The position numbers and the translations under genes are program-made. Source: Prevotella sp. (GTDB taxonomy: Bacteria; Bacteroidota; Bacteroidia; Bacteroidales; Bacteroidaceae). From it: a stretch of DNA of 64,000 nt. The stretch spans positions 1-64,000 of the forward strand of contig JAFZAP010000083.1 in assembly GCA_017557185.1 (NCBI GenBank), written 5' to 3'. Positions 1-64,000 of the stretch are shown here, piece after piece (positions within the stretch are counted from its first letter, which is position 1; each line of letters opens with the position of its first letter). Under the pieces are notes generated by a model, which was not told the origin of the DNA, made no database searches, and saw only the letters and a program-made list of their open reading frames with translations.

Positions 1-8
1 AACTAGGG

Positions 9-118
9 CAATACTATAGCCATTTCAGAGCATTCTTCCAGCCACACGAAAGCACTGCTCCGGTCACACGAAAGCACTACTCTAGTCATACGAAAACACT
101 GTTCCCCGCCACATTAAC
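9..118. repeat. 22-nt periodic repeat array, copy 1
   Basis: Five consecutive 22-nt units (9-30, 31-52, 53-74, 75-96, 97-118) share a loose pattern: CANTGCTCC, a short variable part, then CACACGAAAG. The first unit matches 30910-30931 in the same register, and the third unit starts like 57759-57780. The period is not a multiple of three, so it is not a coding repeat. Units diverge too much and have no spacers, so it is not CRISPR. Confidence 0.6.
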
Positions 119-231
119 CATCATTAACGCAGCGAAATTGCCCGTTTTTGCACACGTTACGAAAAAGCGCACTATATTAGGACACTGTGTAAGCCAGAAG
201 AGTTGCACCCGCTGCACCGGCGACACCGAGC
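104..231 (+). repeat. Left arm of island-flanking imperfect inverted repeat
   Basis: This stretch matches the reverse complement of 5311-5440. Shared blocks include ACATTAACC, CACTATATTA, GACACT and GTTGCACCC followed by GCACCGGCGACACCGAGC. The middle is poorly conserved and the end near 231 is nearly exact. The two arms enclose the five-gene accessory region. It could mark an island boundary, or be two copies of a dispersed intergenic element. Confidence 0.6.
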
Positions 232-263
232 CTACCCCCAGCCCCTCCCTGAAGGGAAGGGAG
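232..263 (+). repeat. GC-rich palindromic repeat (CCCTCCC..GGGAAGGG type)
   Basis: The run CCCCTCCCTGAAGGGAAGGG can fold into a short hairpin. Relatives occur near 10456, 18380, 38648, 38742, 38964, 40879, 42024, 51540, 52632 and 52741. This copy is intergenic. Confidence 0.6.
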
Positions 264-543
264 AAAAAAGAGCACTTGTTTTTGCTCAGAACTCTATGAG
301 TTATGCCTCTAAACTCTATGCTTTGCCAGTGACAACCCATAGCGTTGTGAGAAACAACTCATTGAGGGTGCAAGGAGTATTGGGCAGGAAAAGGAAAAAC
401 AAAAAAACGAGAGAAGGAAATAAAAAAGTTTCAAGTGTATAGTTCCTAGTTCCTAGTACCTAGTTTCGAGTGTATGATGCCAAAGAAGACACTAGCTTCA
501 ACAATTTTTTTACTTGAAACTTGGAATTATAAACTATTATTCG
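264..543. other. Gene-free stretch with a simple repeat
   Basis: No convincing gene is visible. The ORF that crosses it (203-442) begins inside repeat DNA and has a low-complexity, basic tail. A short tandem repeat of the AGTTCCTAG type lies at about 439-465. Confidence 0.5.
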
Positions 544-551
544 TATCTTTG
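544..551 (+). promoter_or_regulatory. -7 promoter box of the island operon
   Basis: TATCTTTG matches the Bacteroidetes -7 consensus TAnnTTTG. The expected start is about 557, more than 300 nt before the methyltransferase ATG at 869, which implies a long leader or a separate RNA. Confidence 0.7.
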
Positions 552-556
552 CAAAC

Positions 557-789
557 AGTTCGGGGAGAAATCCGAACTGATGAAAGCATTAGCTATTATT
601 TCGCGTTAAGCCAATATGCCTAGGAAACAAATTGGGATAAGAACGCTCAGAAGTAATAGAGAGTGTGGGGTGCTGGATAACGGCAACTCCATTCCTTACC
701 GATATAGCTATGCATTCACGCCAATAGGCGTGGTGTATTCTTATAGGTAGGGATGGGGCCCAATTCCTAGGCATACCCCAGCTTAACGC
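557..789 (+). ncRNA. Putative structured RNA (unknown class) upstream of the methyltransferase
   Basis: Immediately after the promoter there is a 7-bp hairpin (557-563 with 572-578). Nested long-range helices follow: 603-611 pairs with 781-789 (9 bp, perfect), 616-625 with 765-774 (10 bp, perfect), 631-636 with 759-764, and 637-643 with 738-744. An inner hairpin pairs 717-722 with 727-732. Together they form a rod of about 190 nt with one large internal region. Perfect pairing of segments 150-180 nt apart is unlikely by chance. The closing helix recalls a retron a1/a2 stem or 6S RNA, but no reverse transcriptase is in the window and no family signature was recognised. It may be a free RNA or the leader of the operon. 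Confidence 0.6.
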
Positions 790-821
790 ATAAGAAGCAT
801 CACGCTTTCTTTGTGCGTCAG

Positions 822-862
822 CGATTGATAGTCAATGCATATAGATAAAAAACTATCAATCG
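822..862 (+). promoter_or_regulatory. Hairpin just before the methyltransferase start codon
   Basis: CGATTGATAGT (822-832) and ACTATCAATCG (852-862) form a perfect 11-bp stem ending 6 nt before the ATG at 869. It would occlude the translation initiation region if formed, so translational control is plausible. There is no T-tract, so it is not a normal terminator. Confidence 0.5.
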
Positions 863-868
863 AAACAA

Positions 869-1990
869 ATGGCAAATACTAACCTTGCAAATGCAAAGAC
901 AGCGAAGAACGACGAGTTCTATACGCAATATCCTGATATACAGAAGGAGATAAACGCCTATTTGGATTACGACCCGAACGTGTTTCGTGGAAAGACTGTG
1001 TTGTTGCCGTGCGATGACCCTGAGTGGAGCAACTTCACGAAATTCTTTGCCCAGAATTTTGAACTACTTGGCTTGAAGAAACTCATCTCTACAAGCTATG
1101 CCCCAGAGTCGAAGAAGTACAAGATGCCATATCAGCCAACTCTCTTTGAGACACAGCAACCGTACTTCAATCCAGACAAGAGCAAAACTAATGGAAAGAT
1201 ATTCGTGCTGACCCGTGATGTGACAGGCGACAATCGTATTGACATTAACGACTTAGAATGGCAATACTTGGAGGGTGATGGTGATTTCCGTAGTAAGGAG
1301 ATTAGGAATTTGCGAGACGAAGCAGATATTATCGTAACAAATCCACCGTTCTCGCTGTTTAGGGAATTTCTTGCATGGATAATGGAGGCAGACAAGAAGT
1401 TCTTGATAATTGGTAATATAAACGCAATAGCATATAAGGAAGTGTTTCCATTAATTATGAAGAATAAAATATGGACAGGATGTAGATTCAACAAGAGAGT
1501 CAATGGCAAAAACATGACCTTCCTCGTTCCGGATTATTATGAAATGAGTGGAACAGAGCTTTATATGGATGAGCACGGTAATAAGTTTATCAGCGTTGCA
1601 GGAACTGGATGGTTCACTAATCTTGAACATGGACGTCGTCACGAGCCATTACGATTAATGACAATGGCAGAAAACTTCAAGCATAGTAAACATAAAGAGG
1701 TCAGAGGTAGAAAAGATTATGAGCATTATGTTAATTATGATGCAATTGAAATCCCATTTACTGATGCTATTCCAAGCGATTACGAAGGGACTATGGGCGT
1801 TCCTATTTCATTCATTGACAAGTATTGTCCTGAACAATTTGAAATAATTGGCATTGGTCTTGAACTTGCCAATATGGATATTATCAAGAAGAAACTTGGC
1901 AAGCTAAATGGTGGTCCCCGACTTTATGTTGAACGAGACGGCGAGCTTGTAAGGCTATACGAAAGAATACTAATCCGCAAAAAACAATAG
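869..1990 (+). CDS. Adenine-specific DNA methyltransferase, EcoRI family
   Basis: This 373-residue protein looks like the EcoRI-type N6-adenine methyltransferase family. The N-terminal KNDEFYTQ segment is typical of that family. VLLPCDDPEW (about 44-53) is the likely S-adenosylmethionine site and NPPF (158-161) is the catalytic motif. The length fits a complete enzyme. It probably methylates adenine in a short DNA site and protects the host from a partner nuclease. The next gene begins 4 nt after its stop and encodes a DUF262-HNH protein rather than an EcoRI-type endonuclease, so the pair would be an unusual restriction-modification arrangement. The second half is more AT-rich than the chromosome around it, which suggests transfer. 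The target site cannot be read from the sequence. Confidence 0.85.
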   Translation: MANTNLANAKTAKNDEFYTQYPDIQKEINAYLDYDPNVFRGKTVLLPCDDPEWSNFTKFFAQNFELLGLKKLISTSYAPESKKYKMPYQPTLFETQQPYFNPDKSKTNGKIFVLTRDVTGDNRIDINDLEWQYLEGDGDFRSKEIRNLRDEADIIVTNPPFSLFREFLAWIMEADKKFLIIGNINAIAYKEVFPLIMKNKIWTGCRFNKRVNGKNMTFLVPDYYEMSGTELYMDEHGNKFISVAGTGWFTNLEHGRRHEPLRLMTMAENFKHSKHKEVRGRKDYEHYVNYDAIEIPFTDAIPSDYEGTMGVPISFIDKYCPEQFEIIGIGLELANMDIIKKKLGKLNGGPRLYVERDGELVRLYERILIRKKQ

Positions 1991-1993
1991 CTT

Positions 1994-3163
1994 ATGAAAA
2001 CCGAACTAAAGATATATACCGTCGAGCAGATTTGCGACGGATTCGAGTATAACGAGCTGGAAGGCAAAGGCCTTTATGGCTTGGCCGGACAACTGACCAT
2101 TCAGCCTGAATATCAGCGCAACTACATTTATGCCGATGGCAAAAAAGATGTGGCTGTTATTGAGTCTGTGCTGAAGGGCTATCCTTTGGGACTAATCTAC
2201 TTCAACCGTAAGGATGATGGAAGGTTGGAAGTTCTCGATGGACAACAGCGTATTACTTCACTTGGTCGCTTCTTGAAGAACAAGTTTGCGGTGAAGATAA
2301 ATGGTTTGGAGCAAATCTTTGATGGTCTGAACGAAGGGCAAGCGCAGATAATCCTCAAGACGGAACTTTTGGTATATATCTGCGAGGGCGAGGGAGAACA
2401 TGCGGAAGAGGAAATCAAGGAGTGGTTCAAAACCATCAACATTGCAGGTATTCCGCTAAATGAGCAAGAAGAACTTAACGCCATCTATTCTGGTCCATTT
2501 GTTACGCTGTGCAAAGCAGAGTTTTCGAACTCACAAAATGCTAATATTCAGCGCTGGGAGAGTTTCGTGAAAGGTCCGGCTAATCGTCAGCAGTTCCTGG
2601 CCACTGCTCTGAAATGGGTAAGTAAGGGAAATGTCGATGGCTACATGAGTGTCCATCGCAAAGACACGAACATCAACGAGATAAAGACTTACTTCAATAC
2701 CGTTATTGATTGGGCAGACAATATCTTCAACGACATCTATTCTGAGATGCAAGGTTTGAACTGGGGTGACCTTTACGAACGTTTCCATTCCAATGCATAT
2801 AACCACAACGAGGTGTCGGCAAAGGTGGCAGAGTTGTTCCAAGATGACTTCGTGTCAGATCATAAGGGCATATTTGAATATGTGCTTGGTGGCTGTCAGG
2901 ACACCAAGTTACTGAATGTGCGTCTGTTTGACAAACCCACCATGCGCAAGGTGTATCAGCTACAGACAGAAAAGGCAAAGGCAGAAGGAATAAGCAACTG
3001 TCCTTATTGTGCAGAAGGTCATGAGGCCAACAGACAACGCATCTGGAAACCCGAAGAAATGGATGCAGACCACGTTACTGCTTGGAGTAAGGGTGGTGCG
3101 ACGTCAATAGATAATTGCCAGATGCTGTGCAAGACTCATAACAGAATGAAAGGAAATAGATGA
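1994..3163 (+). CDS. DUF262 and HNH domain protein, probable nuclease
   Basis: The N-terminal DUF262 (ParB/Srx-like) domain is marked by QPEYQRNY (37-44) and DGQQRITSL (82-90). The C-terminus is an HNH nuclease domain with Cys336/Cys339, DADH (357-360), NCQMLC (374-379) and HN (382-383). DUF262 proteins with nuclease tails are known in modification-dependent restriction (GmrSD) and phosphorothioate-linked defence (SspE), where DUF262 uses nucleotide hydrolysis. Here the tail is a compact four-cysteine HNH rather than DUF1524. The gene starts 4 nt after the methyltransferase and is surely co-transcribed. The likely role is the cleaving partner of that enzyme, either as classical restriction or as a sensor of foreign DNA; this is inference. 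Confidence 0.8.
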   Translation: MKTELKIYTVEQICDGFEYNELEGKGLYGLAGQLTIQPEYQRNYIYADGKKDVAVIESVLKGYPLGLIYFNRKDDGRLEVLDGQQRITSLGRFLKNKFAVKINGLEQIFDGLNEGQAQIILKTELLVYICEGEGEHAEEEIKEWFKTINIAGIPLNEQEELNAIYSGPFVTLCKAEFSNSQNANIQRWESFVKGPANRQQFLATALKWVSKGNVDGYMSVHRKDTNINEIKTYFNTVIDWADNIFNDIYSEMQGLNWGDLYERFHSNAYNHNEVSAKVAELFQDDFVSDHKGIFEYVLGGCQDTKLLNVRLFDKPTMRKVYQLQTEKAKAEGISNCPYCAEGHEANRQRIWKPEEMDADHVTAWSKGGATSIDNCQMLCKTHNRMKGNR

Positions 3164-3175
3164 AATGAATCATAT

Positions 3176-3988
3176 ATGATACAGCTATTAAAGAACTATT
3201 GGTGGGCTTTTCTTTTATTACTTATTGCACCACTTCTTGTCAATGTTATTCTAATAACAGACTCACCATGCCCAAATTACACTGCTAACAACAGCAATGG
3301 GTGGCTAGGCTTTTGGGGAGCATATATAGGCGCGCTTTTCCCTTTTATTATTTTGTTAATAACAATTTGGGACACTCATAAAGAAAACAAAAAAGACAGA
3401 AGTATCCAGGTTGCGACAATAGAATACCAAGTATCGAAAGAACACCTAAATACTATCAAGAAAACTATTGCGGACTATATACAATCCTTAAATATAATGG
3501 AATTGGGACTTATAGCAATACGACCAAATATCAATACAGGTAATTCCTTAAATAGAATCTGGAATATTTGCCAAAGTACGGTTTCATCTTATGAATTGCT
3601 GGAGTTTGAATTAGTTGATTATGATGACGAAAAAGAAAAAGAATATAAACAATTCTTGGTAAAATTCAAAACCGAATATGAAGGGATGATAAAGGACTTT
3701 GGTTGGGTTTTGGATTTTTATTTATATAAAAAAGAAAATGTCGATATTGGTAAAGAGTTGGTAGTGTACCGTAAGAAAGAATTGAATTTAGTGAATGTAT
3801 ATGACGAAAATAAGAGAATCTGGGCTATAGTAGGAAAAGATAATTGCAATATAGTAGAAAAAGGAAGCGAAATTTTGAGAGAATTGCTTGAGAGACTCGT
3901 ATTCAAATCTATTTATTCTAAATCAATAGAGTTTGTAAAATATGAAAAAGAGAAAATGGATAATAATCTTAAAAAAGCAAGTGAATAA
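3176..3988 (+). CDS. Two-transmembrane protein of unknown function in the defence-like operon
   Basis: The 270-residue protein has two N-terminal membrane segments (about 9-28 and 46-65). The second begins GFWGAYIGALF, a small-residue pattern seen in many two-TM hypothetical proteins, some annotated as phage-abortive-infection-like. A charged, lysine- and glutamate-rich cytoplasmic part of about 200 residues follows. No catalytic motif was recognised. The gene lies 12 nt after the DUF262-HNH gene and 3 nt before the GIY-YIG gene, so it belongs to the operon. It is clearly more AT-rich than neighbouring chromosomal genes. A membrane effector or anchor is possible but not shown. Confidence 0.7.
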   Translation: MIQLLKNYWWAFLLLLIAPLLVNVILITDSPCPNYTANNSNGWLGFWGAYIGALFPFIILLITIWDTHKENKKDRSIQVATIEYQVSKEHLNTIKKTIADYIQSLNIMELGLIAIRPNINTGNSLNRIWNICQSTVSSYELLEFELVDYDDEKEKEYKQFLVKFKTEYEGMIKDFGWVLDFYLYKKENVDIGKELVVYRKKELNLVNVYDENKRIWAIVGKDNCNIVEKGSEILRELLERLVFKSIYSKSIEFVKYEKEKMDNNLKKASE

Positions 3989-3991
3989 TTT

Positions 3992-4621
3992 ATGGAATAC
4001 GGAATAGTTTATTTATTAACCAATCCTGTAATGCCTGGTCTTGTAAAGATTGGCATGACAACACAGGAGGATATAGACAAAAGGATGAAGGAACTCTATA
4101 CAACTGGCGTTCCTGTTCCCTTTGAGTGTCAGTTTGCTTGCAAGGTAAAGAAAGGCGACTGTGCCAAGATTGAGAAAGCCCTACATACGGCTTTTGCTCC
4201 ACAGCGCATCAATGCTAACCGTGAGTTCTTCCGTATTCAAGCGGAACAGGCAAAGGCCATTCTTGAATTGTTCCACCATACTGACGTGACGGAAGAAGTA
4301 AGCGACGAAATACAGAATGACTTGACCGATGATGATAAGGCAGCATCAGTTAAGGCTCAGGTTCACAGACCTCCGCTCAACTTCTATGAAATGGGGATGC
4401 AAAAAGGCGATGTTCTGATATGGAAAGATGATCCATCGATTTCTGTTGCAATTATTTCGGAGCGTAAAATAAGTTATGAAGGAGAGGAGACTTCTATCAG
4501 TGCTCTCTCTGCTCAATTAAAGGGCTACAAGTCCAAACATATTGCTCCAGGTGCCCATTGGCTATATAATGACAAATTGTTGAGTGATATTTATGACGAA
4601 ACCTATCCTTTTGAAGATTAA
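3992..4621 (+). CDS. GIY-YIG nuclease-family protein (T5orf172/MUG113-like)
   Basis: The first 90 residues show the GIY-YIG-like fold of the T5orf172/MUG113 group: GIVYLLTN (4-11), GLVKIGMT (16-23), a following Arg in KRMKEL, and KIEKALH further on with the usual acidic residue. The last 110 residues resemble a small SAD/DUF-type accessory domain with no motif I can name. The family includes homing and phage-associated nucleases. The gene starts 3 nt after the membrane-protein stop, so it is the fourth member of the operon. It may be a second nuclease or a DNA-binding module. Confidence 0.75.
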   Translation: MEYGIVYLLTNPVMPGLVKIGMTTQEDIDKRMKELYTTGVPVPFECQFACKVKKGDCAKIEKALHTAFAPQRINANREFFRIQAEQAKAILELFHHTDVTEEVSDEIQNDLTDDDKAASVKAQVHRPPLNFYEMGMQKGDVLIWKDDPSISVAIISERKISYEGEETSISALSAQLKGYKSKHIAPGAHWLYNDKLLSDIYDETYPFED

Positions 4622-4648
4622 ATATGGTTGTTTTACAGATATTATTTG

Positions 4649-4656
4649 TACCTTTG
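4649..4656 (+). promoter_or_regulatory. -7 box for the zinc-ribbon gene
   Basis: TACCTTTG lies 30 nt before the ATG at 4687, after the GIY-YIG stop. The zinc-ribbon gene is therefore probably transcribed separately from the operon. Confidence 0.6.
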
Positions 4657-4686
4657 CCCTCGAGAACAATTGTAAAATGAGAAAAT

Positions 4687-5187
4687 ATGAAGAAAAGGTA
4701 TGAATCAATTGAGAAGCCGGACAAGTGCCCTAAATGTGGGGCGCCTGTGTATCGGATACTATATGGGTTACCAGTGATGTCGGAAGAAGAGTACTTCAAG
4801 ACTTATCATGATCATGTCATCTATGGCGGATGCTGTATTTCCGAAGACGATCCTGAATGGGCCTGTAGCAAGTGTGGTGCGGAGATTTACAACGCTGCGC
4901 ACATTCCATTTAAAAAGAAAGATGCATTTGCTAAGTTGGATGCTATGTTGAGCGAGGAGGAGAAGAATGAAATGGCTAAGGGAGATTCTATTGAATATCA
5001 TTTCTCGCTAGGGCTGTGGATTCGGAATAACTGGATATATGAGCAGGATGAGGAATATGTAAAGCTCTTAGCGGAAATGTTTGGTGATGAGTTTCCGTTC
5101 TTTGATCCTGATAATCTATCTGACAGAATCATCAAGTCATATCAGCGACATCTAAGGGGATTGAAGAAAAAGATGCAGGACCAATGA
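4687..5187 (+). CDS. Zinc-ribbon protein with C-terminal DUF6794-like domain
   Basis: The N-terminal half has two CxxC knuckles (Cys14/Cys17 and Cys60/Cys63) that would hold one zinc ion. The C-terminal 60 residues match the DUF6794 pattern: GLWIRNNW, an acidic middle, then a DNLSDRIIKSYQRHLRG-type ending. Proteins with that C-terminal pattern are common in Bacteroidetes and have no established function. The gene has its own promoter and terminator. It lies just inside the right arm of the inverted repeat, so it is part of the same inserted segment, though its link to the defence-like operon is unproven. Confidence 0.65.
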   Translation: MKKRYESIEKPDKCPKCGAPVYRILYGLPVMSEEEYFKTYHDHVIYGGCCISEDDPEWACSKCGAEIYNAAHIPFKKKDAFAKLDAMLSEEEKNEMAKGDSIEYHFSLGLWIRNNWIYEQDEEYVKLLAEMFGDEFPFFDPDNLSDRIIKSYQRHLRGLKKKMQDQ

Positions 5188-5208
5188 TAGTCCTGCATCT
5201 CGTTTTTT
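5172..5208 (+). terminator. Intrinsic terminator overlapping the end of the zinc-ribbon gene
   Basis: GATGCAGGAC (5172-5181) and GTCCTGCATC (5190-5199) form a perfect 10-bp stem followed by a T-run (5202-5207). The first arm and the stop codon overlap. Confidence 0.85.
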
Positions 5209-5310
5209 ATCTGAACTTTTCACTCGACGGGTGTTGTCGGTGCTATAGGTAATCTCCTATATCATTTTATACCATTTTTCACTATTCACTTTTCACTTCG
5301 CGCTTACGCG

Positions 5311-5440
5311 GCTCGGTGTCGCCGGTGCTACGGGTGCAACTTGTTTTGATTAACATAGTGTCATAATATAGTGAGTTTGGAGCAAACCACCAAAGAAACA
5401 GCACTTTCCCGCAAGTTAATGTTGGTTAATGTAGCAGGGG
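5311..5440 (-). repeat. Right arm of island-flanking inverted repeat
   Basis: This is the reverse-complement partner of 104-231. Just before it (about 5269-5300) is a simple TTCACTATTCACTTTTCAC-type repeat. The arm ends 6 nt before the stop codon of the next, oppositely oriented gene. Confidence 0.6.
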
Positions 5441-5446
5441 GCGTTG

Positions 5447-6586
5447 TTATTTCACGTAGAAGTCGGTTTCGACTCCGACGCCGTCGTTGGCGAGAGCGCC
5501 GTATTTGCCTCCACCCTGGTACTTCTGTGCCCACGAGCGAGCAGAGGCTTTCGTGCCGTTCTTGTCCTTATAGAAGATGTATCCGTAGATGATGCGCTTG
5601 ATGGGTACTCCGAGTGCATTTGTCTTCACATCCCACGCATCGCTGGTGATGACCAGGTCGATGAGATTGCTGTCCTTCTGCTTAGCCAGCGGAAGTGCCT
5701 TCGCACGCCAGGCTCCGTTCATCGAACCGGCTGCCGGCTTGGCGCGTCGCTCGATGTTCTCGGGCTTATTGAACTTGATGGCATCGCCGATGAGCTGTGC
5801 TGCGAGCAGCGAACGGTTGTATTCATGCTCAAACTCATGGCTCTGCTTGGAGGCGAAGTTCTCGAAGAGGGTAGCCTCGTTGAGATTGAAGATGAATCCT
5901 TCGGTGGCATCCTTCAACTCCAGTTCCTCGGCATAGATGGCGTCATAGGCCAATGAGCAGAACGTAGCCTGTCCGTCCTTCTTCACCGTGACATAGACAC
6001 CGTTCTTGGTGGGAATGATGATCTGCACTCTTCCGTCCTGATACCATCCCTCATCGCTTTTCTTCATGTTGTGGGGACCATAGACACCGCCTTTGGCCGA
6101 CATCTTTGAGAAGAAGGTTTCCCAGTTGTCCATTTCCTTCTTCGCCATTTCATACACCCCGTTGTCCTTAGGCAGCGAGCCGTCATCCATTCCTTTAATG
6201 ATCTTCATGTCATAGGTGGCACGGGCATCAATCTGGGCGGCAAACTCCCTTGTCTTGTCGTTGTTCATCTTGCCAAGCTGGTTGACAAGGTTTTCCATCT
6301 GAGCAATGTTGACATCCTCAGCCATCACCCAAGGACAGTCGGGAGCATCGCCCAATGCCTTCTGAAGAGCCTTCGACATAGCCTGGGTCTTTGCTTTCGA
6401 GGCTTCTGCCTTCACTTCCTTGGTTGCTTTCTCCTTGACGTCCTTGCTGACGTCCTTCACCTTGTTCTGAACTGCTGTCTTCGCCTTGTTGAGTATGCCA
6501 CCCAACTGTGCGTCGGCTGACTGCTGCAAGCCAAAAGTGAATGCCAACAGCAGGAATGCTTTTGTAAATAACTGTTTTGTTTTCAT
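5447..6586 (-). CDS. Secreted protein of unknown function with N-terminal helical repeat
   Basis: A signal peptide of about 26 residues ends at SADAQ. Residues 27-75 are a Lys/Ala-rich amphipathic helix (KAKTAVQNKVKDVSKDVKE pattern) reminiscent of LEA-like or coiled-coil proteins. The remaining 300 residues look like a soluble domain with alternating strands and no recognised motif. It probably acts in the periplasm or at the cell surface. It stands alone between the accessory island and the PCMD operon and has its own promoter (6633-6640). Confidence 0.6.
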   Translation of the reverse strand: MKTKQLFTKAFLLLAFTFGLQQSADAQLGGILNKAKTAVQNKVKDVSKDVKEKATKEVKAEASKAKTQAMSKALQKALGDAPDCPWVMAEDVNIAQMENLVNQLGKMNNDKTREFAAQIDARATYDMKIIKGMDDGSLPKDNGVYEMAKKEMDNWETFFSKMSAKGGVYGPHNMKKSDEGWYQDGRVQIIIPTKNGVYVTVKKDGQATFCSLAYDAIYAEELELKDATEGFIFNLNEATLFENFASKQSHEFEHEYNRSLLAAQLIGDAIKFNKPENIERRAKPAAGSMNGAWRAKALPLAKQKDSNLIDLVITSDAWDVKTNALGVPIKRIIYGYIFYKDKNGTKASARSWAQKYQGGGKYGALANDGVGVETDFYVK

Positions 6587-6632
6587 GATGTTAATGTGTT
6601 AATAGATAAATAGGTTTTCGTAATTGACAAGG

Positions 6633-6640
6633 CAAAGATA
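6633..6640 (-). promoter_or_regulatory. -7 box for the leftward secreted-protein gene
   Basis: On the minus strand this reads TATCTTTG, about 45 nt before the ATG at 6586. The rest of 6641-6850 is AT-rich with no gene. Confidence 0.65.
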
Positions 6641-6859
6641 CAAAAAAAAATTGAGAACACCGCATTTTTAATCACGAAAATATGCGCAAAACCCCAAAAA
6701 CTCTTTTATCACCCACTGATTACTTCCGTCTCATTCTTTCTCCGCTCTTGTATCGCGTGGCAGAGTCCAGAGCACGTTAAATAGTGTTTGTGAACGTAGA
6801 AAAATGCTTGCTTAAGTCAATTTGTCGGGCAAAAATATATATTTTTGAGAGTTTTTTTG

Positions 6860-6867
6860 TATTTTTG
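6860..6867 (+). promoter_or_regulatory. -7 box of the PCMD operon
   Basis: TATTTTTG is followed by a leader of about 55 nt to the ATG at 6927. A TTTG about 15 nt upstream is a weak -33 candidate. Confidence 0.55.
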
Positions 6868-6926
6868 CAGCCTGTAATGAAAAAATGAATACGCCAACGG
6901 TGCGTTTATAGGTTCAAAAGATAACA

Positions 6927-8060
6927 ATGTATCGAAGAATTCTTATTTCTGCCCTCATGGCCCTTGTCTGCCTGACATTGGCTTCCTGTTTCAAGGATGA
7001 GGCTCCAAATACGGAATGTGACATTCTGGAGGCTTGGGTAGGCGACGAGTTTGCCAGCCACTTCCTCCAAAAGAACGACATGCGCATTGCCGACGTGCCC
7101 TCAGGAGAGCAGCAGCTGATGTTCACCGTGAAGCACCTTGAAGAATTGCCTCCGATGGCGATACACTTCCAAATCACCCCTGGTGCCACTATCGTTCCCG
7201 AGAACGGGTCGTTGCAGGACTTCTCGAAAGGCCCTGTAACCTATACCGTTACTTCGGAGGATGGCCAGTGGCACCGCACGTATCAAGTGCTTTTCCAGGA
7301 AATGACACATCCGAGTAACGAATACGACTTCGAATACTTTGAACTGAACGACAAGGAGAAGTACTATGTGTGGTATGAGATGATGAATGGCTCGCGCAGC
7401 GATATCTGGGCAACGGGCAATGAGGGATATAACATTGCACGGCCGAATGCTGCCGCCGATGAATATCCCAGCACTTATGATTCGAACGGCTACGAAGGCA
7501 ACTGCGTGAAGTTGACCACCTGCAGCACAGGCTCGTGGGGAAAGACATTCAAGAAGCCTATTGCTGCCGGCAACCTGTTCTTTGGAAAGTTCAACAGCAA
7601 GTATGCGCTGACCAACACACTCATGTGTACTGAAATGGGTATTCCATTTACTAAGAAGCCGCTGAAGGTGACGGGCTACTACAAATACAAGCCTGGCGAC
7701 GTGTTCACCGATAAGGACTTCAAAGAGGTGCCAAGCCGTATCGATGAGGCCAGCATCTACTCAGTGCTCTACCTGAACCACGACAGCGAGGGCAATAGCA
7801 TCGTGCTGCATGGCGACGATGTGTTGAGCAGTCAGATGATTGTGCGCAAGGCACAGGTGGCCTCGTTGCCGCCCACCGATGTGTGGACTCAGTTTGAGAT
7901 GGTGTATGAGGGCAATGCTTCCATCGACGAACAGTTGCTGGAGCATCGCGGCTACTCGCTGGCGCTGGTGTTCTCGTCGAGCAAGACGGGTGACACATTC
8001 GAGGGAGCCGTGGGCAGTACGCTCTACATCGACAAGGTGAAGCTGGTTTTTGATGAATAA
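6927..8060 (+). CDS. PCMD domain lipoprotein
   Basis: The N-terminus has a lipoprotein signal with lipobox LASC (Cys at about 22), placing it in the outer membrane or on the surface. A small all-beta region (about 25-120) is followed by a PCMD-type (putative carbohydrate metabolism) domain to the end. Typical PCMD traits are the YDFEYFELN start, the GKTFKKPIAAGNLFFGKF core and the GSTLYIDKVKLVFDE ending. PCMD domains look like carbohydrate-binding jelly rolls. It is the first of four secreted or surface genes with gaps of 5-30 nt, presumably one operon and one surface system. Confidence 0.8.
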   Translation: MYRRILISALMALVCLTLASCFKDEAPNTECDILEAWVGDEFASHFLQKNDMRIADVPSGEQQLMFTVKHLEELPPMAIHFQITPGATIVPENGSLQDFSKGPVTYTVTSEDGQWHRTYQVLFQEMTHPSNEYDFEYFELNDKEKYYVWYEMMNGSRSDIWATGNEGYNIARPNAAADEYPSTYDSNGYEGNCVKLTTCSTGSWGKTFKKPIAAGNLFFGKFNSKYALTNTLMCTEMGIPFTKKPLKVTGYYKYKPGDVFTDKDFKEVPSRIDEASIYSVLYLNHDSEGNSIVLHGDDVLSSQMIVRKAQVASLPPTDVWTQFEMVYEGNASIDEQLLEHRGYSLALVFSSSKTGDTFEGAVGSTLYIDKVKLVFDE

Positions 8061-8065
8061 AAGTT

Positions 8066-8833
8066 ATGATTAGCAAGATATACAATAAGATAATAGTTGG
8101 TGCATTCTTCTTGCTCCTCACCTCTCTTTCCGCGGCTGCCGATGGATTCTTCGACGATGTGGAGGTGAAGGCACGTCTGGGCTATAGCATCGGTGGCACC
8201 GCACCGCTGAGCATGCCAGCCAGCATACGCAGCATCGAGGCTTTCCACCTCACTCCGAACTTCCAGATAGGCATCGATGCCGCCAAGCCACTCGGTGGAC
8301 AGTGGGGACTGCAGGCCGGTCTGATGCTCGAGAATAAAGGCATGGACGGCGAGGTAATGACTAAGGCCTATCGCATGAAAGTACGTATGGATGAGAGCGA
8401 GATGGAAGGCTACTATACAGGTCGCGTGCGGCAGAAGGTCACGGAGTGGATGCTTACACTGCCCGTGCAGGCTACCTGTCAGCTCAGCCAGAAAGTGAAG
8501 CTGAAGGCAGGTCCGTACGTCTCGGTGCTCATTGACAAAGACTTCAGCGGCTATGCTGCCGACGGCTACCTGCGCAAGGATGATCCCACGGGTGTGAAAG
8601 TGGTGATGGGCAACAAGGAAGGCGAATGGGCCACCTACGATTTCTCCGATGACATGAGGTTGCTACAGGCTGGCATCGCCGCTGGTGCTGAGTGGCAGGC
8701 GTGGCAGCGTGTTGGCTTGTCGTTCGACCTGTCATGGGGTCTCACCGGTATCCACAAGAGTGACTTCAAGACTGTTGAGCAGACGCTTTATCCTATCTAT
8801 GGCACTATCGCGGTGACATACCGAATCAAATAA
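8066..8833 (+). CDS. Outer-membrane beta-barrel protein (PorT-like)
   Basis: After a signal peptide (about 1-25) the protein is built from alternating amphipathic strands: KARLGYSIGG, FQIGIDAAK, WGLQAGLMLENKG, LPVQATCQ, VKLKAGPYVSVLID, and a final IYGTIAVTYRIK ending in an aromatic/basic tail. This is the eight-stranded outer-membrane-barrel style common in Bacteroidetes. It begins 5 nt after the PCMD gene and is probably the membrane partner of the surface proteins on either side. Confidence 0.75.
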   Translation: MISKIYNKIIVGAFFLLLTSLSAAADGFFDDVEVKARLGYSIGGTAPLSMPASIRSIEAFHLTPNFQIGIDAAKPLGGQWGLQAGLMLENKGMDGEVMTKAYRMKVRMDESEMEGYYTGRVRQKVTEWMLTLPVQATCQLSQKVKLKAGPYVSVLIDKDFSGYAADGYLRKDDPTGVKVVMGNKEGEWATYDFSDDMRLLQAGIAAGAEWQAWQRVGLSFDLSWGLTGIHKSDFKTVEQTLYPIYGTIAVTYRIK

Positions 8834-8863
8834 CAACGTCAACTTAGAAAGAGAATACAAGAT

Positions 8864-10582
8864 ATGAAACGATTTCTGACATTCATCAGCCTGGCTCTCT
8901 GCTCGCTGACCACCTTTGCAAACGACTACACCGACAAACTCACGGTGACCGTGAATGGTGAGTCGATGGAACAGCAGGCCACCATTACGATCACACAAGG
9001 CGCAGACGGTAAATACACGCTCTTGCTGAAGAACTTCTGCTTGGAAACAGTAGAGGAGGACGGTTCTGTGACTCGTATGGGCGTAGGCAATATTGAGTTG
9101 ACCGACCGTGAAGGGACTGTGGAAAACGGAATCACCTCGATTAGTTATAACGGCGATATCGTTATTACTGAGGGTGACGACCCTTCAGTGGATTTCTGGA
9201 TGGGTCCAATGTTGGCAGAACTGGGTCCTGTGCCTATCGAGATGCAGGCACGCTTTAATGACACGCAGCTCTATTGCGAGATACACATCAACCTTATGGA
9301 TATGCTCGGCCAGATCATCGACGTGGTATTCGGCACGGAACCTGAACCAGTGGTTGAGGAAGAGGTGCTGACTGATCCTGTCATCACGCTGAAGGACGGT
9401 GTTGTGAATACCATCCACATCGCTGTAGGCACCACGTCGAGCAACACGCAGACCGCTACGACATATTATACCACGAACGGCTCTGTTCCGTCTGCTACGA
9501 ATGGTACCGCCATCACCGAGGACACCGATGTAACGCTCACAAAGTCCTGCACCGTGAAGGCCATCTCCATCAGTACATCGGGATTGGAGAGCAAGGTGGC
9601 CAGCTATAACTTCGCTTACACCGAAAACGAGACCGTCTCTGCCCCTGATATTGAACTCAACAAGAATAAGGAGAACACCGTAACCATCTATCCGGGCAGT
9701 ACAAATAGCTATGTTGAAACAGCGACAACCTACTACACCATCGACGGCTCGTGGCCTGACGAGAACAACGGAACGGCTATCACCGAGGTCACAGATGTTA
9801 CACTGACGCAGGATTGCACGGTGCGCGCCATTACCATCAGTACATCGGGAATGACGAGTGCGACAGCCGTCTATCGCTTCACCTACGTGGAACCGGAAGT
9901 GGTGTCGGCACCAACTATTGCCCTGAAGGAAGGTATGGATAACGTAGTGACGATCAGCGTGGGTAAGAGTTCTCGCGAGGCAGAGACCGTTACAACCTAC
10001 TATACCATCGACGGCTCGGAACCTTCGGCTACGAATGGCACCGCCATTACGGCAGATACCGATGTTGAGCTTTCGGAGGACTGCACCGTGAAGGCTATTA
10101 CCATCAGCACGAGCGGCATGCAGAGTGAGGTGGTTTCATTCGACTTCACTTACATCGCACCAGAAATACCGGAAGAGTTGACAGCACCTGTCATCACGAA
10201 GAAGGAAGGTGTGAAGAACACGGTGACCATCAGTGTGGGCAAGACATCGCGTGAGACAGAGACCGCCACGACCTACTACACCACAAACGGCTCGGAGCCT
10301 TCGGCAACTAACGGCACCGCTATCACGGCTGATACCGACGTAGAACTTTTGGAAGACTGTACAGTGAAGGCAGTAACCATCAGTACCAGCGGCATGCAGA
10401 GTGAAGTGGTGAGCTACGACTTCACCTACGAGGTGGAAAGCGGCATCAAGATGCCTACCTCCCTGAAGGGAAGGGATATTCAGGCTATCTATGACTTGCA
10501 GGGACGGAAAATCGACAATCGTAAATCCGTCAATCGTAAATCCCTCTATATTGTAAACGGCAAAAAGGTCGTGATTCGCTAA
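8864..10582 (+). CDS. Calycin-like domain protein with four chitobiase/Fn3-like repeats and C-terminal sorting tail
   Basis: The signal peptide (about 1-19) is followed by a calycin-like domain (about 22-165) with the LTVTVNGE...ITQGADGKYTLLLKNF layout. Four repeats of about 80-90 residues follow, each with TTYYT.(N/D)GS, ATNGTAIT and CTVKAI(S/T)ISTSG. They resemble the CHB_HEX_C (chitobiase C-terminal, Fn3-like) domain. The C-terminus has YDLQGRKI and YIVNGKKVVIR, the Prevotella-type tail resembling a type IX secretion sorting signal. The segment before the tail contains a GC-rich repeat copy and a short CAATCGTAAATCC repeat. It is probably a surface-displayed binding protein of the PCMD operon. 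Confidence 0.75.
   Translation: MKRFLTFISLALCSLTTFANDYTDKLTVTVNGESMEQQATITITQGADGKYTLLLKNFCLETVEEDGSVTRMGVGNIELTDREGTVENGITSISYNGDIVITEGDDPSVDFWMGPMLAELGPVPIEMQARFNDTQLYCEIHINLMDMLGQIIDVVFGTEPEPVVEEEVLTDPVITLKDGVVNTIHIAVGTTSSNTQTATTYYTTNGSVPSATNGTAITEDTDVTLTKSCTVKAISISTSGLESKVASYNFAYTENETVSAPDIELNKNKENTVTIYPGSTNSYVETATTYYTIDGSWPDENNGTAITEVTDVTLTQDCTVRAITISTSGMTSATAVYRFTYVEPEVVSAPTIALKEGMDNVVTISVGKSSREAETVTTYYTIDGSEPSATNGTAITADTDVELSEDCTVKAITISTSGMQSEVVSFDFTYIAPEIPEELTAPVITKKEGVKNTVTISVGKTSRETETATTYYTTNGSEPSATNGTAITADTDVELLEDCTVKAVTISTSGMQSEVVSYDFTYEVESGIKMPTSLKGRDIQAIYDLQGRKIDNRKSVNRKSLYIVNGKKVVIR
9374..10434 (+). repeat. Four tandem protein-coding repeats
   Basis: Units begin near 9374, 9641, 9908 and 10183, each about 265 nt. 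Units 3 and 4 are the most alike, including long runs around TCAGTGTGGGC and the CGGCTCGGAACCTTCGGC block. They point to recent duplication within the gene. Confidence 0.75.
10456..10477 (+). repeat. GC-rich palindromic repeat inside the calycin gene
   Basis: TACCTCCCTGAAGGGAAGGG belongs to the dispersed family and is read in frame as PTSLKGR, in the linker just before the C-terminal sorting tail. Confidence 0.5.
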
Positions 10583-10611
10583 ACATCGTTTAAGGAAACA
10601 GATTATTCAGG

Positions 10612-12042
10612 ATGAAAAAGATTATTCAAACCGCCCTCACCCTCTTGTTCCTGCTCCCGCTGGGGATGCAGGCACAGAGTGTTGTGACCAAAGAACTCTA
10701 TGAGGGCACCCAGATATTGAACTCCGACTTTGAGACGTGGAAGGATAACAACGGAAAAGATCAAAAAGAGCCGCGTTATTGGCATTCGTTTGAGTCGGCA
10801 TCAGGAAATCCCAACCTCATTTCCCAAGCAAAGGGGAAAATAAGTCAATCAGACGAAACCCGAGGAATGTCATCAGGCAAAAGCAGTTGCCAACTAAAAG
10901 CATCTTCTATTTTAGGAATTGTCGCTAATGGCACAATGACGACAGGACAATTAAATGCTGGAAGCATACAGGCTACAAATTCTGCAAATCATGCAAGTGT
11001 CGATGTAAGTTCTACAGCAACAGACAATTATGGCGACCTTTATTACTCGACATTGATAACGCAACCCGATTCCTTGGCTGTCTGGGTGAAATTCTCTCAG
11101 GGGACAGCGAATGCCGATCATCCCTATGCAACTATCAGTGCAGCCATCACGAACGGAGAATACTATCAGGAACCAGCTGCATCAGGAGTTGATTACAGCA
11201 GCATCTTGGTTGGCTATGCCGAAAATCGAAAAATAGCAACAACAGGAGGGCAGTGGAAGCGCCTGAGCATCCCGTTCAGTTACGACAAGACCAAGTATAA
11301 GAGTACCGACCCGCAAGCTATCATGGTAACGCTCTCCACTAATGCAGACGCTGGTCAGGGTTCGGCGGGCGACATTCTTCTCATCGACGACCTCGAACTC
11401 ATCTACACGATGCAGGTGGAAATTCCCGATTGTGGCTATGGAACTTTCACTAACATTGTGCAGAAGAATCATGCGGTGGTGATGCCAGAAGGACTGACAG
11501 GTTATGCCTTGGGAAAAGGAACGGGTGAGAATCCTTTTGTCATAAAAACTTATAAAGCAGGTGACGTAGTTCCTTATGGAACATCTCTCCTGTTAGAAGG
11601 AGAATCTAAGTCCTACACTTTTAAGACCACGCTTTATGAATCGGGTGAGAGTCCTGTGTTGGATAACAATTTCAAACTTGTTGGAGGAAGCGAACTGAAT
11701 AATCCGTCAGAAGATTACAAATACTATTTCTTGCGCAGCAGCACAGAGTTCAGACAAGCAGAAAATGGACTTAAAATTCAGGACAAGGAAGCCCTGCTCC
11801 GAGTGAAGAAGGAATTGGCTGCCGAAAGTTATACACATGTCTATTTCACACCCGAGAAGGTTGGCGACATCAACAACGATGGCAGTCAGACCATTGCCGA
11901 CGTAAAGGCACTCGTCAACCGTTTGCTCGGCAATCAGCAGGGGCTGACTAAGTTTCTGATTCCCGATGCTGATGTCAATGGTGACAAATCAACCAATGTT
12001 GCCGACGTGACAGAGCTGGTGAACATCCTCATCAACGAATAA
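10612..12042 (+). CDS. Secreted PCMD-like protein with C-terminal dockerin
   Basis: After a signal peptide ending near QAQS, residues 23-270 form a jelly-roll-like region of PCMD type (NSDFETW start, GDILLIDDLELIY end). A middle beta-region of about 120 residues follows. The last 60 residues are a type I dockerin with two calcium-loop motifs, DINNDGSQTIAD and DVNGDKSTNVAD. Dockerins normally bind cohesins, and none is visible in this window, although such tails are frequent in Prevotella. It begins 29 nt after the calycin gene and closes the operon. A role in binding extracellular glycan or protein is inference. Confidence 0.75.
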   Translation: MKKIIQTALTLLFLLPLGMQAQSVVTKELYEGTQILNSDFETWKDNNGKDQKEPRYWHSFESASGNPNLISQAKGKISQSDETRGMSSGKSSCQLKASSILGIVANGTMTTGQLNAGSIQATNSANHASVDVSSTATDNYGDLYYSTLITQPDSLAVWVKFSQGTANADHPYATISAAITNGEYYQEPAASGVDYSSILVGYAENRKIATTGGQWKRLSIPFSYDKTKYKSTDPQAIMVTLSTNADAGQGSAGDILLIDDLELIYTMQVEIPDCGYGTFTNIVQKNHAVVMPEGLTGYALGKGTGENPFVIKTYKAGDVVPYGTSLLLEGESKSYTFKTTLYESGESPVLDNNFKLVGGSELNNPSEDYKYYFLRSSTEFRQAENGLKIQDKEALLRVKKELAAESYTHVYFTPEKVGDINNDGSQTIADVKALVNRLLGNQQGLTKFLIPDADVNGDKSTNVADVTELVNILINE

Positions 12043-12077
12043 CTATCAATTGAAATTATAAACTATCAAATACAAAT

Positions 12078-13619
12078 ATGGCACAAGAAGACGTTTTCAA
12101 AAAAATCGTAAGCCATTGCAAGGAATATGGCTTCGTGTTTCCATCAAGTGACATCTACGACGGACTCGGCGCCGTCTATGACTACGGTCAGAATGGTGTA
12201 GAATTGAAGAACAACATCAAACAATATTGGTGGCAGGCTATGGTGCTTCTCCATGAGAATATCGTGGGTATCGACAGCGCTATCTTCATGCACCCAACTA
12301 TCTGGAAGGCCAGCGGACATGTTGATGCCTTTAACGATCCCCTCATTGATAATCGCGACTCGAAGAAGCGCTATCGCGCCGACGTCCTCATCGAGGACCA
12401 GCTGGCAAAATACGACGAGAAGATTGAGAAGGAAGTCGCCAAGGCCCGAAAGCGTTTTAAGGACGCTTTCAACGAGGAGCAATACCTCGCCACATCGCCG
12501 CGCGTGTTGGAGATCAAGGAGAAGCGCGATGCTCTGCACGCACGTTTCCAGAAGGCTCTGAACGACAACAACCTCGAAGAACTGAAGCAGATTATCCTCG
12601 ACGAGGAGATTGTCTGCCCTATCAGCGGCACTCGCAACTGGACCGATGTACGCCAGTTCAACCTGATGTTCTCAACGGAGATGGGAGCCTCGGCCGATGC
12701 TTCGATGAAAATCTACCTGCGCCCGGAGACCGCACAAGGTATCTTTGTGAATTACCTGAACGTGCAGAAGACCGGCCGCATGAAATTGCCGTTCGGTATT
12801 GCCCAGATCGGTAAGGCCTTCCGCAACGAGATCGTTGCCCGTCAGTTCATCTTCCGTATGCGTGAGTTTGAGCAGATGGAGATGCAGTACTTCGTGAAGC
12901 CGGGCACTGAGCTGGAGTGGTTCCCGAAGTGGAAGGAGACACGTATGAAGTGGCATCAGGCTCTTGGCTTCGGTGCCGAGAACTACCGTTTCCACGACCA
13001 TGACAAACTCGCCCATTATGCCAATGCTGCTACTGACATCGAGTTCCGTATGCCGTTTGGCTTCAAGGAGGTGGAGGGCATCCATTCGCGTACGAACTTC
13101 GACCTGTCGCAGCATGAGAAATACTCCGGCAAGCAGATCAAGTACTTTGATCCTGAGACCAACGAGAGCTACGTGCCCTACGTCATCGAAACCTCGATCG
13201 GCGTCGACCGCATGTTCCTCAGCATCATGTGCCACTCCTTCCAGGAGGAGCAGCTCGAGAATGGCGAGACACGCACCGTGCTGCGTCTGCCTGAGGCGCT
13301 GGCTCCTGTGAAATGCGCTGTGTTCCCGCTGGTGAAGAAGGACGGACTGCCTGAGAAGGCTCGTGAGATTGTTGACGACCTGCGCTTCCACTTTAACACT
13401 CACTACGAGGAGAAAGACTCGATCGGTAAGCGCTACCGTCGTCACGATGCCATCGGTACGCCGTTCTGCGTCACCGTCGACCACGACACGCTTGAGGATA
13501 ACTGCGTCACCCTGCGCTTCCGTGATACGATGGAACAGCGCCGTGTGCCCATCGCTGAACTGCGTTCCATTATCGAGGACCGTGTCAGCATCACCTCGCT
13601 GTTGAAGAAACTCGTATAA
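12078..13619 (+). CDS. glyS: Glycine--tRNA ligase
   Basis: This is a complete 513-residue class II glycyl-tRNA synthetase of the homodimeric type. It charges tRNA-Gly with glycine in the cytoplasm. The start MAQEDVFKKIVSHCKEYGFV, the SSDIYDGLGAVYDYG segment, RPETAQGIFVNY (motif 2 region), QIGKAFRNEI and the C-terminal anticodon-binding domain (from about 410) are all present. The leader (12043-12077) contains the AACTATCAA-type simple repeat also seen before other genes. The FKBP gene follows 35 nt downstream in the same direction and may share the transcript. Confidence 0.95.
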   Translation: MAQEDVFKKIVSHCKEYGFVFPSSDIYDGLGAVYDYGQNGVELKNNIKQYWWQAMVLLHENIVGIDSAIFMHPTIWKASGHVDAFNDPLIDNRDSKKRYRADVLIEDQLAKYDEKIEKEVAKARKRFKDAFNEEQYLATSPRVLEIKEKRDALHARFQKALNDNNLEELKQIILDEEIVCPISGTRNWTDVRQFNLMFSTEMGASADASMKIYLRPETAQGIFVNYLNVQKTGRMKLPFGIAQIGKAFRNEIVARQFIFRMREFEQMEMQYFVKPGTELEWFPKWKETRMKWHQALGFGAENYRFHDHDKLAHYANAATDIEFRMPFGFKEVEGIHSRTNFDLSQHEKYSGKQIKYFDPETNESYVPYVIETSIGVDRMFLSIMCHSFQEEQLENGETRTVLRLPEALAPVKCAVFPLVKKDGLPEKAREIVDDLRFHFNTHYEEKDSIGKRYRRHDAIGTPFCVTVDHDTLEDNCVTLRFRDTMEQRRVPIAELRSIIEDRVSITSLLKKLV

Positions 13620-13654
13620 GTCAACACACGTCATCAATAGTAATTACTTAAAGC

Positions 13655-14335
13655 ATGAGAAAATGGATCAACCAAGTGGTAACGGCAGCCTTGCTGTTCC
13701 TCTTACCACTTACCTCGTTCCTCGTCGTGGCCTGTTCTGAAGAAGACGACACCCAGGAGGAATATCCCAATTGGCAGGAGACCAACGAGACTTACTTCAA
13801 GAAACTCTACACTGAAGCCAACCAGCGCATTGCTGCTGGCGACAAGTCGTGGAAGGTATTCGCCAAGTGGTCGTTACAGGACACCCTGCACCTCAATGTA
13901 GATGATTACATCATCGCACACGTCGTCAGCGAGGGGACAGGTACAGAGACTCCTATCTACAGCGACACCGTTCTCGTTCACTATCAGGGACGTCTGTTGC
14001 CGTCGGTTTCCTTTCCTGCAGGCTGTGTGTTTGACCAGACGTGGCTGAACGAATACAACCCGAAGACGATGAAGCCCTCGAAGTTGGGTGTCGGCCAGAC
14101 TGTCAGAGCTGTCACTCAGAACGGAACGACGACCTACCAGACATCAGCCAACATCGATGGTTTTACTACTGCATTGATGCAGATGCATGAGGGAGATCGT
14201 TGGATGGTATACATTCCTTACAACCTGGGCTACGGCACTGAGACGACCGACAAAGTCCCGGCCTATTCGACGCTTGTGTTCGACCTGACCTTGCAAGCCA
14301 TCTACCATGCAGGCGAGGTCGTGCCTTCGTTCTAA
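13655..14335 (+). CDS. FKBP-type peptidyl-prolyl isomerase lipoprotein
   Basis: The signal peptide ends in lipobox VVAC (Cys27), so this is a lipoprotein. The C-terminal half is an FKBP domain: DTVLVHYQGRLL (strand with the VHY-G motif), a long insertion, MHEGDRWMVYIPYNLGYG and VPAYSTLVFDLTLQAI. It is expected to catalyse proline isomerisation during folding of envelope proteins. A clear intrinsic terminator follows. Confidence 0.85.
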   Translation: MRKWINQVVTAALLFLLPLTSFLVVACSEEDDTQEEYPNWQETNETYFKKLYTEANQRIAAGDKSWKVFAKWSLQDTLHLNVDDYIIAHVVSEGTGTETPIYSDTVLVHYQGRLLPSVSFPAGCVFDQTWLNEYNPKTMKPSKLGVGQTVRAVTQNGTTTYQTSANIDGFTTALMQMHEGDRWMVYIPYNLGYGTETTDKVPAYSTLVFDLTLQAIYHAGEVVPSF

Positions 14336-14367
14336 AGGTTCGTGCAAACCGAGTGGAAATAATCAAT

Positions 14368-14397
14368 GCGGAGGGGCTTTGCTCTTCCGCTTTTTTA
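14368..14397 (+). terminator. Intrinsic terminator after the FKBP gene
   Basis: GCGGAGGGGC pairs with GCTCTTCCGC (10 bp including two G-U pairs, loop TTT) and is followed by six Ts (14391-14396). Confidence 0.85.
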
Positions 14398-14514
14398 TTT
14401 CCGAAGTGCGGTCGATTCTCATTGCAGACGACCTTTGCTCTTGATATAAATCAATTTTTGAGCCAATTCTTTTAATTTATAACCAATATGTTTGCATAAA
14501 CTTACAATTATGCA

Positions 14515-14522
14515 TATCTTTG
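14515..14522 (+). promoter_or_regulatory. Promoter with -33 and -7 boxes, no ORF directly downstream
   Basis: TATCTTTG (-7) is preceded 20 nt upstream by TTTG at 14491-14494 (-33). This is one of the best promoters in the window, yet it leads straight to a terminator about 95-125 nt on. Confidence 0.65.
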
Positions 14523-14528
14523 CAGAGA

Positions 14529-14648
14529 AAAAATACAAAAACTAATTATTTCATAGAAAAGACACTGCATTAGGTATTAGGTAAAAGATTAGGAAGAAGG
14601 GTAATTCAGGAAAAATCAACTTCACCTCCCTGGTGAAGTTGTTTTTTT
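14529..14648 (+). ncRNA. Candidate small RNA or attenuated leader, about 120 nt
   Basis: The stretch between the promoter at 14515-14522 and the terminator at 14617-14648 contains no plausible ORF. It is AT-rich with a GCATTAGGTATTAGG segment. This could be a free small RNA. It could also be an attenuator for the MATE transporter, but that gene has its own promoter at 14812. Confidence 0.45.
14617..14648 (+). terminator. Intrinsic terminator
   Basis: CAACTTCACC (14617-14626) and GGTGAAGTTG (14632-14641) form a perfect 10-bp stem with a 5-nt loop, followed by seven Ts. Confidence 0.85.
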
Positions 14649-14663
14649 GTTTTCGATCGTCAT

Positions 14664-14712
14664 AAACCTTTGCTTACGCCGTTTCCTTATCAAGGAAACT
14701 CAAATGTATTTC
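14664..14712 (+). repeat. 49-nt repeat, inverted copy of 30776-30824
   Basis: The 49 nt from AAACCTTTGCTTACG to CAAATGTATTTC are an exact reverse complement of 30776-30824, about 16 kb away upstream of carB. It contains the small palindrome TTTCCTTATCAAGGAAA. Confidence 0.85.
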
Positions 14713-14819
14713 CCTCGCTTATTCGTACCTTTGGCTAACGCCGAAGGTACTTTCGCTCTAAAAATTAAAACAAAAAAACCATTTTTTCTTTGTATTTCCC
14801 TCGCTTATTCGTACCTTTG
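14705..14819 (+). repeat. 29-nt direct repeat pair carrying promoter boxes
   Basis: The same 29 nt (TGTATTTCCCTCGC...TACCTTTG) occur at 14705-14733 and 14791-14819. Each ends in a TACCTTTG -7 box. The second is placed to drive the MATE gene; the first may be a duplicated promoter. Confidence 0.8.
14812..14819 (+). promoter_or_regulatory. -7 box of the MATE transporter gene
   Basis: TACCTTTG lies 31 nt before the ATG at 14851. It decides that start: the ORF is open upstream, but the upstream part lies before the promoter. Confidence 0.65.
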
Positions 14820-14850
14820 CGACAGAATAGAAACCCACAGAAACTACCGA

Positions 14851-16230
14851 ATGGCACAGACGAGTGAGGTGCTCCTCTCCTACATACGTGAAGGACGTAC
14901 GATGACACAAGGCGAAAAGCTCCGTCTCATCGTTAGCCTCTCCATACCTAGCATCTTGGCTCAGATCTCTGCCACCGTGATGTTCTTCATCGACGCATCG
15001 ATGGTTGGACACCTTGGGGCACGGGCTACTGCTGCCATCGGACTTGTCGAGACTACCACGTGGCTCCTCGGTGGACTGGCCTCGGCAGCAAATATGGGTT
15101 TTTCTGTGCAGGTGGCTCATTTCATTGGTGCCAACGACTTCGAAGCGGCGCGCCGTGTGTTGCGCCAGTCGCTGGTTTGTTGTCTCCTATGGAGCTTGAT
15201 GCTTTCGTTGGCAAGTATCGCCGTACATAGTTATCTGCCCTATTGGCTGGGCGGTACCGAGGAGATTGCCCACGATGCCTCGATCTACTTTATGCTCATC
15301 GGTATCTTTGGCATCTTCTTCCAGATGGGAGGTTTGGCTGGTTCGATGCTGAAATGTTCGGGGAATATGAAGATTCCCTCGGCACTGAACATCATGATGT
15401 GTGTGCTCGATGTTGTCTTCAATTATTTCTTCATCTATATGCTCGATATGGGCGTTGTGGGTGCTGCTCTGGGAACAGGTCTTGCTGAATTCATCACCGC
15501 CCTGCTGATGCTCTACTTCCTGCTGGTCCGTTCCAAGATGTTGCGACTTGTATCGAGGGAAGAGGAGGCTTCTTTCCGTCCAACTGCCGATGTTGTGCAG
15601 ACAGCATTCAAGATTGGTGCTCCGATGGGTTTCCAGCACATGCTTATGGGAGGCGCACAGGTGGTGAGTACGATTATTGTGGCACCGCTCGGCACCATTG
15701 CTATTGCAGCCAACTCGCTTGCTATCACAGTGGAGAGCCTTTGCTATATGCCTGGCTATGGCATCGCTGAAGCTGCTACCACGTTGGTAGGCCAGAGCAT
15801 TGGAGCCGGACAGCGCCTGCTGACACGGTCGTTTGCCTATATGTCGGTATCGCTGGGCATTGGCGTGATGACCTTAATGGGCATCCTCATGTGGGTGTTC
15901 GCACCAGAGTTGATGACGTTGATGTCGCCCGTTGAGGAAATTATCGCACAAGGCACCGATATCCTGCGCATCGAGGCTTGGGCAGAGCCAATGTTCGCAG
16001 CATCCATTGTCTGCAACGGCGTATTCATCGGTGCTGCCGACACGCTGAAACCTGCCATCATGAGTCTTGCGTCGATGTGGTGTGTGCGTCTGACGTTGGC
16101 AGCCTATCTTGCCCGAGACTATGGTCTGCGTGGTGTGTGGACGGCTATGGCCATTGAGCTTATTTTCCGAGGCTTGCTCTTCCTTACCCGTCTCTTCCGT
16201 GGCCGTTGGATGAAGAAAATCGTTGCCTGA
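14851..16230 (+). CDS. MATE family efflux transporter
   Basis: This 459-residue inner-membrane protein has about twelve membrane segments. MATE features include SIPSILAQISATVMFFIDASMVGHLG near the N-terminus (split by family-typical Gly and Asp), the repeat of the same layout in the second half (GAPMGFQHMLMGGAQVV), and GYGIAEAATTLVGQSIGAG. MATE proteins expel drugs or cationic compounds using a sodium or proton gradient. The start ATG at 14851 (MAQTSEVLL) was chosen over an upstream start because the promoter lies between them. The substrate is unknown. Confidence 0.9.
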   Translation: MAQTSEVLLSYIREGRTMTQGEKLRLIVSLSIPSILAQISATVMFFIDASMVGHLGARATAAIGLVETTTWLLGGLASAANMGFSVQVAHFIGANDFEAARRVLRQSLVCCLLWSLMLSLASIAVHSYLPYWLGGTEEIAHDASIYFMLIGIFGIFFQMGGLAGSMLKCSGNMKIPSALNIMMCVLDVVFNYFFIYMLDMGVVGAALGTGLAEFITALLMLYFLLVRSKMLRLVSREEEASFRPTADVVQTAFKIGAPMGFQHMLMGGAQVVSTIIVAPLGTIAIAANSLAITVESLCYMPGYGIAEAATTLVGQSIGAGQRLLTRSFAYMSVSLGIGVMTLMGILMWVFAPELMTLMSPVEEIIAQGTDILRIEAWAEPMFAASIVCNGVFIGAADTLKPAIMSLASMWCVRLTLAAYLARDYGLRGVWTAMAIELIFRGLLFLTRLFRGRWMKKIVA

Positions 16231-16300
16231 CCGATAGCCTTTGGCAAGCAATTAACCTGATAAAAGTTTGATTTTTCTTGCATTCGATGAAAAAAAGTTG

Positions 16301-16308
16301 TATCTTTG
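16301..16308 (+). promoter_or_regulatory. -7 box of the GH29-GH3 unit
   Basis: TATCTTTG lies 33 nt before the ATG at 16342. Confidence 0.65.
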
Positions 16309-16341
16309 CAGTAGAAACAACCGACAATCGAAACCAAAGAA

Positions 16342-18150
16342 ATGATCATGCCAGTAAACAGACTCTTTTTGATGCTTTGCACGGCTCTTATGGCTGTTGG
16401 CGTCAGTGCGCAGGATGCTCCTGCACCTATTGCCCCGCTGCCTTCGGAGAATCAGGTAGCGTGGCAGCAGTTGGAAACCTATGCCTTCATTCATTTCGGT
16501 CCGAATACGTTCGGCGACCGCGAATGGGGTTATGGCGATGCTCCACTTGAATCGTTCAACCCCACACGGTTGGATTGCGAACAATGGGCACGCGTGTGCA
16601 AACAGGCAGGCATGAAAGGTATCATCCTGACCGCCAAGCATCATGACGGCTTCTGCCTTTGGCCAACAAAGTACACCGACTACAGCGTACGCAATACGCC
16701 TTACAAGGATGGCAAGGGCGACATCGTGGGCGAGTTGGCTGCCGCCTGTCACAAGTATGGTCTGAAGTTGGGGCTTTATCTCTCGCCTTGGGACCGCCAT
16801 CAGGCATTCTACGGTACACCGCTCTACATAGAATACTTCTACGCTCAGCTGAATGAATTGCTCACACAGTATGGCGAGGTGTTCGAGGTTTGGTTCGATG
16901 GTGCCAATGGTGGCGATGGTTGGTATGGCGGTGCGAAGGAAACCCGCAAGATAGACCGTAGCACCTATTATGATTTCCCGCGCGCGTGGAAGATCGTGGC
17001 TGAGCTGCAACCTCGGGCAGTGATATTCAGCGACGGTGGTCCCGGTTGCCGGTGGGTGGGCAACGAGAGCGGCTATGCTGATGCCACTAACTGGTCGTTC
17101 CTGCGCATCAAGGAGGTATACCCTGGCTACGAACGCTATAAGGAACTGCAGAGCGGTCATGAGGACGGTGATAAGTGGGTAGCCTCGGAGTGCAACACAT
17201 CCATCCGCCCAGGGTGGTTCTATCATGAGAAGGAGGACGGCCGAGTGAAGAGTGTGGAACACCTCGTGGACTTGTACTATCGGAGCGTGGGCCACAACGG
17301 CACATTCCTCCTGAATTTCCCTGTCGACAAGGAAGGGCTTATTCACCCTGTCGACTCGGCGCATGCCGTTGATTTCCATCAGCAGGTAATGAACGAGTTG
17401 AAGACGAACCTGCTTGAGAAAGCCTCAGTAAAGGCATCGGTGACCCGCAAGGCTTTCTCTGTAAAGAATCTCACCGATGGCCAGTTTGATACCTATTGGG
17501 CTACACCTGACGGCGTGACGACAGCCACACTCGACATCACGTTGAAAAAGGCGCAGCCTCTGAATCGCCTGATGCTCAGTGAATATATCCCGCTGGGACA
17601 GCGTGTCAGAAAGTTCGCGGTGGAATACCTCAATGGGAAACAATGGTTACCTGTGAAGGTGGGCGAGGCTACGACGACGATTGGCTACAAGCGTCTGTTG
17701 CGCTTTGCAACAATTACGACGAAACGTCTGCGTATCCGTTTTGAAGACAGCCGTGGCCCGTTATGCATCAACGGTCTTGGAGCCTACTATGCCCCACAGG
17801 GTAAGACAGGGTTCGAGGAGCAGGCAGGCAACCTCAAGGGTTTTGATTACAAAATCATCAAGACCAGCGACGGCGAGATGACACTCGACTTAGAGAAGGC
17901 CGTTACTCTGCACTCCCTGCACTACAAGCCTACGACGACGGGCATGGTTTCCAACTACGAGATTCTAGCAGGAAAGTCACTCGATGCTCTGAAATCGATC
18001 GCCCGTGGAGAGTTCTCGAACATCCGCAACAACCCCATCATGCAGGATGTCTTCTTTGCTCCTGTGGATGCCCGTTATGTCGTCTTCCGTGCTACGCGCA
18101 TGGTCAACGAGGGCGAGGCAATGAAGTATGACCAGTTGGTTTTGAGGTAA
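16342..18150 (+). CDS. Alpha-L-fucosidase, glycoside hydrolase family 29
   Basis: After a signal peptide (about 1-23) the GH29 catalytic domain is clear: AFIHFGPNTFGDREWG (49-63), TAKHHDGFCLWPT (97-109) and VWFDGANG (183-190), whose Asp186 is the expected nucleophile. The C-terminal 230 residues hold a discoidin-like (F5/8 type C) beta domain (LTDGQFDTYWAT onward) and a further beta region. It should release L-fucose from glycans in the periplasm or outside the cell. An alternative start is the ATG at 16348. It precedes the GH3 gene by 29 nt, so the two probably act together. Confidence 0.85.
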   Translation: MIMPVNRLFLMLCTALMAVGVSAQDAPAPIAPLPSENQVAWQQLETYAFIHFGPNTFGDREWGYGDAPLESFNPTRLDCEQWARVCKQAGMKGIILTAKHHDGFCLWPTKYTDYSVRNTPYKDGKGDIVGELAAACHKYGLKLGLYLSPWDRHQAFYGTPLYIEYFYAQLNELLTQYGEVFEVWFDGANGGDGWYGGAKETRKIDRSTYYDFPRAWKIVAELQPRAVIFSDGGPGCRWVGNESGYADATNWSFLRIKEVYPGYERYKELQSGHEDGDKWVASECNTSIRPGWFYHEKEDGRVKSVEHLVDLYYRSVGHNGTFLLNFPVDKEGLIHPVDSAHAVDFHQQVMNELKTNLLEKASVKASVTRKAFSVKNLTDGQFDTYWATPDGVTTATLDITLKKAQPLNRLMLSEYIPLGQRVRKFAVEYLNGKQWLPVKVGEATTTIGYKRLLRFATITTKRLRIRFEDSRGPLCINGLGAYYAPQGKTGFEEQAGNLKGFDYKIIKTSDGEMTLDLEKAVTLHSLHYKPTTTGMVSNYEILAGKSLDALKSIARGEFSNIRNNPIMQDVFFAPVDARYVVFRATRMVNEGEAMKYDQLVLR

Positions 18151-18179
18151 TAGGGAAGAGGTGATAGTAAAATAACGAT

Positions 18180-20591
18180 ATGAAGCGGAAAGTATTAGTG
18201 ATTGCCTTGTGCTGCGTGGTTGGCATAGCCTTCGCAGCGAAAAAGAAAAAGGAGGTACTGCCGTATCAGAATGCAGCACTGACCGTAGAAGAGCGACTGC
18301 AGGACCTGATGCAGCGTATGACACTCGAGGAAAAGGTCGGACAGCTGCGGTGCACGCTGGCTTGGAATTATTATGAGCTTACCTCCAACCCCTCCCAAAA
18401 GGGAAGGGGGATTCGAAAAGGGGAAAGTAGGCGAATAGTACCTTCAGAGTCGTTCAAAAAGGACATTGCCGAAGGGAATATCGGAATGCTTTGGGGAACC
18501 TTCCGTGCTGATCCTTGGACACAAAAGTCGCTCGAGAACGGACTGACACCCCAGTTGGCAGCGATGGCTGGCAATGCTCTGCAGAAATATGTGAAGGAGA
18601 ATACACGACTGGGTATCCCGCTGTTTCTGGCTGAAGAGGCTCCTCATGGTCACATGGCTATCGGCACCACGGTGTTCCCAACTGGCTTCGGTCTGGCTGC
18701 GACTTGGTCGCCAGAACTCGTGGAGCGTGTCGGCAACGTCATTGGCAAGGAGATACGCCTGCAGGGTGGCCACATCAGCTATGGCCCTGTACTTGACGTG
18801 TCGCGTGATCCTCGTTGGTCGCGTGTCGAAGAGTCGTATGGCGAGGACCCCGTGCTCACGGGCGAACTCGGTGCTGCTATGGTGCGTGGTGTGGGTGGTG
18901 GCGACCTCTCAAAACCTTATAGCACGTTGGCCACGCTGAAGCACTTCATTGCCTATGGCACCACAGAAGGTGGACAGAACGGTAATCAGACTGTCCTTGG
19001 TCCTATGGAGTTGCATCAGCACTTTCTGCCACCGTTCCGCAAAGCCATTGAAGCCGGTGCGCTATCGGTGATGACTAGCTATAATTCGTGTGACGGCATC
19101 CCCTGCACAAGCAACGATTATCTACTTACCGATGTGTTGCACGACCAGTGGGGATTCCGTGGTTTTGTGGTGAGTGACCTCTATAGCATCGACGGGATTG
19201 CTCAGATGCATGTGGCTCGCGACCCACAGGAGGCTGGTGTGATGGCGCTGAAGGCAGGCGTTGATGCCGACCTCGGCGCCAATGCCTATGGCAAATTGGT
19301 TGATGCCGTGCGGAAGGGACTTGTCAGCGAAGATTATGTTGACAGGGCTTGTGAGCGCATTCTGCGACTGAAGTTTGAGATGGGGCTTTTCGATAATCCC
19401 TATGTCGATCCACAGGCCACTGCAGCTGTACTCACGCCGGAACATAAACAGGTGGCACTCGATGCCGCACGTGCCAGTATCACCCTACTAAAAAACAATG
19501 GGGTGCTACCTTTCTCCCGTTCCTTCGGTGAGGGGCCAGGAATACGTTCCCTCCTCGTCGTCGGACCGAATGCCGACAATCAGTACAACCAGCTAGGCGA
19601 TTACACTGCTCCACAACCTGACGAGAATATCCAGACCGTTCTTGAAGGAATTCGTGCAAAATGTTCAAAACCTGATTCTCGGTTCTCAATCAACTACGTG
19701 AAGGGTTGTGCGGTGCGTGACACTACAGACAACAGTATTGATGAGGCCGTCAGTGCAGCCAAGAAAGCTGATATTGTCGTAGCTGTTGTGGGCGGATCGA
19801 GTGCCCGCGACTTCAAGACCAGCTATAAGGAGACGGGGGCAGCCATAACCGATTCCAAGACACTCTCTGACATGGACTGTGGAGAGGGCTTCGATCGTGC
19901 TACTCTCTCGCTGCTTGGACATCAGGAACGTTTGCTCCGCGAACTGAAGGCGACAGGCAAACCTCTTGTGGTGGTCTATATTGAAGGTCGCCCACTCGAT
20001 AAGGCATGGGCAGCCGAGAATGCCGATGCCCTGCTCACGGCCTACTATCCTGGTCAGGAGGGTGGCACAGCCATTGCCGATGTGCTTTTTGGCGACTATA
20101 ATCCTGCAGGTCGGTTGCCTGTTAGTGTGCCTGCCGATGTGGGACAATTGCCCGTCTATTACAACAAACGTGCTCCCCGTCCTCACGACTATATCGAGAT
20201 GCCGGCAAAGCCTCTCTATCCTTTTGGCTATGGACTGAGCTACACCACGTTTGAATATAGAAACCTCCACATCACTACGACGAAGGGTGCCGATGTGAAA
20301 GTCAGTCTGGATGTCGCGAATACCGGTGACCGCGACGGTGAAGAAGTAGTACAGCTTTACATCCACGACGAACTGGCATCAGTCGTGCAGCCATTGAAGC
20401 AGTTGAAGGCTTTCCGTCGGGTGATGATACCCCGTGGTGAGACACGTCATGTGGAGTTTACTCTTTCCCGCGAGGATCTTAGCATCGTCAACGCAAAGAT
20501 GCAAACGGTCTTCGAGCCAGGCGATTTCCGTATCATGATTGGAGCCAGCAGCGACGATATCCGTCTGCAGAAGGTGGTAAGCGTGGAGTAG
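18180..20591 (+). CDS. Beta-glucosidase/beta-xylosidase-like glycoside hydrolase family 3
   Basis: This 803-residue secreted GH3 enzyme has a short signal peptide (1-20), an (alpha/beta)8 domain with LDVSRDPRWSRVEESYGEDP (205-224) and the nucleophile motif FVVSDLYSIDG (Asp333), an alpha/beta sandwich domain (LLKNNGVLPF, VVGPNADN), and a C-terminal Fn3-like domain (FGYGLSYTTFEY onward). It cleaves terminal beta-glycosyl residues; glucose versus xylose preference cannot be settled by eye. Residues about 68-86 (TSNPSQKGRGIRKGE) look inserted and are encoded by a GC-rich repeat copy. A second odd stretch, SRSFGEGPGIRS near 19513-19548, may be another degenerate copy. Confidence 0.85.
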   Translation: MKRKVLVIALCCVVGIAFAAKKKKEVLPYQNAALTVEERLQDLMQRMTLEEKVGQLRCTLAWNYYELTSNPSQKGRGIRKGESRRIVPSESFKKDIAEGNIGMLWGTFRADPWTQKSLENGLTPQLAAMAGNALQKYVKENTRLGIPLFLAEEAPHGHMAIGTTVFPTGFGLAATWSPELVERVGNVIGKEIRLQGGHISYGPVLDVSRDPRWSRVEESYGEDPVLTGELGAAMVRGVGGGDLSKPYSTLATLKHFIAYGTTEGGQNGNQTVLGPMELHQHFLPPFRKAIEAGALSVMTSYNSCDGIPCTSNDYLLTDVLHDQWGFRGFVVSDLYSIDGIAQMHVARDPQEAGVMALKAGVDADLGANAYGKLVDAVRKGLVSEDYVDRACERILRLKFEMGLFDNPYVDPQATAAVLTPEHKQVALDAARASITLLKNNGVLPFSRSFGEGPGIRSLLVVGPNADNQYNQLGDYTAPQPDENIQTVLEGIRAKCSKPDSRFSINYVKGCAVRDTTDNSIDEAVSAAKKADIVVAVVGGSSARDFKTSYKETGAAITDSKTLSDMDCGEGFDRATLSLLGHQERLLRELKATGKPLVVVYIEGRPLDKAWAAENADALLTAYYPGQEGGTAIADVLFGDYNPAGRLPVSVPADVGQLPVYYNKRAPRPHDYIEMPAKPLYPFGYGLSYTTFEYRNLHITTTKGADVKVSLDVANTGDRDGEEVVQLYIHDELASVVQPLKQLKAFRRVMIPRGETRHVEFTLSREDLSIVNAKMQTVFEPGDFRIMIGASSDDIRLQKVVSVE
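18380..18412 (+). repeat. GC-rich palindromic repeat, in frame inside the GH3 gene
   Basis: CCAACCCCTCCCAAAAGGGA with flanks matches the dispersed family and is translated as SNPSQKGRG. It lies in a region where GH3 relatives vary in length. The reading frame stays open on both sides. Confidence 0.65.
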
Positions 20592-20616
20592 CCTCGGCTA
20601 AAAAATTATCAAAATA

Positions 20617-20660
20617 ATTTTGTTCTGCGCTTGGTTTTCGTTATCTTTGCATCCGAAAAG
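20617..20660 (+). promoter_or_regulatory. deoD promoter, 44 nt shared with the carB promoter
   Basis: The segment has a TTTTG (-33 side), a spacer and the -7 box TATCTTTG (20642-20649). It is identical at 40 of 44 positions to the reverse complement of 30659-30702 before carB, well beyond the promoter boxes. Confidence 0.75.
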
Positions 20661-20699
20661 AATATGTAGTTGAATACCTAAAACTTAATAATAAAGAAT

Positions 20700-21410
20700 A
20701 TGGGAGAAAATACACCGACCCCGCACATCGGGGCAAAATACGGCGAAATTGCCGAGAGTGTGATCATGGCGGGCGATCCGCTGCGTGCTAAACTGATGGC
20801 TGAGCGCTTTTTGGAGAATCCTGTTCTCTACAACAACGTGCGTGGCATGTTGGGGTATACGGGTACTTATAAAGGAAAGCGGGTGTCTGTGCAAGGTCAT
20901 GGCATGGGCATTCCTTCTATCGGCATCTACAGCTATGAGTTGTTTAATTTCTATGGAGTGAAGACGATTATCCGTGTGGGATCGGCAGGTTCTATCCATG
21001 AAGATCTGCACATCGGCGACTTGGTGCTGGCTATGGGCGCTTGCCACAATTCGAACTACGGCGACCAGTATCAGCTGCCTGGACACTATGCACCTATTGC
21101 CGACTTCGACTTGTTGCGTGCCGCCTCCAATGCTGCTGAGAAGAGAGGATATAGTTACAAGGTAGGCAACGTGTTCTCATCGGATGTCTTCTATAGTGAC
21201 AACCCCGCCACCGAGAAATGGCAGAAGATGGGAGTGCTGGCTATAGAAATGGAAGCACCGTCGCTTTACATGAATGCCGCTCGTGCCGGAAAGCGGGCCT
21301 TGTGCATCTGCACCATCAGCGACTCACTGGTGACGGGCGAGGTGACAACAGCCGAGGAACGCCAGAACAACTTCACGAAGATGATGGACGTGGCGTTTGA
21401 TATTATTTAA
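20700..21410 (+). CDS. deoD: Purine-nucleoside phosphorylase, DeoD type
   Basis: This complete 236-residue protein has the hexameric PNP signatures: [19 protein letters not shown] (phosphate-binding Gly/Asp/Arg region), [24 protein letters not shown], and [12 protein letters not shown] with the nucleoside-binding Met-Glu. ISDSL near the end supplies the catalytic Asp. It splits purine nucleosides with phosphate into base and ribose-1-phosphate for salvage. The transporter gene starts 7 nt after its stop, so the two are co-transcribed. The promoter resembles that of carB. Confidence 0.93.
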
Positions 21411-21417
21411 AAGGAAA

Positions 21418-23079
21418 ATGGAATGGCTTGGCGGATTGCTCACTGACCATTCAGCACTGCAGACTGTAGTTGTACTGTCGCTGATATGTAGCGTGGGTCT
21501 TGCACTTGGCAAGATCCGCGTGGGTGGAATATCGCTGGGCATTGCCTTTGTCTTTTTCATTGGCATTCTGGCCGGGCATATCGGGTTGTCTGTTAATGCA
21601 CAGATGCTCGAATATGCTGAAACGTTCGGTCTGGTGGTGTTTGTCTATATGCTTGGTCTGCATGTGGGCCCGAACTTCTTCAGTTCGCTACGCCATGAAG
21701 GCATGGAACTGAATCTTTGGAGTTTTGGCGTCATTGCCCTAGGCACGGTAATGGCGTTGGTGCTTGCGAAGACTACGAGTGTGAACCTGCCTGATATGGT
21801 GGGCGTACTCTGTGGCGCTACGACAAACACACCTGCACTGGGTGCTGCCCAGCAGGCATTGTCGCATCTTGGCATGCCTTCTGGGTCGGCAGCGTTGGCA
21901 ACGGCTGTTACCTATCCGCTAGGTGTGCTGGGTGTTATCTTGGCCATGATGCTCATCCGTAAGTTTTTTGTGAAGCCCGAAGACCTGGAACTGCGCACGG
22001 AAGGTGGCGAGAATCAGACCTATGTGGGACAGTTTGTCGTTGTCAACCCCGCCTTGGCCGACAAAAGCGTTGCCGAGATCTCGCAGATGAGCCACATGAA
22101 GTTCATCATCTCCCGTATCTGGCGAGGGAAGCAAGTGCTTGTTCCGCAGGCCGACACACTACTTCGGCTCTATGATAACGTTCTTGTGGTGACGACCAAA
22201 GACGATATCGGTGCGATGGAAATCCTGTTTGGCGAGAAGACGGAAACCGACTGGAACGGTGAGAAGATAGACTGGAACCACATCGATGCGAAGGTGGAAA
22301 GCCGAACATTGGTACTCTCACGCAAGGTGCTCAACGGCAAGCGGCTCGGCCAATTGCAGCTTCGGCATATCTACGGAGTCAACGTCAGCCGAATCACACG
22401 TGGCGATATCAAGCTGTTGGCTACCGATGACCTGCGCTTGCAATATGGCGATCGGCTGACGGTGGTGGGTGAACCGAAGTCGCTCGACAATGTAGAAAAG
22501 TTCCTGGGAAATGCCGTTCAGACGCTAAGTGAACCTAATCTCGCAGCCATCTTCCTCGGACTGATTATGGGTTTAGCACTCGGAACCATCCCTGTGTCGC
22601 TGCCGGGAATGGAAAGCCCAGTGCGTCTAGGCATTGCCGGCGGTCCCATCGTCATGGGAATCATTGTGGGCTCGCTAGGTCCGCGCCTTCATTTCATCAG
22701 CTATACCACACGTTCCGCATCGCTCATGCTGCGCAAGTTGGGCTTGTCGCTCTATCTGGCCTGTCTCGGACTGGAAGCGGGAGGTGGCTTCTTCCAGACG
22801 GTTATGCGTCCCGAAGGTCTGTTGTGGATTGGCCTGGGCGCTGCGCTAACCATTGTTCCCGTGCTGTTGATTGGCTTGGTCGCACTTCATACGCGGCGCT
22901 ATGACTATGGAACCATCTGTGGAATTCTGTGCGGATCGATGGCCAATCCCATGGCATTGGGCTATGCCAACGACACAACGAAGGGAGATAGCTCGAGCAT
23001 TGCTTATGCTTCGGTCTATCCGTTGGGGATGTTTGTGAGAGTCATCATCGCCCAGATGCTCATCATGTTTTTCGTTTAG
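21418..23079 (+). CDS. Putative transporter, AspT/YidE/YbjL family with two TrkA-C domains
   Basis: This inner-membrane protein has two copies of the AspT/YidE/YbjL membrane unit (about 5-180 and 375-553; GVLCGATTNTPALGAAQQAL in the first, GILCGSMANPMALGYA in the second). They flank two TrkA-C (RCK_C) domains (about 195-360). This is the duplicated-domain antiporter layout. The ATG at 21418 is preferred over an in-frame TTG at 21397 inside deoD. Its place behind deoD could mean a nucleoside-related substrate, but the family is poorly characterised. Confidence 0.85.
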   Translation: MEWLGGLLTDHSALQTVVVLSLICSVGLALGKIRVGGISLGIAFVFFIGILAGHIGLSVNAQMLEYAETFGLVVFVYMLGLHVGPNFFSSLRHEGMELNLWSFGVIALGTVMALVLAKTTSVNLPDMVGVLCGATTNTPALGAAQQALSHLGMPSGSAALATAVTYPLGVLGVILAMMLIRKFFVKPEDLELRTEGGENQTYVGQFVVVNPALADKSVAEISQMSHMKFIISRIWRGKQVLVPQADTLLRLYDNVLVVTTKDDIGAMEILFGEKTETDWNGEKIDWNHIDAKVESRTLVLSRKVLNGKRLGQLQLRHIYGVNVSRITRGDIKLLATDDLRLQYGDRLTVVGEPKSLDNVEKFLGNAVQTLSEPNLAAIFLGLIMGLALGTIPVSLPGMESPVRLGIAGGPIVMGIIVGSLGPRLHFISYTTRSASLMLRKLGLSLYLACLGLEAGGGFFQTVMRPEGLLWIGLGAALTIVPVLLIGLVALHTRRYDYGTICGILCGSMANPMALGYANDTTKGDSSSIAYASVYPLGMFVRVIIAQMLIMFFV

Positions 23080-23098
23080 CCGTTCCTAATTCTTTTCC

Positions 23099-24757
23099 TT
23101 AGAAATAAGCGGGAGCAGTAATCGTCATTACTTCTCCTGTTCGAGGATGGTGGAAGGTGATGCTTTCGGCATGCAGATAGAGACGACTTGCTTCTTGGCT
23201 GCCGTAGAGGTTGTCGCCAAGGATCGGATTGCCTAGTCCTTGTAGGTGAGCACAGTGCACACGCAGCTGGTGGGTACGGCCCGTCTGTGGATAGAGAGCG
23301 ACGCGGGCATGGCCATCGGTGTCCCCGAGATACACTATCTTTGTCGCTGCAGGTTTGCCGTGTTCGTCGTCAACGCTTTGATAGGGTCGGTTCAGCGGGT
23401 CGGAATAGAGTGGCAAGTCAATCTGCTTCTCTTTCTCTCCTTCCCATCCTCCTCTTTCCAGTAAGGCCACATACTTCTTTTTCACTTCATGTTCCATGAA
23501 CTGCCGTTGCAGTTCGCGGAAAGCCTGTCGCGTCTTGGCAATAAGCAGCAGTCCACTTGTGGGTTGGTCCAGGCGGTGTACGGTCAACGGAGAGTCGGTG
23601 TCGTGATATCGGTGCCGCATGATGCTCCACACGGAGTATTTCTCAGAGATGCCTGGCACGCTGAGCAGACCGGCCGGCTTGTTCACAACGACAATGTCCT
23701 CGTCTTCGTAGATGATGGGCACCTCCATCTCTTTCTCTCTCCCCTCTCCACTCTCTTCTCTCCTCTCTCCACTCTCTTCAAGCATCCATCGCAAGATGGG
23801 AAGGCATTTCCCTCGACAGGCGGGATAGAAACGCCCGTCGTGGCGTATCTCCACCTTTGGTGACTCGCCTACCCAAAACATCGCCATCTGTACAGGACGC
23901 AATCCATGCTCAAAGGCATATTGCAAGAGCTTCGGTTCACAACATTCGCCAGCACCGGCAGGCGGCACACGTAGTGATGTCTCTTTGAAGATTTCGAGCA
24001 GGTTGCGTCGTTCGCCCTTGCTGTTGAGCATGTTGAACTGTTCAAAGAGCCAGCGCTGCAAGGCATCCGACAGCTCTCGCCGTTGCGCCTTCAGTTGATG
24101 GATGGGTTCTTCATAGTTGGCGACATTGGCTTTCAACTCGTCGATGATGGCCTCATGATATCTCTTCTTCCGACGAAACTCCGCTTTCATGAACTGGCTC
24201 TCGCGAATCAGTGCATCCTCTTGCTCACGGCTAAGATTGCCTGCGGCGCGAATATTGTGGCGGCGCTCGCGAGCCTTGAATGTTGCTTGTTGCAAATCGC
24301 TGATTTCACGCCGTGCCTCTTGCCTTGCCTGTTCCAGTGCCTCGACAGCCTGAAGCCGTTCGGGTTGCTGTTCGCGTAGTTCCAAGTCATGGTTGATGGC
24401 TGTGATAGCGGCTTCGTGGGTTTTGAAATATCCGTCGGGCTGCAGGTAGTCGTACACCGCAGGCACAAACCCCGGCCAGTCGCTACGGCCGCGCACCTGT
24501 CCTGAATAGCCCACAAGGAAGCCACATCTCCCGTCTCGTTCTGCTATCAGCACTCCGAACATTTTCCCTTCCGTCTCATCCTGCATGAGTTCCTGAATCA
24601 TCGGCATGGCTTTCTCTCTGGCCAGCAGGCACAGCGGATGCGGCTCGTAGTTGAACGGGTCGTTCAATCGGGCAGGCATGTCGTGATGTCCGTCGAGAGG
24701 ATGGAAGACAGCAGTCCTTTCGGCAGCCGTTGCTATGTGTTGTTTGTCGTCGGTCAT
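23099..24757 (-). CDS. RluA-family pseudouridine synthase with long N-terminal extension
   Basis: The C-terminal 210 residues are an RluA-type catalytic domain: IIYEDEDIVVVNKPAGLLSVPG, then HRLDQPTSGLLLIAKT with the catalytic Asp, and GRTHQLRVHCAH. The N-terminal 330 residues include a long charged coiled coil (about 135-260), seen in Bacteroidales homologues. It converts uridine to pseudouridine in rRNA or tRNA; the target base is unknown. Between the two parts is an Arg/Glu/Gly/Ser tract (ESGERREESGEGREKE) encoded by a simple repeat. It converges on the transporter gene with a 19-nt gap. Confidence 0.88.
   Translation of the reverse strand: MTDDKQHIATAAERTAVFHPLDGHHDMPARLNDPFNYEPHPLCLLAREKAMPMIQELMQDETEGKMFGVLIAERDGRCGFLVGYSGQVRGRSDWPGFVPAVYDYLQPDGYFKTHEAAITAINHDLELREQQPERLQAVEALEQARQEARREISDLQQATFKARERRHNIRAAGNLSREQEDALIRESQFMKAEFRRKKRYHEAIIDELKANVANYEEPIHQLKAQRRELSDALQRWLFEQFNMLNSKGERRNLLEIFKETSLRVPPAGAGECCEPKLLQYAFEHGLRPVQMAMFWVGESPKVEIRHDGRFYPACRGKCLPILRWMLEESGERREESGEGREKEMEVPIIYEDEDIVVVNKPAGLLSVPGISEKYSVWSIMRHRYHDTDSPLTVHRLDQPTSGLLLIAKTRQAFRELQRQFMEHEVKKKYVALLERGGWEGEKEKQIDLPLYSDPLNRPYQSVDDEHGKPAATKIVYLGDTDGHARVALYPQTGRTHQLRVHCAHLQGLGNPILGDNLYGSQEASRLYLHAESITFHHPRTGEVMTITAPAYF
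23735..23785 (-). repeat. Simple GAGAGTGGAGAG repeat, in frame in the pseudouridine synthase gene
   Basis: A purine-rich direct repeat on the minus strand is read as EESGERREESGEGREKE. It forms a linker between the extension and the catalytic domain. Confidence 0.65.
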
Positions 24758-24818
24758 AATTCTCTGACAAAGTTACGAAAAACTTCCTACTTTCAACATT
24801 AAACTCTAAACTTTTTCG

Positions 24819-24826
24819 TATCTTTG
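24819..24826 (+). promoter_or_regulatory. -7 box of the YitT gene
   Basis: TATCTTTG overlaps the most upstream possible start (TTG 24824) and so fixes the start at the ATG 24860. Confidence 0.65.
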
Positions 24827-24859
24827 CAACCGAAAAAGAAAATATACATTTATCAGACA

Positions 24860-25759
24860 ATGGCAATTCCTGCAAACAAACTGTGGCGCGAAAGCCGCGA
24901 CTATGTAATGATTACCATCGCCATGCTCAGCTACTGCATCGGTTGGTCGGTATTCCTTTTGCCCAACACCATTACTACAGGTGGTGTGGCTGGTATCTCG
25001 TCCATCCTGGAGTGGAGCCCTTTGCACATCCCAGCGCAGGTGAGTTACTTCTTCATCAATGCCATTCTGCTCATTGTGGCACTGAAGATTCTGGGCTGGA
25101 AGTTCTGTGTGAAAACGATTTATGCAGTGGCTGTGCTTACTACCTCGCTGGCGTTGATTCGCGACTGGGCGTTGAGTCTGCATCTGCTTCACGACGAACC
25201 TTTCATGGCAGCCATCATCGGTTCTGTGTTCTGCGGGTCGGGTGTAGGCTTAGGACTTGCCTTCCGCGGTTCCACGGGTGGCACCGACATCGTGGCTTCC
25301 ATCATCAACAAGTATCGTGATATCTCGCTGGGGCGCATCATCCTTATCTGCGATGTGATCATTATCACCAGTTCCTACTTTGTGCTGAAGGACTGGGAGC
25401 GTGTCATCTATGGTTATGTTGTACTCTACGTCACTGCATTCTGTATTGACCAAGTGGTCAATTCCATGCGCCGAAGCGTGCAGTTCTTCATCATCAGCGA
25501 GCATTACGAGGAGATAGCACGCCGTATCAATGAGCGCCATCGTGGCTGCACGGTCATCGATGCTCACGGTTTCTATACGGGAAAAGAGGTGAAGATGCTG
25601 TTCGTGCTCACGAAGCGTCGCGAGAGTGCGAAGATTTTCGAGATTATCAACGATGCCGACCCGGCAGCCTTTGTTTCGCAGAGTGCCGTCATCGGTGTCT
25701 ATGGTGAAGGTTTCGATCGCTTCAAAGTGAAGCACCGCGCACCGAAACCCATCCAGTAA
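24860..25759 (+). CDS. YitT family membrane protein (DUF2179 C-terminus)
   Basis: The 299-residue protein has five or six membrane segments in its first 200 residues (IAMLSYCIGWSVFLLPN, GGVAGISSILEW, FRGSTGGTDIVASIIN). A soluble C-terminal DUF2179 domain follows (GCTVIDAHGFYTGKEVKMLFVLTKRRE, then VSQSAVIGVYGEGF). YitT proteins are widespread inner-membrane proteins of unsettled function. It is monocistronic and ends 5 nt from the convergent permease gene. Confidence 0.88.
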   Translation: MAIPANKLWRESRDYVMITIAMLSYCIGWSVFLLPNTITTGGVAGISSILEWSPLHIPAQVSYFFINAILLIVALKILGWKFCVKTIYAVAVLTTSLALIRDWALSLHLLHDEPFMAAIIGSVFCGSGVGLGLAFRGSTGGTDIVASIINKYRDISLGRIILICDVIIITSSYFVLKDWERVIYGYVVLYVTAFCIDQVVNSMRRSVQFFIISEHYEEIARRINERHRGCTVIDAHGFYTGKEVKMLFVLTKRRESAKIFEIINDADPAAFVSQSAVIGVYGEGFDRFKVKHRAPKPIQ

Positions 25760-25764
25760 TTTCG

Positions 25765-27003
25765 TTATTCCGTTGTTCCCAGCAACCGTTTGGAAAAGTG
25801 TTGCACGGGATACCACACCGCCAGGCTACCCACTACGATGACTGTGAAGAACACCAGCAGTACATCCTGATAATGCACGCTCACAGGATAGGCGTTTATA
25901 ACAAACATTCCTGAGCTGCCACCCATGCCTACCAGTCCGAACCGCTGTTGCAACCAGCACAGCAGCAAGCCCAGCGCGACACCCACGATGGCACCGATGG
26001 CAACGATCAGACGACCTTCGAAAAGGAAGATGCTGCTGATCTGCCGGTCGTTGGCACCCAGGTTGCGTAGCGTCACCACGTCCTCGCGCTTGTCGATAAT
26101 GAGCATCGATAGTGAGCCGATGATGTTGAAGCAAGCCACGATGAGGATGAAAGTCAGGAAGATGTAAGCGATAAACTTCTCAATCTGCATGATTTTGAAC
26201 GTGTCGGCCTGTTGTTCGAAGCGGTCGAGAACCTTGTATTTCCCGTTGGCAATCGACCGCATGCGCTTCTTCACCGCCTCCAAGTCACTGCCGGGTTTCA
26301 GTCGCAGCTCCAGCGAAGTGAGCATACCTTGCTGGTCGAACAGACGGCGCGCAAAGCCGATGGGTGCGAGGATATAGCTCTTGTCGTACTTGCCCTGCCT
26401 TGTGGCAAATACCACGCCCGGCGAGATGAGCGAATCGACCACGAATCCGTCCTGCGGATTCGAGAGGTCGAGCTGGCCGTCGCGGCGCGGGGCATACACT
26501 TGCAGGTAGTTGCCGAAGCGCGCACCCGTGCCCAGATCCTGCGCCAGACGGATGCCCAGCGTACCATATTCCAGGTCGGCGGCATGCAGTTGGAACTCGC
26601 CGTCGCCATAGACGATCTCATTGATGTGGGTGAGTTCCATGAAGTTGTCGTCGACACCCTTCACCGTCACCATCGCCTGATGTCCCTCATAGATAGCCAG
26701 CGCCATGTCCTCCACCGACTCTGTCGCCACGTCGACCTCCGGCAGTTGGCGTATTTCCGTCAGCACAGGGTCGTCGCTCGGTGCGTCCTTTCCCTCTACG
26801 GGCACCACTTTCAACTGCGGGTCGAACTGCGTGAAGAATGTTGCCACGAGGTCGTGGAAGCCGTTGAACACACTCAACACGATGATGAGTGCCATCGTAG
26901 CCACGACAACACCTGCCATCGATATCATCGAGATGACATTGATGGCATTCGTCGACTTCTTCGAGAAGAGGTAGCGCCGTGCTATGTAGAAGGGAAAATT
27001 CAT
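25765..27003 (-). CDS. FtsX-like/LolC-LolE-type ABC transporter permease
   Basis: This 412-residue inner-membrane protein has one N-terminal and three C-terminal membrane segments around a large periplasmic MacB-type domain (about 45-265). The start FYIARRYLFSKKSTNAINVISMISM and the LRNLGANDRQISSIFLFEG segment are typical of LolC/LolE permeases that release lipoproteins from the inner membrane. No ATPase partner is present in the window. Its start overlaps the rbfA stop by 4 nt, so translation is probably coupled. Confidence 0.85.
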   Translation of the reverse strand: MNFPFYIARRYLFSKKSTNAINVISMISMAGVVVATMALIIVLSVFNGFHDLVATFFTQFDPQLKVVPVEGKDAPSDDPVLTEIRQLPEVDVATESVEDMALAIYEGHQAMVTVKGVDDNFMELTHINEIVYGDGEFQLHAADLEYGTLGIRLAQDLGTGARFGNYLQVYAPRRDGQLDLSNPQDGFVVDSLISPGVVFATRQGKYDKSYILAPIGFARRLFDQQGMLTSLELRLKPGSDLEAVKKRMRSIANGKYKVLDRFEQQADTFKIMQIEKFIAYIFLTFILIVACFNIIGSLSMLIIDKREDVVTLRNLGANDRQISSIFLFEGRLIVAIGAIVGVALGLLLCWLQQRFGLVGMGGSSGMFVINAYPVSVHYQDVLLVFFTVIVVGSLAVWYPVQHFSKRLLGTTE

Positions 27004-27335
27004 GACTTCAGCAGTTCATCGATGTGGTCGATGTAGTCCAGCGAGTCGTCGATGAAGAACCGCAGTTCCGGGATGATGCGCACCTGATTGCGGATGCGTG
27101 TGCCCAGCTCGTAGCGGATAGTCTTCATGTTTGCATTCACATTGGCGATGATTTCCTCGCCGCGCTCGCTGGGGAACACACTCAGGTAGGCCGTGCAGAT
27201 GCTCAGGTCCGGGCTCACCTTCGTGCGAGTCACCGAGACCATCACGCCATGCATCGCCCGCGTCTGTTCCTGGAAGATCTGAGCCAGTTCCTTCTGCAGC
27301 AGTCGTGCTATTTTATTCTGTCTTGTTTCTTGCAT
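27000..27335 (-). CDS. rbfA: Ribosome-binding factor A
   Basis: This complete 111-residue RbfA has the KH-like fold: RQNKIARLLQKELAQIF at the N-terminus, VSVTRTKVSPDLSICTAYLSV, and a C-terminal IRNQVRIIPELRFFIDDSLDYIDHID. It helps mature the 30S subunit and 16S rRNA 5' end. It lies 65 nt downstream of carB and overlaps the permease gene by 4 nt, giving a carB-rbfA-permease run. Confidence 0.92.
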   Translation of the reverse strand: MQETRQNKIARLLQKELAQIFQEQTRAMHGVMVSVTRTKVSPDLSICTAYLSVFPSERGEEIIANVNANMKTIRYELGTRIRNQVRIIPELRFFIDDSLDYIDHIDELLKS

Positions 27336-27344
27336 TCCTTTCCT

Positions 27345-27401
27345 TCCTTAACTTCTAAAATTTCCTTAACTTCTTTAACTTCTATAACTTCTTTAACTTC
27401 C
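27345..27401. repeat. Simple CTTTAACTTC-type repeat between carB and rbfA
   Basis: About five imperfect copies of a CCTTAACTTCT/CTTTAACTTC unit fill the gap between the two genes and run up to the carB stop codon. Confidence 0.7.
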
Positions 27402-30400
27402 TAATTATTATACTCCTGCCAACTCTTCACGGGTATGTTCTCGAGACTGAGGTTGCAGAAGGCACGCACGAAGGCTTTCGCCAGGCGCACATTGGTCATT
27501 AGCGGGATGTTGTGATCGATGGCAGCGCGACGGATGCGGTAGCCATTAGTCAGCTCACGCTTCGAATGGTTCTTCGGAACATTCACGATAAGGTCGATGG
27601 CGTGATTGGCAATGAGATCCATCACCTGAACGGGAGCCTCGTCGCTGACATCCTCGTCGGGCCAGGCCACAGCCGTTGCCTTTACGTTGTTATCGTTCAA
27701 ATAGCGTGCTGTTCCACGTGTGGCGTACACCGTGAAGCCCTTTTCAACCAGCATTTGGGCAGCTTCCAGCATGTCAACCTTACCCTTTGCACCACCCGAG
27801 GAGATGAGAACGGCCTTCTCCGGCAGACGATAGCCTGTGGCGATGAGGGCGTTGAGCAAAGCTTCGTCGAGCGAATCGCCCAGACATCCGACTTCACCCG
27901 TTGACGACATGTCGACACCCAGCACGGGGTCGGCATTCTGCAGACGTGCAAACGAGAACTGCGAAGCCTTCACACCGATTCGGTCGATGTCGAACTCGTT
28001 CTTGTCGGGACGCGAGTAGGGCACGTCGAGCATGATCTTCGTAGCGGTCTCGATGAAGTTGCGCTTCAGGATCTTCGACACAAACGGGAACGAACGCGAT
28101 GCGCGGAGGTTGCACTCGATGACCTTCACCTCGCGGTTCTTGGCCAGATACTGAATGTTGAACGGTCCGCAGATGTTCAGTTCCTTCGCAATCTTGCGCG
28201 AGATCTTCTTAATCTGGCGCACGGTGGAGAAGTAGATGTGCTGTGCGGGGAAGATCATCGTGGCATCGCCAGAGTGCACACCGGCATACTCCACATGCTC
28301 GGAGATGGCGTACTCGATGATTTCGCCCTTGTCGGCAACGGCATCGAACTCAATCTCCTTCGTGTCCTGCATGAACTGCGAAACCACCACGGGATAGTCC
28401 TTCGACACCTCGGTAGCCATATCGAGGAAGCGATGCAGCTCCTCGTCGTCATAGCACACGTTCATGGCGGCACCGCTGAGCACATAGCTGGGGCGCACCA
28501 GCACGGGATAGCCCACCTCGCTGACGAATTCCTTGATGTCGTCGAACGACGTCAGCGCACGCCAGCGCGGCTGATCGATGCCGAGCTTGTCGAGCATGGC
28601 CGAGAACTTATCGCGGTTCTCAGCGCGGTCGATATTGACAGGACTCGTGCCGAGTACGGGAACGTGTTGGCGATAGAGCTTCATGGCGAGGTTGTTCGGA
28701 ATCTGTCCGCCCACCGAGACGATGACACCACGCGGCTGTTCGATATCGATCACGTCGAGCACACGCTCCAGCGACAGCTCGTCGAAGTAGAGGCGGTCGC
28801 ACATGTCATAGTCGGTCGAAACGGTCTCGGGGTTGTAGTTAATCATCACGCTCTGATAGCCCTGACGGCGTGCGGTCTCGATGGCGTTCACCGAACACCA
28901 GTCGAACTCCACGCTTGAACCGATGCGGTAGGCACCGCTTCCCAGCACCACAATCGACGGAGCCACGTGTGGCACATTCTTCAGGCGCGTGTTCTCATCC
29001 TTCGTATAGGTGAAGTACAGGTAGTTGGTCTCCTGCTCGGAAGCAACTGTCTCGATGCGGCGCAGCTGCGGCAGGATGTCGCGCTGTTTGCGCTCGCGGC
29101 GCACTTCCAGATTCTCTTTCTCCATGTTGCCGCTGGTGGGCTTCAGGACGAAGCGTGCAATCTGGAAGTCGCTGAAGCCGGCCTGCTTCACCTCGGTGAG
29201 GAACTCGTCGGTGAGCTCATCGAGCGAGTTCAGCTTCTGCAACTCATGTTTCAGATCAACGATATGCTTCAGACGTGTGAGGAACCACTTGTCGATCTTC
29301 GTCAGTTCCTCGATACGCTCGATGGTATAGCCCTCCTCAAAGGCCTGGGCGATGGCGAAGATGCGCAGGTCAGTAGGATTCTGCAGGGCGTCGTCGATAT
29401 TGTCGAAGCGCGTGTGGTCGTTGCCCACGAAGCCGTGCATGCCCTGTCCGATCATGCGCAGACCCTTCTGGATCATCTCCTCGAAGGTGCGGCCGATGGA
29501 CATGATCTCGCCCACCGACTTCATCGATGAACCTATCTGACGGCTCACGCCGGCAAACTTCGTCAAGTCCCAGCGAGGAATCTTGCAGATCATGTAGTCG
29601 AGGCTCGGAGCCACATAGGCCGACTGCGGCGTACCCATCTTGCCAATCTGGTCGAGGGAGTAGCCCAGTGCGATCTTTGCTGCCACGAAGGCGAGCGGAT
29701 AGCCCGTTGCCTTCGATGCCAAAGCACTCGAACGCGACAAGCGGGCATTGATTTCGATGATGCGATAGTCGTTGGTTTCGGCATTGAAGGCAAACTGAAT
29801 GTTGCACTCGCCAACGATATTCAAGTGTTTCACGCAGCGGATGGTGAGCTCCTGCAGCATCTTCACCTGCTCATCGGTGAGCGAACAGGTGGGCGCCACA
29901 ACGATCGACTCGCCCGTGTGGATGCCCAGCGGGTCGAAGTTCTCCATCGAGGCAACAGTGAAGCAATGGTCGTTCTTGTCGCGGATGCACTCGAACTCAA
30001 TCTCCTTCCAGCCCTTCAGCGACTCTTCAACAAGAATCTGCGGGGCAAATGTGAAGGCGCTCTCAGCTATCTCGCGGAACGTCTTCTCATCGGGACAGAT
30101 ACCCGAGCCCAGTCCGCCCAGTGCGTAAGCAGAGCGAATCATGATGGGGAAACCAATCTCGTGGGCAGCCTTCAAGGCATCTTCCATCGACTCCACAGCG
30201 TGGCTCACGGGTGTCTTCAAGCCGGCCTCATCGAGGCGGCGAACGAAGCGGTCGCGGTCCTCGGTGTCCATGATGGCCTCAACGCTCGTGCCCAGCACCT
30301 CGACGCCATATTCCTTCAGCACTCCCGTCTGGTAGAGTTCAGTGCCGCAGTTCAGCGCCGTCTGTCCGCCAAACGCCAAGAGGATGCCGTCAGGGCGCTC

Positions 30401-30637
30401 CTTCTTGATGATCTCCGTCACGAAATGTGTCGTCACGGGCTGGAAATACACTTTGTCGGCAATGCCTTCCGACGTTTGGATTGTGGCAATGTTCGGGTTC
30501 ACGAGAACACTCTTGATGCCCTCTTCACGCAAAGCCTTCAGGGCCTGCGAACCCGAGTAGTCGAATTCACCTGCCTGGCCAATCTTCAAGGCACCGCTAC
30601 CCAACACGAGTACCTTCGAAAATTTCTTGTTCATCAT
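27401..30637 (-). CDS. carB: Carbamoyl-phosphate synthase large subunit
   Basis: This full-length 1,078-residue CarB makes carbamoyl phosphate for pyrimidines and arginine. The two homologous ATP-grasp halves are visible: KVLVLGSGALKIGQAGEFDYSG at the N-terminus and SIVVLGSGAYRIGSSVEFDW near 570, with ECNIQFAF...EINARLSRSSALASKATGYPLA in the first half. The C-terminal MGS-like allosteric domain (KAVLISSGGAKGK...FTVYATRGTARYL) is present. The small subunit carA is not in the window. An in-frame second ATG lies one codon later. The long leader region carries a promoter nearly identical to that of deoD. Confidence 0.95.
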   Translation of the reverse strand: MMNKKFSKVLVLGSGALKIGQAGEFDYSGSQALKALREEGIKSVLVNPNIATIQTSEGIADKVYFQPVTTHFVTEIIKKERPDGILLAFGGQTALNCGTELYQTGVLKEYGVEVLGTSVEAIMDTEDRDRFVRRLDEAGLKTPVSHAVESMEDALKAAHEIGFPIMIRSAYALGGLGSGICPDEKTFREIAESAFTFAPQILVEESLKGWKEIEFECIRDKNDHCFTVASMENFDPLGIHTGESIVVAPTCSLTDEQVKMLQELTIRCVKHLNIVGECNIQFAFNAETNDYRIIEINARLSRSSALASKATGYPLAFVAAKIALGYSLDQIGKMGTPQSAYVAPSLDYMICKIPRWDLTKFAGVSRQIGSSMKSVGEIMSIGRTFEEMIQKGLRMIGQGMHGFVGNDHTRFDNIDDALQNPTDLRIFAIAQAFEEGYTIERIEELTKIDKWFLTRLKHIVDLKHELQKLNSLDELTDEFLTEVKQAGFSDFQIARFVLKPTSGNMEKENLEVRRERKQRDILPQLRRIETVASEQETNYLYFTYTKDENTRLKNVPHVAPSIVVLGSGAYRIGSSVEFDWCSVNAIETARRQGYQSVMINYNPETVSTDYDMCDRLYFDELSLERVLDVIDIEQPRGVIVSVGGQIPNNLAMKLYRQHVPVLGTSPVNIDRAENRDKFSAMLDKLGIDQPRWRALTSFDDIKEFVSEVGYPVLVRPSYVLSGAAMNVCYDDEELHRFLDMATEVSKDYPVVVSQFMQDTKEIEFDAVADKGEIIEYAISEHVEYAGVHSGDATMIFPAQHIYFSTVRQIKKISRKIAKELNICGPFNIQYLAKNREVKVIECNLRASRSFPFVSKILKRNFIETATKIMLDVPYSRPDKNEFDIDRIGVKASQFSFARLQNADPVLGVDMSSTGEVGCLGDSLDEALLNALIATGYRLPEKAVLISSGGAKGKVDMLEAAQMLVEKGFTVYATRGTARYLNDNNVKATAVAWPDEDVSDEAPVQVMDLIANHAIDLIVNVPKNHSKRELTNGYRIRRAAIDHNIPLMTNVRLAKAFVRAFCNLSLENIPVKSWQEYNN

Positions 30638-30658
30638 CTGATTTTTTGTTTGTTATCG

Positions 30659-30702
30659 CTTTCCGGGTGCAAAGATAATGAAAACCGAGCGCAGAACAAA
30701 AT
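30659..30702 (-). promoter_or_regulatory. carB promoter, 44 nt shared with deoD
   Basis: On the minus strand it holds TTTTG, a spacer and TATCTTTG (30670-30677). It matches 20617-20660 at 40 of 44 positions. Confidence 0.75.
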
Positions 30703-30775
30703 AAAATCCATTTTATTTTTTATGCCGAGGTGCATCTTATCTTCGACCGAAGGTCAAAGTTAGTGCAATTCGAGC

Positions 30776-30824
30776 GAAATACATTTGAGTTTCCTTGATA
30801 AGGAAACGGCGTAAGCAAAGGTTT
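30776..30824 (-). repeat. 49-nt repeat, inverted copy of 14664-14712
   Basis: An exact reverse complement of the copy upstream of the MATE gene. Here it sits about 140 nt upstream of the carB start. Confidence 0.85.
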
Positions 30825-30864
30825 CTTTCTCCCCGACTGGAGTAGTGCATTAATTTAGCTAAAA

Positions 30865-30893
30865 TAACTTAATTTACCGATCAAATTAAGTTA
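30865..30893. repeat. AT-rich perfect inverted repeat
   Basis: TAACTTAATTT (30865-30875) and AAATTAAGTTA (30883-30893) form an 11-bp palindrome around a 7-nt centre. It could be an operator. Nothing else gene-like is seen in 30825-31116 apart from the adjacent 22-nt array. Confidence 0.5.
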
Positions 30894-30909
30894 ATTTACT
30901 TTTCTACCT

Positions 30910-30997
30910 CAATACTCTAGCTGCACCAGAGCATTGACATAGGCACACGAAAGGATTGCTTTAGTCAAATGAAATGGCTGTTCCGTTCGTTACATTT
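30910..30997. repeat. 22-nt periodic repeat array, copy 2
   Basis: Four 22-nt units begin at 30910, 30932, 30954 and 30976. The first (CAATACTCTAGCTGCACCAG..) aligns base for base with 9-30, and the second carries CACACGAAAG like 31-52. Confidence 0.6.
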
Positions 30998-31116
30998 CAC
31001 GCACCTGAAGTCCTAACAGCTTTGAGAATGTGGTCTTAACTATAAACGATCTTATTATATGTAAAATATTTGTTTAGAAAAAGCGGGGTATTACAAAGAT
31101 AAGGAAAAATACTATA

Positions 31117-31153
31117 AAACACCGTAACTAGAACTTGGTCTGCCACGGTGTTT
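31117..31153 (-). terminator. Hairpin terminator after the leftward secreted-protein gene
   Basis: AAACACCGT and ACGGTGTTT form a 9-bp stem. On the minus strand a T-rich run follows, about 65 nt past the stop at 31220. Confidence 0.55.
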
Positions 31154-31219
31154 CCATTTATTCTAAAATAATAGTAGAGAATAATGGTTTAGTAGGTTGT
31201 ACTGATGCCTGAAGCGATT

Positions 31220-31912
31220 CTACAACGTAAGGATGTAGTCGATGACTTGTAACATGCCCTCGGCGGTCATCGTGTCGATCTTTTTGTTATGAACAAACTG
31301 TTTTATAAGCTCTTTCTTTTGTGGGAAAGCCTTAAGGATGCTCTTCATGCCTTTCACGGCATACCCCTTTCCGTTCTTTGTGAAGTAATAAGTACTTTTG
31401 TTCTTCGTCTTCCAGACATCAAAATTGCGGCCATTACCGTCATTCTGATTAGTGCCGAATGTACCATTGTACATACCACCACTAATGCCGGCAATGGTTC
31501 CCATTCCAAACTGATCGCCAAGTTGCACCTTTCGTGACGGAGCCTGAGCAACACTGCCAAGTGCTCCCACATAACCTTCATGAACCTTGGTGACATGCCA
31601 GCCCACAAGTATGCGATTGCCATCCTCGCGGTCAATGACCTCACAGAACTGCTTATCGCGGTACACCCAACGACTGCCACCCATGTAAAGAGTGTCGATT
31701 GTTTCTGGTGCAAGCAACTCCATAAGCTGTTCGCCCTGCATGAACATTAATTTGCGATTTGCAACGTCGTAGTTGGCATTCGTCTGGTTGCGAGCTCCAT
31801 TCTTATAGAGGATGTTACTCTTCACGAAGTCGGAGTAGAAGTAAATGCGTTTCTCCTGCGCCAGTGTTGTAGTGCAGACCGCTATTAGGATGATAGTTAA
31901 TAATTTCCGCAT
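31220..31912 (-). CDS. Small secreted protein of unknown function
   Basis: A signal peptide (about 1-18, ending TTLAQ) precedes about 210 residues. The first part has a strand-rich layout (YFYSDFVKSNILYKNGARNQ, IDTLYMGGSRWVYRDKQFCEV). A glycine-rich centre (GMGTIAGISGGMYNGTFG) and a basic helical end follow. No family was recognised. It has its own promoter and terminator and stands alone downstream of the SusCD pair. Confidence 0.6.
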   Translation of the reverse strand: MRKLLTIILIAVCTTTLAQEKRIYFYSDFVKSNILYKNGARNQTNANYDVANRKLMFMQGEQLMELLAPETIDTLYMGGSRWVYRDKQFCEVIDREDGNRILVGWHVTKVHEGYVGALGSVAQAPSRKVQLGDQFGMGTIAGISGGMYNGTFGTNQNDGNGRNFDVWKTKNKSTYYFTKNGKGYAVKGMKSILKAFPQKKELIKQFVHNKKIDTMTAEGMLQVIDYILTL

Positions 31913-31940
31913 AGAGAATAACTATTTTTGTTTATCACCG

Positions 31941-31948
31941 CAAAATTA
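31941..31948 (-). promoter_or_regulatory. -7 box for the 31912 gene
   Basis: TAATTTTG on the minus strand, about 30 nt before the ATG at 31912. Confidence 0.5.
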
Positions 31949-32030
31949 CTATTTTTCGGTGGAATAAAGCGATGCATCCCCTTCTATTTAACTTATTTTA
32001 TTCTTGTTTGCAGGTTTCAGAGTTCAAAAT

Positions 32031-32060
32031 AATGGCAGGCAACCCACGTTGCCTGCCATT
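32031..32060 (-). terminator. Strong hairpin after susD
   Basis: AATGGCAGGCAAC and GTTGCCTGCCATT form a perfect 13-bp stem with a 4-nt loop, 30 nt past the SusD stop. On the minus strand it is followed by ATTTTG. Confidence 0.75.
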
Positions 32061-32089
32061 ATAGTTAGAATAAGCAGTCAGTTAGCTCA

Positions 32090-34030
32090 TTATTTGGGAG
32101 TTCCCCACTGCGGAGCATTCTTGTCCTGCCATACACGCTCAGTGTTCAGCGGGGCGTTGCCACTGTTGTACTGGCTGCCCTGACTGTTGGTTCCCAGAGT
32201 CTTGAAGCCCTGTGCTTCGTAAGCTGCCTTCTTAATGTCGTACATGATGTCAGTCACAACAGGCTCACTGATAACGAAACGGCGAGGAATAGCAGAGAGC
32301 TCTATATTCGGGAACTTCACGAACGGCAGCAGGTTGGAACCTACCTTCGGATAACCCGAGCGGCGTGCAGTCACGAACTGGTCGTCACACTGCTCGCTGA
32401 AGTGGATAAGGAGCTGCAGATAAACCTTCTCGAGTTTCTCAGCGTTGGAACCTGTGAGTTTCACGTTGCTGGTAGCCAGCATAGCGTCAATTTCACCATC
32501 CTGCAGGTCGATAGGCTTGTCGTTCTCGTCGTAGCCGTAGTTGGTTCCGTAGTAAGGAATCTTGTTATCACGAGCAAGGGCATCGAACTCCTCAACAGAA
32601 GCACGTACACCAGCCTCGTACCATGCCTCAGCGGTCTTACCGCCAAACGAACCACCACTCAGCAGAGCGAACTCAGCCATGTAGAAGCATACCTCACCAG
32701 CACCGAGATACATCTGATAGAGCGGGTTGTCGTCGGTGTCCTGGATGACGTTCATGTTGATAGTGCCATCAGCCTCTTCGGTCATAGCCGTAGGTACCTG
32801 GAAGTCAACACGACCACGACGCATCTCCTCGCTATAGTAACTCCATGGGTTGTAAGAGCGCTGGTTGTCACCCATTGAAATCTGATAGCGGAGACCTGAA
32901 TTCCAATATTCCTCAAAGTCCTCATCAGAAAGCGTACCAGCGTCATGAGAAGTCTTCGGTGAATACTGAATAGGACGGGCGGTGTAGCGAACCCAAGGCT
33001 CGCCCATGCCACCCCATTCCTTGAAATTGCCTTCGTCGTCGAGAACAACATTTGCCTTTACGGCACGTGGGAGGTCATCAAACTTGCCATTATCAATGAA
33101 GCTCTGCACAACTTTCGAGTTATAGCTGTTCTTTGCATAGATGAAGCGGATACGCGGATCTTTGCAGTCAAGCATGTACTTGAACACGTTCTCGGTAGCA
33201 TAGATGGTCGATAGGCCATTGCCCGTTCCATAGACATAGTCGGCATTGCCTGAAGCATAGGCAGTGGCCTTGGCAAAGCGGAAGTCGTCGTCAATATTAG
33301 TAATCAAACCAGCAGCATTGCTTGCGGCTTCGTTGGCAATGGAGAGTGCCTTCTGAGGATCGTTGTTATAAAGCCTAACAGCAATCTTCAGTTTCAGTGA
33401 GTTAGCAAGCTTAGCCCAGTTCGACCAGTTGCAACCATAGGCGGCATCCTGACGGGTTACACCCGAAAGGTTCTCGGCACGTAGCATGGTGATATAATCG
33501 TTCAACTCAGTAATCCAGAGGTCGTAAAGCTCGGAAACGGTCTCGTACTTCGGAGTCAGGATGCCTAAGTCGTCATAGTGGCAAGCCTCTGTATAGGGGA
33601 TTGAACCATACATATCGGTATCAAAGATACCGAGATAGATGGTCATAATACCTGTAGCAGCGAGATAACCGTTATTTTCTACCTCTCCCGTCTCGTTGAT
33701 GTAGTTTTGGATACGGTTGCGGTACTTCAACGTGTTGATATACTGGCTACCTTGACCGCCAGACTCAAGCATTCCTGTGAAATCATCTGCAAAACCACCG
33801 CCAGGCATACCCATCTGATCCCATCGGGTGAAATACTGTACATTATAGAACCAAACCAGATAGTCTGTCGGCTGGAATGTGTTAATAGCAGCCGTCATCA
33901 AACCTTCGGGCAGGGTCTTCGTTACGTTGGCAGGATCCTGATTCAACTCTTTGTAGTCATCGGCACAGCTGATGTTCAGAACGAGCACAGCAGCCATGGC
34001 ACCTGCAATGAATAATTTATTGAGTTTCAT
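32090..34030 (-). CDS. SusD/RagB-like outer-membrane lipoprotein (SusD-like_2 type)
   Basis: The signal peptide ends in lipobox NISC (Cys about 22), so this is a surface lipoprotein. The body has the SusD-like_2 (RagB-type) layout: DYKELNQDPANVT, LVWFYNVQYFTRWDQMG, TRQDAAYGCNWSNWAKLANSLKLKIAVRL (the TPR-like helices), and a C-terminal ITARRSGYPKVGS-like segment. It captures a substrate and lids the SusC channel encoded 21 nt upstream. No hydrolase or regulator is adjacent, so the substrate may be glycan or peptide and cannot be told from the sequence. Confidence 0.9.
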   Translation of the reverse strand: MKLNKLFIAGAMAAVLVLNISCADDYKELNQDPANVTKTLPEGLMTAAINTFQPTDYLVWFYNVQYFTRWDQMGMPGGGFADDFTGMLESGGQGSQYINTLKYRNRIQNYINETGEVENNGYLAATGIMTIYLGIFDTDMYGSIPYTEACHYDDLGILTPKYETVSELYDLWITELNDYITMLRAENLSGVTRQDAAYGCNWSNWAKLANSLKLKIAVRLYNNDPQKALSIANEAASNAAGLITNIDDDFRFAKATAYASGNADYVYGTGNGLSTIYATENVFKYMLDCKDPRIRFIYAKNSYNSKVVQSFIDNGKFDDLPRAVKANVVLDDEGNFKEWGGMGEPWVRYTARPIQYSPKTSHDAGTLSDEDFEEYWNSGLRYQISMGDNQRSYNPWSYYSEEMRRGRVDFQVPTAMTEEADGTINMNVIQDTDDNPLYQMYLGAGEVCFYMAEFALLSGGSFGGKTAEAWYEAGVRASVEEFDALARDNKIPYYGTNYGYDENDKPIDLQDGEIDAMLATSNVKLTGSNAEKLEKVYLQLLIHFSEQCDDQFVTARRSGYPKVGSNLLPFVKFPNIELSAIPRRFVISEPVVTDIMYDIKKAAYEAQGFKTLGTNSQGSQYNSGNAPLNTERVWQDKNAPQWGTPK

Positions 34031-34051
34031 ATACTTTCTTCGTTTATAAGG

Positions 34052-37000
34052 TTAGAATGTAGCTTTCAGAGTGAACGTAAAGCTGGTCGTCACGCCAGCG
34101 AACTGACGGATACGGAATTCAGCTGCAGTAGTACCGGCAACAGCCTCAGGATTCTCATGGTTAGGCATAGTGTTCAGCAGGTAGCCGAGGTTGTGAGCCT
34201 GGGCTGTAAGGCTGAGACGCTTTGCACCAATCTTGTTGGCAATGTTGTTTTCGAACTGATAGCTCAGCGAGAGATCGCGGAAAGCGATGTAATTCAGAGT
34301 CTTAAACCAGTTCTCGTTGACAACAGCCTGTCCCCAAGAGTTATAGAAGTAGTGCCATCCACCAGCGTGAACATATTCTGCATGACCACCGGCCACAAGC
34401 TCTGCCCATGTTTCACCGCTGCTGTACTGACCAGTGCCTACAGTATATTTCGAACCGTCGGGCTGCGTAATCTGTGTACCAGTTGTAACGATACCGTTAG
34501 GAATCATACCATCGTGGTATTCGTATCCGTCGAACCCAGAGGTATAAGTGACGCCACCATGACCTTCACGGCCTTCAAGAGAAGCCTTGGTGTAACCATA
34601 GGCTGTTCCGTAGTGAGAACCATAGGAAGCAACCTTACCTCCGAAGCGTCCATCGAAGCTGGCACTCAGCGTCCAGTTCTTGTAGCGCAATGTAGTGTTG
34701 ATCGATCCGAGGAAGTCAGGAACTGAGTTGCCAATCTCTTCAACGGTTCCGTTACGCTTCACAAGCGGTGACAGATAACCAGCATTGTAATATCTCACGT
34801 CGAGTTCCTGCAGACCAGAAACTTCGTCAATGAGCGGTGCAGCATCCGTCATCAGCATACCATAGGTGCCACCCACCTTAGCAACCGAACCGATGCGGTA
34901 GTTACCGTAGTTGGTGTAACCCTGCAGGGTGATGTAGTCTGCGCAGAGGTCGGAAAGCTCAACAATCTTCGAGTTGTTCTTCGTGTAGGTGAAATTCAAA
35001 TCCCACTGCCAGTCTTTCGTCAGAACGGGAGTCGTGTTCAAAGCAAGCTCTACACCTGAGTTTTGGATGTTACCAGCATTAATCAAGGCATTGCTATAAC
35101 CTGATACGTTCGGAATTGAAACCGTCATAATCTGGTCAACGGTGTTTTCCTTATAGTAGGTAAAGTCGAGTCCAAGACGATTGTTGAAGAAGCGGATGTC
35201 GGTACCAACCTCCCAAGATCTCTTGCGCTCAGGCTTCAGATCTTGACTATAGGTAGTGCTAGATACGGTGGTAGAGAAAGGCTTGCCGTATTTGTTGGTG
35301 TAACTCTCCAAACCATAGGCAGAGTTAATATAATATGGCGAGCAGTCGTTACCTACCTCAGCATAAGATGCACGCAGTTTCCAGAAGCTGAGCCAATCGG
35401 GTAGCTGATCACGGAAGGTGTTGGTCACCAACCATGCAGCGTTTATTGAAGGATAGAAGTAGCTGTAGGTACCATGTCCGTCGGCATAGACGAGAGATGA
35501 TGACCAGTCGTTACGACCAGTTACATCTAGATATACTTGGTCTCTCCAGCTGAAGCCAACCTGTGCAGCTACTGACTGGATAGTCTTTGTGTCTGAAACT
35601 TTTGCCGAAGCATTATAGCCTTCAGAACCATTGGCGAGGAAGTACTGGTTAGGAACGATGAAATCACCCTTGGTATTGGCACTCATGTACGACTGATAGC
35701 CATTGTAGAGTTCATAACGCAGGAAGCCATTAAGATGCCAATCCTCGTTGAGTTGCTTGTCAACCATGAGGTTGGTGTTGAGGTTGGTCTGCTCCTTGCG
35801 AGTCTGTGAAGTGCCATAGTAACCACCCTGGTTGTAATAACCTTGACCAGGGTTCTTGCTTTCACCTTGTACGAAGTAGTAGTTGTAATTGGCTTCTGTC
35901 ACCCACTTCAGCCAAGGAGTGAATGCCCATGTGAACTTCAGGTTGGGACGAACAACGGTTTCTTTCTGGTAGTATTCGTTTTCCCAGATGCTCCACCATG
36001 TTCCGCGTCCGATTACGTAACCCCATTCGTCACCGTAGCTGGTCTGAGCAAGACCACCATGAGAACCTTTGTACTTATCGCGATAGTACTTGGCGTCGTA
36101 CATACGGTCCCATGTACCATTAACAAAGTTTTCACCGATGTTGGGTTGGGCATTGCGCGGCTTCGAGTTGGCGAAGGTCATGCTAGCCTCCAGTTCAACA
36201 TTGTCAGTAATCTTATGGCTTGCCTTTGCCATCAAGCTCAGACGACGGAAATCGTTGTTAGGCAATGTACCATTGTTGTAACGATACGACATTGAGGTAT
36301 AGAATGAGGTACGTTCGTTGCCACCAGAGATAGCCACGTTGGTGTTCGTTGAGAAACCAGTGTCGTAGGCATCCTTGAAGTTGTTCTTGTAAGCCTGCGG
36401 CGTATGGAGCTGACCATCGTACATTTCCATAAGACCATCCTTGGCATTTTCACGAATGAAGTCGAACGAAGGACCGAAGGCAGTTCCCATCTCACCATAG
36501 CTGCTCAGGACTTTGTAGGAAGGGTAGCCATCGCTGTTCAGCCAGTACAAGTCGTTCTGCAGGAATCCACTCTTGGGGTTAGATGCGTAGAAGAAACTCT
36601 CTGCGAACTCATTCTGCAGGTCGGGTTGATGAGTCACCTTATCGAAACCGAAGGTCTGGGTAAAGTCAATACCAAGACCTCTCTTACCCTTACCACTCTT
36701 GGTGGTGATCACCACAGCACCATTCAAACCACGCGAACCATAAAGTGCTGTAGCGGCAGCACCTTTCAGTACTGATACCGTCTCAAAGTCATCGGGGTTC
36801 AGGTTCTTCAGTTCGTTACCATAGTTCTGTGCACCCGATGCCCAGTCTGCATCGTTCTCCACGATACCGTTATCAAGGATAACACCATCGATTACATAGA
36901 TAGGCTGGTTGTTCTTGTTCAGTGTTGAGGCACCACGAATCAAGATCTTTGAGGCACCGAACATACCACCATCAGAGGAGGTGATTTCAACACCTGCTAC

Positions 37001-37450
37001 CTTACCCTGCAAAGCTTGCACGGGGTTGATGAGATTGGCATCCAGTTCATCGCCTTTCAACTCTGTCATGGCGTAACCCAGTGCTTTCTGTTCGCGCTTC
37101 AGACCGAGAGCCGTGACAACGACTTCGTTCAGACCAGTTGCATCTTCCGACAACACAATGTTCATGTTGCCCGAGGCTCGCAAAGTCTGTGGAGCAAAAC
37201 CGATGTAGCTTATCTCAATCTGGCTGTTGGCAGGAGCCTTGAAGGAGAACTCACCGTTTGCATCTGTCACGGTTCCCAGTTTTGTGCCTGCGGCCTTCAC
37301 CGTGGCACCAATGACGGGTTCACCGTTCTGGTCTACTACAGAGCCTTTCACAGTGATATCCTGTGCATAGACTCCCACGCTAAAGAGCATGAAAAGCATT
37401 GTCCAGAGGGCTCTACGCAAGAGCCCCGTTGCGTTCTTTTCCTTTTTCAT
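34052..37450 (-). CDS. SusC/RagA-type TonB-dependent outer-membrane transporter
   Basis: This 1,132-residue protein has a signal peptide (about 1-30), a CarboxypepD_reg-like beta domain (VKGSVVDQNGEPVIGATVKA), a TonB box region (LNEVVVTALG), a plug domain (LQGKVAGVEI, IYVIDGVILDNG, LKGAAATALYGSRGLNGAVVITTK) and a long beta-barrel. It imports substrate across the outer membrane using TonB energy, in complex with the SusD protein encoded 21 nt downstream. The leader region (37451-37640) has no clear TAnnTTTG box directly upstream of the gene. Confidence 0.93.
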   Translation of the reverse strand: MKKEKNATGLLRRALWTMLFMLFSVGVYAQDITVKGSVVDQNGEPVIGATVKAAGTKLGTVTDANGEFSFKAPANSQIEISYIGFAPQTLRASGNMNIVLSEDATGLNEVVVTALGLKREQKALGYAMTELKGDELDANLINPVQALQGKVAGVEITSSDGGMFGASKILIRGASTLNKNNQPIYVIDGVILDNGIVENDADWASGAQNYGNELKNLNPDDFETVSVLKGAAATALYGSRGLNGAVVITTKSGKGKRGLGIDFTQTFGFDKVTHQPDLQNEFAESFFYASNPKSGFLQNDLYWLNSDGYPSYKVLSSYGEMGTAFGPSFDFIRENAKDGLMEMYDGQLHTPQAYKNNFKDAYDTGFSTNTNVAISGGNERTSFYTSMSYRYNNGTLPNNDFRRLSLMAKASHKITDNVELEASMTFANSKPRNAQPNIGENFVNGTWDRMYDAKYYRDKYKGSHGGLAQTSYGDEWGYVIGRGTWWSIWENEYYQKETVVRPNLKFTWAFTPWLKWVTEANYNYYFVQGESKNPGQGYYNQGGYYGTSQTRKEQTNLNTNLMVDKQLNEDWHLNGFLRYELYNGYQSYMSANTKGDFIVPNQYFLANGSEGYNASAKVSDTKTIQSVAAQVGFSWRDQVYLDVTGRNDWSSSLVYADGHGTYSYFYPSINAAWLVTNTFRDQLPDWLSFWKLRASYAEVGNDCSPYYINSAYGLESYTNKYGKPFSTTVSSTTYSQDLKPERKRSWEVGTDIRFFNNRLGLDFTYYKENTVDQIMTVSIPNVSGYSNALINAGNIQNSGVELALNTTPVLTKDWQWDLNFTYTKNNSKIVELSDLCADYITLQGYTNYGNYRIGSVAKVGGTYGMLMTDAAPLIDEVSGLQELDVRYYNAGYLSPLVKRNGTVEEIGNSVPDFLGSINTTLRYKNWTLSASFDGRFGGKVASYGSHYGTAYGYTKASLEGREGHGGVTYTSGFDGYEYHDGMIPNGIVTTGTQITQPDGSKYTVGTGQYSSGETWAELVAGGHAEYVHAGGWHYFYNSWGQAVVNENWFKTLNYIAFRDLSLSYQFENNIANKIGAKRLSLTAQAHNLGYLLNTMPNHENPEAVAGTTAAEFRIRQFAGVTTSFTFTLKATF

Positions 37451-37689
37451 TGCTTTTTAATTTAAGGATTTGTTAATAATAATAGGTTAGTGAAAAGTAT
37501 TTGTCTCTTTTTTTTTACCTGTCTCAGTGTCCGCAAATACATGCAAAACACCTTAAACAGGCTGTAAAATTAGAAAAATTTTCATAAAAAACCAACATTT
37601 TGTTAATCATTTTCCCTTAACTAAACATTATTTAACACATTGGGGGCGAAAAAAGTAATTAAAATGTTTGACGCGCCGAAAATAATTCG

Positions 37690-37697
37690 TAACTTTG
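37690..37697 (+). promoter_or_regulatory. -7 box of the small-ORF transcript
   Basis: TAACTTTG is followed by a leader with two small hairpins: TGGGG/CCCCA just after the start, and CAGCCTG (37739-37745) with CAGGCTG (37757-37763). It drives the 39-codon ORF at 37781. Confidence 0.6.
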
Positions 37698-37767
37698 CAA
37701 CATGGGGAATAGCCCCAATTCCCAAAAACAACAAAATGCAGCCTGAGCGGGGCATGCAGGCTGAGAT

Positions 37768-37776
37768 AGGAGGTGA
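37768..37776 (+). promoter_or_regulatory. Perfect Shine-Dalgarno sequence
   Basis: AGGAGGTGA lies 4 nt before the ATG at 37781 and could pair with nine bases of the 16S rRNA tail. Such sites are rare in Bacteroidetes, where the anti-Shine-Dalgarno is sequestered, so it stands out from every other gene here. Confidence 0.75.
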
Positions 37777-37780
37777 CGTC

Positions 37781-37900
37781 ATGAAAAATGCCAGAAGGAA
37801 AGAAGAGGAGTATTACTTCGAGTACGACAACGTCTACAACATGGAGCCGGATGAGCTCCGCGCAGAGTCGGCATCCGATACGTCCGTATGGTATAGCTGA
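37781..37900 (+). CDS. 39-residue small protein with strong Shine-Dalgarno
   Basis: The predicted peptide begins MKNARRKEEEYYFEYDNVYN and ends SDTSVWYS. It has a basic start, an acidic and tyrosine-rich middle, and no membrane segment. The ORF is open upstream to 37640, but the promoter at 37690 and the Shine-Dalgarno at 37768-37776 support the start at 37781. The gene has its own promoter and a strong terminator 25 nt after the stop, so it is a self-contained unit of about 260 nt between susC and the GH2 gene. No family was recognised. The transcript could also be a regulatory RNA with a coding part. Confidence 0.6.
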   Translation: MKNARRKEEEYYFEYDNVYNMEPDELRAESASDTSVWYS

Positions 37901-37924
37901 CAAGTTGATAACCCCTAAAAATTA

Positions 37925-37956
37925 AGCAGGAGCGCCATCGCGCTCCTGCTGTTTTT
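37925..37956 (+). terminator. Intrinsic terminator of the small-ORF transcript
   Basis: AGCAGGAGCG and CGCTCCTGCT form a perfect 10-bp stem with a 6-nt loop followed by GTTTTTG. Confidence 0.88.
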
Positions 37957-38033
37957 GTAACGGCCTCAAAGGCCAATAAGCAAAGGGAAAGATATAGAAG
38001 TTGAACTGATATATAGTGTATTTCACATTCTAA

Positions 38034-38212
38034 GCCCCGAAGGGGCATTAAGATTACAGGCAGGGTGTGAAGTGCGTAGCACGAAACCCCTGAAATAGAT
38101 GCCAGAAGATTATAAGTGCCGAAGGTACGACAGAATTTCTGTCACCCCATCGGGGTTTAATTTGTTGTTGCCCATTTACAGGGGTTCCGTTTCACTCCAC
38201 CCCTGCCTGTGT
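38034..38212. repeat. Palindrome-rich intergenic repeat element
   Basis: The element starts with GCCCCGAAGGGGC and has two arms, about 38055-38095 and 38175-38212, that are imperfect reverse complements (CAGGCAGGGTGTGAAG... against ...CTCCACCCCTGCCTG). Between them are ACAGAATTTCTGT and ACCCCATCGGGGT palindromes. No ORF is credible. It looks like a REP- or MITE-type element; the remaining part of 37957-38288 shows nothing else. Confidence 0.5.
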
Positions 38213-38288
38213 TCTATCGCACATTCTGTGCTCTATCAGGTCAACTGCCATATCATTCCCAAATTGTTTTCGTGGAGCTCAGCTTTCT

Positions 38289-40859
38289 TTAGGGTTTTAG
38301 TGTGATTTCGGCATCTTCGAGCAGAGGTGACGTGAAGCGCACGCGGATGGAGCCGTCTTGCGGGGCCTGCTGCATGTTGTCACCACCTTGGCCGAAACGC
38401 TGGCCGAAGCCCTGTCCGAAAGGCATCGCGCCCGGTCCCTGCTGGACATAGGCTACGAGGCGCCCCTGATGGGCACGCCGGTGATTGCCGCCACGAATGG
38501 GTGGTGCGCCGTTGGTGTCGCTCATGTTGCCATTTTCCAATCCAAGCAGATGACCGTCGCCCATCACGCTGCAGGTGATGTCGTTGTCGGCGAGACGCAC
38601 GGGGATGCCGTTTTCATCGACCACCTCGACGGTGAGGATGTAGAAGCCCCACCCCTTCCCCTCCCCCGTAGGGAGGGAGTCTAAGTTAGTCTTTGATACC
38701 CGCAGGGCGTAGGGACGGCCAGAGGTTTTGATTTCGTAGAAGGCTCCACCCCCCGCCCTCCCCAGTAGGGAGGGGGCTTCCGCGCGAAGGGTGCCGGGCT
38801 GATAGGCAATGTCCCAATAGCGGACGTTAGTGGCACTGTCGAGCGTGGCTGTGCCGCCAACGGGATTGCCGTTCAACGTGAGGCGTACATCGGGTTGATT
38901 GGTGTAGCAAACCACCCGCACCTGTTGTCCTTCGCGATAGTTCCATGTGTCGGAGGCGTAAGTGGAGGCCCCACCCCGTCCCCTCCCCCGTAGGGAGGGG
39001 TTATTGCTACGGCGGTTGTTGATGGGATAGGTGCCGATATAGACCACCGGCTCGTTGCTCCATAGAGAGGCACGATACCAACCATTGGGCTTGCGCTGCG
39101 AGGCGAGGTCGATGAGTCCTGCAGAAGAGCCGCGGGCCGGCCAGGCACCGCTCTCACCGAGATAGTCGGCACCCGTCCAGAGGAACTGTCCGAAGATGTG
39201 TTCGTTGTTCTTCACTGCCAGCCATGAGGGATAGTCGTGGCGGTTCTCCGATCCGTAGATGATGCGCTTGGGATACTTCGCATGGTCTTCCTGATAGCGG
39301 CTTTCCGTGTAGTTATATCCCACGACATCGACGGCCTCAGGATATTCCGTCTGGTTCGACATCACCACGCCAGCCAGTGCTCCCGTGACGGCTCTTGACT
39401 GGTCGATGCCATGCACCACTGCCGATAGGCGCTTCGCTATCTTGCCGATGCGTTCGGCATTGGGCTGGTCGGGCTTGTAGCCGCCGTACATCGGCTGTGT
39501 GAAGTCCTTGCCATCGCCATCGAGGATGGGATGCGAGTAGGGATCGTTGGGATAGTCAACCTCGTTGCCGATCGACCACATGAACACCGATGGATGGTTG
39601 CGGTCGCGGCGCACCATGTCGGCAACGTCGCGGTCGATCCATTCCTCAAAGAAGTCGAAGGTGCCTTGATAGCCGGGAGTGCCGCGGTTCCAGCCTTCTA
39701 GCCACTTGCGTTTCGGGAACTCCCATTCGTCGCTGGCCTCGTCCATGACGAGGAAGCCCAGTTCGTCGCAGAGGTCGTAGAGCACAGGCGCTTGCGGGTT
39801 GTGGCTCATACGGATGGCGTTCACGCCGATGGCCTTCAGCTCCTCCAGTCGGTGCTGCCACACCTCGGGCGGCACGGCGGCTCCCAGCACGCCTGCGTCA
39901 TGATGCAGACAGACGCCCTTCACCTTCATCCACTGGCCGTTCAGGGCGAAGCCGTGGTCGGGGTCGAAGGTCAGCGTGCGCAGTCCGGCACGCATAGTGC
40001 TGCGGTCGCCATTCCCCAGCCGTGTTTCTATATTATATAAATAGGTGTCGTCGAGGCTCCAGCGGTGCGGGTTCTTCACGGTGAGGGTGACCGTCTTCTT
40101 GCCGGGACATCCCAGCGTGGCTTTTGCCCGTGCCACCTCTTTGCCGCTGGCATCGGTCATGATCACCTCGGCAGGAATCCCCAATGCGCCCTTGCCTTCG
40201 GTCTCGATGTCAACCTCCACGATGGCCTGCGACTTGCTGATCTTCTTCAGTCGGTAGGTGGAACCCCACTGTGCCAGATGCGTCTCGGGAGCCGTGATGA
40301 GCCACACGTCGCGGTAGATGCCGGAACCTGTGTACCAGCGAGAGTCGGCATACTGCGAGTGGTCGACGCGCACGGCCAGCACGTTGTCGCCGTCTTTATT
40401 CAAATAGGGAGTCATGTCATAGAGGAACGACACGTAGCCGTTGGGCCGCTTGCCCAGCAGATGTCCGTTCAGATAGACTTCCGAGCGGTTATAGACGCCC
40501 TCGAAGTAGATGAAGAAAGATGAAGGATGAGGGATGAAGGATGAGGGCACAAAGTGCTTGCGATACCAGCCGATGCCGCCGGGCAGATAACCCGTGCAGG
40601 ACGCCAGCTGTGGCGACATGATGCCCTCTACCGACCAGTCGTGGGGCAGTGTGAGCTGTCGCCACCTCGAGTCGTCGAAGGCGGGCTGCGCCTGCGGATA
40701 TTCGGCAGTCTGCGTGGGAGTTGTTGTCTGCGAGGAAGAGGTCTCCAGGGAGAAGAGCCATTTGTCATTAAACCGTTCGGGTTGTCCGAACGATACTTGT
40801 GCGCGAGCCTGCAGTGCAGGCAAGATGAGTAGCGCGATGATAAGTCTTAGCCAGTTCAT
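38289..40859 (-). CDS. Glycoside hydrolase family 2 (beta-galactosidase-type)
   Basis: This secreted GH2 enzyme of about 856 residues has a sugar-binding domain (WRQLTLPHDWSVEG...YFEGVYNRSEVYLNGHLLGKRPNGY), an immunoglobulin-like domain and a TIM barrel (VKGVCLHHDAGVLGAA; VFMWSIGNEVDYPND with the acid/base Glu near 39573; YGSENRHDYPSW with the likely nucleophile Glu near 39255). C-terminal DUF4982/Ig-like domains follow. It removes terminal beta-linked sugars; galactose is only the usual guess. The start ATG at 40859 gives a signal peptide (MNWLRLIIALLILPALQARA); the open frame upstream is repeat DNA. Four repeat-derived tracts lie in frame. Confidence 0.88.
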   Translation of the reverse strand: MNWLRLIIALLILPALQARAQVSFGQPERFNDKWLFSLETSSSQTTTPTQTAEYPQAQPAFDDSRWRQLTLPHDWSVEGIMSPQLASCTGYLPGGIGWYRKHFVPSSFIPHPSSFFIYFEGVYNRSEVYLNGHLLGKRPNGYVSFLYDMTPYLNKDGDNVLAVRVDHSQYADSRWYTGSGIYRDVWLITAPETHLAQWGSTYRLKKISKSQAIVEVDIETEGKGALGIPAEVIMTDASGKEVARAKATLGCPGKKTVTLTVKNPHRWSLDDTYLYNIETRLGNGDRSTMRAGLRTLTFDPDHGFALNGQWMKVKGVCLHHDAGVLGAAVPPEVWQHRLEELKAIGVNAIRMSHNPQAPVLYDLCDELGFLVMDEASDEWEFPKRKWLEGWNRGTPGYQGTFDFFEEWIDRDVADMVRRDRNHPSVFMWSIGNEVDYPNDPYSHPILDGDGKDFTQPMYGGYKPDQPNAERIGKIAKRLSAVVHGIDQSRAVTGALAGVVMSNQTEYPEAVDVVGYNYTESRYQEDHAKYPKRIIYGSENRHDYPSWLAVKNNEHIFGQFLWTGADYLGESGAWPARGSSAGLIDLASQRKPNGWYRASLWSNEPVVYIGTYPINNRRSNNPSLRGRGRGGASTYASDTWNYREGQQVRVVCYTNQPDVRLTLNGNPVGGTATLDSATNVRYWDIAYQPGTLRAEAPSLLGRAGGGAFYEIKTSGRPYALRVSKTNLDSLPTGEGKGWGFYILTVEVVDENGIPVRLADNDITCSVMGDGHLLGLENGNMSDTNGAPPIRGGNHRRAHQGRLVAYVQQGPGAMPFGQGFGQRFGQGGDNMQQAPQDGSIRVRFTSPLLEDAEITLKP
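38648..38683 (-). repeat. GC-rich palindromic repeat in the GH2 gene, copy a
   Basis: CCACCCCTTCCCCTCCCCCG followed by TAGGGAGGGAG is read in frame as SLPTGEGKGWG, between beta domains near the C-terminus. Confidence 0.7.
38742..38781 (-). repeat. GC-rich palindromic repeat in the GH2 gene, copy b
   Basis: CTCCACCCCCCGCCCTCCCC followed by AGTAGGGAGGGGGC is read in frame as APSLLGRAGGGA. Confidence 0.7.
38964..39003 (-). repeat. GC-rich palindromic repeat in the GH2 gene, copy c
   Basis: GGAGGCCCCACCCCGTCCCC followed by TCCCCCGTAGGGAGGGG is read in frame as NPSLRGRGRGGA. Confidence 0.7.
40510..40549 (-). repeat. GATGAAGGATGAGG simple repeat in the GH2 gene
   Basis: Three near-copies of GATGAAGGATGAGG are read on the minus strand as PSSFIPHPSSFF, inside the sugar-binding domain just before YFEGVYNRSEV. 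Homologues have a short linker at this point. Confidence 0.65.
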
Positions 40860-40878
40860 AGTTGTTGGGTTTTTGGTT

Positions 40879-40921
40879 GGGGTATTCTCCCCTCCCTGGG
40901 GGAGGGGTTGGGGGAGAGGCT
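40879..40921. repeat. GC-rich palindromic repeat between GH2 and buk
   Basis: GGGGTATTCTCCCCTCCCTG then GGGGAGGGGTTGGGGGAGAGGC: one of the longest, cleanest copies. It fills the gap directly after the buk stop (40924). Confidence 0.75.
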
Positions 40922-40923
40922 CT

Positions 40924-41991
40924 TTACACGTACACCTTTGCTTCCTGTCGGCCGCGGAGCACGTCGAGGGCATTCATGGCGAGTGCTTCCATCTCGTCCT
41001 CGCCCGGGTAGCAATAGACGGGAGCAAGGAAGTCGATGCGGCGGCGCAGACTGGTGATGATGTACTCCGACCGTGCCAGTCCGCCCGTGAGGAGGATGGC
41101 ATCGATGTTTCCGCAGAGCACGGCACCCTCTGCCACGATGTTCTTTGCCACGTGATAGATCATGGCATCGACGATGAGTTTTGCATGTTCGTCGCCGTCG
41201 GTGATGCGCTTCTCGATGGCGCGCATGTCGTTGCTGCCCAGGTGGGCGGTGAGGCCGGCCTGTCCGGCAATACGCTTCAGCAGTTGTGCCTCGGTGTATT
41301 TGCCAGAGAAGCACAGGCGGATGAGGTCGGCGGCAGGCAGACTGCCAGCACGCTCGGGCGAGAACGGTCCTTCGCCGTCGAGGGCGTTGTTCGTATCGAC
41401 GGCACGCCCGTGGTCGTGGGCAGCCACGGAGATACCTCCGCCCAGGTGGCAGATGATGAGGTTCATGTCGTTGTAGTGCCGTCCTATCTCGCGTGCGAAG
41501 CGCTTGGCGATGGCTCGCTGGTTCAGGGCATGCCAGATGCAGATGCGGTTCATCAGCGGCGATCCGGAGATGCGGGCATAGTCGTTCAGCTCGTCGACGA
41601 CACCCGGGTCGGCAATAAACGAGCGACAGCCGGGAATCTCCTTGGCGATATCGTAGGCGATGAGGCATCCCAGGTTGCAGGCATGGTTGTGCATGGCAAT
41701 GCCGCTGTGTGTGTCGTCGAGCATGGTCTGGTTGATTTCGTAGGTTCCACCGGCAATAGGCTTCACGAGTCCTCCTCGTCCGATGACGGCATCGAACTGC
41801 AGTGGGATCTCCTGTCGCTTCAGTTCGTCGATGACCAGCTGCTTGCGGAAGGGGAACTCGTAGATCACGTCTTCGAATTCCTTCAGTTCCTCCGCCGAGT
41901 GGCGTATGGTGCGTAGCAAGATGGGCTTCTCGTCTTCATAGACGGCTATTTTCGTGGAAGTAGAGCCCGGGTTGATAGCTAATATGAGCAT
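40924..41991 (-). CDS. buk: Butyrate kinase
   Basis: This complete 355-residue acetate/butyrate-kinase-fold enzyme has the ASKHA signatures: LAINPGSTSTKIAVYEDE at the N-terminus, IGRGGLVKPIAGGTYEIN, HLGGGISVAAHDHGRAVDTNNALDGEGPFSPERAG (shortened here) and ILLTGGLARSEY. It transfers phosphate between butyryl (or branched acyl) phosphate and ADP, giving ATP. It lies 51 nt downstream of the ptb gene on the same strand, so the two form the classic Ptb-Buk step. In Bacteroidales this pair may serve branched-chain acids rather than butyrate; that is inference. Confidence 0.92.
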   Translation of the reverse strand: MLILAINPGSTSTKIAVYEDEKPILLRTIRHSAEELKEFEDVIYEFPFRKQLVIDELKRQEIPLQFDAVIGRGGLVKPIAGGTYEINQTMLDDTHSGIAMHNHACNLGCLIAYDIAKEIPGCRSFIADPGVVDELNDYARISGSPLMNRICIWHALNQRAIAKRFAREIGRHYNDMNLIICHLGGGISVAAHDHGRAVDTNNALDGEGPFSPERAGSLPAADLIRLCFSGKYTEAQLLKRIAGQAGLTAHLGSNDMRAIEKRITDGDEHAKLIVDAMIYHVAKNIVAEGAVLCGNIDAILLTGGLARSEYIITSLRRRIDFLAPVYCYPGEDEMEALAMNALDVLRGRQEAKVYV

Positions 41992-42023
41992 GGCAATTAG
42001 ATGTTTAGATATAGAGATGTGGC

Positions 42024-42054
42024 TGGGTATTCTCCCTTCCCTTTAGGAGAGGCT
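42024..42054. repeat. Short GC-rich repeat copy at the end of ptb
   Basis: GGGTATTCTCCCTTCCCTTT followed by AGGAGAGGCT is a shortened version of the 40879-40921 copy. It supplies the last codons and the stop (TCC TAA) of ptb. Confidence 0.65.
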
Positions 42055-42960
42055 ATTTGCGAACATCGCGGCCAGGGCCAGCGAGTTGAACTTACAGCTC
42101 TTCGAGTCGGCACGCGAGGGCAGCACGACGGGCACGGTGGGTCCGGCGAGCAGGCCTGCGGTGTCGCTATGGAAGAAGGTGATGGCTTTATAGAACGCGT
42201 TGCCGGCTTCGATGTCGGGGAAGACGATGGCGTCCGATTCTCCGCCCAGCGGCGAGTCGATGCCCTTGATGCGCAGGCTCTCGGGCGAGATGCTCGTCTT
42301 CAGGTCGAGTGGTCCGTCCACGATGCAGCGTCCGAACTCCCCCTGCTTGGCCATCTCTATGATGTCGCGATAGCCCACGGTGAAGGGGAAGTACTTCTCG
42401 TTCACCTTCTCCGTGCAGTGGTTCAGCGCGATGCGCGGCTCCTCGATGCCCATCTTGTGGCAGAGGTCGGCCATGTAGCGCACCTGCTCAATGCGCTGTT
42501 CCTGTGTGGGGTAGGGGATCACGGCCGCGTCGGTGAAGAACAGCAGCTTGTCGTAGCCGGCCAGCGTGGCGGCGGTGATATGTGTGAGCACGCGTCCTCG
42601 CGGCAGGATGCCTTTCTCCTTGTTCAGCACCACGTGCAGCAGACTGTCGGTATTGATGAGTCCCTTCATGAGGATGTCCACCTTTCCCTCGTGCACCATC
42701 TCCACAGCGCGGTGGGCGGCGGCGTCGGCATCGGCGGCTTCAACGAAGAACACGTGGTCCTTGCAGCGCATGATGTCTTCGTTCTGCTCCACCTCGGCAC
42801 GGCAGCCCACGAAGATGGCATCCACGAATCCTGCTTCCAGTGCGAGCTGCACCGCCTCCTGCGAGTGATGGTCGGCAGCCCACACCACGGCCACGCGCTT
42901 CCTCTCACTTCGCTGTGCGAGGTGATTCAGCATGTCTTCAAAACTTTTAATGGTTTCCAT
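42043..42960 (-). CDS. ptb: Phosphate butyryltransferase-like acyltransferase
   Basis: This 305-residue protein of the phosphate acetyl/butyryltransferase family has FVDAIFVGC, LMKGLINTDSLLHVVLNKEKGI, VLTHITAATL, LLFFTDAAVIPYPT, GPLDLKTSISPESLRIKGI and a C-terminal PDIEAGNAFYKAITFF...PVVLPSRADS. It moves the acyl group between CoA and phosphate, feeding butyrate kinase encoded next. Its C-terminus (NSLS) and stop codon are inside a short repeat copy. It is followed by buk after 51 nt. Confidence 0.9.
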   Translation of the reverse strand: METIKSFEDMLNHLAQRSERKRVAVVWAADHHSQEAVQLALEAGFVDAIFVGCRAEVEQNEDIMRCKDHVFFVEAADADAAAHRAVEMVHEGKVDILMKGLINTDSLLHVVLNKEKGILPRGRVLTHITAATLAGYDKLLFFTDAAVIPYPTQEQRIEQVRYMADLCHKMGIEEPRIALNHCTEKVNEKYFPFTVGYRDIIEMAKQGEFGRCIVDGPLDLKTSISPESLRIKGIDSPLGGESDAIVFPDIEAGNAFYKAITFFHSDTAGLLAGPTVPVVLPSRADSKSCKFNSLALAAMFANSLS

Positions 42961-42978
42961 AGTGTTTGTTATTTTTGA

Positions 42979-43704
42979 TTAATAGTAGAATGTAATCCAG
43001 TTCGTAGAGTAGTCGTGCGTCTTCGGATGCATGATGTGCACCATGCCTGCATTGTCACGATACCAGGCGTAGTTCCACCCCTTGCCGGGTTGCAGGTAGA
43101 GGGCATGCGTGACACCGTAGTCCATGAGGCTGCGCACGAAGAACTCGAAGTCCTGCAGGCGCCGCGACTCCACAATGCACAGCTGGCCGTCCTTCTCGCA
43201 GAGCGCACGGAACCGGCTCCTTCCCTTCACGTGGCACTGACAGCGCCGCCCGTTATAGACGAGCATGATCTGCGAGAACGCCATGCCGCCCGTGTCGGCA
43301 GCCTTCGTGATCGAATCGCTGTGGCACGACGGGATGAACCGCCAGTAGTCGCCGTAGAAGACGAAGGTGCCCGTGTTCGAGCTGCACGTGTAGCCATTGT
43401 AGAACACCCCGCCCGACACATGGTCGCCGGCGATGTTGTCGTGGCTGAATGTCGCCTGCTGCTCCCTCGTGAACGCTGCCGCACAGCACATCACCACGTC
43501 CGTCTCGCTGGTGCGGGGCATCTGCTCGCACACCAGGTCCACGCGCGAGAACTGCGGATAGTAGATGTTCAGCTGGCTCGTCGAGTCGAGGTATATGTAT
43601 GGCTCTTCGGCTGTAGCCTCGGCCACAACCGTCTGATTTTTCTCCTCGCAGCCCACGACGACCGCCAGGATGAAACACACGACAAACCACATGCAGTTTC
43701 TCAT
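42979..43704 (-). CDS. Lipoprotein, possibly related to phosphodiester-glycosidase (NAGPA-like) proteins
   Basis: The ATG at 43704 gives a short lipoprotein signal (CMWFVVCFILAVVVGC; lipobox VVGC). The second half has GGMAFSQIMLVYNGR, LCIVESRRLQDFEFFVRSLMDYGVTHALYL, WNYAWYRD and HPKTHDYSTNWITF. This resembles secreted NAGPA/phosphodiester-glycosidase-like proteins of Bacteroidales, but the match is from memory only. Upstream in-frame codons to 43722 lie on or before the promoter and were excluded. The ATG at 43692 is an alternative. It ends 18 nt before ptb, so they may form one operon. Confidence 0.65.
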   Translation of the reverse strand: MRNCMWFVVCFILAVVVGCEEKNQTVVAEATAEEPYIYLDSTSQLNIYYPQFSRVDLVCEQMPRTSETDVVMCCAAAFTREQQATFSHDNIAGDHVSGGVFYNGYTCSSNTGTFVFYGDYWRFIPSCHSDSITKAADTGGMAFSQIMLVYNGRRCQCHVKGRSRFRALCEKDGQLCIVESRRLQDFEFFVRSLMDYGVTHALYLQPGKGWNYAWYRDNAGMVHIMHPKTHDYSTNWITFYY

Positions 43705-43711
43705 TACTTTG

Positions 43712-43719
43712 CAAAGGTA
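43712..43719 (-). promoter_or_regulatory. -7 box almost touching the lipoprotein start
   Basis: TACCTTTG on the minus strand ends 8 nt before the ATG at 43704, so that start would have almost no leader. The alternative ATG at 43692 would have about 15 nt. Confidence 0.6.
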
Positions 43720-43925
43720 CAAAAAAGTTGAGAGTTGCGAGTTGCGAGCACCGAGTTTTTTTCAGGAAAACCAGCGTCCTTTAAATTCTTTAACAAATAA
43801 AGCCTCACCCCAAGCCCTTTACACCCTTCTCCTCTCACCTAGGACACAAAATCTTTCTAAATAAGACATAGAGACAAAGAGAGATTTCTAAGGAACGTAG
43901 GAATGGGGGAAACGCGCTCGGCTGT

Positions 43926-44030
43926 GCCGCTTGCGTAGTGAATCGGAGCAAGTAATCGAACCGAAGGGCCGCTTTCGTAGTGAAACGGAGAAAGAATGAT
44001 GCGGAAGTAATTTGGATCATTCTTTCTCCG
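43926..44030. repeat. Tandem imperfect repeat and 15-bp perfect hairpin
   Basis: Two copies of a GCCGCTTGCGTAGTGAA-type unit (about 43926-43957 and 43967-43998) are followed by an inverted repeat: CGGAGAAAGAATGAT (43986-44000) with ATCATTCTTTCTCCG (44016-44030). Flanking sequences ACATAGAGACAAAGAGAG and CTCTATGTCTCTCTGTC also resemble each other inverted. This gene-free stretch (43720-44270) has no credible ORF. Confidence 0.65.
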
Positions 44031-44132
44031 ACTCTATGTCTCTCTGTCTAAATTCCTTGATTCCTTCATTCCTTAGAATCATCTAAGATCCGTGGAGAAA
44101 CTGAGGGGTCAAAAAGTATATAATTACCAAAA

Positions 44133-44163
44133 AAAATCCGTGTCATCTGTGTAATCTGTGGGG
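44133..44163. repeat. ATCCGTGTCATCTGTG-type dispersed repeat
   Basis: The run AAATCCGTGTCATCTGTG with TAATCTGTGGG is a simple near-duplication of a CTGTG-rich unit, of a type frequently seen between Bacteroidetes genes. A partial GATCCGTGG occurs at 44089-44097. Confidence 0.5.
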
Positions 44164-44272
44164 AAATAATCGTAAAGATTTTCGTTACTTTCGTGTCTTT
44201 AGATGTTTTCGGAATTTAAAATAGTTTCGGCGTCTAATTCTACATTGTTGCCAAAAAAAAATACAATTTTCC

Positions 44273-44303
44273 TTTGTCCTCTTCTCGATTTTTCGTAATT
44301 TTG
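44273..44303 (+). promoter_or_regulatory. Promoter of the phosphatase gene
   Basis: TTTG (44273-44276) and TAATTTTG (44296-44303) are 19 nt apart, giving a good -33/-7 pair 30 nt before the ATG at 44334. Confidence 0.6.
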
Positions 44304-44333
44304 ACGGCAGTTAATTAAAAACCAAGAAATCTT

Positions 44334-45821
44334 ATGAAGCAAAAAGCATTTATCCTACTATCGTTCATGCTCATGGCGACATCCGTCTGGGCAGGTCAGA
44401 AAATAGAGCGCCCGAAGCTCGTCGTCGGACTCGTCGTCGACCAGATGCGCTGGGACTACCTCTACTATTACTATGAGGACTTTGTCGATGGCGGACTGAA
44501 ACGCCTCATCGACGAAGGCTACTCCTGCGAGAACTGCATGATCAACTACGTGCCCACCGTCACCGGCATCGGCCACACCAGCGTTTATACCGGCACCACT
44601 CCCGCCCTCCACGGCATCTGCGGCAACGACTTCTACGACCAGACCCGCCGCGCCTGGACCAACTGCTGCCGCGACAACGACGTACAGGGCGTCGGCACCG
44701 ACTCCAAGGCCGGACTCTGCTCACCCCGCAACATGCTCGGCAACACCATCGGCGACCAGCTGCGCCTGAGCAACGACTTCCGCTCGCGCGTCTTCGGCGT
44801 CGCCATGAAGGACCGTGCCGCCATCCTCCCCGCCGGCCACTCCGCCAATGCCGCCTACTGGTACGACAACAGCGTCGGCCACTTCATCTCCTCCACCTAC
44901 TACATGCAGGAGCTGCCCCGCTGGGTGCGCGAGTTCAACAAGCGCTATGCCACCAAGCCCGGCGAGGACCAGAAGATGAAGCCCGAGGGCGTCACCCTCA
45001 CCTTCAAGATGGCTGAGGCCATCCTCGAGAACGAGAAGCTCGGCACCGGCGACGTCACCGACATGCTCTGCGTGAGCATCTCCGGCACCGATGCCATCGC
45101 CCACGAGTACGGCACCCGCGGTGCACAGACCATCGCCGCCTATAAGCAGCTCGACCGCGACCTCGCCCACTTCCTCACACTCCTCGACCGCCGCATCGGC
45201 CGCGGCCGCTACCTCCTCTTCCTCACCGCCGACCATGGCGGAGCCCACAACCCCAACTACCTCAAGCGCAACCACCTCCCCGCAGGAGGGTGGAGTGCCG
45301 GAGGCACCGTCACAGCCATCAACAAGCGCCTTGCCGAGAAATACGGAGTTGAGAAGCTCGCCGTAGGCAGCTATTGCGACTTCATCATCCTCGACCACGC
45401 ACGCATCGACAGTGCCGGCCTCGACCTGCAGCAGGTCAAGCGCGAGGCCATCGCCGAGGCAGAGAGGATCAACCCCGACATCCTTCGGGCCGTCGACTGC
45501 GAGCAGGCCGCCACAGCTGCCATCCCGCAGCTCATCCGCGAGCGCATCGTCAACGGCTACAACCGCCTCCGCACCGGCGACATCTACTGTGTGCCCCGCG
45601 CCAATATGTTCTCTTGGCAGTTCAATGACGACTATGTCGGCACCACTCATGGCGAGTGGAATCCCTACGACTCCCACATCCCCCTGGTATTCCTCGGCTG
45701 GAATGTTGAGCATGGATCCACCTCACGCCCCGTCCGCATCGTCGACATCGCCGCCACCGTCTGCGCAAGGCTCCACATCCAGATGCCCAGCTCCTGCATC
45801 GGCGACGCCATCGAATTCTAA
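44334..45821 (+). CDS. PafA-like alkaline phosphatase superfamily protein
   Basis: The signal peptide (about 1-21) is followed by an alkaline-phosphatase-superfamily domain. The motifs are VVGLVVDQMRWDYLYYYYEDF (metal Asp; cut here), the likely nucleophile Thr in YVPTVTGIGHTSVYTG, ISGTDAIAHEYG (metal Asp and His), TADHGGAHN (Asp-His pair) and THGEWNPYDSHIPLV (metal His). It should be a periplasmic zinc phosphomonoesterase like PafA. Codons from about 44,600 to 45,550 end very often in C, giving a local GC content well above its neighbours. The next gene begins 9 nt after its stop. Confidence 0.88.
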   Translation: MKQKAFILLSFMLMATSVWAGQKIERPKLVVGLVVDQMRWDYLYYYYEDFVDGGLKRLIDEGYSCENCMINYVPTVTGIGHTSVYTGTTPALHGICGNDFYDQTRRAWTNCCRDNDVQGVGTDSKAGLCSPRNMLGNTIGDQLRLSNDFRSRVFGVAMKDRAAILPAGHSANAAYWYDNSVGHFISSTYYMQELPRWVREFNKRYATKPGEDQKMKPEGVTLTFKMAEAILENEKLGTGDVTDMLCVSISGTDAIAHEYGTRGAQTIAAYKQLDRDLAHFLTLLDRRIGRGRYLLFLTADHGGAHNPNYLKRNHLPAGGWSAGGTVTAINKRLAEKYGVEKLAVGSYCDFIILDHARIDSAGLDLQQVKREAIAEAERINPDILRAVDCEQAATAAIPQLIRERIVNGYNRLRTGDIYCVPRANMFSWQFNDDYVGTTHGEWNPYDSHIPLVFLGWNVEHGSTSRPVRIVDIAATVCARLHIQMPSSCIGDAIEF

Positions 45822-45830
45822 AAAGTGTAT

Positions 45831-47135
45831 ATGGAAGCACTACTGCAGTATGTGTGGAAACACCGTCTGCTGCCCCTCGCCGGTCTCGTCACCAGCGACG
45901 GGCAGCAGGTTGAAGTCATTGATCCCGGCCTGCATAATCGCAATGCCGGGCCTGACTTCTTTAATGCTAAGGTAAAGGTCGGTGGAACGCTCTGGGTTGG
46001 CAATGTAGAAATCCACGACAAGGCTTCCGATTGGTATCTACACCGCCATCAGTTCGATGCCGCCTATGACAATGTTATCCTTCATGTTTGTGGCGTTATC
46101 GATACCGATGAGGTGCTAACGGCTTCGGGCCGCTGTCTGCCGCAGGTGCAACTCGATGTGCCACAGCAAGTACTCGACCACTACGAACAACTGCTGCATG
46201 CCGACCAGTATCCACCCTGTTACAAGATTATCCCTTCGCTGTCGCCACTCATGGTGCACTCGTGGCTCAGTGCTTTGCAAACCGAGCGTCTTGAACAGAA
46301 GACAGAAGCCATCCGCGAGCGCGTGAAGCGATGCGAGGGCTCGTGGGAAGCAGCCTATTTCGTCACCCTTGCCCGCAATTTCGGTTTCGGTATCAACGGA
46401 GAGGCTTTCGAGCAATGGGCTTTGAGCGTGCCGCTATCAGCAGTGGGACACCATCGCGACGACCTTTTCCAGATTGAAGCAATCTTTATGGGGCAGGCAG
46501 GTTTGCTTGATCCGGACAGCGTGCCTTCGCGCTACAAGGCCGATGCTCTCGCCGAAGGCTATTTCACTCGCTTACGCAACGAATACCTTTATCTGCAGCA
46601 CAAGTTCTCCCTGCAACCTATTGACCACCACCAGTGGCGATTCCTGCGGCTGCGCCCCCAGAACTTCCCCTACGTCCGCATCTCGCAGCTTTCACAACTC
46701 TACTACAGCCGCCAGGCGTCACTAAGTCAGCTCGTGGAATGCCAGACGGTGAAGGAAATCACTGATATCCTCGACACCCATGCCACACCTTACTGGCAAA
46801 CCCACTATGTGTTTGGTTCGGAGAGTGACCATAGCGATAAGAACGTTTCACTGGCCTCGCGTCGCCTCATCGTGATCAACACTGCTATCCCCATGCTTTT
46901 TGCCTATGGCCGCCACAAGCGCGACGAACGGCTCTGCGACCGCGCCTTCGACCTGCTCGAACAATTGAATGCCGAACAGAATCACATCACTCGCATGTGG
47001 CAGCAGTGCGGACTAAGCGTTTCAACGGCCGGTGATTCACAGGCCCTCATCCAACTCAAGAAGGAGTATTGCGACCGTAAGGATTGCCTGCGATGTCGCA
47101 TCGGCTATGAGTATCTGAAGCGGGTGAAAGAGTAA
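45831..47135 (+). CDS. DUF2851 family protein
   Basis: This 434-residue cytoplasmic protein carries the DUF2851 hallmarks: LLQYVWKHRLL at the start, VIDPGLHNRNAGPDFFNAKV, GNVEIHDKASDWYLHRH, and near the C-terminus a cluster KKEYCDRKDCLRCRIGYEYLK with Cys spaced as a possible metal site. The N-terminal GPDF...EIH pattern resembles a nuclease-like fold, but no activity is established. The ATG at 45831 is preferred to a GTG at 45825. It is close behind the phosphatase gene and 38 nt before dprA, which suggests a shared transcript. Confidence 0.88.
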   Translation: MEALLQYVWKHRLLPLAGLVTSDGQQVEVIDPGLHNRNAGPDFFNAKVKVGGTLWVGNVEIHDKASDWYLHRHQFDAAYDNVILHVCGVIDTDEVLTASGRCLPQVQLDVPQQVLDHYEQLLHADQYPPCYKIIPSLSPLMVHSWLSALQTERLEQKTEAIRERVKRCEGSWEAAYFVTLARNFGFGINGEAFEQWALSVPLSAVGHHRDDLFQIEAIFMGQAGLLDPDSVPSRYKADALAEGYFTRLRNEYLYLQHKFSLQPIDHHQWRFLRLRPQNFPYVRISQLSQLYYSRQASLSQLVECQTVKEITDILDTHATPYWQTHYVFGSESDHSDKNVSLASRRLIVINTAIPMLFAYGRHKRDERLCDRAFDLLEQLNAEQNHITRMWQQCGLSVSTAGDSQALIQLKKEYCDRKDCLRCRIGYEYLKRVKE

Positions 47136-47173
47136 ATAGGAACTTTAGTAAGACGGAAAGCATAGCCATTGCC

Positions 47174-48301
47174 ATGAACCAACAGGAAATTATCAGTGCT
47201 ATCGCACTCACGCGTATCAGTTATTTCAGCCTTGCCGAGATGCTGGAACTGTTTCGTCGCGTTGGGTCAGCGCAGGAAATTGTTGCTCACAGTCAGCACA
47301 TCCGTGACCTGTTGCCTGATGCCAACGACCGACTCGTGCAGGTATTTGCTGACATTAGCCAGGCGCAGCGGTTTGCCGAGAGCGAATTCCAGACATGCGA
47401 AAGCATGGGCATTCGTCCGCTGGTGATGGGTAGCGACGATTATCCCAGCCGACTGCTTGAATGTCCCGATGCTCCATTGGTGCTCTACTATCAGGGGGCG
47501 GCATCGCTTAACCAGAAACGGGTGGTAAGTATTGTGGGCACGCGCCACAGCACAACCTATGGACAGGACTTGATCCGACGGTTCATGAGCGATTTGCGCA
47601 ACTTGTGTCCGCAGGTGCTTGTGGTGAGCGGACTGGCCTATGGCATCGACATTTGTGCACATCGTGAGGCCCTTGCGCAGGGATACGAGACGGTGGCAGT
47701 GTTGGCACATGGGCTCGACGACCTCTATCCGCCCCGTCATCGCCAGACTGCCGATGCCATGTTGCAAAGAGGTGGGCTAATCACGGAATTCCCCACAGGC
47801 ACACGTCCCGACAAAATGAACTTTGTTCGCCGCAACCGCATCGTTGCTGGTATGGCCGATGCCACGCTGCTCGTGGAGAGTGCTATTCATGGAGGAGGCT
47901 TGATAACCACACGCATCGCCAGCGACTATGGACGAGATGTGTTTGCCTTCCCTGGCGCCGTAGGTGCTCCTTATAGCGAAGGATGCAATGATTTGATTCG
48001 CCGACAAGGTGCCGGTCTCATCATGTCGGCACAGCATTTCGTCGAAGCTATGGGCTGGGAGACCGATGCCCAGCTCTCGGAAGCTCAGGCACATGGCATC
48101 GAACGCCAGCTATTCCCTGAGCTATCGGCTGACGAACAGCGTGTTGTCGCCTTGCTGCAGCGCCAGAACGATCTTCAGATCAATGTGCTGAGTGTGCAGA
48201 CCGGAATTGGAGTGGGTCCGCTGACGGCTCTTCTCTTCTCTCTGGAGATGAAGGGAGTAGTCAGGACGATGGCTGGCGGCACGTATCATTTGCTGGTGTG
48301 A
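47174..48301 (+). CDS. dprA: DNA-processing protein DprA
   Basis: This complete 375-residue DprA has an N-terminal helical (SAM-like) part, a Rossmann domain (VSIVGTRHSTTYGQDL, VVSGLAYGIDICAHREAL, TVAVLAHGLDDLYPPRHR, ITEFPTGTRPDKMNFVRRNRI, DATLLVESAIHGGGLITTRIA) and a C-terminal winged-helix-like domain (about 305-375). It binds single-stranded DNA and loads RecA during uptake of foreign DNA. A promoter and coaD follow 63 nt downstream. Confidence 0.93.
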   Translation: MNQQEIISAIALTRISYFSLAEMLELFRRVGSAQEIVAHSQHIRDLLPDANDRLVQVFADISQAQRFAESEFQTCESMGIRPLVMGSDDYPSRLLECPDAPLVLYYQGAASLNQKRVVSIVGTRHSTTYGQDLIRRFMSDLRNLCPQVLVVSGLAYGIDICAHREALAQGYETVAVLAHGLDDLYPPRHRQTADAMLQRGGLITEFPTGTRPDKMNFVRRNRIVAGMADATLLVESAIHGGGLITTRIASDYGRDVFAFPGAVGAPYSEGCNDLIRRQGAGLIMSAQHFVEAMGWETDAQLSEAQAHGIERQLFPELSADEQRVVALLQRQNDLQINVLSVQTGIGVGPLTALLFSLEMKGVVRTMAGGTYHLLV

Positions 48302-48346
48302 TATATTAAAAAATGCAAAGAAGCCGTTTTCTTGCGGATAATTGAC

Positions 48347-48354
48347 TATTTTTG
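48347..48354 (+). promoter_or_regulatory. -7 box of coaD
   Basis: TATTTTTG ends 10 nt before the ATG at 48365. It excludes the more upstream in-frame start at 48332. Confidence 0.55.
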
Positions 48355-48364
48355 CAACAGAAAT

Positions 48365-48802
48365 ATGAAGACAGGACTATTTGCAGGAACATTCGATCCG
48401 TTCACTATCGGTCATGCATCGGTGGTGAGACGTGCGCTGTTGCTCTTCGACCGTGTGGTGGTGGGCGTGGGTGTCAACGATGCCAAGCACCCCGAGGCGA
48501 GTGCGCAGCAGCGGGTGGAGGCCATCAGGAAGCTCTATGCCGACGATGACCGTGTGGAGGTGGTGGCGTACAGCGGCCTCACCGTGGACCTGGCGCGTGA
48601 GTGTGGCGCCGCGTTCATCGTGAAGGGTGTGCGCTCGGTGCGCGACTACGAGAACGAGCGGGAACAGGCCGACGTGAACCGACGCCTGTCGGGTATCGAC
48701 ACGGTGTTGCTATTGGCGGAGCCGGGACTGGAGTCGGTGTCGTCGACGACGGTGCGCTCCCTGCGCAGCTTCGGCCGCGACGTCACCGAATTCCTTCCCT
48801 GA
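48365..48802 (+). CDS. coaD: Phosphopantetheine adenylyltransferase
   Basis: This complete 145-residue CoaD has the nucleotidyltransferase motif GTFDPFTIGH near the N-terminus, KGVRSVRDYENEREQADVNR and the C-terminal VSSTTVRSL. It adds AMP to phosphopantetheine in coenzyme A synthesis. The start at 48365 (MKTGLFAGTFDPF) was chosen from the promoter position and the family's usual short N-terminus. Part of it is GC-rich with a GTG/GTC-rich codon pattern. A 102-nt gap to ybeY holds a CAACTATCAACT-type repeat. Confidence 0.93.
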   Translation: MKTGLFAGTFDPFTIGHASVVRRALLLFDRVVVGVGVNDAKHPEASAQQRVEAIRKLYADDDRVEVVAYSGLTVDLARECGAAFIVKGVRSVRDYENEREQADVNRRLSGIDTVLLLAEPGLESVSSTTVRSLRSFGRDVTEFLP

Positions 48803-48904
48803 AATAACTATGACCTCCGGTCTTCCTCTATCACGACTCGGCAAAATGAAAACAAGTTTTCGTTTGCTCTCGCTGCTCCATCGGTTCAACTATCAACTAA
48901 ATAA

Positions 48905-49330
48905 ATGATTTCCTATCAGACTGAGGGCGTGCGCATGCCCAACATCAAAAAGCGCCAGACCACACAATGGATCAAGGCCGTCGCTGCCTCCTACGGAAAG
49001 CGCGTGGGCGACATCGGCTACTTGTTCTGTAGCGATGAGCATATCCTCGACGTGAACCGCGAGTACCTCGGGCACGACTACTACACCGACATCATCACCT
49101 TCGACTATTGCGAAGGCGACCTGCTCTCGGGCGACATCGTGATATCGCTCGACACCGTTCGCACGAATGCGGAACTCTTCCATAAACCCTACGAGGAGGA
49201 GCTGCATCGCGTGATCATTCATGGCATTCTGCACCTCTGCGGCATCAACGACAAAGGACCGGGCGAGCGCGAAAAGATGGAGGCGGCCGAGGACAGGGCG
49301 CTGAGCCTAAAGGGGAGTGAAAGGGCATAA
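48905..49330 (+). CDS. ybeY: Endoribonuclease YbeY
   Basis: This 141-residue YbeY (rRNA maturation RNase) has the core IGYLFCSDEHILDVNREYLGHDYYTDIITF pattern (cut here) and the metal-binding segment HGILHLCGINDKGP. The usual third ligand His of the HGxLHLxGxDH motif is Asn/Asp here, as I recall for other Bacteroidales YbeYs. The C-terminal SLKGSERA comes from a 24-nt repeat that also supplies the stop codon. It acts in the cytoplasm in 16S rRNA 3' processing and ribosome quality control. Confidence 0.9.
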   Translation: MISYQTEGVRMPNIKKRQTTQWIKAVAASYGKRVGDIGYLFCSDEHILDVNREYLGHDYYTDIITFDYCEGDLLSGDIVISLDTVRTNAELFHKPYEEELHRVIIHGILHLCGINDKGPGEREKMEAAEDRALSLKGSERA

Positions 49331-49393
49331 AGGGCCCTTCGGGCGTTCAAAAGGTTCAAACATAAAGGGCCTAAAGGGGAGTGAAAGGGCATA
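49306..49393 (+). repeat. 24-nt direct repeat pair at the ybeY end
   Basis: CCTAAAGGGGAGTGAAAGGG with CATA occurs exactly at 49306-49329 and 49370-49393. The first copy contains the last codons and stop of ybeY. Further AAAGGGC and TTCAAAAGGTTCAAA bits fill the interval. Confidence 0.8.
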
Positions 49394-49446
49394 CCTTTAA
49401 GCTCTTGAAGTGGAGCTTGCGAAACTAAGTATCAACAGACTAGACG

Positions 49447-50469
49447 ATGAAAAGACTATTCTTATTGGCATGGTGCCTGCTGGCGACGGGCGCGCTGCTG
49501 GCACAGGGCGACTTCGTGAAGGGTGCCGACGTAGGCTTCCTGCAGGGACAGGAGCGGTGGGGAGTGAAGTTCCACGACCGCAACGGACGGGAGCGCGAGT
49601 GCCTGGAACTGCTGAAGAACGACTACCAGATGTCGGCCATCCGCATGCGCGTGTGGGTGGACCCGCGTGGCGGCGACTGCGACAAGTATGCGCTGTTGGC
49701 GATGGCGAAGCGCGTGAAGGCTCTGGGCATGGACCTGATGGTGGACTTCCACTACAGCGACTCGTGGGCCGATCCCGCTAAGCAGCCTATTCCGAAGGCG
49801 TGGCAGGGGCATAGCTTCAAACAGATGAAGAAGGACCTGCGCGAACATACCATCGATGTGCTGTCGCTGCTGAAGGCGAACGGCATCGAGCCACGGTGGG
49901 TGCAGGTGGGCAACGAGACCGCCAACGGTCTGCTGTGGCCGATGGGGCACATCGAGAAGAATCCGAAGCAGTATGCGGGATTCATCCGTGCGGGCTATGA
50001 CGCTGTGAAGAAGGTGTTCCCGAAGGCTATCGTCATCGTGCATCTGGACCGCGGCCACCTGCAGAGCCTCTACGACTGGAATCTGGACATCGTGAAGAAG
50101 TATGGCGGCAAGTTCGACATGGTGGGCATGTCGCTCTATCCCTATTGGACCATGGAGGGACATCCCGAGCTGAATGCCGAGGACATCATCACCGACTGCA
50201 TCGCGAATATTCGTCACGTCAGCGAGAAGTACAAGTGTGACGTGATGATTGTGGAGACGGGCTTCGAGGTGGACGAGCAGCATCCGGAGAAGATGGAGGA
50301 GGGCCGCCGGCAGCTCTCACGCGTCATCCGCGAGGCACGCACCCTGACGAGCGGCCACTGCCGGGGTGTCTTCTACTGGGAACCGCAGTGTCTGCCGGGT
50401 GGCTACAAGCTCGGTGCCTTCAACAGCAAGGCTGCGCCCACCGCCATCATGGAGGGATTCGTGGAATAA
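49447..50469 (+). CDS. Arabinogalactan endo-beta-1,4-galactanase, glycoside hydrolase family 53
   Basis: The 340-residue secreted enzyme has a signal peptide (about 1-19) and a full GH53 TIM barrel: FVKGADVGFLQGQE, AIRMRVWVDP, MDLMVDFHYSDSWADPAKQPIPKAW, WVQVGNETANGLLWP (acid/base Glu), VGMSLYPYW and VMIVETGF (nucleophile Glu), ending with GVFYWEPQCLP. It cuts beta-1,4-galactan side chains of pectin. It stands alone, unlike PUL-encoded GH53 enzymes, with its own terminator-like hairpin. Confidence 0.9.
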   Translation: MKRLFLLAWCLLATGALLAQGDFVKGADVGFLQGQERWGVKFHDRNGRERECLELLKNDYQMSAIRMRVWVDPRGGDCDKYALLAMAKRVKALGMDLMVDFHYSDSWADPAKQPIPKAWQGHSFKQMKKDLREHTIDVLSLLKANGIEPRWVQVGNETANGLLWPMGHIEKNPKQYAGFIRAGYDAVKKVFPKAIVIVHLDRGHLQSLYDWNLDIVKKYGGKFDMVGMSLYPYWTMEGHPELNAEDIITDCIANIRHVSEKYKCDVMIVETGFEVDEQHPEKMEEGRRQLSRVIREARTLTSGHCRGVFYWEPQCLPGGYKLGAFNSKAAPTAIMEGFVE

Positions 50470-50472
50470 ACA

Positions 50473-50511
50473 AATGAGCCGCGGTCCTGTTCATCTGACC
50501 GGCGGCTCATT
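50473..50511 (+). terminator. Hairpin after the GH53 gene
   Basis: AATGAGCCG-CGGTC pairs with GACCG-G-CGGCTCATT (14 bp with one bulge). There is no T-run directly after, so termination strength is uncertain. Confidence 0.5.
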
Positions 50512-50627
50512 GTAACATAAATGTTATGAAAAATTTGAGAGAAATTTGAAACTTCACAGTTTCTTCCTTGTTTTACTAAACATTGATTTTTTATAGAGAA
50601 AGCATAGAAAAATTCTTTTGTTGATGA

Positions 50628-51146
50628 TCAGTTCTCAAAGAGAATCTGAGACTTGTCGGTGACCTGCAGGCTGCTCTGCTGCATCGGGTCGATGCGAGCC
50701 GAGTCGCCATTGAGGGCTACCGACACGCCGTCGCCATTCTGCTGCTCCGTGTCGGCCATCTGCATCTCGTCCTTCTGCTGGAAGGGAACCTGGGCAGCCT
50801 GGCCCAGCGAGAGCACGATAGCCACTACAGCAGCGGCGCGGAAGAGCGGCATCAGGCGATGGCCCAGCGTGATGGTGCGAGCCTTCACCCGAACCTCTTC
50901 CTTCTCTTCGGTATGGGGCTGGAGGGCTTCATCGCCAATCATCGCCAACATCTTCTCGTCGAAGTCGTCGCCAAGCACATCGTTCTTCTTCGCCTCTTGC
51001 TCATAGACGAACAGAGGGCGATACTGCTCCAGCTCAGCCGGAATCAGTGCCTGGCTGAAGAAGGTGCGCAGGATCTCCTCTTCCTCGAGGGTGGTCTCTG
51101 CGGCCCAGTAGCGTTCGAGCAGTTGGTTGATGTACTTGTAGTCCAT
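50628..51146 (-). CDS. Single-TM protein next to an ECF sigma factor, possible anti-sigma factor
   Basis: The 172-residue protein begins with an acidic cytoplasmic helix-rich region (MDYKYINQLLERYWAAETTLEEEE). One membrane segment (about 102-120, LFRAAAVVAIVLSLGQAA) and a short outer tail follow. Bacteroidales genomes often carry such a protein right after an ECF sigma factor. It lies 126 nt downstream of the sigma gene on the same strand. The anti-sigma role is inferred from position and topology only. Confidence 0.65.
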   Translation of the reverse strand: MDYKYINQLLERYWAAETTLEEEEILRTFFSQALIPAELEQYRPLFVYEQEAKKNDVLGDDFDEKMLAMIGDEALQPHTEEKEEVRVKARTITLGHRLMPLFRAAAVVAIVLSLGQAAQVPFQQKDEMQMADTEQQNGDGVSVALNGDSARIDPMQQSSLQVTDKSQILFEN

Positions 51147-51272
51147 TGCGTTTTACTTCTTGTAACTAATTAGATGACGACCAGTGGCGTCGGAAAGTTA
51201 CAGCGGAAGATGTTAAAGAATATTAAACAAGCTTTCTCTAATTTTTAATTATTTACGCGACACGTCGCGTCC

Positions 51273-51818
51273 CTACACTCCTGGGGGTGAGGCTTTATAG
51301 TCGTCCATCTGCTGGAATCGCTGGCGGATGGTTTGACGGGCGCGGAAGATATTGATTTTCACCTGTTCCTCGCTGATGGAGAGGATGGCGGCAATGTCCT
51401 TGTAGGCCTTGCCTTCGATGTCGCGCAGCTGTACGCAAGAGCGCTGCTTCTCGGGCAGGGTGTCGATGATACTGCGCACCAAGCCGATGCGGTCCTGAGT
51501 GACGGTGTGGTCGAAGGGGGAACTGAAAGTTGACAAGCCTACCTTCGTCCCCTCCTTGAAGGGAAGGGTGGTATCGTCGTCGAGTGATGCGTGTTGGTTC
51601 TCCATGCGTTTCAGGTGGTCGAGCGAGAGATTGCGGCAGATGGTCATGGCGAATGCCTCGATGCTCTCGATTTCCTCCCAGCGGTCGCGACGGTTCCAGA
51701 GCTTGAGCATCGTTTCCTGCACGACATCCTCTGCCTCCTCGCGGTTCTGCGTGATGCGAAGCGCAAGGCGGAAGAGCGAATCTTTCAGTGGCAATATGTC
51801 GGTGCGGAAGGTTATCAC
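51273..51818 (-). CDS. ECF-type RNA polymerase sigma factor
   Basis: This is a sigma-70 family ECF factor: region 2 (LFRLALRITQNREEAEDVVQETMLKLW, shortened; ICRNLSLDHLKRMENQ) and region 4 (IIDTLPEKQRSCVQLRDIEGKAYKDIA; ISEEQVKINIFRARQTIRQ). No ATG is available: an in-frame stop lies just upstream, so the start is GTG 51818 or TTG 51827, the latter inside a simple repeat. Between regions 2 and 4 the linker (TTLPFKEGTKVGLSTF) is encoded by a GC-rich repeat copy. It probably controls a stress or envelope regulon with the downstream membrane protein. Confidence 0.85.
   Translation of the reverse strand: MITFRTDILPLKDSLFRLALRITQNREEAEDVVQETMLKLWNRRDRWEEIESIEAFAMTICRNLSLDHLKRMENQHASLDDDTTLPFKEGTKVGLSTFSSPFDHTVTQDRIGLVRSIIDTLPEKQRSCVQLRDIEGKAYKDIAAILSISEEQVKINIFRARQTIRQRFQQMDDYKASPPGV
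51526..51571 (-). repeat. Repeat in the sigma-factor linker
   Basis: AACTGAAAGTTGACAAGCC resembles the simple repeat at 51815-51875. TTCGTCCCCTCCTTGAAGGG with AAGGG belongs to the GC-rich family. Together they encode TLPFKEGTKVGLSTFSS in frame. Confidence 0.55.
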
Positions 51819-51875
51819 AACTCTCAACTTTCAACTATAAACTGTCAACTCTCAACTATCAACTCTCAACTATCT
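51815..51875. repeat. Simple AACTCTCAACTATCAAC repeat spanning the sigma/argB junction
   Basis: About six copies of a CTCAACTATCAA/TCAACTTTCAA unit. On the minus strand it supplies the last codons and stop of argB (IVES then TGA) and the TTG candidate start of the sigma factor. Confidence 0.75.
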
Positions 51876-52716
51876 TCGTTCCTTTCTCGCCTCTGAGGTC
51901 GGTGGCATGGGTGATGATGACCTGACTGACACCGGCGCGGAGGGCGGCAAAGGCATTCTGCAACTTCGGCAGCATACCACCTGAGATGGTGCCGTCGGCA
52001 GTGAGCTGGCGGAAACTGTCGGCAGTGATGACGGGGATGACACTGCTGTCGTCGTCGGCTTGTCGGAGCACGCCTGGCTTCTCAAAACAATAGACAAGTG
52101 TCACGTCATAGCCTTCGGCAGCCATTGCCTTCGCCACTTCCGAGGCGATGGTGTCGGCATTGGTGTTGAGCAACTGTCCTTGTCCGTCGTGGGTGAGCGG
52201 TGCCATGACAGGCGTGATGCCAGCCTCGATGAAATGGGCTATTTTTGAACCTGCAACAGCATCAACATCGCCGACGAAGCCATAGTCGAGATCCCCACCA
52301 ACGGGAGGACGACGGTGGCTCTTGATGGCATTGGCATCGGCTCCCGTTAGTCCGACAGCATCGATGCCCAGTGCCTGCAGGCGTGCCACGATCGTCTTGT
52401 TGACAAGTCCGCCGTAAACCATCGTCACCACGTCGAGCATCGGTGCATCGGTGATGCGACGGCCGTCGACCATCTTCGTCTCGATGCCCAGCTGTGCAGC
52501 AATGGCTGTTGCCCTGCGACCGCCGCCATGCACGAGGATCTTTCTTCCTTCGATGTCGCGGAAGTCATTGAGCAGCTGTGCAAGCTGCCGCTCGTCCTCG
52601 ACCACGGCGCCACCAACCTTGATGACAAGGAGAGCCTCTCCCCCAGCCCCTCCCCCATAGGGAGGGGAGCTTTGGAGTGGAGAAGATGGTGTTTCTGCTC
52701 TATTCATTGATTCCAT
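51859..52716 (-). CDS. argB: Acetylglutamate kinase
   Basis: The core is a typical N-acetylglutamate kinase: LLVIKVGGAVVED (phosphate loop), KILVHGGGRRATAIA, GLTGADANAIKS, LLNTNADTIASEVA and SGGMLPKLQNAFAAL. It phosphorylates N-acetylglutamate in arginine synthesis. The first 28 residues (MESMNRAETPSSPLQSSPP then YGGGAGG) are not part of the fold and are largely encoded by a GC-rich repeat copy. The only ATGs lie upstream of that repeat, so the extension is presumably translated. The C-terminal IVES comes from a different repeat. The gene follows speA by 69 nt. Confidence 0.9.
   Translation of the reverse strand: MESMNRAETPSSPLQSSPPYGGGAGGEALLVIKVGGAVVEDERQLAQLLNDFRDIEGRKILVHGGGRRATAIAAQLGIETKMVDGRRITDAPMLDVVTMVYGGLVNKTIVARLQALGIDAVGLTGADANAIKSHRRPPVGGDLDYGFVGDVDAVAGSKIAHFIEAGITPVMAPLTHDGQGQLLNTNADTIASEVAKAMAAEGYDVTLVYCFEKPGVLRQADDDSSVIPVITADSFRQLTADGTISGGMLPKLQNAFAALRAGVSQVIITHATDLRGEKGTKIVES
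52632..52674 (-). repeat. GC-rich palindromic repeat in the argB N-terminus
   Basis: AGAGCCTCTCCCCCAGCCCC followed by TCCCCCATAGGGAGGGGAGC is read in frame as SSPPYGGGAGGEA, directly before the kinase fold. Confidence 0.75.
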
Positions 52717-52740
52717 ATTCTTTGTTTGTCAAGGCTAATT

Positions 52741-52778
52741 ACTCCCCTCCCTATGGGGGAGGGGTTGGGGGAGAGGCT
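52741..52778. repeat. GC-rich palindromic repeat between speA and argB
   Basis: ACTCCCCTCCCTATGGGGGA followed by GGGGTTGGGGGAGAGGCT lies 8 nt after the speA stop. It is nearly the reverse complement of the copy inside argB, 70-100 nt away, so the two could pair in the transcript. Confidence 0.75.
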
Positions 52779-52785
52779 TCTTCTA

Positions 52786-54678
52786 CTACTCCAGATACGT
52801 ATATCCGTAGAGTCCGCTGCGATAGTTGCTGAGGAATTCCTTGCCTTCCTCGAGAGTGATCTTACCCTGCTTCACGCTCTTGGTCACCCAAATCTCCAGT
52901 TGGCGCACAAGTTTCTTCGGGTTGAACTGCACGTACTCGAGCACCTCCTCCACGGTCTCGCCATCAATGATCTGGTCGATGTGGTAGTGGTCGTCCTTCA
53001 CGGAGATGTGTACGGCATTGGTGTCGCCGAAAAGGTTGTGCATGTCGCCGAGGATTTCCTGATAGGCACCCACGAGGAACACGCCAAGGTAGTAGTTCTC
53101 GTTCCTCTTCAGGGCATGCACGGGCAGCGAGTGGGAGTTGTGGCGGTTGGTCACGAAGTTGGCAATCTTACCGTCAGAGTCGCAGGTGATGTCCTGGATG
53201 GTGGCATTGCGTGTCGGCCGCTCGTTGAGTCGCTGGATAGGCATGATGGGGAAGATCTGGTCGATGGCCCACGAGTCGCTGAGGCTCTGGAACAGCGAGA
53301 AGTTGCAGAAGTACTTGTCGGCGAGGAGCTTGTCGATGTTCATGAGTTCCTCAGGGATGTGCTTCAGGTTCTTCGCCAGGGCGTTGATTTCGTGGCACAC
53401 GCTCCAGTACATCGCCTCAATCTCAGCACGTGTCTTCAGGTCGACGATGCCGTGAGAGAACAGGTCGAGCACCTCCTCGCGAATCTGCTCGGCGTCGTGC
53501 CAGTCCTCGAGCACGTTGCGTGCCGAAAGATTGTCCCAGATGTCGTAGAGGTCTTTCACCAGCTGGTGGGAGCTCTCGTCGGGCTCGAACTCCTCAGGCA
53601 TCTCGGGTAGCGAAGCGGTCTCCAGCACGTCGATGACGAGCACCGAGTGGTGGGCAGCCAGCGAGCGTCCGCTCTCGGTGATGATGTTGGGGTGGGGAAG
53701 GTCGTTCTTGTTGGCGGCTTCTACGAAGGTGTAGATGCAGTCGTTGACGTATTCCTGAATGCTGTAGTTCACCGAGCTCTCGCTCGAGGGGGAACGCGTG
53801 CCGTCGTAGTCGACGCCCAGTCCGCCGCCGCAGTCCACGAAGTCGACGTTGTAGCCCATCTTGTGCAGTTGAATGTAGAACTGCGAGGCCTCGCGCAGAG
53901 CGGTCTGTATGCGGCGTATCTTCGTGATCTGTGAGCCGATGTGGAAATGGATGAGGCGCAGACAGTCGCGCATGCCCTTCTTGTCGAGCAGCTCGAGGGC
54001 TTCCAGCAGTTCGGCACTGGTCAGTCCGAACTTCGAGGCGTCGCCGCCGCTCTCCTCCCATTTACCCGATCCGCTCGATGCCAGCTTGATGCGGATGCCG
54101 ATGTTCGGACGGACACCCAGCTTCTTGGCTTCGCGGGCGATGAGTTCCAGTTCGTTCATCTTCTCCACAACGATGAATATCTGCTTGCCCATCTTCTGAG
54201 CCAGCAGTGCCAGTTCAATGTAGTTCTGGTCCTTGTAGCCGTTGCAGACGATGATGCTATCGCTCTGACACTGCATGGCGATGACGGCGTGCAGCTCGGG
54301 TTTCGAACCTGCTTCCAGTCCGAGGTTGAACTTCCGTCCGTGCGAGATAATCTCCTCCACGACGGGCTGCATCTGGTTCACCTTGATGGGGTAGACCACG
54401 TAGTTTTCGCCTTTGTAGTCGTATTGCTTACTGGCTTTCTTAAAGCAGCTCCACGTCTTCTCGATGCGGTTGTCGAGGATGTCGGGGAAGCGCAGCAGCA
54501 CAGGTGGCGTGACATCGCGAAGCTGTAGTTCGTCCATCACTTCACGCAGGTCGATCTGCGTCTTGTCCTTACAGGGTGTAACGTAGACGTTGCCTGCTTC
54601 GTTCACACCGAAATAGGAAGTGCCCCAACCATTCAGGTTGTAGAGTTCCTTCGCGTCTTCAATCGTCCATTTCTTCAT
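52786..54678 (-). CDS. speA: Biosynthetic arginine decarboxylase
   Basis: This full-length 630-residue PLP enzyme converts arginine to agmatine, the first step of polyamine synthesis by this route. It begins with WTIEDAKELYNLNGWGTSYF. The PLP lysine segment is YPIKVNQMQPVVEEI, and HFHIGSQI and FVDCGGGLGVDYDGT are typical barrel motifs. The C-terminal beta-domain and helical bundle (CHEINALAKNLKHIPEEL) are complete. It sits between aroK (86 nt) and argB, so arginine synthesis and use are encoded side by side. Confidence 0.94.
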   Translation of the reverse strand: MKKWTIEDAKELYNLNGWGTSYFGVNEAGNVYVTPCKDKTQIDLREVMDELQLRDVTPPVLLRFPDILDNRIEKTWSCFKKASKQYDYKGENYVVYPIKVNQMQPVVEEIISHGRKFNLGLEAGSKPELHAVIAMQCQSDSIIVCNGYKDQNYIELALLAQKMGKQIFIVVEKMNELELIAREAKKLGVRPNIGIRIKLASSGSGKWEESGGDASKFGLTSAELLEALELLDKKGMRDCLRLIHFHIGSQITKIRRIQTALREASQFYIQLHKMGYNVDFVDCGGGLGVDYDGTRSPSSESSVNYSIQEYVNDCIYTFVEAANKNDLPHPNIITESGRSLAAHHSVLVIDVLETASLPEMPEEFEPDESSHQLVKDLYDIWDNLSARNVLEDWHDAEQIREEVLDLFSHGIVDLKTRAEIEAMYWSVCHEINALAKNLKHIPEELMNIDKLLADKYFCNFSLFQSLSDSWAIDQIFPIMPIQRLNERPTRNATIQDITCDSDGKIANFVTNRHNSHSLPVHALKRNENYYLGVFLVGAYQEILGDMHNLFGDTNAVHISVKDDHYHIDQIIDGETVEEVLEYVQFNPKKLVRQLEIWVTKSVKQGKITLEEGKEFLSNYRSGLYGYTYLE

Positions 54679-54764
54679 CTCGTCAGTGAGTTATGGTATA
54701 AGGTAAAAATGATGATTCCTAGAGTTTGTAAATGAAAGGCCGCGGAATGCCGCCGGTTCGTTTC

Positions 54765-55292
54765 CTACACCCCCAGCATATTGCGGATATCGGCTACGGT
54801 GTCGGCAATCTTGGCAAAGTTGTCCATGAGGTTGACATCGGCGATGTGGCGGGCCTGCGAGTAGTATTGTTCGCGTTCCGCCAACTGCTCGCGAATGAAT
54901 AGCTGCACCTCCTCGGGCGTCTTGTTGAGCAGCAGCGGTCGCACTCCCTTACCCATCTGCAGGTGGGCGTAGAGCACCTCGGGCGATGCCTTTAGGTAGA
55001 TGGTCTCGGCCTGCTGGTTCATGTATTCCATGTTGTCGAAGAAGCAGGGTGTGCCACCGCCGCATGAGATGATGACGTTCTCGAACTCCGCCACTTCGTG
55101 TAACATGTTATGCTCGATGCGGCGGAATCCCTCCTCGCCCCGCTCGTCGAAGATCTGTTTCACGGTGCGGCGCATGCGAGTGCTGATGTACCAGTCGAGG
55201 TCGTAGAACGTCAGGCCGAGTGCCTTGGCGAGTTCTTTCCCGACGGTGGTCTTGCCGGCTCCCATGTAGCCGATAAGGATGATTCTTATCAT
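54765..55292 (-). CDS. aroK: Shikimate kinase
   Basis: This complete 175-residue shikimate kinase has Walker A GYMGAGKTTVG at the N-terminus, FYDLDWYIS (shikimate-binding Asp), FRRIEHNML and the GGGTPCF motif, and a lid region GVRPLL. It phosphorylates shikimate in the aromatic amino-acid pathway. Its start overlaps the topA stop by 4 nt, so translation is probably coupled. Confidence 0.93.
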   Translation of the reverse strand: MIRIILIGYMGAGKTTVGKELAKALGLTFYDLDWYISTRMRRTVKQIFDERGEEGFRRIEHNMLHEVAEFENVIISCGGGTPCFFDNMEYMNQQAETIYLKASPEVLYAHLQMGKGVRPLLLNKTPEEVQLFIREQLAEREQYYSQARHIADVNLMDNFAKIADTVADIRNMLGV

Positions 55293-57571
55293 TTCTTCAC
55301 CAGTTTCATTGCCTCCTCGAAAGTGAGCTCGGCAGCACGGGCTTGCAAAGCCTTTGGCATGCGGTAGTTCTTTCCGTCGTAGGCGATATATGGACCGTAG
55401 CGACCGTTGAGAATTTCGAGTTTCGGATCCTCAGCGAAGGTCTTCAGGTGGCGCTGCTGGTCCTGCTGGCGCTTCTCCTCGATGAGTGCTACAGCCTCGT
55501 CGAACGTGATCGTCAACGGGTCGGCATCCTTCGGCAGCGACACGTATTTCTTGTCATGCTGCACGTAGGGTCCGAAACGTCCGGCACCGATTGTCACCTC
55601 ACTGCCTTCATACTTTCCTACCGTGCGCGGCAGGCGGAAGAGCTCCATAGCCTCTTCGATGGTCAGCGCGTCCATTGACTTATCGCTGGGCAGCTGGGCA
55701 AAGCGAGGCTTCTCGTTGTCGTCGGCAGAGCCAATCTGCACCACGGGTCCGAAGCGTCCGATCTTCACGAACACCGGCTTATCGCTGGCGGGGTCGATGC
55801 CCACCTGTCGCTCACCGGCCTTGTGCTCGGCACGTGCTTTGATGACCTTCTCCACGGTGGGTTCAAACTTCTTGTAGAACTTGTGCATCATCTTATTCCA
55901 CAGGGTCTTGCCTTCGGCAATCTTATCGAAGTCCTGCTCCACTTTCGCAGTGAAGTTATAGTCCATGATTTCAGGGAAGTTCTCCATGAGGAAGTCGTTG
56001 ACGACAATGCCGATATCGGTGGGCAACAGCTTGCCTTTCTCCGAGCCCGCCATTTCCTTCTTCGTCTTCGTCGTGAGTTTCTGACCCTTCAGCGTGTCGA
56101 CGGTAAAGGTGCGTTCTTCGCCCTTCTTGTCGCCCTTGTGCACGTATTCGCGCTGTTGGATGGTCGAGATGGTAGGTGCGTAGGTCGACGGACGACCGAT
56201 GCCCAGTTCCTCGAGCTTGTGCACCAGCGAGGCCTCCGTATAGCGGATGGGACCTTGGCTGAAGCGCTCGGTGGCGGTGATCTCCTGACGTGTCAGCAGG
56301 TCGCCTTCCTTCATCGCCGGCAGCAGGTTGTGCTCCTCGCTCTCTATCTGCTCGTCGTCGGTAGACTCGCGATACACCTTCAGGAAACCGTCGAACTTCA
56401 CGACTTCACCTGTAGCAATGAAAAGGGCATCGCCACCTGTCGAAAGGCTTATCTCCACCGTGGTCTTCTCGATGTCGGCATCGGCCATCTGCGAGGCGGC
56501 CGTGCGCTTCCAGATGAGGTCGTAGAGGCGGCGCTCCTGTGCCGTAGCCTCGATGTCTTGCTTGCTCATGTAGGTGGGACGGATGGCCTCGTGAGCCTCT
56601 TGGGCACCCTTTGAGCGGGTATGGAAATTACGCGGGTTGCTGTATTCGGCACCATAAAGCCGAGTGATTTCCTCCTTGCTGGTTCCGATGCAGAGCGACG
56701 AAAGATTCACCGAGTCGGTACGCATGTAGGTGATATGTCCGCTTTCGTAGAGGCGCTGTGCCACCATCATGGTCTGCGACACGGTGAAGCCCAGCTTGCG
56801 GGCGGCTTCCTGTTGCAGCGTACTGGTGGTGAAAGGCGGTGCGGGCATGCGCTTCATGGGTTTCTTCGTGATGCTCTTCACCACAAATTCAGCGTCCTTG
56901 CACTGCTCGAGGAAGGCAAGTGCTTCCTCGTGGGTCTTGAAGCGGTTGCTGAGCATAGCGATAACCGGGCTGCCTGCCACCTCCAATTTGGCGCTGATGT
57001 GGAAGTAGGGCTCGCTCTGGAAAGCCTGAATCTCTCGCTCGCGCTCAACGATCAGTCTCACGGCGACACTTTGCACACGACCTGCCGACAGGGCCGGCTT
57101 CACTTTGCGCCAAAGCACCGGCGACAGCTTGAAGCCCACCAGACGGTCGAGCACACGACGTGCCTGCTGAGCGTTGACAAGGTTCATGTCGAGATGACGC
57201 GGATGCTCAATGGCTTCGATAATGGCAGGCTTCGTGATCTCGTGGAACACGATGCGGTTGGTTTTCTCCTCGTCCAGTCCTAATACTTCGCAAAGGTGCC
57301 AGGAGATGGCTTCTCCCTCACGGTCTTCATCGCTTGCGAGCCAAACCTTTTCGGCTTTCTTGGCGTTCTGCTTCAGTTCGCTGACGAGGCGCTTCTTCTC
57401 GTCGGGTATCTCGTATTCGGGCATCAGTGTATCGTCGTCGATGCTGATTTCTTTCTTCTTCAGGTCGCGAATGTGGCCGTAGCTCGACATCACCTTGAAA
57501 TCTTTACCTAGGAATTTCTCAATAGTCTTGGCCTTGGCCGGACTCTCTACGATGACTAAGTTCTTTTGCAT
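55289..57571 (-). CDS. topA: DNA topoisomerase I
   Basis: This type IA topoisomerase of about 760 residues has the TOPRIM domain (NLVIVESPAKAKTIEKFLG; WLASDEDREGEAISWHL) and the active-site Tyr in GHITYMRTDSVNLS. Its C-terminus has a series of topoisomerase C-terminal repeats (KIGRFGPVVQIG, GRFGPYVQHD, GRYGPYIAYDGKNY) instead of zinc ribbons. It relaxes negative supercoils. The ATG at 57571 (MQKNLVIVES) is preferred over one at 57592. It leads the topA-aroK-speA-argB run. Confidence 0.94.
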   Translation of the reverse strand: MQKNLVIVESPAKAKTIEKFLGKDFKVMSSYGHIRDLKKKEISIDDDTLMPEYEIPDEKKRLVSELKQNAKKAEKVWLASDEDREGEAISWHLCEVLGLDEEKTNRIVFHEITKPAIIEAIEHPRHLDMNLVNAQQARRVLDRLVGFKLSPVLWRKVKPALSAGRVQSVAVRLIVEREREIQAFQSEPYFHISAKLEVAGSPVIAMLSNRFKTHEEALAFLEQCKDAEFVVKSITKKPMKRMPAPPFTTSTLQQEAARKLGFTVSQTMMVAQRLYESGHITYMRTDSVNLSSLCIGTSKEEITRLYGAEYSNPRNFHTRSKGAQEAHEAIRPTYMSKQDIEATAQERRLYDLIWKRTAASQMADADIEKTTVEISLSTGGDALFIATGEVVKFDGFLKVYRESTDDEQIESEEHNLLPAMKEGDLLTRQEITATERFSQGPIRYTEASLVHKLEELGIGRPSTYAPTISTIQQREYVHKGDKKGEERTFTVDTLKGQKLTTKTKKEMAGSEKGKLLPTDIGIVVNDFLMENFPEIMDYNFTAKVEQDFDKIAEGKTLWNKMMHKFYKKFEPTVEKVIKARAEHKAGERQVGIDPASDKPVFVKIGRFGPVVQIGSADDNEKPRFAQLPSDKSMDALTIEEAMELFRLPRTVGKYEGSEVTIGAGRFGPYVQHDKKYVSLPKDADPLTITFDEAVALIEEKRQQDQQRHLKTFAEDPKLEILNGRYGPYIAYDGKNYRMPKALQARAAELTFEEAMKLVKK

Positions 57572-57666
57572 AATCTTCTTTTTAGCTTTCAATCAAATAT
57601 GTTTCGAGCATACGTGGGCGTAGGTCGCAGGCACGCAACTCGATGCTTTTTGGTCTATTTAGGGCG

Positions 57667-57674
57667 CAAAAGTA
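57667..57674 (-). promoter_or_regulatory. -7 box of the topA operon
   Basis: TACTTTTG on the minus strand, about 95 nt before the topA ATG. Confidence 0.55.
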
Positions 57675-57758
57675 CTGAAAACTTTTTCATACACCTTATT
57701 TAATAGTGTATTTTTTAAGTTTTTTAAGATTTCCGCGCTGGCCAACTTCTCTATAAAG

Positions 57759-57868
57759 CACTGCTCCGTTTGTTATGGAGCAATGCTCCGTAAGTACTGG
57801 AGCTATGCTCTGTAAGCTCTAGAGTTATGCTCCGTAAGTACTGGAGCACTGCTCTGTAAATTCTATTG
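57759..57868. repeat. 22-nt periodic repeat array, copy 3
   Basis: Five 22-nt units start at 57759, 57781, 57803, 57825 and 57847, each of the form CANTGCTCCGTAAGTACTGGAG with changes. Units 2 and 4 differ at two positions. The first ten bases match unit 3 of the array at 9-118. The array lies between the divergent topA and GH115 promoters; nothing else gene-like is seen in 57572-58025. Confidence 0.75.
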
Positions 57869-58025
57869 AAAAAAACTTGCGAAATAGTCGCGTTCTGACG
57901 TTGCTGTTCTACAAAAACGGTCGATTTCATCGGTAGATGTTGTGGGATATGTGCCGAGTTCGTTTCAATATGTTTCATTTTCGGAAAAAACGGTTCTATT
58001 ATTTGCATTTTCTTTTCTGATGAAC

Positions 58026-58033
58026 TAATTTTG
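58026..58033 (+). promoter_or_regulatory. -7 box of the GH115 gene
   Basis: TAATTTTG, 22 nt before the ATG at 58056. Confidence 0.55.
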
Positions 58034-58055
58034 TAAACAACAAATTGAAAAAGCT

Positions 58056-60569
58056 ATGGCGAAAAGATTCTCCCTGTTCCGATCATTCGTGATGTTTTTA
58101 CTCGTGTTGCTGCCTATGTCTGCTGTTGCAGCCGACCGGTTTGTGAGTTTCAACGGTGGCGACCTGCTGCTGAATGGCAACGGGCGTGCCACAATCTATG
58201 CATCGGCCAACGATTGCAAAGGGGTGCTTCGCGCTGTAGCCAACCTTGCAGAAGACTTCGGCAGGGTGACAGGCGTGAATGCCGAAGTGGGCGAGGACAG
58301 GCAGGCAGCCATCCTTGCGGGTACGCTCGGACATTCTCCCATCATCGATGAAATGGCGAAAAAACGCCAGATTGATACCAGTCAGCTGAAGGGTTGCCGC
58401 GAGAAATACATCATCACCATCGTGGGCGACCAACTTGTCATTGCAGGCAGCGACCGGCGGGGAACTATCTATGGTGTCTATGAGTTGTCGCGGCAGATAG
58501 GCGTGTCGCCTTGGTACTATTGGGCCGATGTACCTGTCGAGCACCACGATTCTGTCTTCGTGCAAAAGGGAGTCTACACCGATGGTGAGCCGGCAGTGGA
58601 GTATCGCGGACTATTCCTCAACGACGAGGCGCCTTGTCTGACATCATGGGTCTTCAACACTTTCCATACCCGTTATGGCGGCCATGCGTTCTACGAGAAA
58701 GTGTTCGAGCTCCTGTTGCGCCTGCGGGGCAATCTGCTGTGGCCTGCTATGTGGAGTTGGGCTTTCTATGCCGATGACCCAGAAAATAGCCGTTTGGCCG
58801 ATGAAATGGGCATTATTATCGGTACGAGCCATCACGAACCTATGGCACGCAACCATCAGGAATGGGCACGACATCGCAGGGAGTATGGAGCCTGGAACTA
58901 CCAGGCCAATCAGGCTGTGCTCGACCGTTTCTTCCGTGAGGGCATTGAGCGCATGCAAGGTACGGAGGACCTGGTGACTATCGGTATGCGCGGTGACGGC
59001 GATGAAGCGATGAGCAAGGATGCCGATACACAGTTACTGGAGCGGATTGTGACGAACCAGCGACGCATCATCGCCGCCGTCACGGGTAGGCCTGCGCGCG
59101 AGACCCCGCAGGTGTGGGCGTTGTATAAAGAGGTACTCGACTACTACGACAAGGGTATGCGTGTGCCTGATGATGTCATCATGTTGCTCTGCGACGATAA
59201 TTGGGGAGATGTCAGACGGGTGCCTCAGGGTAAGGAACGACAGCATAAAGGTGGCTGGGGTTTGTATTACCATGTGGACTACGTCGGTGCGCCGCGCAAC
59301 AGCAAATGGCTGAACGTTACGCCCTCTCAGAACATGTGGGAACAGCTGTCGCTGGCCTATAACTACGGTATTGGACGCATGTGGATTCTGAATGTGGGTG
59401 ACCTGAAACCAATGGAATACCCCATCCAGCTGTTCATGGATATGGCGTGGAACCCGCAGTCGGTGACTTCCGACGTGGTGGGCAGCCATACGGAACCGTT
59501 CTGCAAGTCGGTGTTTGGCGAGCAGGAAGGACAGGAGGCAGCGCGTCTGCTGAACCTCTGCTGCAAGATGAATGGCCGCGTGACCGCCGAGATGCTCAAT
59601 GCCCAGACCTACAACCTGCAGTCGGGTGAATGGGCAGAAGTGGAAGGCGACTATGTGCGTCTGGAGGCCGAGGCCTTGCGCCAGTATGTGCGCCTGCGCC
59701 CGGAGCAGCGCGATGTGTATCAGCAGATCATTCTCTTCCCCATCCAGGCAATGGGCAATGTCTATTCAATGTACTATGCACAGGCGATGAACCTCCAACT
59801 GGCCAAGGAGGGAAATCCCGATGCTAACCGCTGGGCCGACCGCGTGGCAGAATGTTTCCACCGCGACTCGTTGCTCTGCGCAGCCTATAACAACGAAATC
59901 GCTGGTGGAAAATGGCGAGGCATGATGACCCAGAAACACATTGGCTACAGGTCGTGGAACGACGACTTCGGACCTCGCGACATCATGCCGCGAGTGGTCA
60001 GAATTCCCGATGAAATGGGGAAAAATGTGTTTGCGGAGCATGACGGCTATGTCGCTATGGAGGCGGAACACTACTACTCGAAACAAGATGCCGAAGGACT
60101 GAGCTGGGCTTGCCTGCCTTACTTCGGTCGCACGCTGAGCGCAATGACTGTGATGCCCGCCGATAAGCCGTTGAGCGGTAAGACCCTCCCCAAGCTGACC
60201 TATCGTTTCACGACGACGAATAGTGTGCAACGCCTGTTGGTAGTGGTGAAGAGTACGCTCGACTTCTTGAACCGCGGCGGCCATCGTTACCATGTTTCAC
60301 TTGATGGAGGTGAGCCTTTCGAGGTGAACTTCAACCAGAACCTGAACGAGAATCCTGAAAACATCTACCGTATCTACTATCCTACGGTGGCAAGCCGTGT
60401 GGTGGCTTCCGAGATTCAGTTGCAGGCAAGTGCTGGTGAACATGAGGTGACCCTCGAGCCTCTCGATCCGGCTATCGTGTTCGAGAAAGTGGTTGTCGAC
60501 TGTGGCGGCTATGCAAAGAGCTACCTCTTCGGTCGGGAGTCGCCGCGCAGGCAGGATGGTTCGCAGTAA
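58056..60569 (+). CDS. Glycoside hydrolase family 115 (xylan alpha-1,2-glucuronidase type)
   Basis: This 837-residue secreted protein (signal peptide about 1-26) has a GH115 layout. An N-terminal alpha/beta domain (AAILAGTLGHSPIIDE; YGVYELSRQIGVSPWYYWADVPVE) is followed by a TIM barrel (VEYRGLFLNDEAPCLTSWV; GNLLWPAMWSWAFYADDP; IGTSHHEPMARNHQEW; LVTIGMRGDGDEAM; LLCDDNWGDVRRVP), a helical region and a C-terminal beta domain (GYVAMEAEHYYSK). GH115 enzymes remove (methyl)glucuronic acid from xylan. No xylanase PUL is adjacent. It has its own promoter and is divergent from topA. Confidence 0.88.
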   Translation: MAKRFSLFRSFVMFLLVLLPMSAVAADRFVSFNGGDLLLNGNGRATIYASANDCKGVLRAVANLAEDFGRVTGVNAEVGEDRQAAILAGTLGHSPIIDEMAKKRQIDTSQLKGCREKYIITIVGDQLVIAGSDRRGTIYGVYELSRQIGVSPWYYWADVPVEHHDSVFVQKGVYTDGEPAVEYRGLFLNDEAPCLTSWVFNTFHTRYGGHAFYEKVFELLLRLRGNLLWPAMWSWAFYADDPENSRLADEMGIIIGTSHHEPMARNHQEWARHRREYGAWNYQANQAVLDRFFREGIERMQGTEDLVTIGMRGDGDEAMSKDADTQLLERIVTNQRRIIAAVTGRPARETPQVWALYKEVLDYYDKGMRVPDDVIMLLCDDNWGDVRRVPQGKERQHKGGWGLYYHVDYVGAPRNSKWLNVTPSQNMWEQLSLAYNYGIGRMWILNVGDLKPMEYPIQLFMDMAWNPQSVTSDVVGSHTEPFCKSVFGEQEGQEAARLLNLCCKMNGRVTAEMLNAQTYNLQSGEWAEVEGDYVRLEAEALRQYVRLRPEQRDVYQQIILFPIQAMGNVYSMYYAQAMNLQLAKEGNPDANRWADRVAECFHRDSLLCAAYNNEIAGGKWRGMMTQKHIGYRSWNDDFGPRDIMPRVVRIPDEMGKNVFAEHDGYVAMEAEHYYSKQDAEGLSWACLPYFGRTLSAMTVMPADKPLSGKTLPKLTYRFTTTNSVQRLLVVVKSTLDFLNRGGHRYHVSLDGGEPFEVNFNQNLNENPENIYRIYYPTVASRVVASEIQLQASAGEHEVTLEPLDPAIVFEKVVVDCGGYAKSYLFGRESPRRQDGSQ

Positions 60570-60598
60570 GAAAAAAGCCCCAGTCTCACGACTAGGGC
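60570..60598 (-). terminator. Terminator between GH115 and the S41 peptidase (minus strand)
   Basis: GCCCCAGTC and GACTAGGGC pair with one mismatch around a TCAC loop. On the minus strand the hairpin is followed by six Ts, fitting termination of the peptidase gene. It may act weakly for GH115 too. Confidence 0.6.
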
Positions 60599-60678
60599 AG
60601 TGAGAAATAAGACATTTTTTTAGAATCGATTATGAATAGGCGTCTTATTCCTTTTTCTTACTTTGCTTGACACGGTTC

Positions 60679-62379
60679 CTATTGGGCCTTGCCAAGTATT
60701 TTCAAGTATTCGTCGGGCTGACCTAACAGGCGAATCGCCTCACCCATTGTCGGATCCCAACCCAGCGAGTGTTCAATGACGCCACGCTGGTAGTAATAGC
60801 ACGAGATGATATCGCTCTCCAGCAGCCGCTTCAGAGTCACGCGGTTGTAGTCGAGGTCGCGTGCGGTATCGTGTTTCAGCTTTTTCCGCAGCTGCTCGAA
60901 CTCCTCGCGCGCGTCGTCGTAATAGCCCTCGAATCGTGCCAGTTTCTCAAGGTTGTCGAGATAGGTGCTAGTGGAACGGTCGTACGTGAACGAACTCTTT
61001 AGCACACGTTGGCAGAAGTCGTCGAACTCCGCATCGGTGAGGTGGAAATCCTTTGCAGGTGCGATAGTCGGATGGGTAGCCACATAGTTAACAACGTAGT
61101 CGAGCACCACTTCCGAAGAGTCGGCATACATCAGGTAGCCCACGATGTTGGTCATCGAGTCGGGTTTCACCTCTATGTCCGGCTTGATGCCGCCGCCGTC
61201 GCGCACCTCACGCCCGCCGGCAGTATAGAAGACCTTCGTCAGCGAGTCGGGAACGTGTTCCACATAACCGCCCTTGTCGTGCCGGTAGTTGATGGCCTGT
61301 ATGCAGCGGCCCGAGGGGATGTAATACTTGTTTGTTGTGAGCTTCAGCGTGCCGTTGTAGGGAAGTTCGGTTGTCATCTGAACCAGCCCCTTCCCGTAGG
61401 TACGCGAACCTATAATTACTGCGCGGTCGAGGTCTTGCAAGGCTCCGCTCGTAATCTCACTCGACGAAGCAGTATCGTCGTCGACAAGCACCACTACCGG
61501 CATCACGGAGTCGATAGGCTCGACGGTGGTCTTGTAGTCGCGGTTGCCTTGTTTCAGGCGCCCGCGGTTCGAGACGATAAGCTTACCCTTCGGTACGAAC
61601 ATATTCACAATGTTCACAGCCTCCTGCTCAGAGCCGCCACCATTGCCGCGCAGGTCGAACACCAGTGCGCGCATGCCTTGACGCTTCATCTCGAGCAGCG
61701 CACGACGCACGTCGCGTGAACAGTTCTCTGTGAACTGGTTCAAGTTCAGATAGCCGATGCCGTCCTCGCGTAGACCGTAGTAGGGGATGGCGGGTTGCTG
61801 GATGGCGCGGCGCGTAATCTTCAGCTTCAGTTTCTTGCCTTGCGGCAGCTTGCCCTTCGCTGACGACTGGCCCGCAGCAGGGCGCAACACCTCGAGGATA
61901 AAACTCGTGCCGGCTTCGCCGCGCAGGTGGCTGCTGACATAGCTGACATCGCTGGTTGTCATATCCTCACCGTCAATACTCAGGATGATGTCACCGCGAC
62001 GGGCGCCAGCCTCAGCCGCCGGCATACCCTCGTAGGGCTCGCTGATGATGACACGGTCGAGTTTCAGGTTCTTTCTTACCACAGCGCCGACGCCGGCATA
62101 GGTGCCTGTGCGCAACAGCTGTAGGTCCTCGCCCTTCTCCTCTGGATAATACACCGTGTATGGATCAAGCGAGTGCAGCATGGCATTGATGCCTCCCACA
62201 ATCACCTCGTTGGCATCAAGCGTGTCGACATACAACATGTCGAGTTGCTTGTAGATCGACGTCAGTACGTCGAGATTCTTTGCAACGTTGAAATTGTGGT
62301 CGCTATCCTGCTGTGCTGTTATCTGCGACGGAGTTGCCAACAACAGAAATAGAATCGTCCAAACAAATGAAGTCCTCAT
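60679..62379 (-). CDS. S41 family C-terminal-processing peptidase
   Basis: This 566-residue periplasmic or surface protease has a signal peptide (MRTSFVWTILFLLLATPSQI), an N-terminal helical part (LDPYTVYYPEE), a PDZ domain (about 80-165: GVGAVVRKN; AAEAGARRGDIILSIDGEDM) and an S41 catalytic domain (YLNLNQFTENC; LVFDLRGNGGG; VLVDDDTASSSEITSGALQD with the Ser nucleophile; IIGSRTYGKGLVQ with the Lys). It resembles CtpA/Prc-type proteases. The start at 62379 was chosen because the promoter lies at 62405-62412, after the longer ORF start. Confidence 0.9.
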   Translation of the reverse strand: MRTSFVWTILFLLLATPSQITAQQDSDHNFNVAKNLDVLTSIYKQLDMLYVDTLDANEVIVGGINAMLHSLDPYTVYYPEEKGEDLQLLRTGTYAGVGAVVRKNLKLDRVIISEPYEGMPAAEAGARRGDIILSIDGEDMTTSDVSYVSSHLRGEAGTSFILEVLRPAAGQSSAKGKLPQGKKLKLKITRRAIQQPAIPYYGLREDGIGYLNLNQFTENCSRDVRRALLEMKRQGMRALVFDLRGNGGGSEQEAVNIVNMFVPKGKLIVSNRGRLKQGNRDYKTTVEPIDSVMPVVVLVDDDTASSSEITSGALQDLDRAVIIGSRTYGKGLVQMTTELPYNGTLKLTTNKYYIPSGRCIQAINYRHDKGGYVEHVPDSLTKVFYTAGGREVRDGGGIKPDIEVKPDSMTNIVGYLMYADSSEVVLDYVVNYVATHPTIAPAKDFHLTDAEFDDFCQRVLKSSFTYDRSTSTYLDNLEKLARFEGYYDDAREEFEQLRKKLKHDTARDLDYNRVTLKRLLESDIISCYYYQRGVIEHSLGWDPTMGEAIRLLGQPDEYLKILGKAQ

Positions 62380-62404
62380 TTTGCGGGTCTTTTTTATCCG
62401 TGTG

Positions 62405-62412
62405 CAAAGATA
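62405..62412 (-). promoter_or_regulatory. -7 box of the S41 peptidase gene
   Basis: TATCTTTG on the minus strand, 26 nt before the ATG at 62379. Confidence 0.65.
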
Positions 62413-62580
62413 CAAAAAAGATTCTATTATCAAAACGAAATCCCCGAATATTTATAAAACAACAACATTTCAAACCTCTTTTACCACGTATTTCATCCGT
62501 TTATGCCCCTTTTTCAAAACTTTTTTGCTTGTCGCTGCATTTTTTTTTGAAAAAAATTTGGTCATTTCAAAAATTCGCCG

Positions 62581-62588
62581 TACTTTTG
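62581..62588 (+). promoter_or_regulatory. -7 box of the tRNA gene
   Basis: TACTTTTG, 30 nt before the tRNA 5' end. Confidence 0.6.
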
Positions 62589-62617
62589 CATCCGCAATCG
62601 AAAAGATAGCAAAAAAT

Positions 62618-62691
62618 GCTTCAGTAGCTCAGTTGGTTAGAGCACCTGACTGTTAATCAGGGGGTCGTTGGTTCAAGCCCATCCTGAAGCG
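62618..62691 (+). tRNA. tRNA-Asn (anticodon GTT)
   Basis: A full cloverleaf is visible. The acceptor stem is GCTTCAG/CTGAAGC (7 bp). The D-arm AGCTCAGTTGGTTAGAGC is present. The anticodon arm CCTGA-CTGTTAA-TCAGG carries anticodon GTT, and the T-arm contains GGTTCAAGC with one mismatch in the stem. CCA is not encoded. A terminator follows. A restriction-like gene lies just downstream, so this tRNA could be an integration site. Confidence 0.93.
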
Positions 62692-62698
62692 CCCAAGA

Positions 62699-62739
62699 AA
62701 GAGTCCTGTGAATCAATGATTTACGGGACTTTTCTTTTT
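62699..62739 (+). terminator. Terminator after tRNA-Asn
   Basis: AGTCCTGT (62702-62709) pairs with ACGGGACT (62723-62730) and is followed by a TTTTCTTTTTC run. Confidence 0.7.
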
Positions 62740-63082
62740 CTCACATTTCAAAGTTGCACCCATTTTGCACCCAATTCTATGCTCCATATAGGGCTTGCAC
62801 CCATTCCTTTGCAGAATTAACAGTTCTAAATCCTGCAAAAGATAATTTTTGCAGAGTGTTGTCAATTTCTAATGTTGACAAGTTGAAAATGCTTATGGGA
62901 TTTCAACTGTCAACCATAGATAATCTGCAGTTTATTATGTACTTTGCCAGATTTTCGCTACCTTTGCACCTGAAAGCATCAAGAGCAGTCATCTTCGGAT
63001 GGACTCGCCAACCGAGCTTAACTTTGCCACGGTGGTCAGTACGATGCGGGAGTAACATTATTCACTTCAAAAACAAAAAGTT
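62740..63082. other. Gene-free stretch after tRNA-Asn
   Basis: Three copies of TTGCACCCA lie at about 62753-62800. An ORF of 131 codons crosses the stretch, but it overlaps the terminator-proximal repeats, contains the promoter of the next gene and has no protein-like composition, so it is not called. Confidence 0.5.
62959..62966 (+). promoter_or_regulatory. -7 box of the 85-codon ORF
   Basis: TACCTTTG, followed by a leader of about 115 nt to the ATG at 63083. Confidence 0.5.
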
Positions 63083-63340
63083 ATGCAACAGCACATTTAT
63101 TACATTCGTTATGCTCTGCAATTCGCAGACATGCAGATTCCCAAGTTAGTAACCGTTTTCAACGCCCAGGTGCAAAGCCGAGGCTGGTCCAGTATGCGAG
63201 CCTATCACGACCAGGCACTCCTTGATGAGTTCCAGCGTCGTGGCATCGATACTACTGCCGTTTATGATGGAGAAACCATTTCTTTCGCCCATCCTGTCAG
63301 CTACGACCTACCAAACAACAAATTGGTAATAATCAACTGA
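63083..63340 (+). CDS. Small conserved-looking protein of unknown function
   Basis: The 85-residue product is soluble and mixed in composition. It has QVQSRGWSSMRAYHDQALLDEF, then RRGIDTTAVYDGETISFAHPV and a short C-terminal strand. No known domain was recognised. It has a promoter (62959) and a strong terminator (63353-63385). It stands between tRNA-Asn and a leftward helicase/nuclease-like gene and may belong to the accessory segment starting there. Confidence 0.6.
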   Translation: MQQHIYYIRYALQFADMQIPKLVTVFNAQVQSRGWSSMRAYHDQALLDEFQRRGIDTTAVYDGETISFAHPVSYDLPNNKLVIIN

Positions 63341-63352
63341 CCCTATAAAAAC

Positions 63353-63385
63353 ACCGCCTTTGCAGTCTGCTCTTGCAAAGGCGGT
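63353..63385. terminator. Bidirectional terminator-like hairpin
   Basis: ACCGCCTTTGCA (63353-63364) and TGCAAAGGCGGT (63374-63385) form a perfect 12-bp stem between two convergent genes. Confidence 0.8.
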
Positions 63386-63410
63386 TGTTGTATATAAATT
63401 GCTCTATCTT

Positions 63411-64000
63411 TCACGCTGACTTTATCATCTCCATCATATCGTCCACATAACCATCGTTAAGTTGGAACAGTACGTGGTTCTCATGGAACTTCTCTAATTG
63501 ACCTTCGGGCCAAAAATCGACCTGTCTATAATCAGTATTGCTGATGATGAAACTGTTCAAGGCGATATCCTTATCTCCTAATGTAGGCTCAATGACATCC
63601 TTCAGATACTTGTATAGCTGAATTTTTTCATCCTCCATACCATGCAGATGACTGATACCCTTGGGGTCGATAAAGTTCACATACTGTTTCCTGCCTTCAC
63701 GAATCCAGAGGATGAAGTCTGGATAGAAACCGGCATTCTCGAAGAAGCCGATACCCTTACGGCTGACATTGCGAAGCAGATAGATTTCGCGTTCTTCGCC
63801 ATGCTGCTGATAATAGCGTTGAAGGTCATTAATGAACTTACGCTCACCTTTGTTTACTGCCACAGGATAAATCTGCACCTCCTGACCCTCGCCTGGCTTG
63901 AAATTCTCGCTGAGGAACATCACAGGATTGAATAGATGCTGGGCAAAGTACAGAGCCTCGAAGTTCTCATTTTCAATACGACGCAATCCGTTCAGCGTAC
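63411..64000 (-). CDS. C-terminal part of a helicase/restriction-subunit-like protein (truncated by the window edge)
   Basis: The reading frame is open to the window edge, so only the last 196 or so residues are seen. They contain RRIENENFEALYFAQHLFNPV and a PD-(D/E)XK-like nuclease signature: FYPDFILWIREGRKQYVNFIDPKG (cut in two: PDFILWI, then FIDPKG). This layout resembles the C-terminus of type III restriction Res subunits or DEAD/DEAH helicases with a nuclease tail. The helicase motifs would lie outside the window, so the call is provisional. It starts a second possible defence segment beside tRNA-Asn. Confidence 0.65.
   Translation of the reverse strand, partial: TLNGLRRIENENFEALYFAQHLFNPVMFLSENFKPGEGQEVQIYPVAVNKGERKFINDLQRYYQQHGEEREIYLLRNVSRKGIGFFENAGFYPDFILWIREGRKQYVNFIDPKGISHLHGMEDEKIQLYKYLKDVIEPTLGDKDIALNSFIISNTDYRQVDFWPEGQLEKFHENHVLFQLNDGYVDDMMEMIKSA

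Follow-up and report, generated by a model that had tools for sequence, protein, structure and literature searches.

The window (the whole 64,000-nt stretch of Prevotella sp. DNA that was analysed) carries four open reading frames on the forward strand, at 869–1990, 1994–3163, 3176–3988 and 3992–4621, with gaps of 3, 12 and 3 nt; ORF calling agrees here with an earlier sequence-only reading of this DNA. They encode an EcoRI-family adenine methyltransferase, a DUF262 (GmrSD_N)-HNH protein, a two-TM protein and a GIY-YIG (T5orf172) protein, and a DUF6794 gene follows (4687–5187; Pfam DUF6794, 1.6e-15), the protein families having been named correctly in that reading. Immediately upstream of the first ATG, 324 bases (545–868) encode a large structured RNA. 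This RNA, at about 545–868, is absent from the sequence-only reading, whose coordinates start at the ATG and thus leave the leader out.

The methyltransferase matches Pfam EcoRI_methylase (PF13651, 6.6e-129) and PADLOC MTase_II (3.6e-92), and its NPPF motif is invariant in 61 of 61 methyltransferases (window included). For its neighbour, Pfam detects GmrSD_N/DUF262 (PF03235, 2.9e-21) and HNH (PF01844, 4.1e-9), and PADLOC REase_II matches with 2.9e-80. Cys336, Cys339, Cys375 and Cys379 of the four-cysteine HNH tail are identical in 100%, 100%, 95% and 100% of 60 sequences (window included), and the DGQQR and HNH residues are kept as well. A DUF262-HNH gene lies at most 2 kb downstream of the EcoRI-family methyltransferase in 59 of 60 related loci, and the pair was present in 58 of the 60 loci of a set collected by searching for the RNA first. 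The methyltransferase and the DUF262-HNH protein are thus a conserved unit. With an intact catalytic motif in the one and a candidate endonuclease gene regularly close by, we predict from domains and neighbourhood a type II-like restriction-modification (R-M) pair, in which the DUF262-HNH protein would be the restriction endonuclease. The sequence-only reading had proposed an undescribed four-gene defence module; the conservation of its first two genes stands, whereas the pair is already described, since PADLOC type II models match both proteins.

As in EcoRI-family type II R-M systems (PADLOC MTase_II/REase_II), a methyltransferase of this family is accompanied by a nearby candidate endonuclease; the locus differs in that this partner is a DUF262-HNH protein and that the pair has a large structured leader ahead of it. 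The second protein shares with GmrSD, BrxU and SspE (DUF262 plus DUF1524) a DUF262 N-terminal domain with DGQQR and an HNH-type C-terminal nuclease. In contrast to these, its C-terminal domain is a PF01844 HNH with four conserved Cys and not PF07510/DUF1524, and its gene adjoins a methyltransferase. As no PF07510 was found in the protein with Pfam at E up to 0.1, membership in the GmrSD/SspE group was rejected despite the DUF262 domain. Similarity to the solved DUF262 protein 7p9k reached an E of 0.27 only.

The predicted fold of 540–870 has an energy of -122.8 kcal/mol (z -8.0). We annotate a type A leader RNA of ~310 nt at 555–868 on the forward strand, supported by fold and covariation; its start at ~555 is deduced from the position of the box TATCTTTG (544–551, forward strand), which matches TAnnTTTG, the consensus of the Bacteroidales-type -7 promoter box. 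Such a box occurs at most 110 nt upstream of the RNA 5' strand in 42/45 EcoRI-type leaders and 72/84 others, compared to 8.2% in a shuffled control. In the 29-sequence alignment, helix 1 (P1) pairs AGCATTAGCTATTA (585–598) with GATTGATAGTCAATGC (823–838), and thereby closes the structure just before the start codon. Helix 2 (P2) joins 603–611 and 781–789, and helix 3 (P3) is a kissing contact between GCCTAGGAA (618–626) and TTCCTAGGC (764–772), seen both in the alignment and in a loop-complement test. The first part of the P1 3' strand doubles as the 5' arm of an alternative hairpin, the 3' arm of which, ACTATCAATC (852–861), ends 7 nt before the ATG; the spacer between the two arms varies from locus to locus.

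The leader is conserved with compensatory changes and with a loop-loop (kissing) contact. In the type A alignment (29 sequences, 52 pairs), 25 pairs show double changes, a count that none of 500 shuffles reached. Double-change cells amount to 103 versus 36.9 after shuffling (0/500), and for a sister form, type B, to 66 versus 25.5 (0/500). When slid along the alignment, the structures of both types score far lower than the real ones. Mostly-gap columns were removed before the alignments were folded, and alignment A2 leaves out L066, which a loose pattern had at first assigned to type B, and L042, whose sequence is near-identical to that of L043. P2 is paired in 99.2% of cells, with double changes in 6 of 9 pairs, and P3 in 94.1%, with double changes in 6 of 10. 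Moreover, a loop finds its complement within its own RNA in 90 of 100 parsed RNAs, a set to which the window's own RNA does not belong, versus 301/8762 (3.4%) with swapped loops. A guide-like variable segment was sought by eye in the alignments and found no support, as the variable parts read as hairpins.

Rfam 15 yielded no family above the gathering cut-off at 545–868, and a weak-match search of the same interval returned only an antisense snoRNA (E 3.8). Nor did any Rfam 15 family pass this cut-off where the RNA lies in 18 loci; at two further sites searched in E-value mode there was either no match or a weak miRNA match, the best of which (E 0.0064) falls well short of the gathering cut-off. 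A blastn search of plasmids and phages found nothing that matches the window's RNA, nor did a scan of viral contigs with one exact type B pattern yield any match.

In most relatives examined, the leader lies directly before the methyltransferase start codon. In 46 of 61 loci, leader models detect type A or the sister form ahead of the methyltransferase, 44 of these matches being the models' own rows, one (L042) near-identical to such a row and one (L080) new; elsewhere in 600 kb the models found nothing better than E 4e-4. No leader match was obtained at the other 15 loci, two of which (L055 and L064) are among the closest relatives, so the pair can exist without the leader. A search that started from the RNA motif gave 102 usable public loci, and in 73 of them the EcoRI-family methyltransferase lies 231–302 nt further downstream, although this motif selects the EcoRI-type leader form because it was derived from such leaders. 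Among the loci reached in this way is L322, from the cultured Marseilla massiliensis An824, which has both the methyltransferase and a DUF262-HNH gene.

The leader is also one member of a wider Bacteroidales family, which heads numerous unrelated operons of the restriction or SNF2-helicase kind as well as some surface genes. Of 39 sites at which ORFs were called on both strands, 38 have their first downstream ORF on the same strand as the RNA. Among 95 first genes after RNA relatives (tallied without L168, L200, L202 and L203, which are cut by contig ends, and L246, excluded by a size limit), 44 were counted as restriction or SNF2-helicase defence type, the rest being surface-type or unknown. 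Genes headed in this way encode MmeI-type, HsdM, SNF2 helicase, Tsp45I, LRR and acyltransferase proteins; with R2, the leader was found at only 7 of 30 MmeI-type loci. IS1595 transposases downstream of weak RNA matches outside the order were rejected as headed genes, as they lie on the opposite strand (divergent). The recurrence of RNA relatives before many predicted anti-virus and surface genes suggests shared RNA control.

Translational riboswitches with a closing P1 and a loop-loop contact exist, e.g. the purine class. The leader resembles them in being a conserved structured leader with compensatory changes that has P1 near the start codon, a possible start-hiding hairpin and a kissing-loop core. 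It differs in lacking an Rfam match or known ligand, and restriction, helicase and surface genes are not typical of metabolite riboswitches. We consider it probable that the locus consists of a predicted R-M pair with two optional genes, and that the ~310-nt leader acts on translation in cis in a riboswitch-like manner. According to our proposal, with P1 formed the 5' strand would sequester the strand GAUUGAUAGU and leave the start region free. With P1 open, GAUUGAUAGU would pair with ACUAUCAAUC beside the AUG, so that the P1 3' strand could hide the start codon instead; translation of the methyltransferase would be shut, and by coupling that of the nuclease. Binding of a ligand or protein might set the switch by stabilising the kissing-loop core, candidates being SAM/SAH, the methyltransferase itself, an infection signal or a general RNA-binding protein.

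For the switch itself the alignments are less informative. P1 is paired in 95.3% of cells, with 6 of its 12 pairs never varying and double changes in only 2, and seven pairs of the type A alternative hairpin are unchanged in 26–29 of 29 sequences; both being nearly invariant in type A, covariation is no proof of a switch. When the 5' strand is paired with the 75 nt immediately upstream of the start, the resulting P1 duplex reaches z < -2 in 45/46 EcoRI-type and 49/90 other leaders, and a hairpin beside the AUG does so in only 21/46 and 16/90, respectively. In type B, the start-hiding pairing occurs with 10 of 16 own tails, not distinguishable from the 48.7% obtained with swapped tails.

A broader proposal, which we put forward tentatively and think rather unlikely, is that one kissing-loop sensor RNA family constitutes an immunity RNA regulon in Bacteroidales: heading restriction operons of type I, II, IIG and other types, DISARM-like SNF2-helicase defence genes and genes that shape the cell surface, it would switch their translation in response to one common signal, e.g. 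phage infection or a metabolite of methylation or of nucleotides.

Alternatively, the leader could act on transcription, with attenuation or antitermination within the RNA gating polymerase as in terminator-type riboswitches or NusG-like leader systems. Types A and B have hairpins near U-rich stretches, and 480–900 contains three terminator-like sites (both strands) versus 0.4 in shuffles. However, both sites on the RNA strand are at 716–736, in the middle of the RNA rather than at its 3' end. The U-rich stretch that follows CACGC is often broken by C and, in our reading of the alignments, can pair with an upstream AUAAG-type strand, and P1 points at the start codon. We regard transcriptional control as unlikely.

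About equally unlikely, in our view, is action in trans, in which the processed or terminated-off leader would bind one of the two enzymes, nuclease or methyltransferase, and serve it as antitoxin, scaffold or guide, comparable to the AbiF/RCd22 RNA of C. difficile. Its size and tertiary contact would suit an RNP, and PMC12373285 describes a structured RNA upstream of a defence gene that acts both in cis and in trans. The leader shares with AbiF-associated RCd22 and the type III toxin-antitoxin RNAs (ToxIN) its location in the 5' leader of a defence gene (PMC12373285). Unlike these, it has no repeated motifs (no direct-repeat family of at least 14 nt has two copies inside 545–868) and no terminator-like site at its 3' end, and its family heads many unrelated genes. 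A single cognate protein is hard to reconcile with relatives that precede proteins having nothing in common. Action in trans is also disfavoured by the 15 of 61 methyltransferase loci that gave no leader match.

The two-TM gene is nearly unique to its own genome. Its product matches no Pfam family; among 169 genomes it was found in two, its own and one with a weak partial match, and a homologue is absent from all 60 related methyltransferase loci searched. The GIY-YIG protein (T5orf172, 1.4e-18; MUG113, 2.9e-17; PADLOC PDC-S57, 1.4e-79) has a homologue in 4 of these 60 loci, one a fragment, and some match in 21/169 genomes. Elsewhere its gene occurs near other restriction genes, encoding a Type_ISP_C protein (L412) and a Methylase_S protein (L414). 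Even among close relatives, differing genes fill the slot after DUF262-HNH; the two-TM and GIY-YIG genes are optional downstream extras of the core pair. That all four genes constitute a single multi-effector system for restriction or abortive infection, as the sequence-only reading had suggested, might be argued from their tight spacing and from the GIY-YIG protein being a PADLOC candidate defence family found near restriction genes, but the gene order is not kept and co-occurrence failed for the last two genes, so that this reading is largely refuted and very improbable.

Dispersed repeats lie on both sides of the operon; these ~130-nt repeats have 27 matches in the genome. They were considered as ends of a mobile cassette, and of the stretches with such a repeat that were retrieved, the C16 locus alone contained the leader RNA. 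Phase variation is common among surface and restriction genes, GATTGATAGT...ACTATCAATC forms an inverted repeat and repeats flank the operon, yet it is highly unlikely that the upstream block acts as DNA (an operator or a recombination/phase-variation site), given the compensatory changes in long-range helices and the kissing contact, the varying spacing inside the inverted repeat, the strand of the first downstream ORF and the promoter box upstream of most leaders.

Open questions are how a restriction operon can enter a new host without killing it, and in what way gut bacteria raise or lower immunity. The R-M controls given in the available part of a 2025 review (PMC12707154) are proteins (methyltransferase repressors and C proteins), promoter methylation, antisense RNA and simple hairpins at restriction-enzyme starts, and the words riboswitch, leader and structured RNA do not occur in that part of its text. 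If many unrelated defence operons share one large structured leader, they would have a control point in common, and a ligand of that leader, should there be one, would reveal the signal. The leader RNA family also offers a way to find new defence and surface genes in Bacteroidales.

ORF calling agrees with the sequence-only reading on four plus-strand genes separated by 3, 12 and 3 nt, and Pfam, NCBIfam and PADLOC bear out the identities it gave them: an EcoRI-family methyltransferase (869-1990), a DUF262-HNH protein (1994-3163), a two-TM protein (3176-3988) for which none of the three collections gave a family match, and a GIY-YIG protein (3992-4621), assigned by PADLOC to the candidate defence family PDC-S57. 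The module had also been taken as possibly undescribed. Since PADLOC REase_II matches the DUF262-HNH protein over almost its full length (2.9e-80), its pairing with the methyltransferase is already type II-like in PADLOC, and for this core pair the term has to be dropped.

PF13651 was found in 83 of 298 related genomes, and 60 of the places listed, hand-picked and mostly full-length matches, served as neighbourhood set. In 59 of these 60 loci, L079 being the sole exception, the 2 kb downstream of the methyltransferase include a DUF262-HNH homologue; in L048, L054 and L073 the two genes are separated by 0.8-1.8 kb. A GIY-YIG homologue occurs in four of the 60 loci (once as a fragment), a homologue of the two-TM protein in none, and the slot following DUF262-HNH varies among the closest relatives: a 251-aa gene in L055, a 113-aa gene in L064, the GIY-YIG gene directly in L061 and a lipoprotein-like gene in L058. 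Because of this distribution we regard two genes as the core and the others as accessory; of the supposed four-gene unit, the methyltransferase/DUF262-HNH half stands and the two-TM/GIY-YIG half does not. Relatives of the GIY-YIG protein were seen near a Type_ISP_C protein (L412) and adjoining a type I specificity protein (L414), and this accessory may accompany several restriction types. The DUF6794 zinc-ribbon gene (4687-5187, plus strand) is preceded by a TACCTTTG box, as read from the sequence; a close homologue also lies 3' of the GIY-YIG gene in L061.

Ahead of the methyltransferase start codon lies a structured RNA leader (approximately 555-868; fold z of -8.0 for 540-870). By BLAST and alignment, most of the 60 loci carry related sequence immediately 5' of the methyltransferase; it comes in two forms, type A (the form of the window; 29 aligned sequences) and type B (15 sequences). 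The type A structure has 25 pairs with double changes and the type B structure 27. In both types the double-change counts, covariation score and percentage paired were reached by 0 of 500 shuffles, and in type B the number of further pair types by 3 of 500; 89.5% (A) and 89.4% (B) of cells are paired, vs 29-38% and 35-42% in slid structures. Both structures were built from these alignments of related sequences, so the controls are somewhat biased in their favour. Of 61 loci, 46 have a match to the sequence-only models of both forms, R1 and R2, ahead of the methyltransferase: 44 of these supplied rows to the models, L042 nearly duplicates such a row and L080 is new; elsewhere in the same 600 kb matches were weak (E of 4e-4 or more). 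A Bacteroidales-type promoter box lies upstream of 42 of 45 EcoRI-type and 72 of 84 other leaders, vs 8.2% in shuffled sequence. These data demonstrate the conservation of the RNA and its association with the gene.

The exact 21-mer AGCATTNGCTATTATTTCGCG, searched in GTDB genomes, matched at least 119 stretches, whose listed titles name Bacteroidales or taxa inside (two only Bacteroidia). An EcoRI-family methyltransferase follows in 73 of the 102 listed stretches with at least 700 nt downstream, starting, among the matches listed, 231-302 nt (median 277) past the 21-mer, and DUF262-HNH is also present in 58 of 60 listed loci long enough to show one; the 21-mer was read from methyltransferase leaders and so selects that form, and some loci are genomes of the earlier set.

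A kissing loop pairs 618-626 with 764-772. Among 136 RNAs with a 5' anchor (46 EcoRI-type, 90 others; 141 given), a strict motif parsed 100, and the reverse complement of the RNA's own loop 6-mer was found downstream in 90 of these, vs 301 of 8762 when differing loops of other members were used instead. The window's RNA is among the 36 unparsed; its loop pairing rests on the type A covariation analysis.

The closing helix P1 (585-598 with 823-838) may take part in a switch at the start codon. Pairing between its 5' strand and the 75 nt that precede the start codon has z below -2 in 45 of 46 EcoRI-type and 49 of 90 other leaders. In type A, UUGAUAGU of P1 has an alternative partner, ACUAUCAA, a few nt 5' of the AUG, and 26-29 of the 29 sequences leave this pairing unchanged; the consensus energies of the two forms differ little, at -103 when the hairpin forms and -97 when the last 32 columns are held unpaired. 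The spacer between the hairpin arms varies in length, as would be expected of an RNA hairpin more than of a DNA operator. As the P1 and hairpin strands hardly vary, we can only infer the switch; in type B, start-hiding pairing was unconvincing (10 of 16 own vs 48.7% of swapped tails).

R1 matches 83 and R2 140 of the 298 genomes, often distant from PF13651. Out of more than 100 listed sites away from PF13651, 100 were taken (L199 among them is about 1 kb distant from a PF13651 fragment); those cut by contig ends, four in number, were dropped. On the RNA's strand, the only one examined, an ORF of at least 80 codons begins near the RNA end in 95 of 96 sites, L207 lacking one; with both strands called for the first 40 sites, 39 have a downstream ORF, and the first such ORF shares the RNA's strand in all of them but one (38 of 39; exception L158). 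Pfam, run on 94 of the 95 first genes (L246 was left out for size), gave, among the top 25 of 71 families, SNF2 (14), ResIII (12), MmeI_Mtase, Eco57I and N6_N4_Mtase (9 each), N6_Mtase and PLDc_2 (8 each), HsdM_N (3), Tsp45I and MethyltransfD12 (2 each), and further LRR_5 and Acyl_transf_3 (4 each), CsgG (3) and MBOAT (2). PADLOC matches the SNF2 proteins to DrmD (13), but equally to further helicase models, BrxHI and DpdE among them; it assigns eight first genes to type IIG. By single-linkage BLAST clusters plus inspection of individual loci, 44 of the 95 first genes were classed with restriction or SNF2-helicase defence; the remainder fall into surface-type, other and unknown classes. Speaking against generality, R2 finds the leader at 7 of 30 MmeI-type loci, whose sequence reaches no further than about 400 nt upstream of the gene, and, setting the window's own genome aside, in 6 of 246 sampled from the phylum. 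An RNA sub-form, GCA(U)UAGCUNAUUAUUUCGCACUU..., precedes surface-type genes (CsgG, BACON, LRR) in L160, L162, L163 and L166; forms before restriction genes differ from it. Outside the order, three genomes carry weak matches to the RNA (L253, L254, G503:C1:4222916-4223407), each with an IS1595-type transposase encoded about 0.5 kb away on the opposite strand.

The window's own genome (G000) holds three further leader relatives, G000:C16:24989-25214, which stands 5' of a BspA-type LRR gene, G000:C1:30248-30440 and G000:C5:25844-26062. A dispersed repeat of about 130 nt, matched at 27 places in the draft genome counting itself, forms an inverted pair around leader and operon (95-235, plus; 5310-5373, minus), and the C16 locus is flanked likewise. 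At the window's end are a SAM-I/IV riboswitch unrelated to the leader (62971-63084, plus; RF01725, 52.6 bits) and an ORF (63411-63986, minus) that looks like the C-terminal part of a restriction or helicase protein.

The leader gave no match above gathering in Rfam 15, and such a leader was not found described in titles and abstract openings; an unnamed supplementary candidate of PMC8040213, whose available text reports thousands of candidate RNAs given in supplements, may overlap. At about 310 nt it is unusual, since the available text of PMC7366714 gives a median 5' UTR of 32 nt for B. thetaiotaomicron, 13.5% exceeding 100 nt. The nearest precedent found is AbiF/RCd22, where, by the available text of PMC12373285, a structured RNA leads a defence gene. 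The restriction pair itself is ordinary-looking; the RNA leader is unusual and well supported, belongs to a family without an Rfam entry and would exert translational control in cis.
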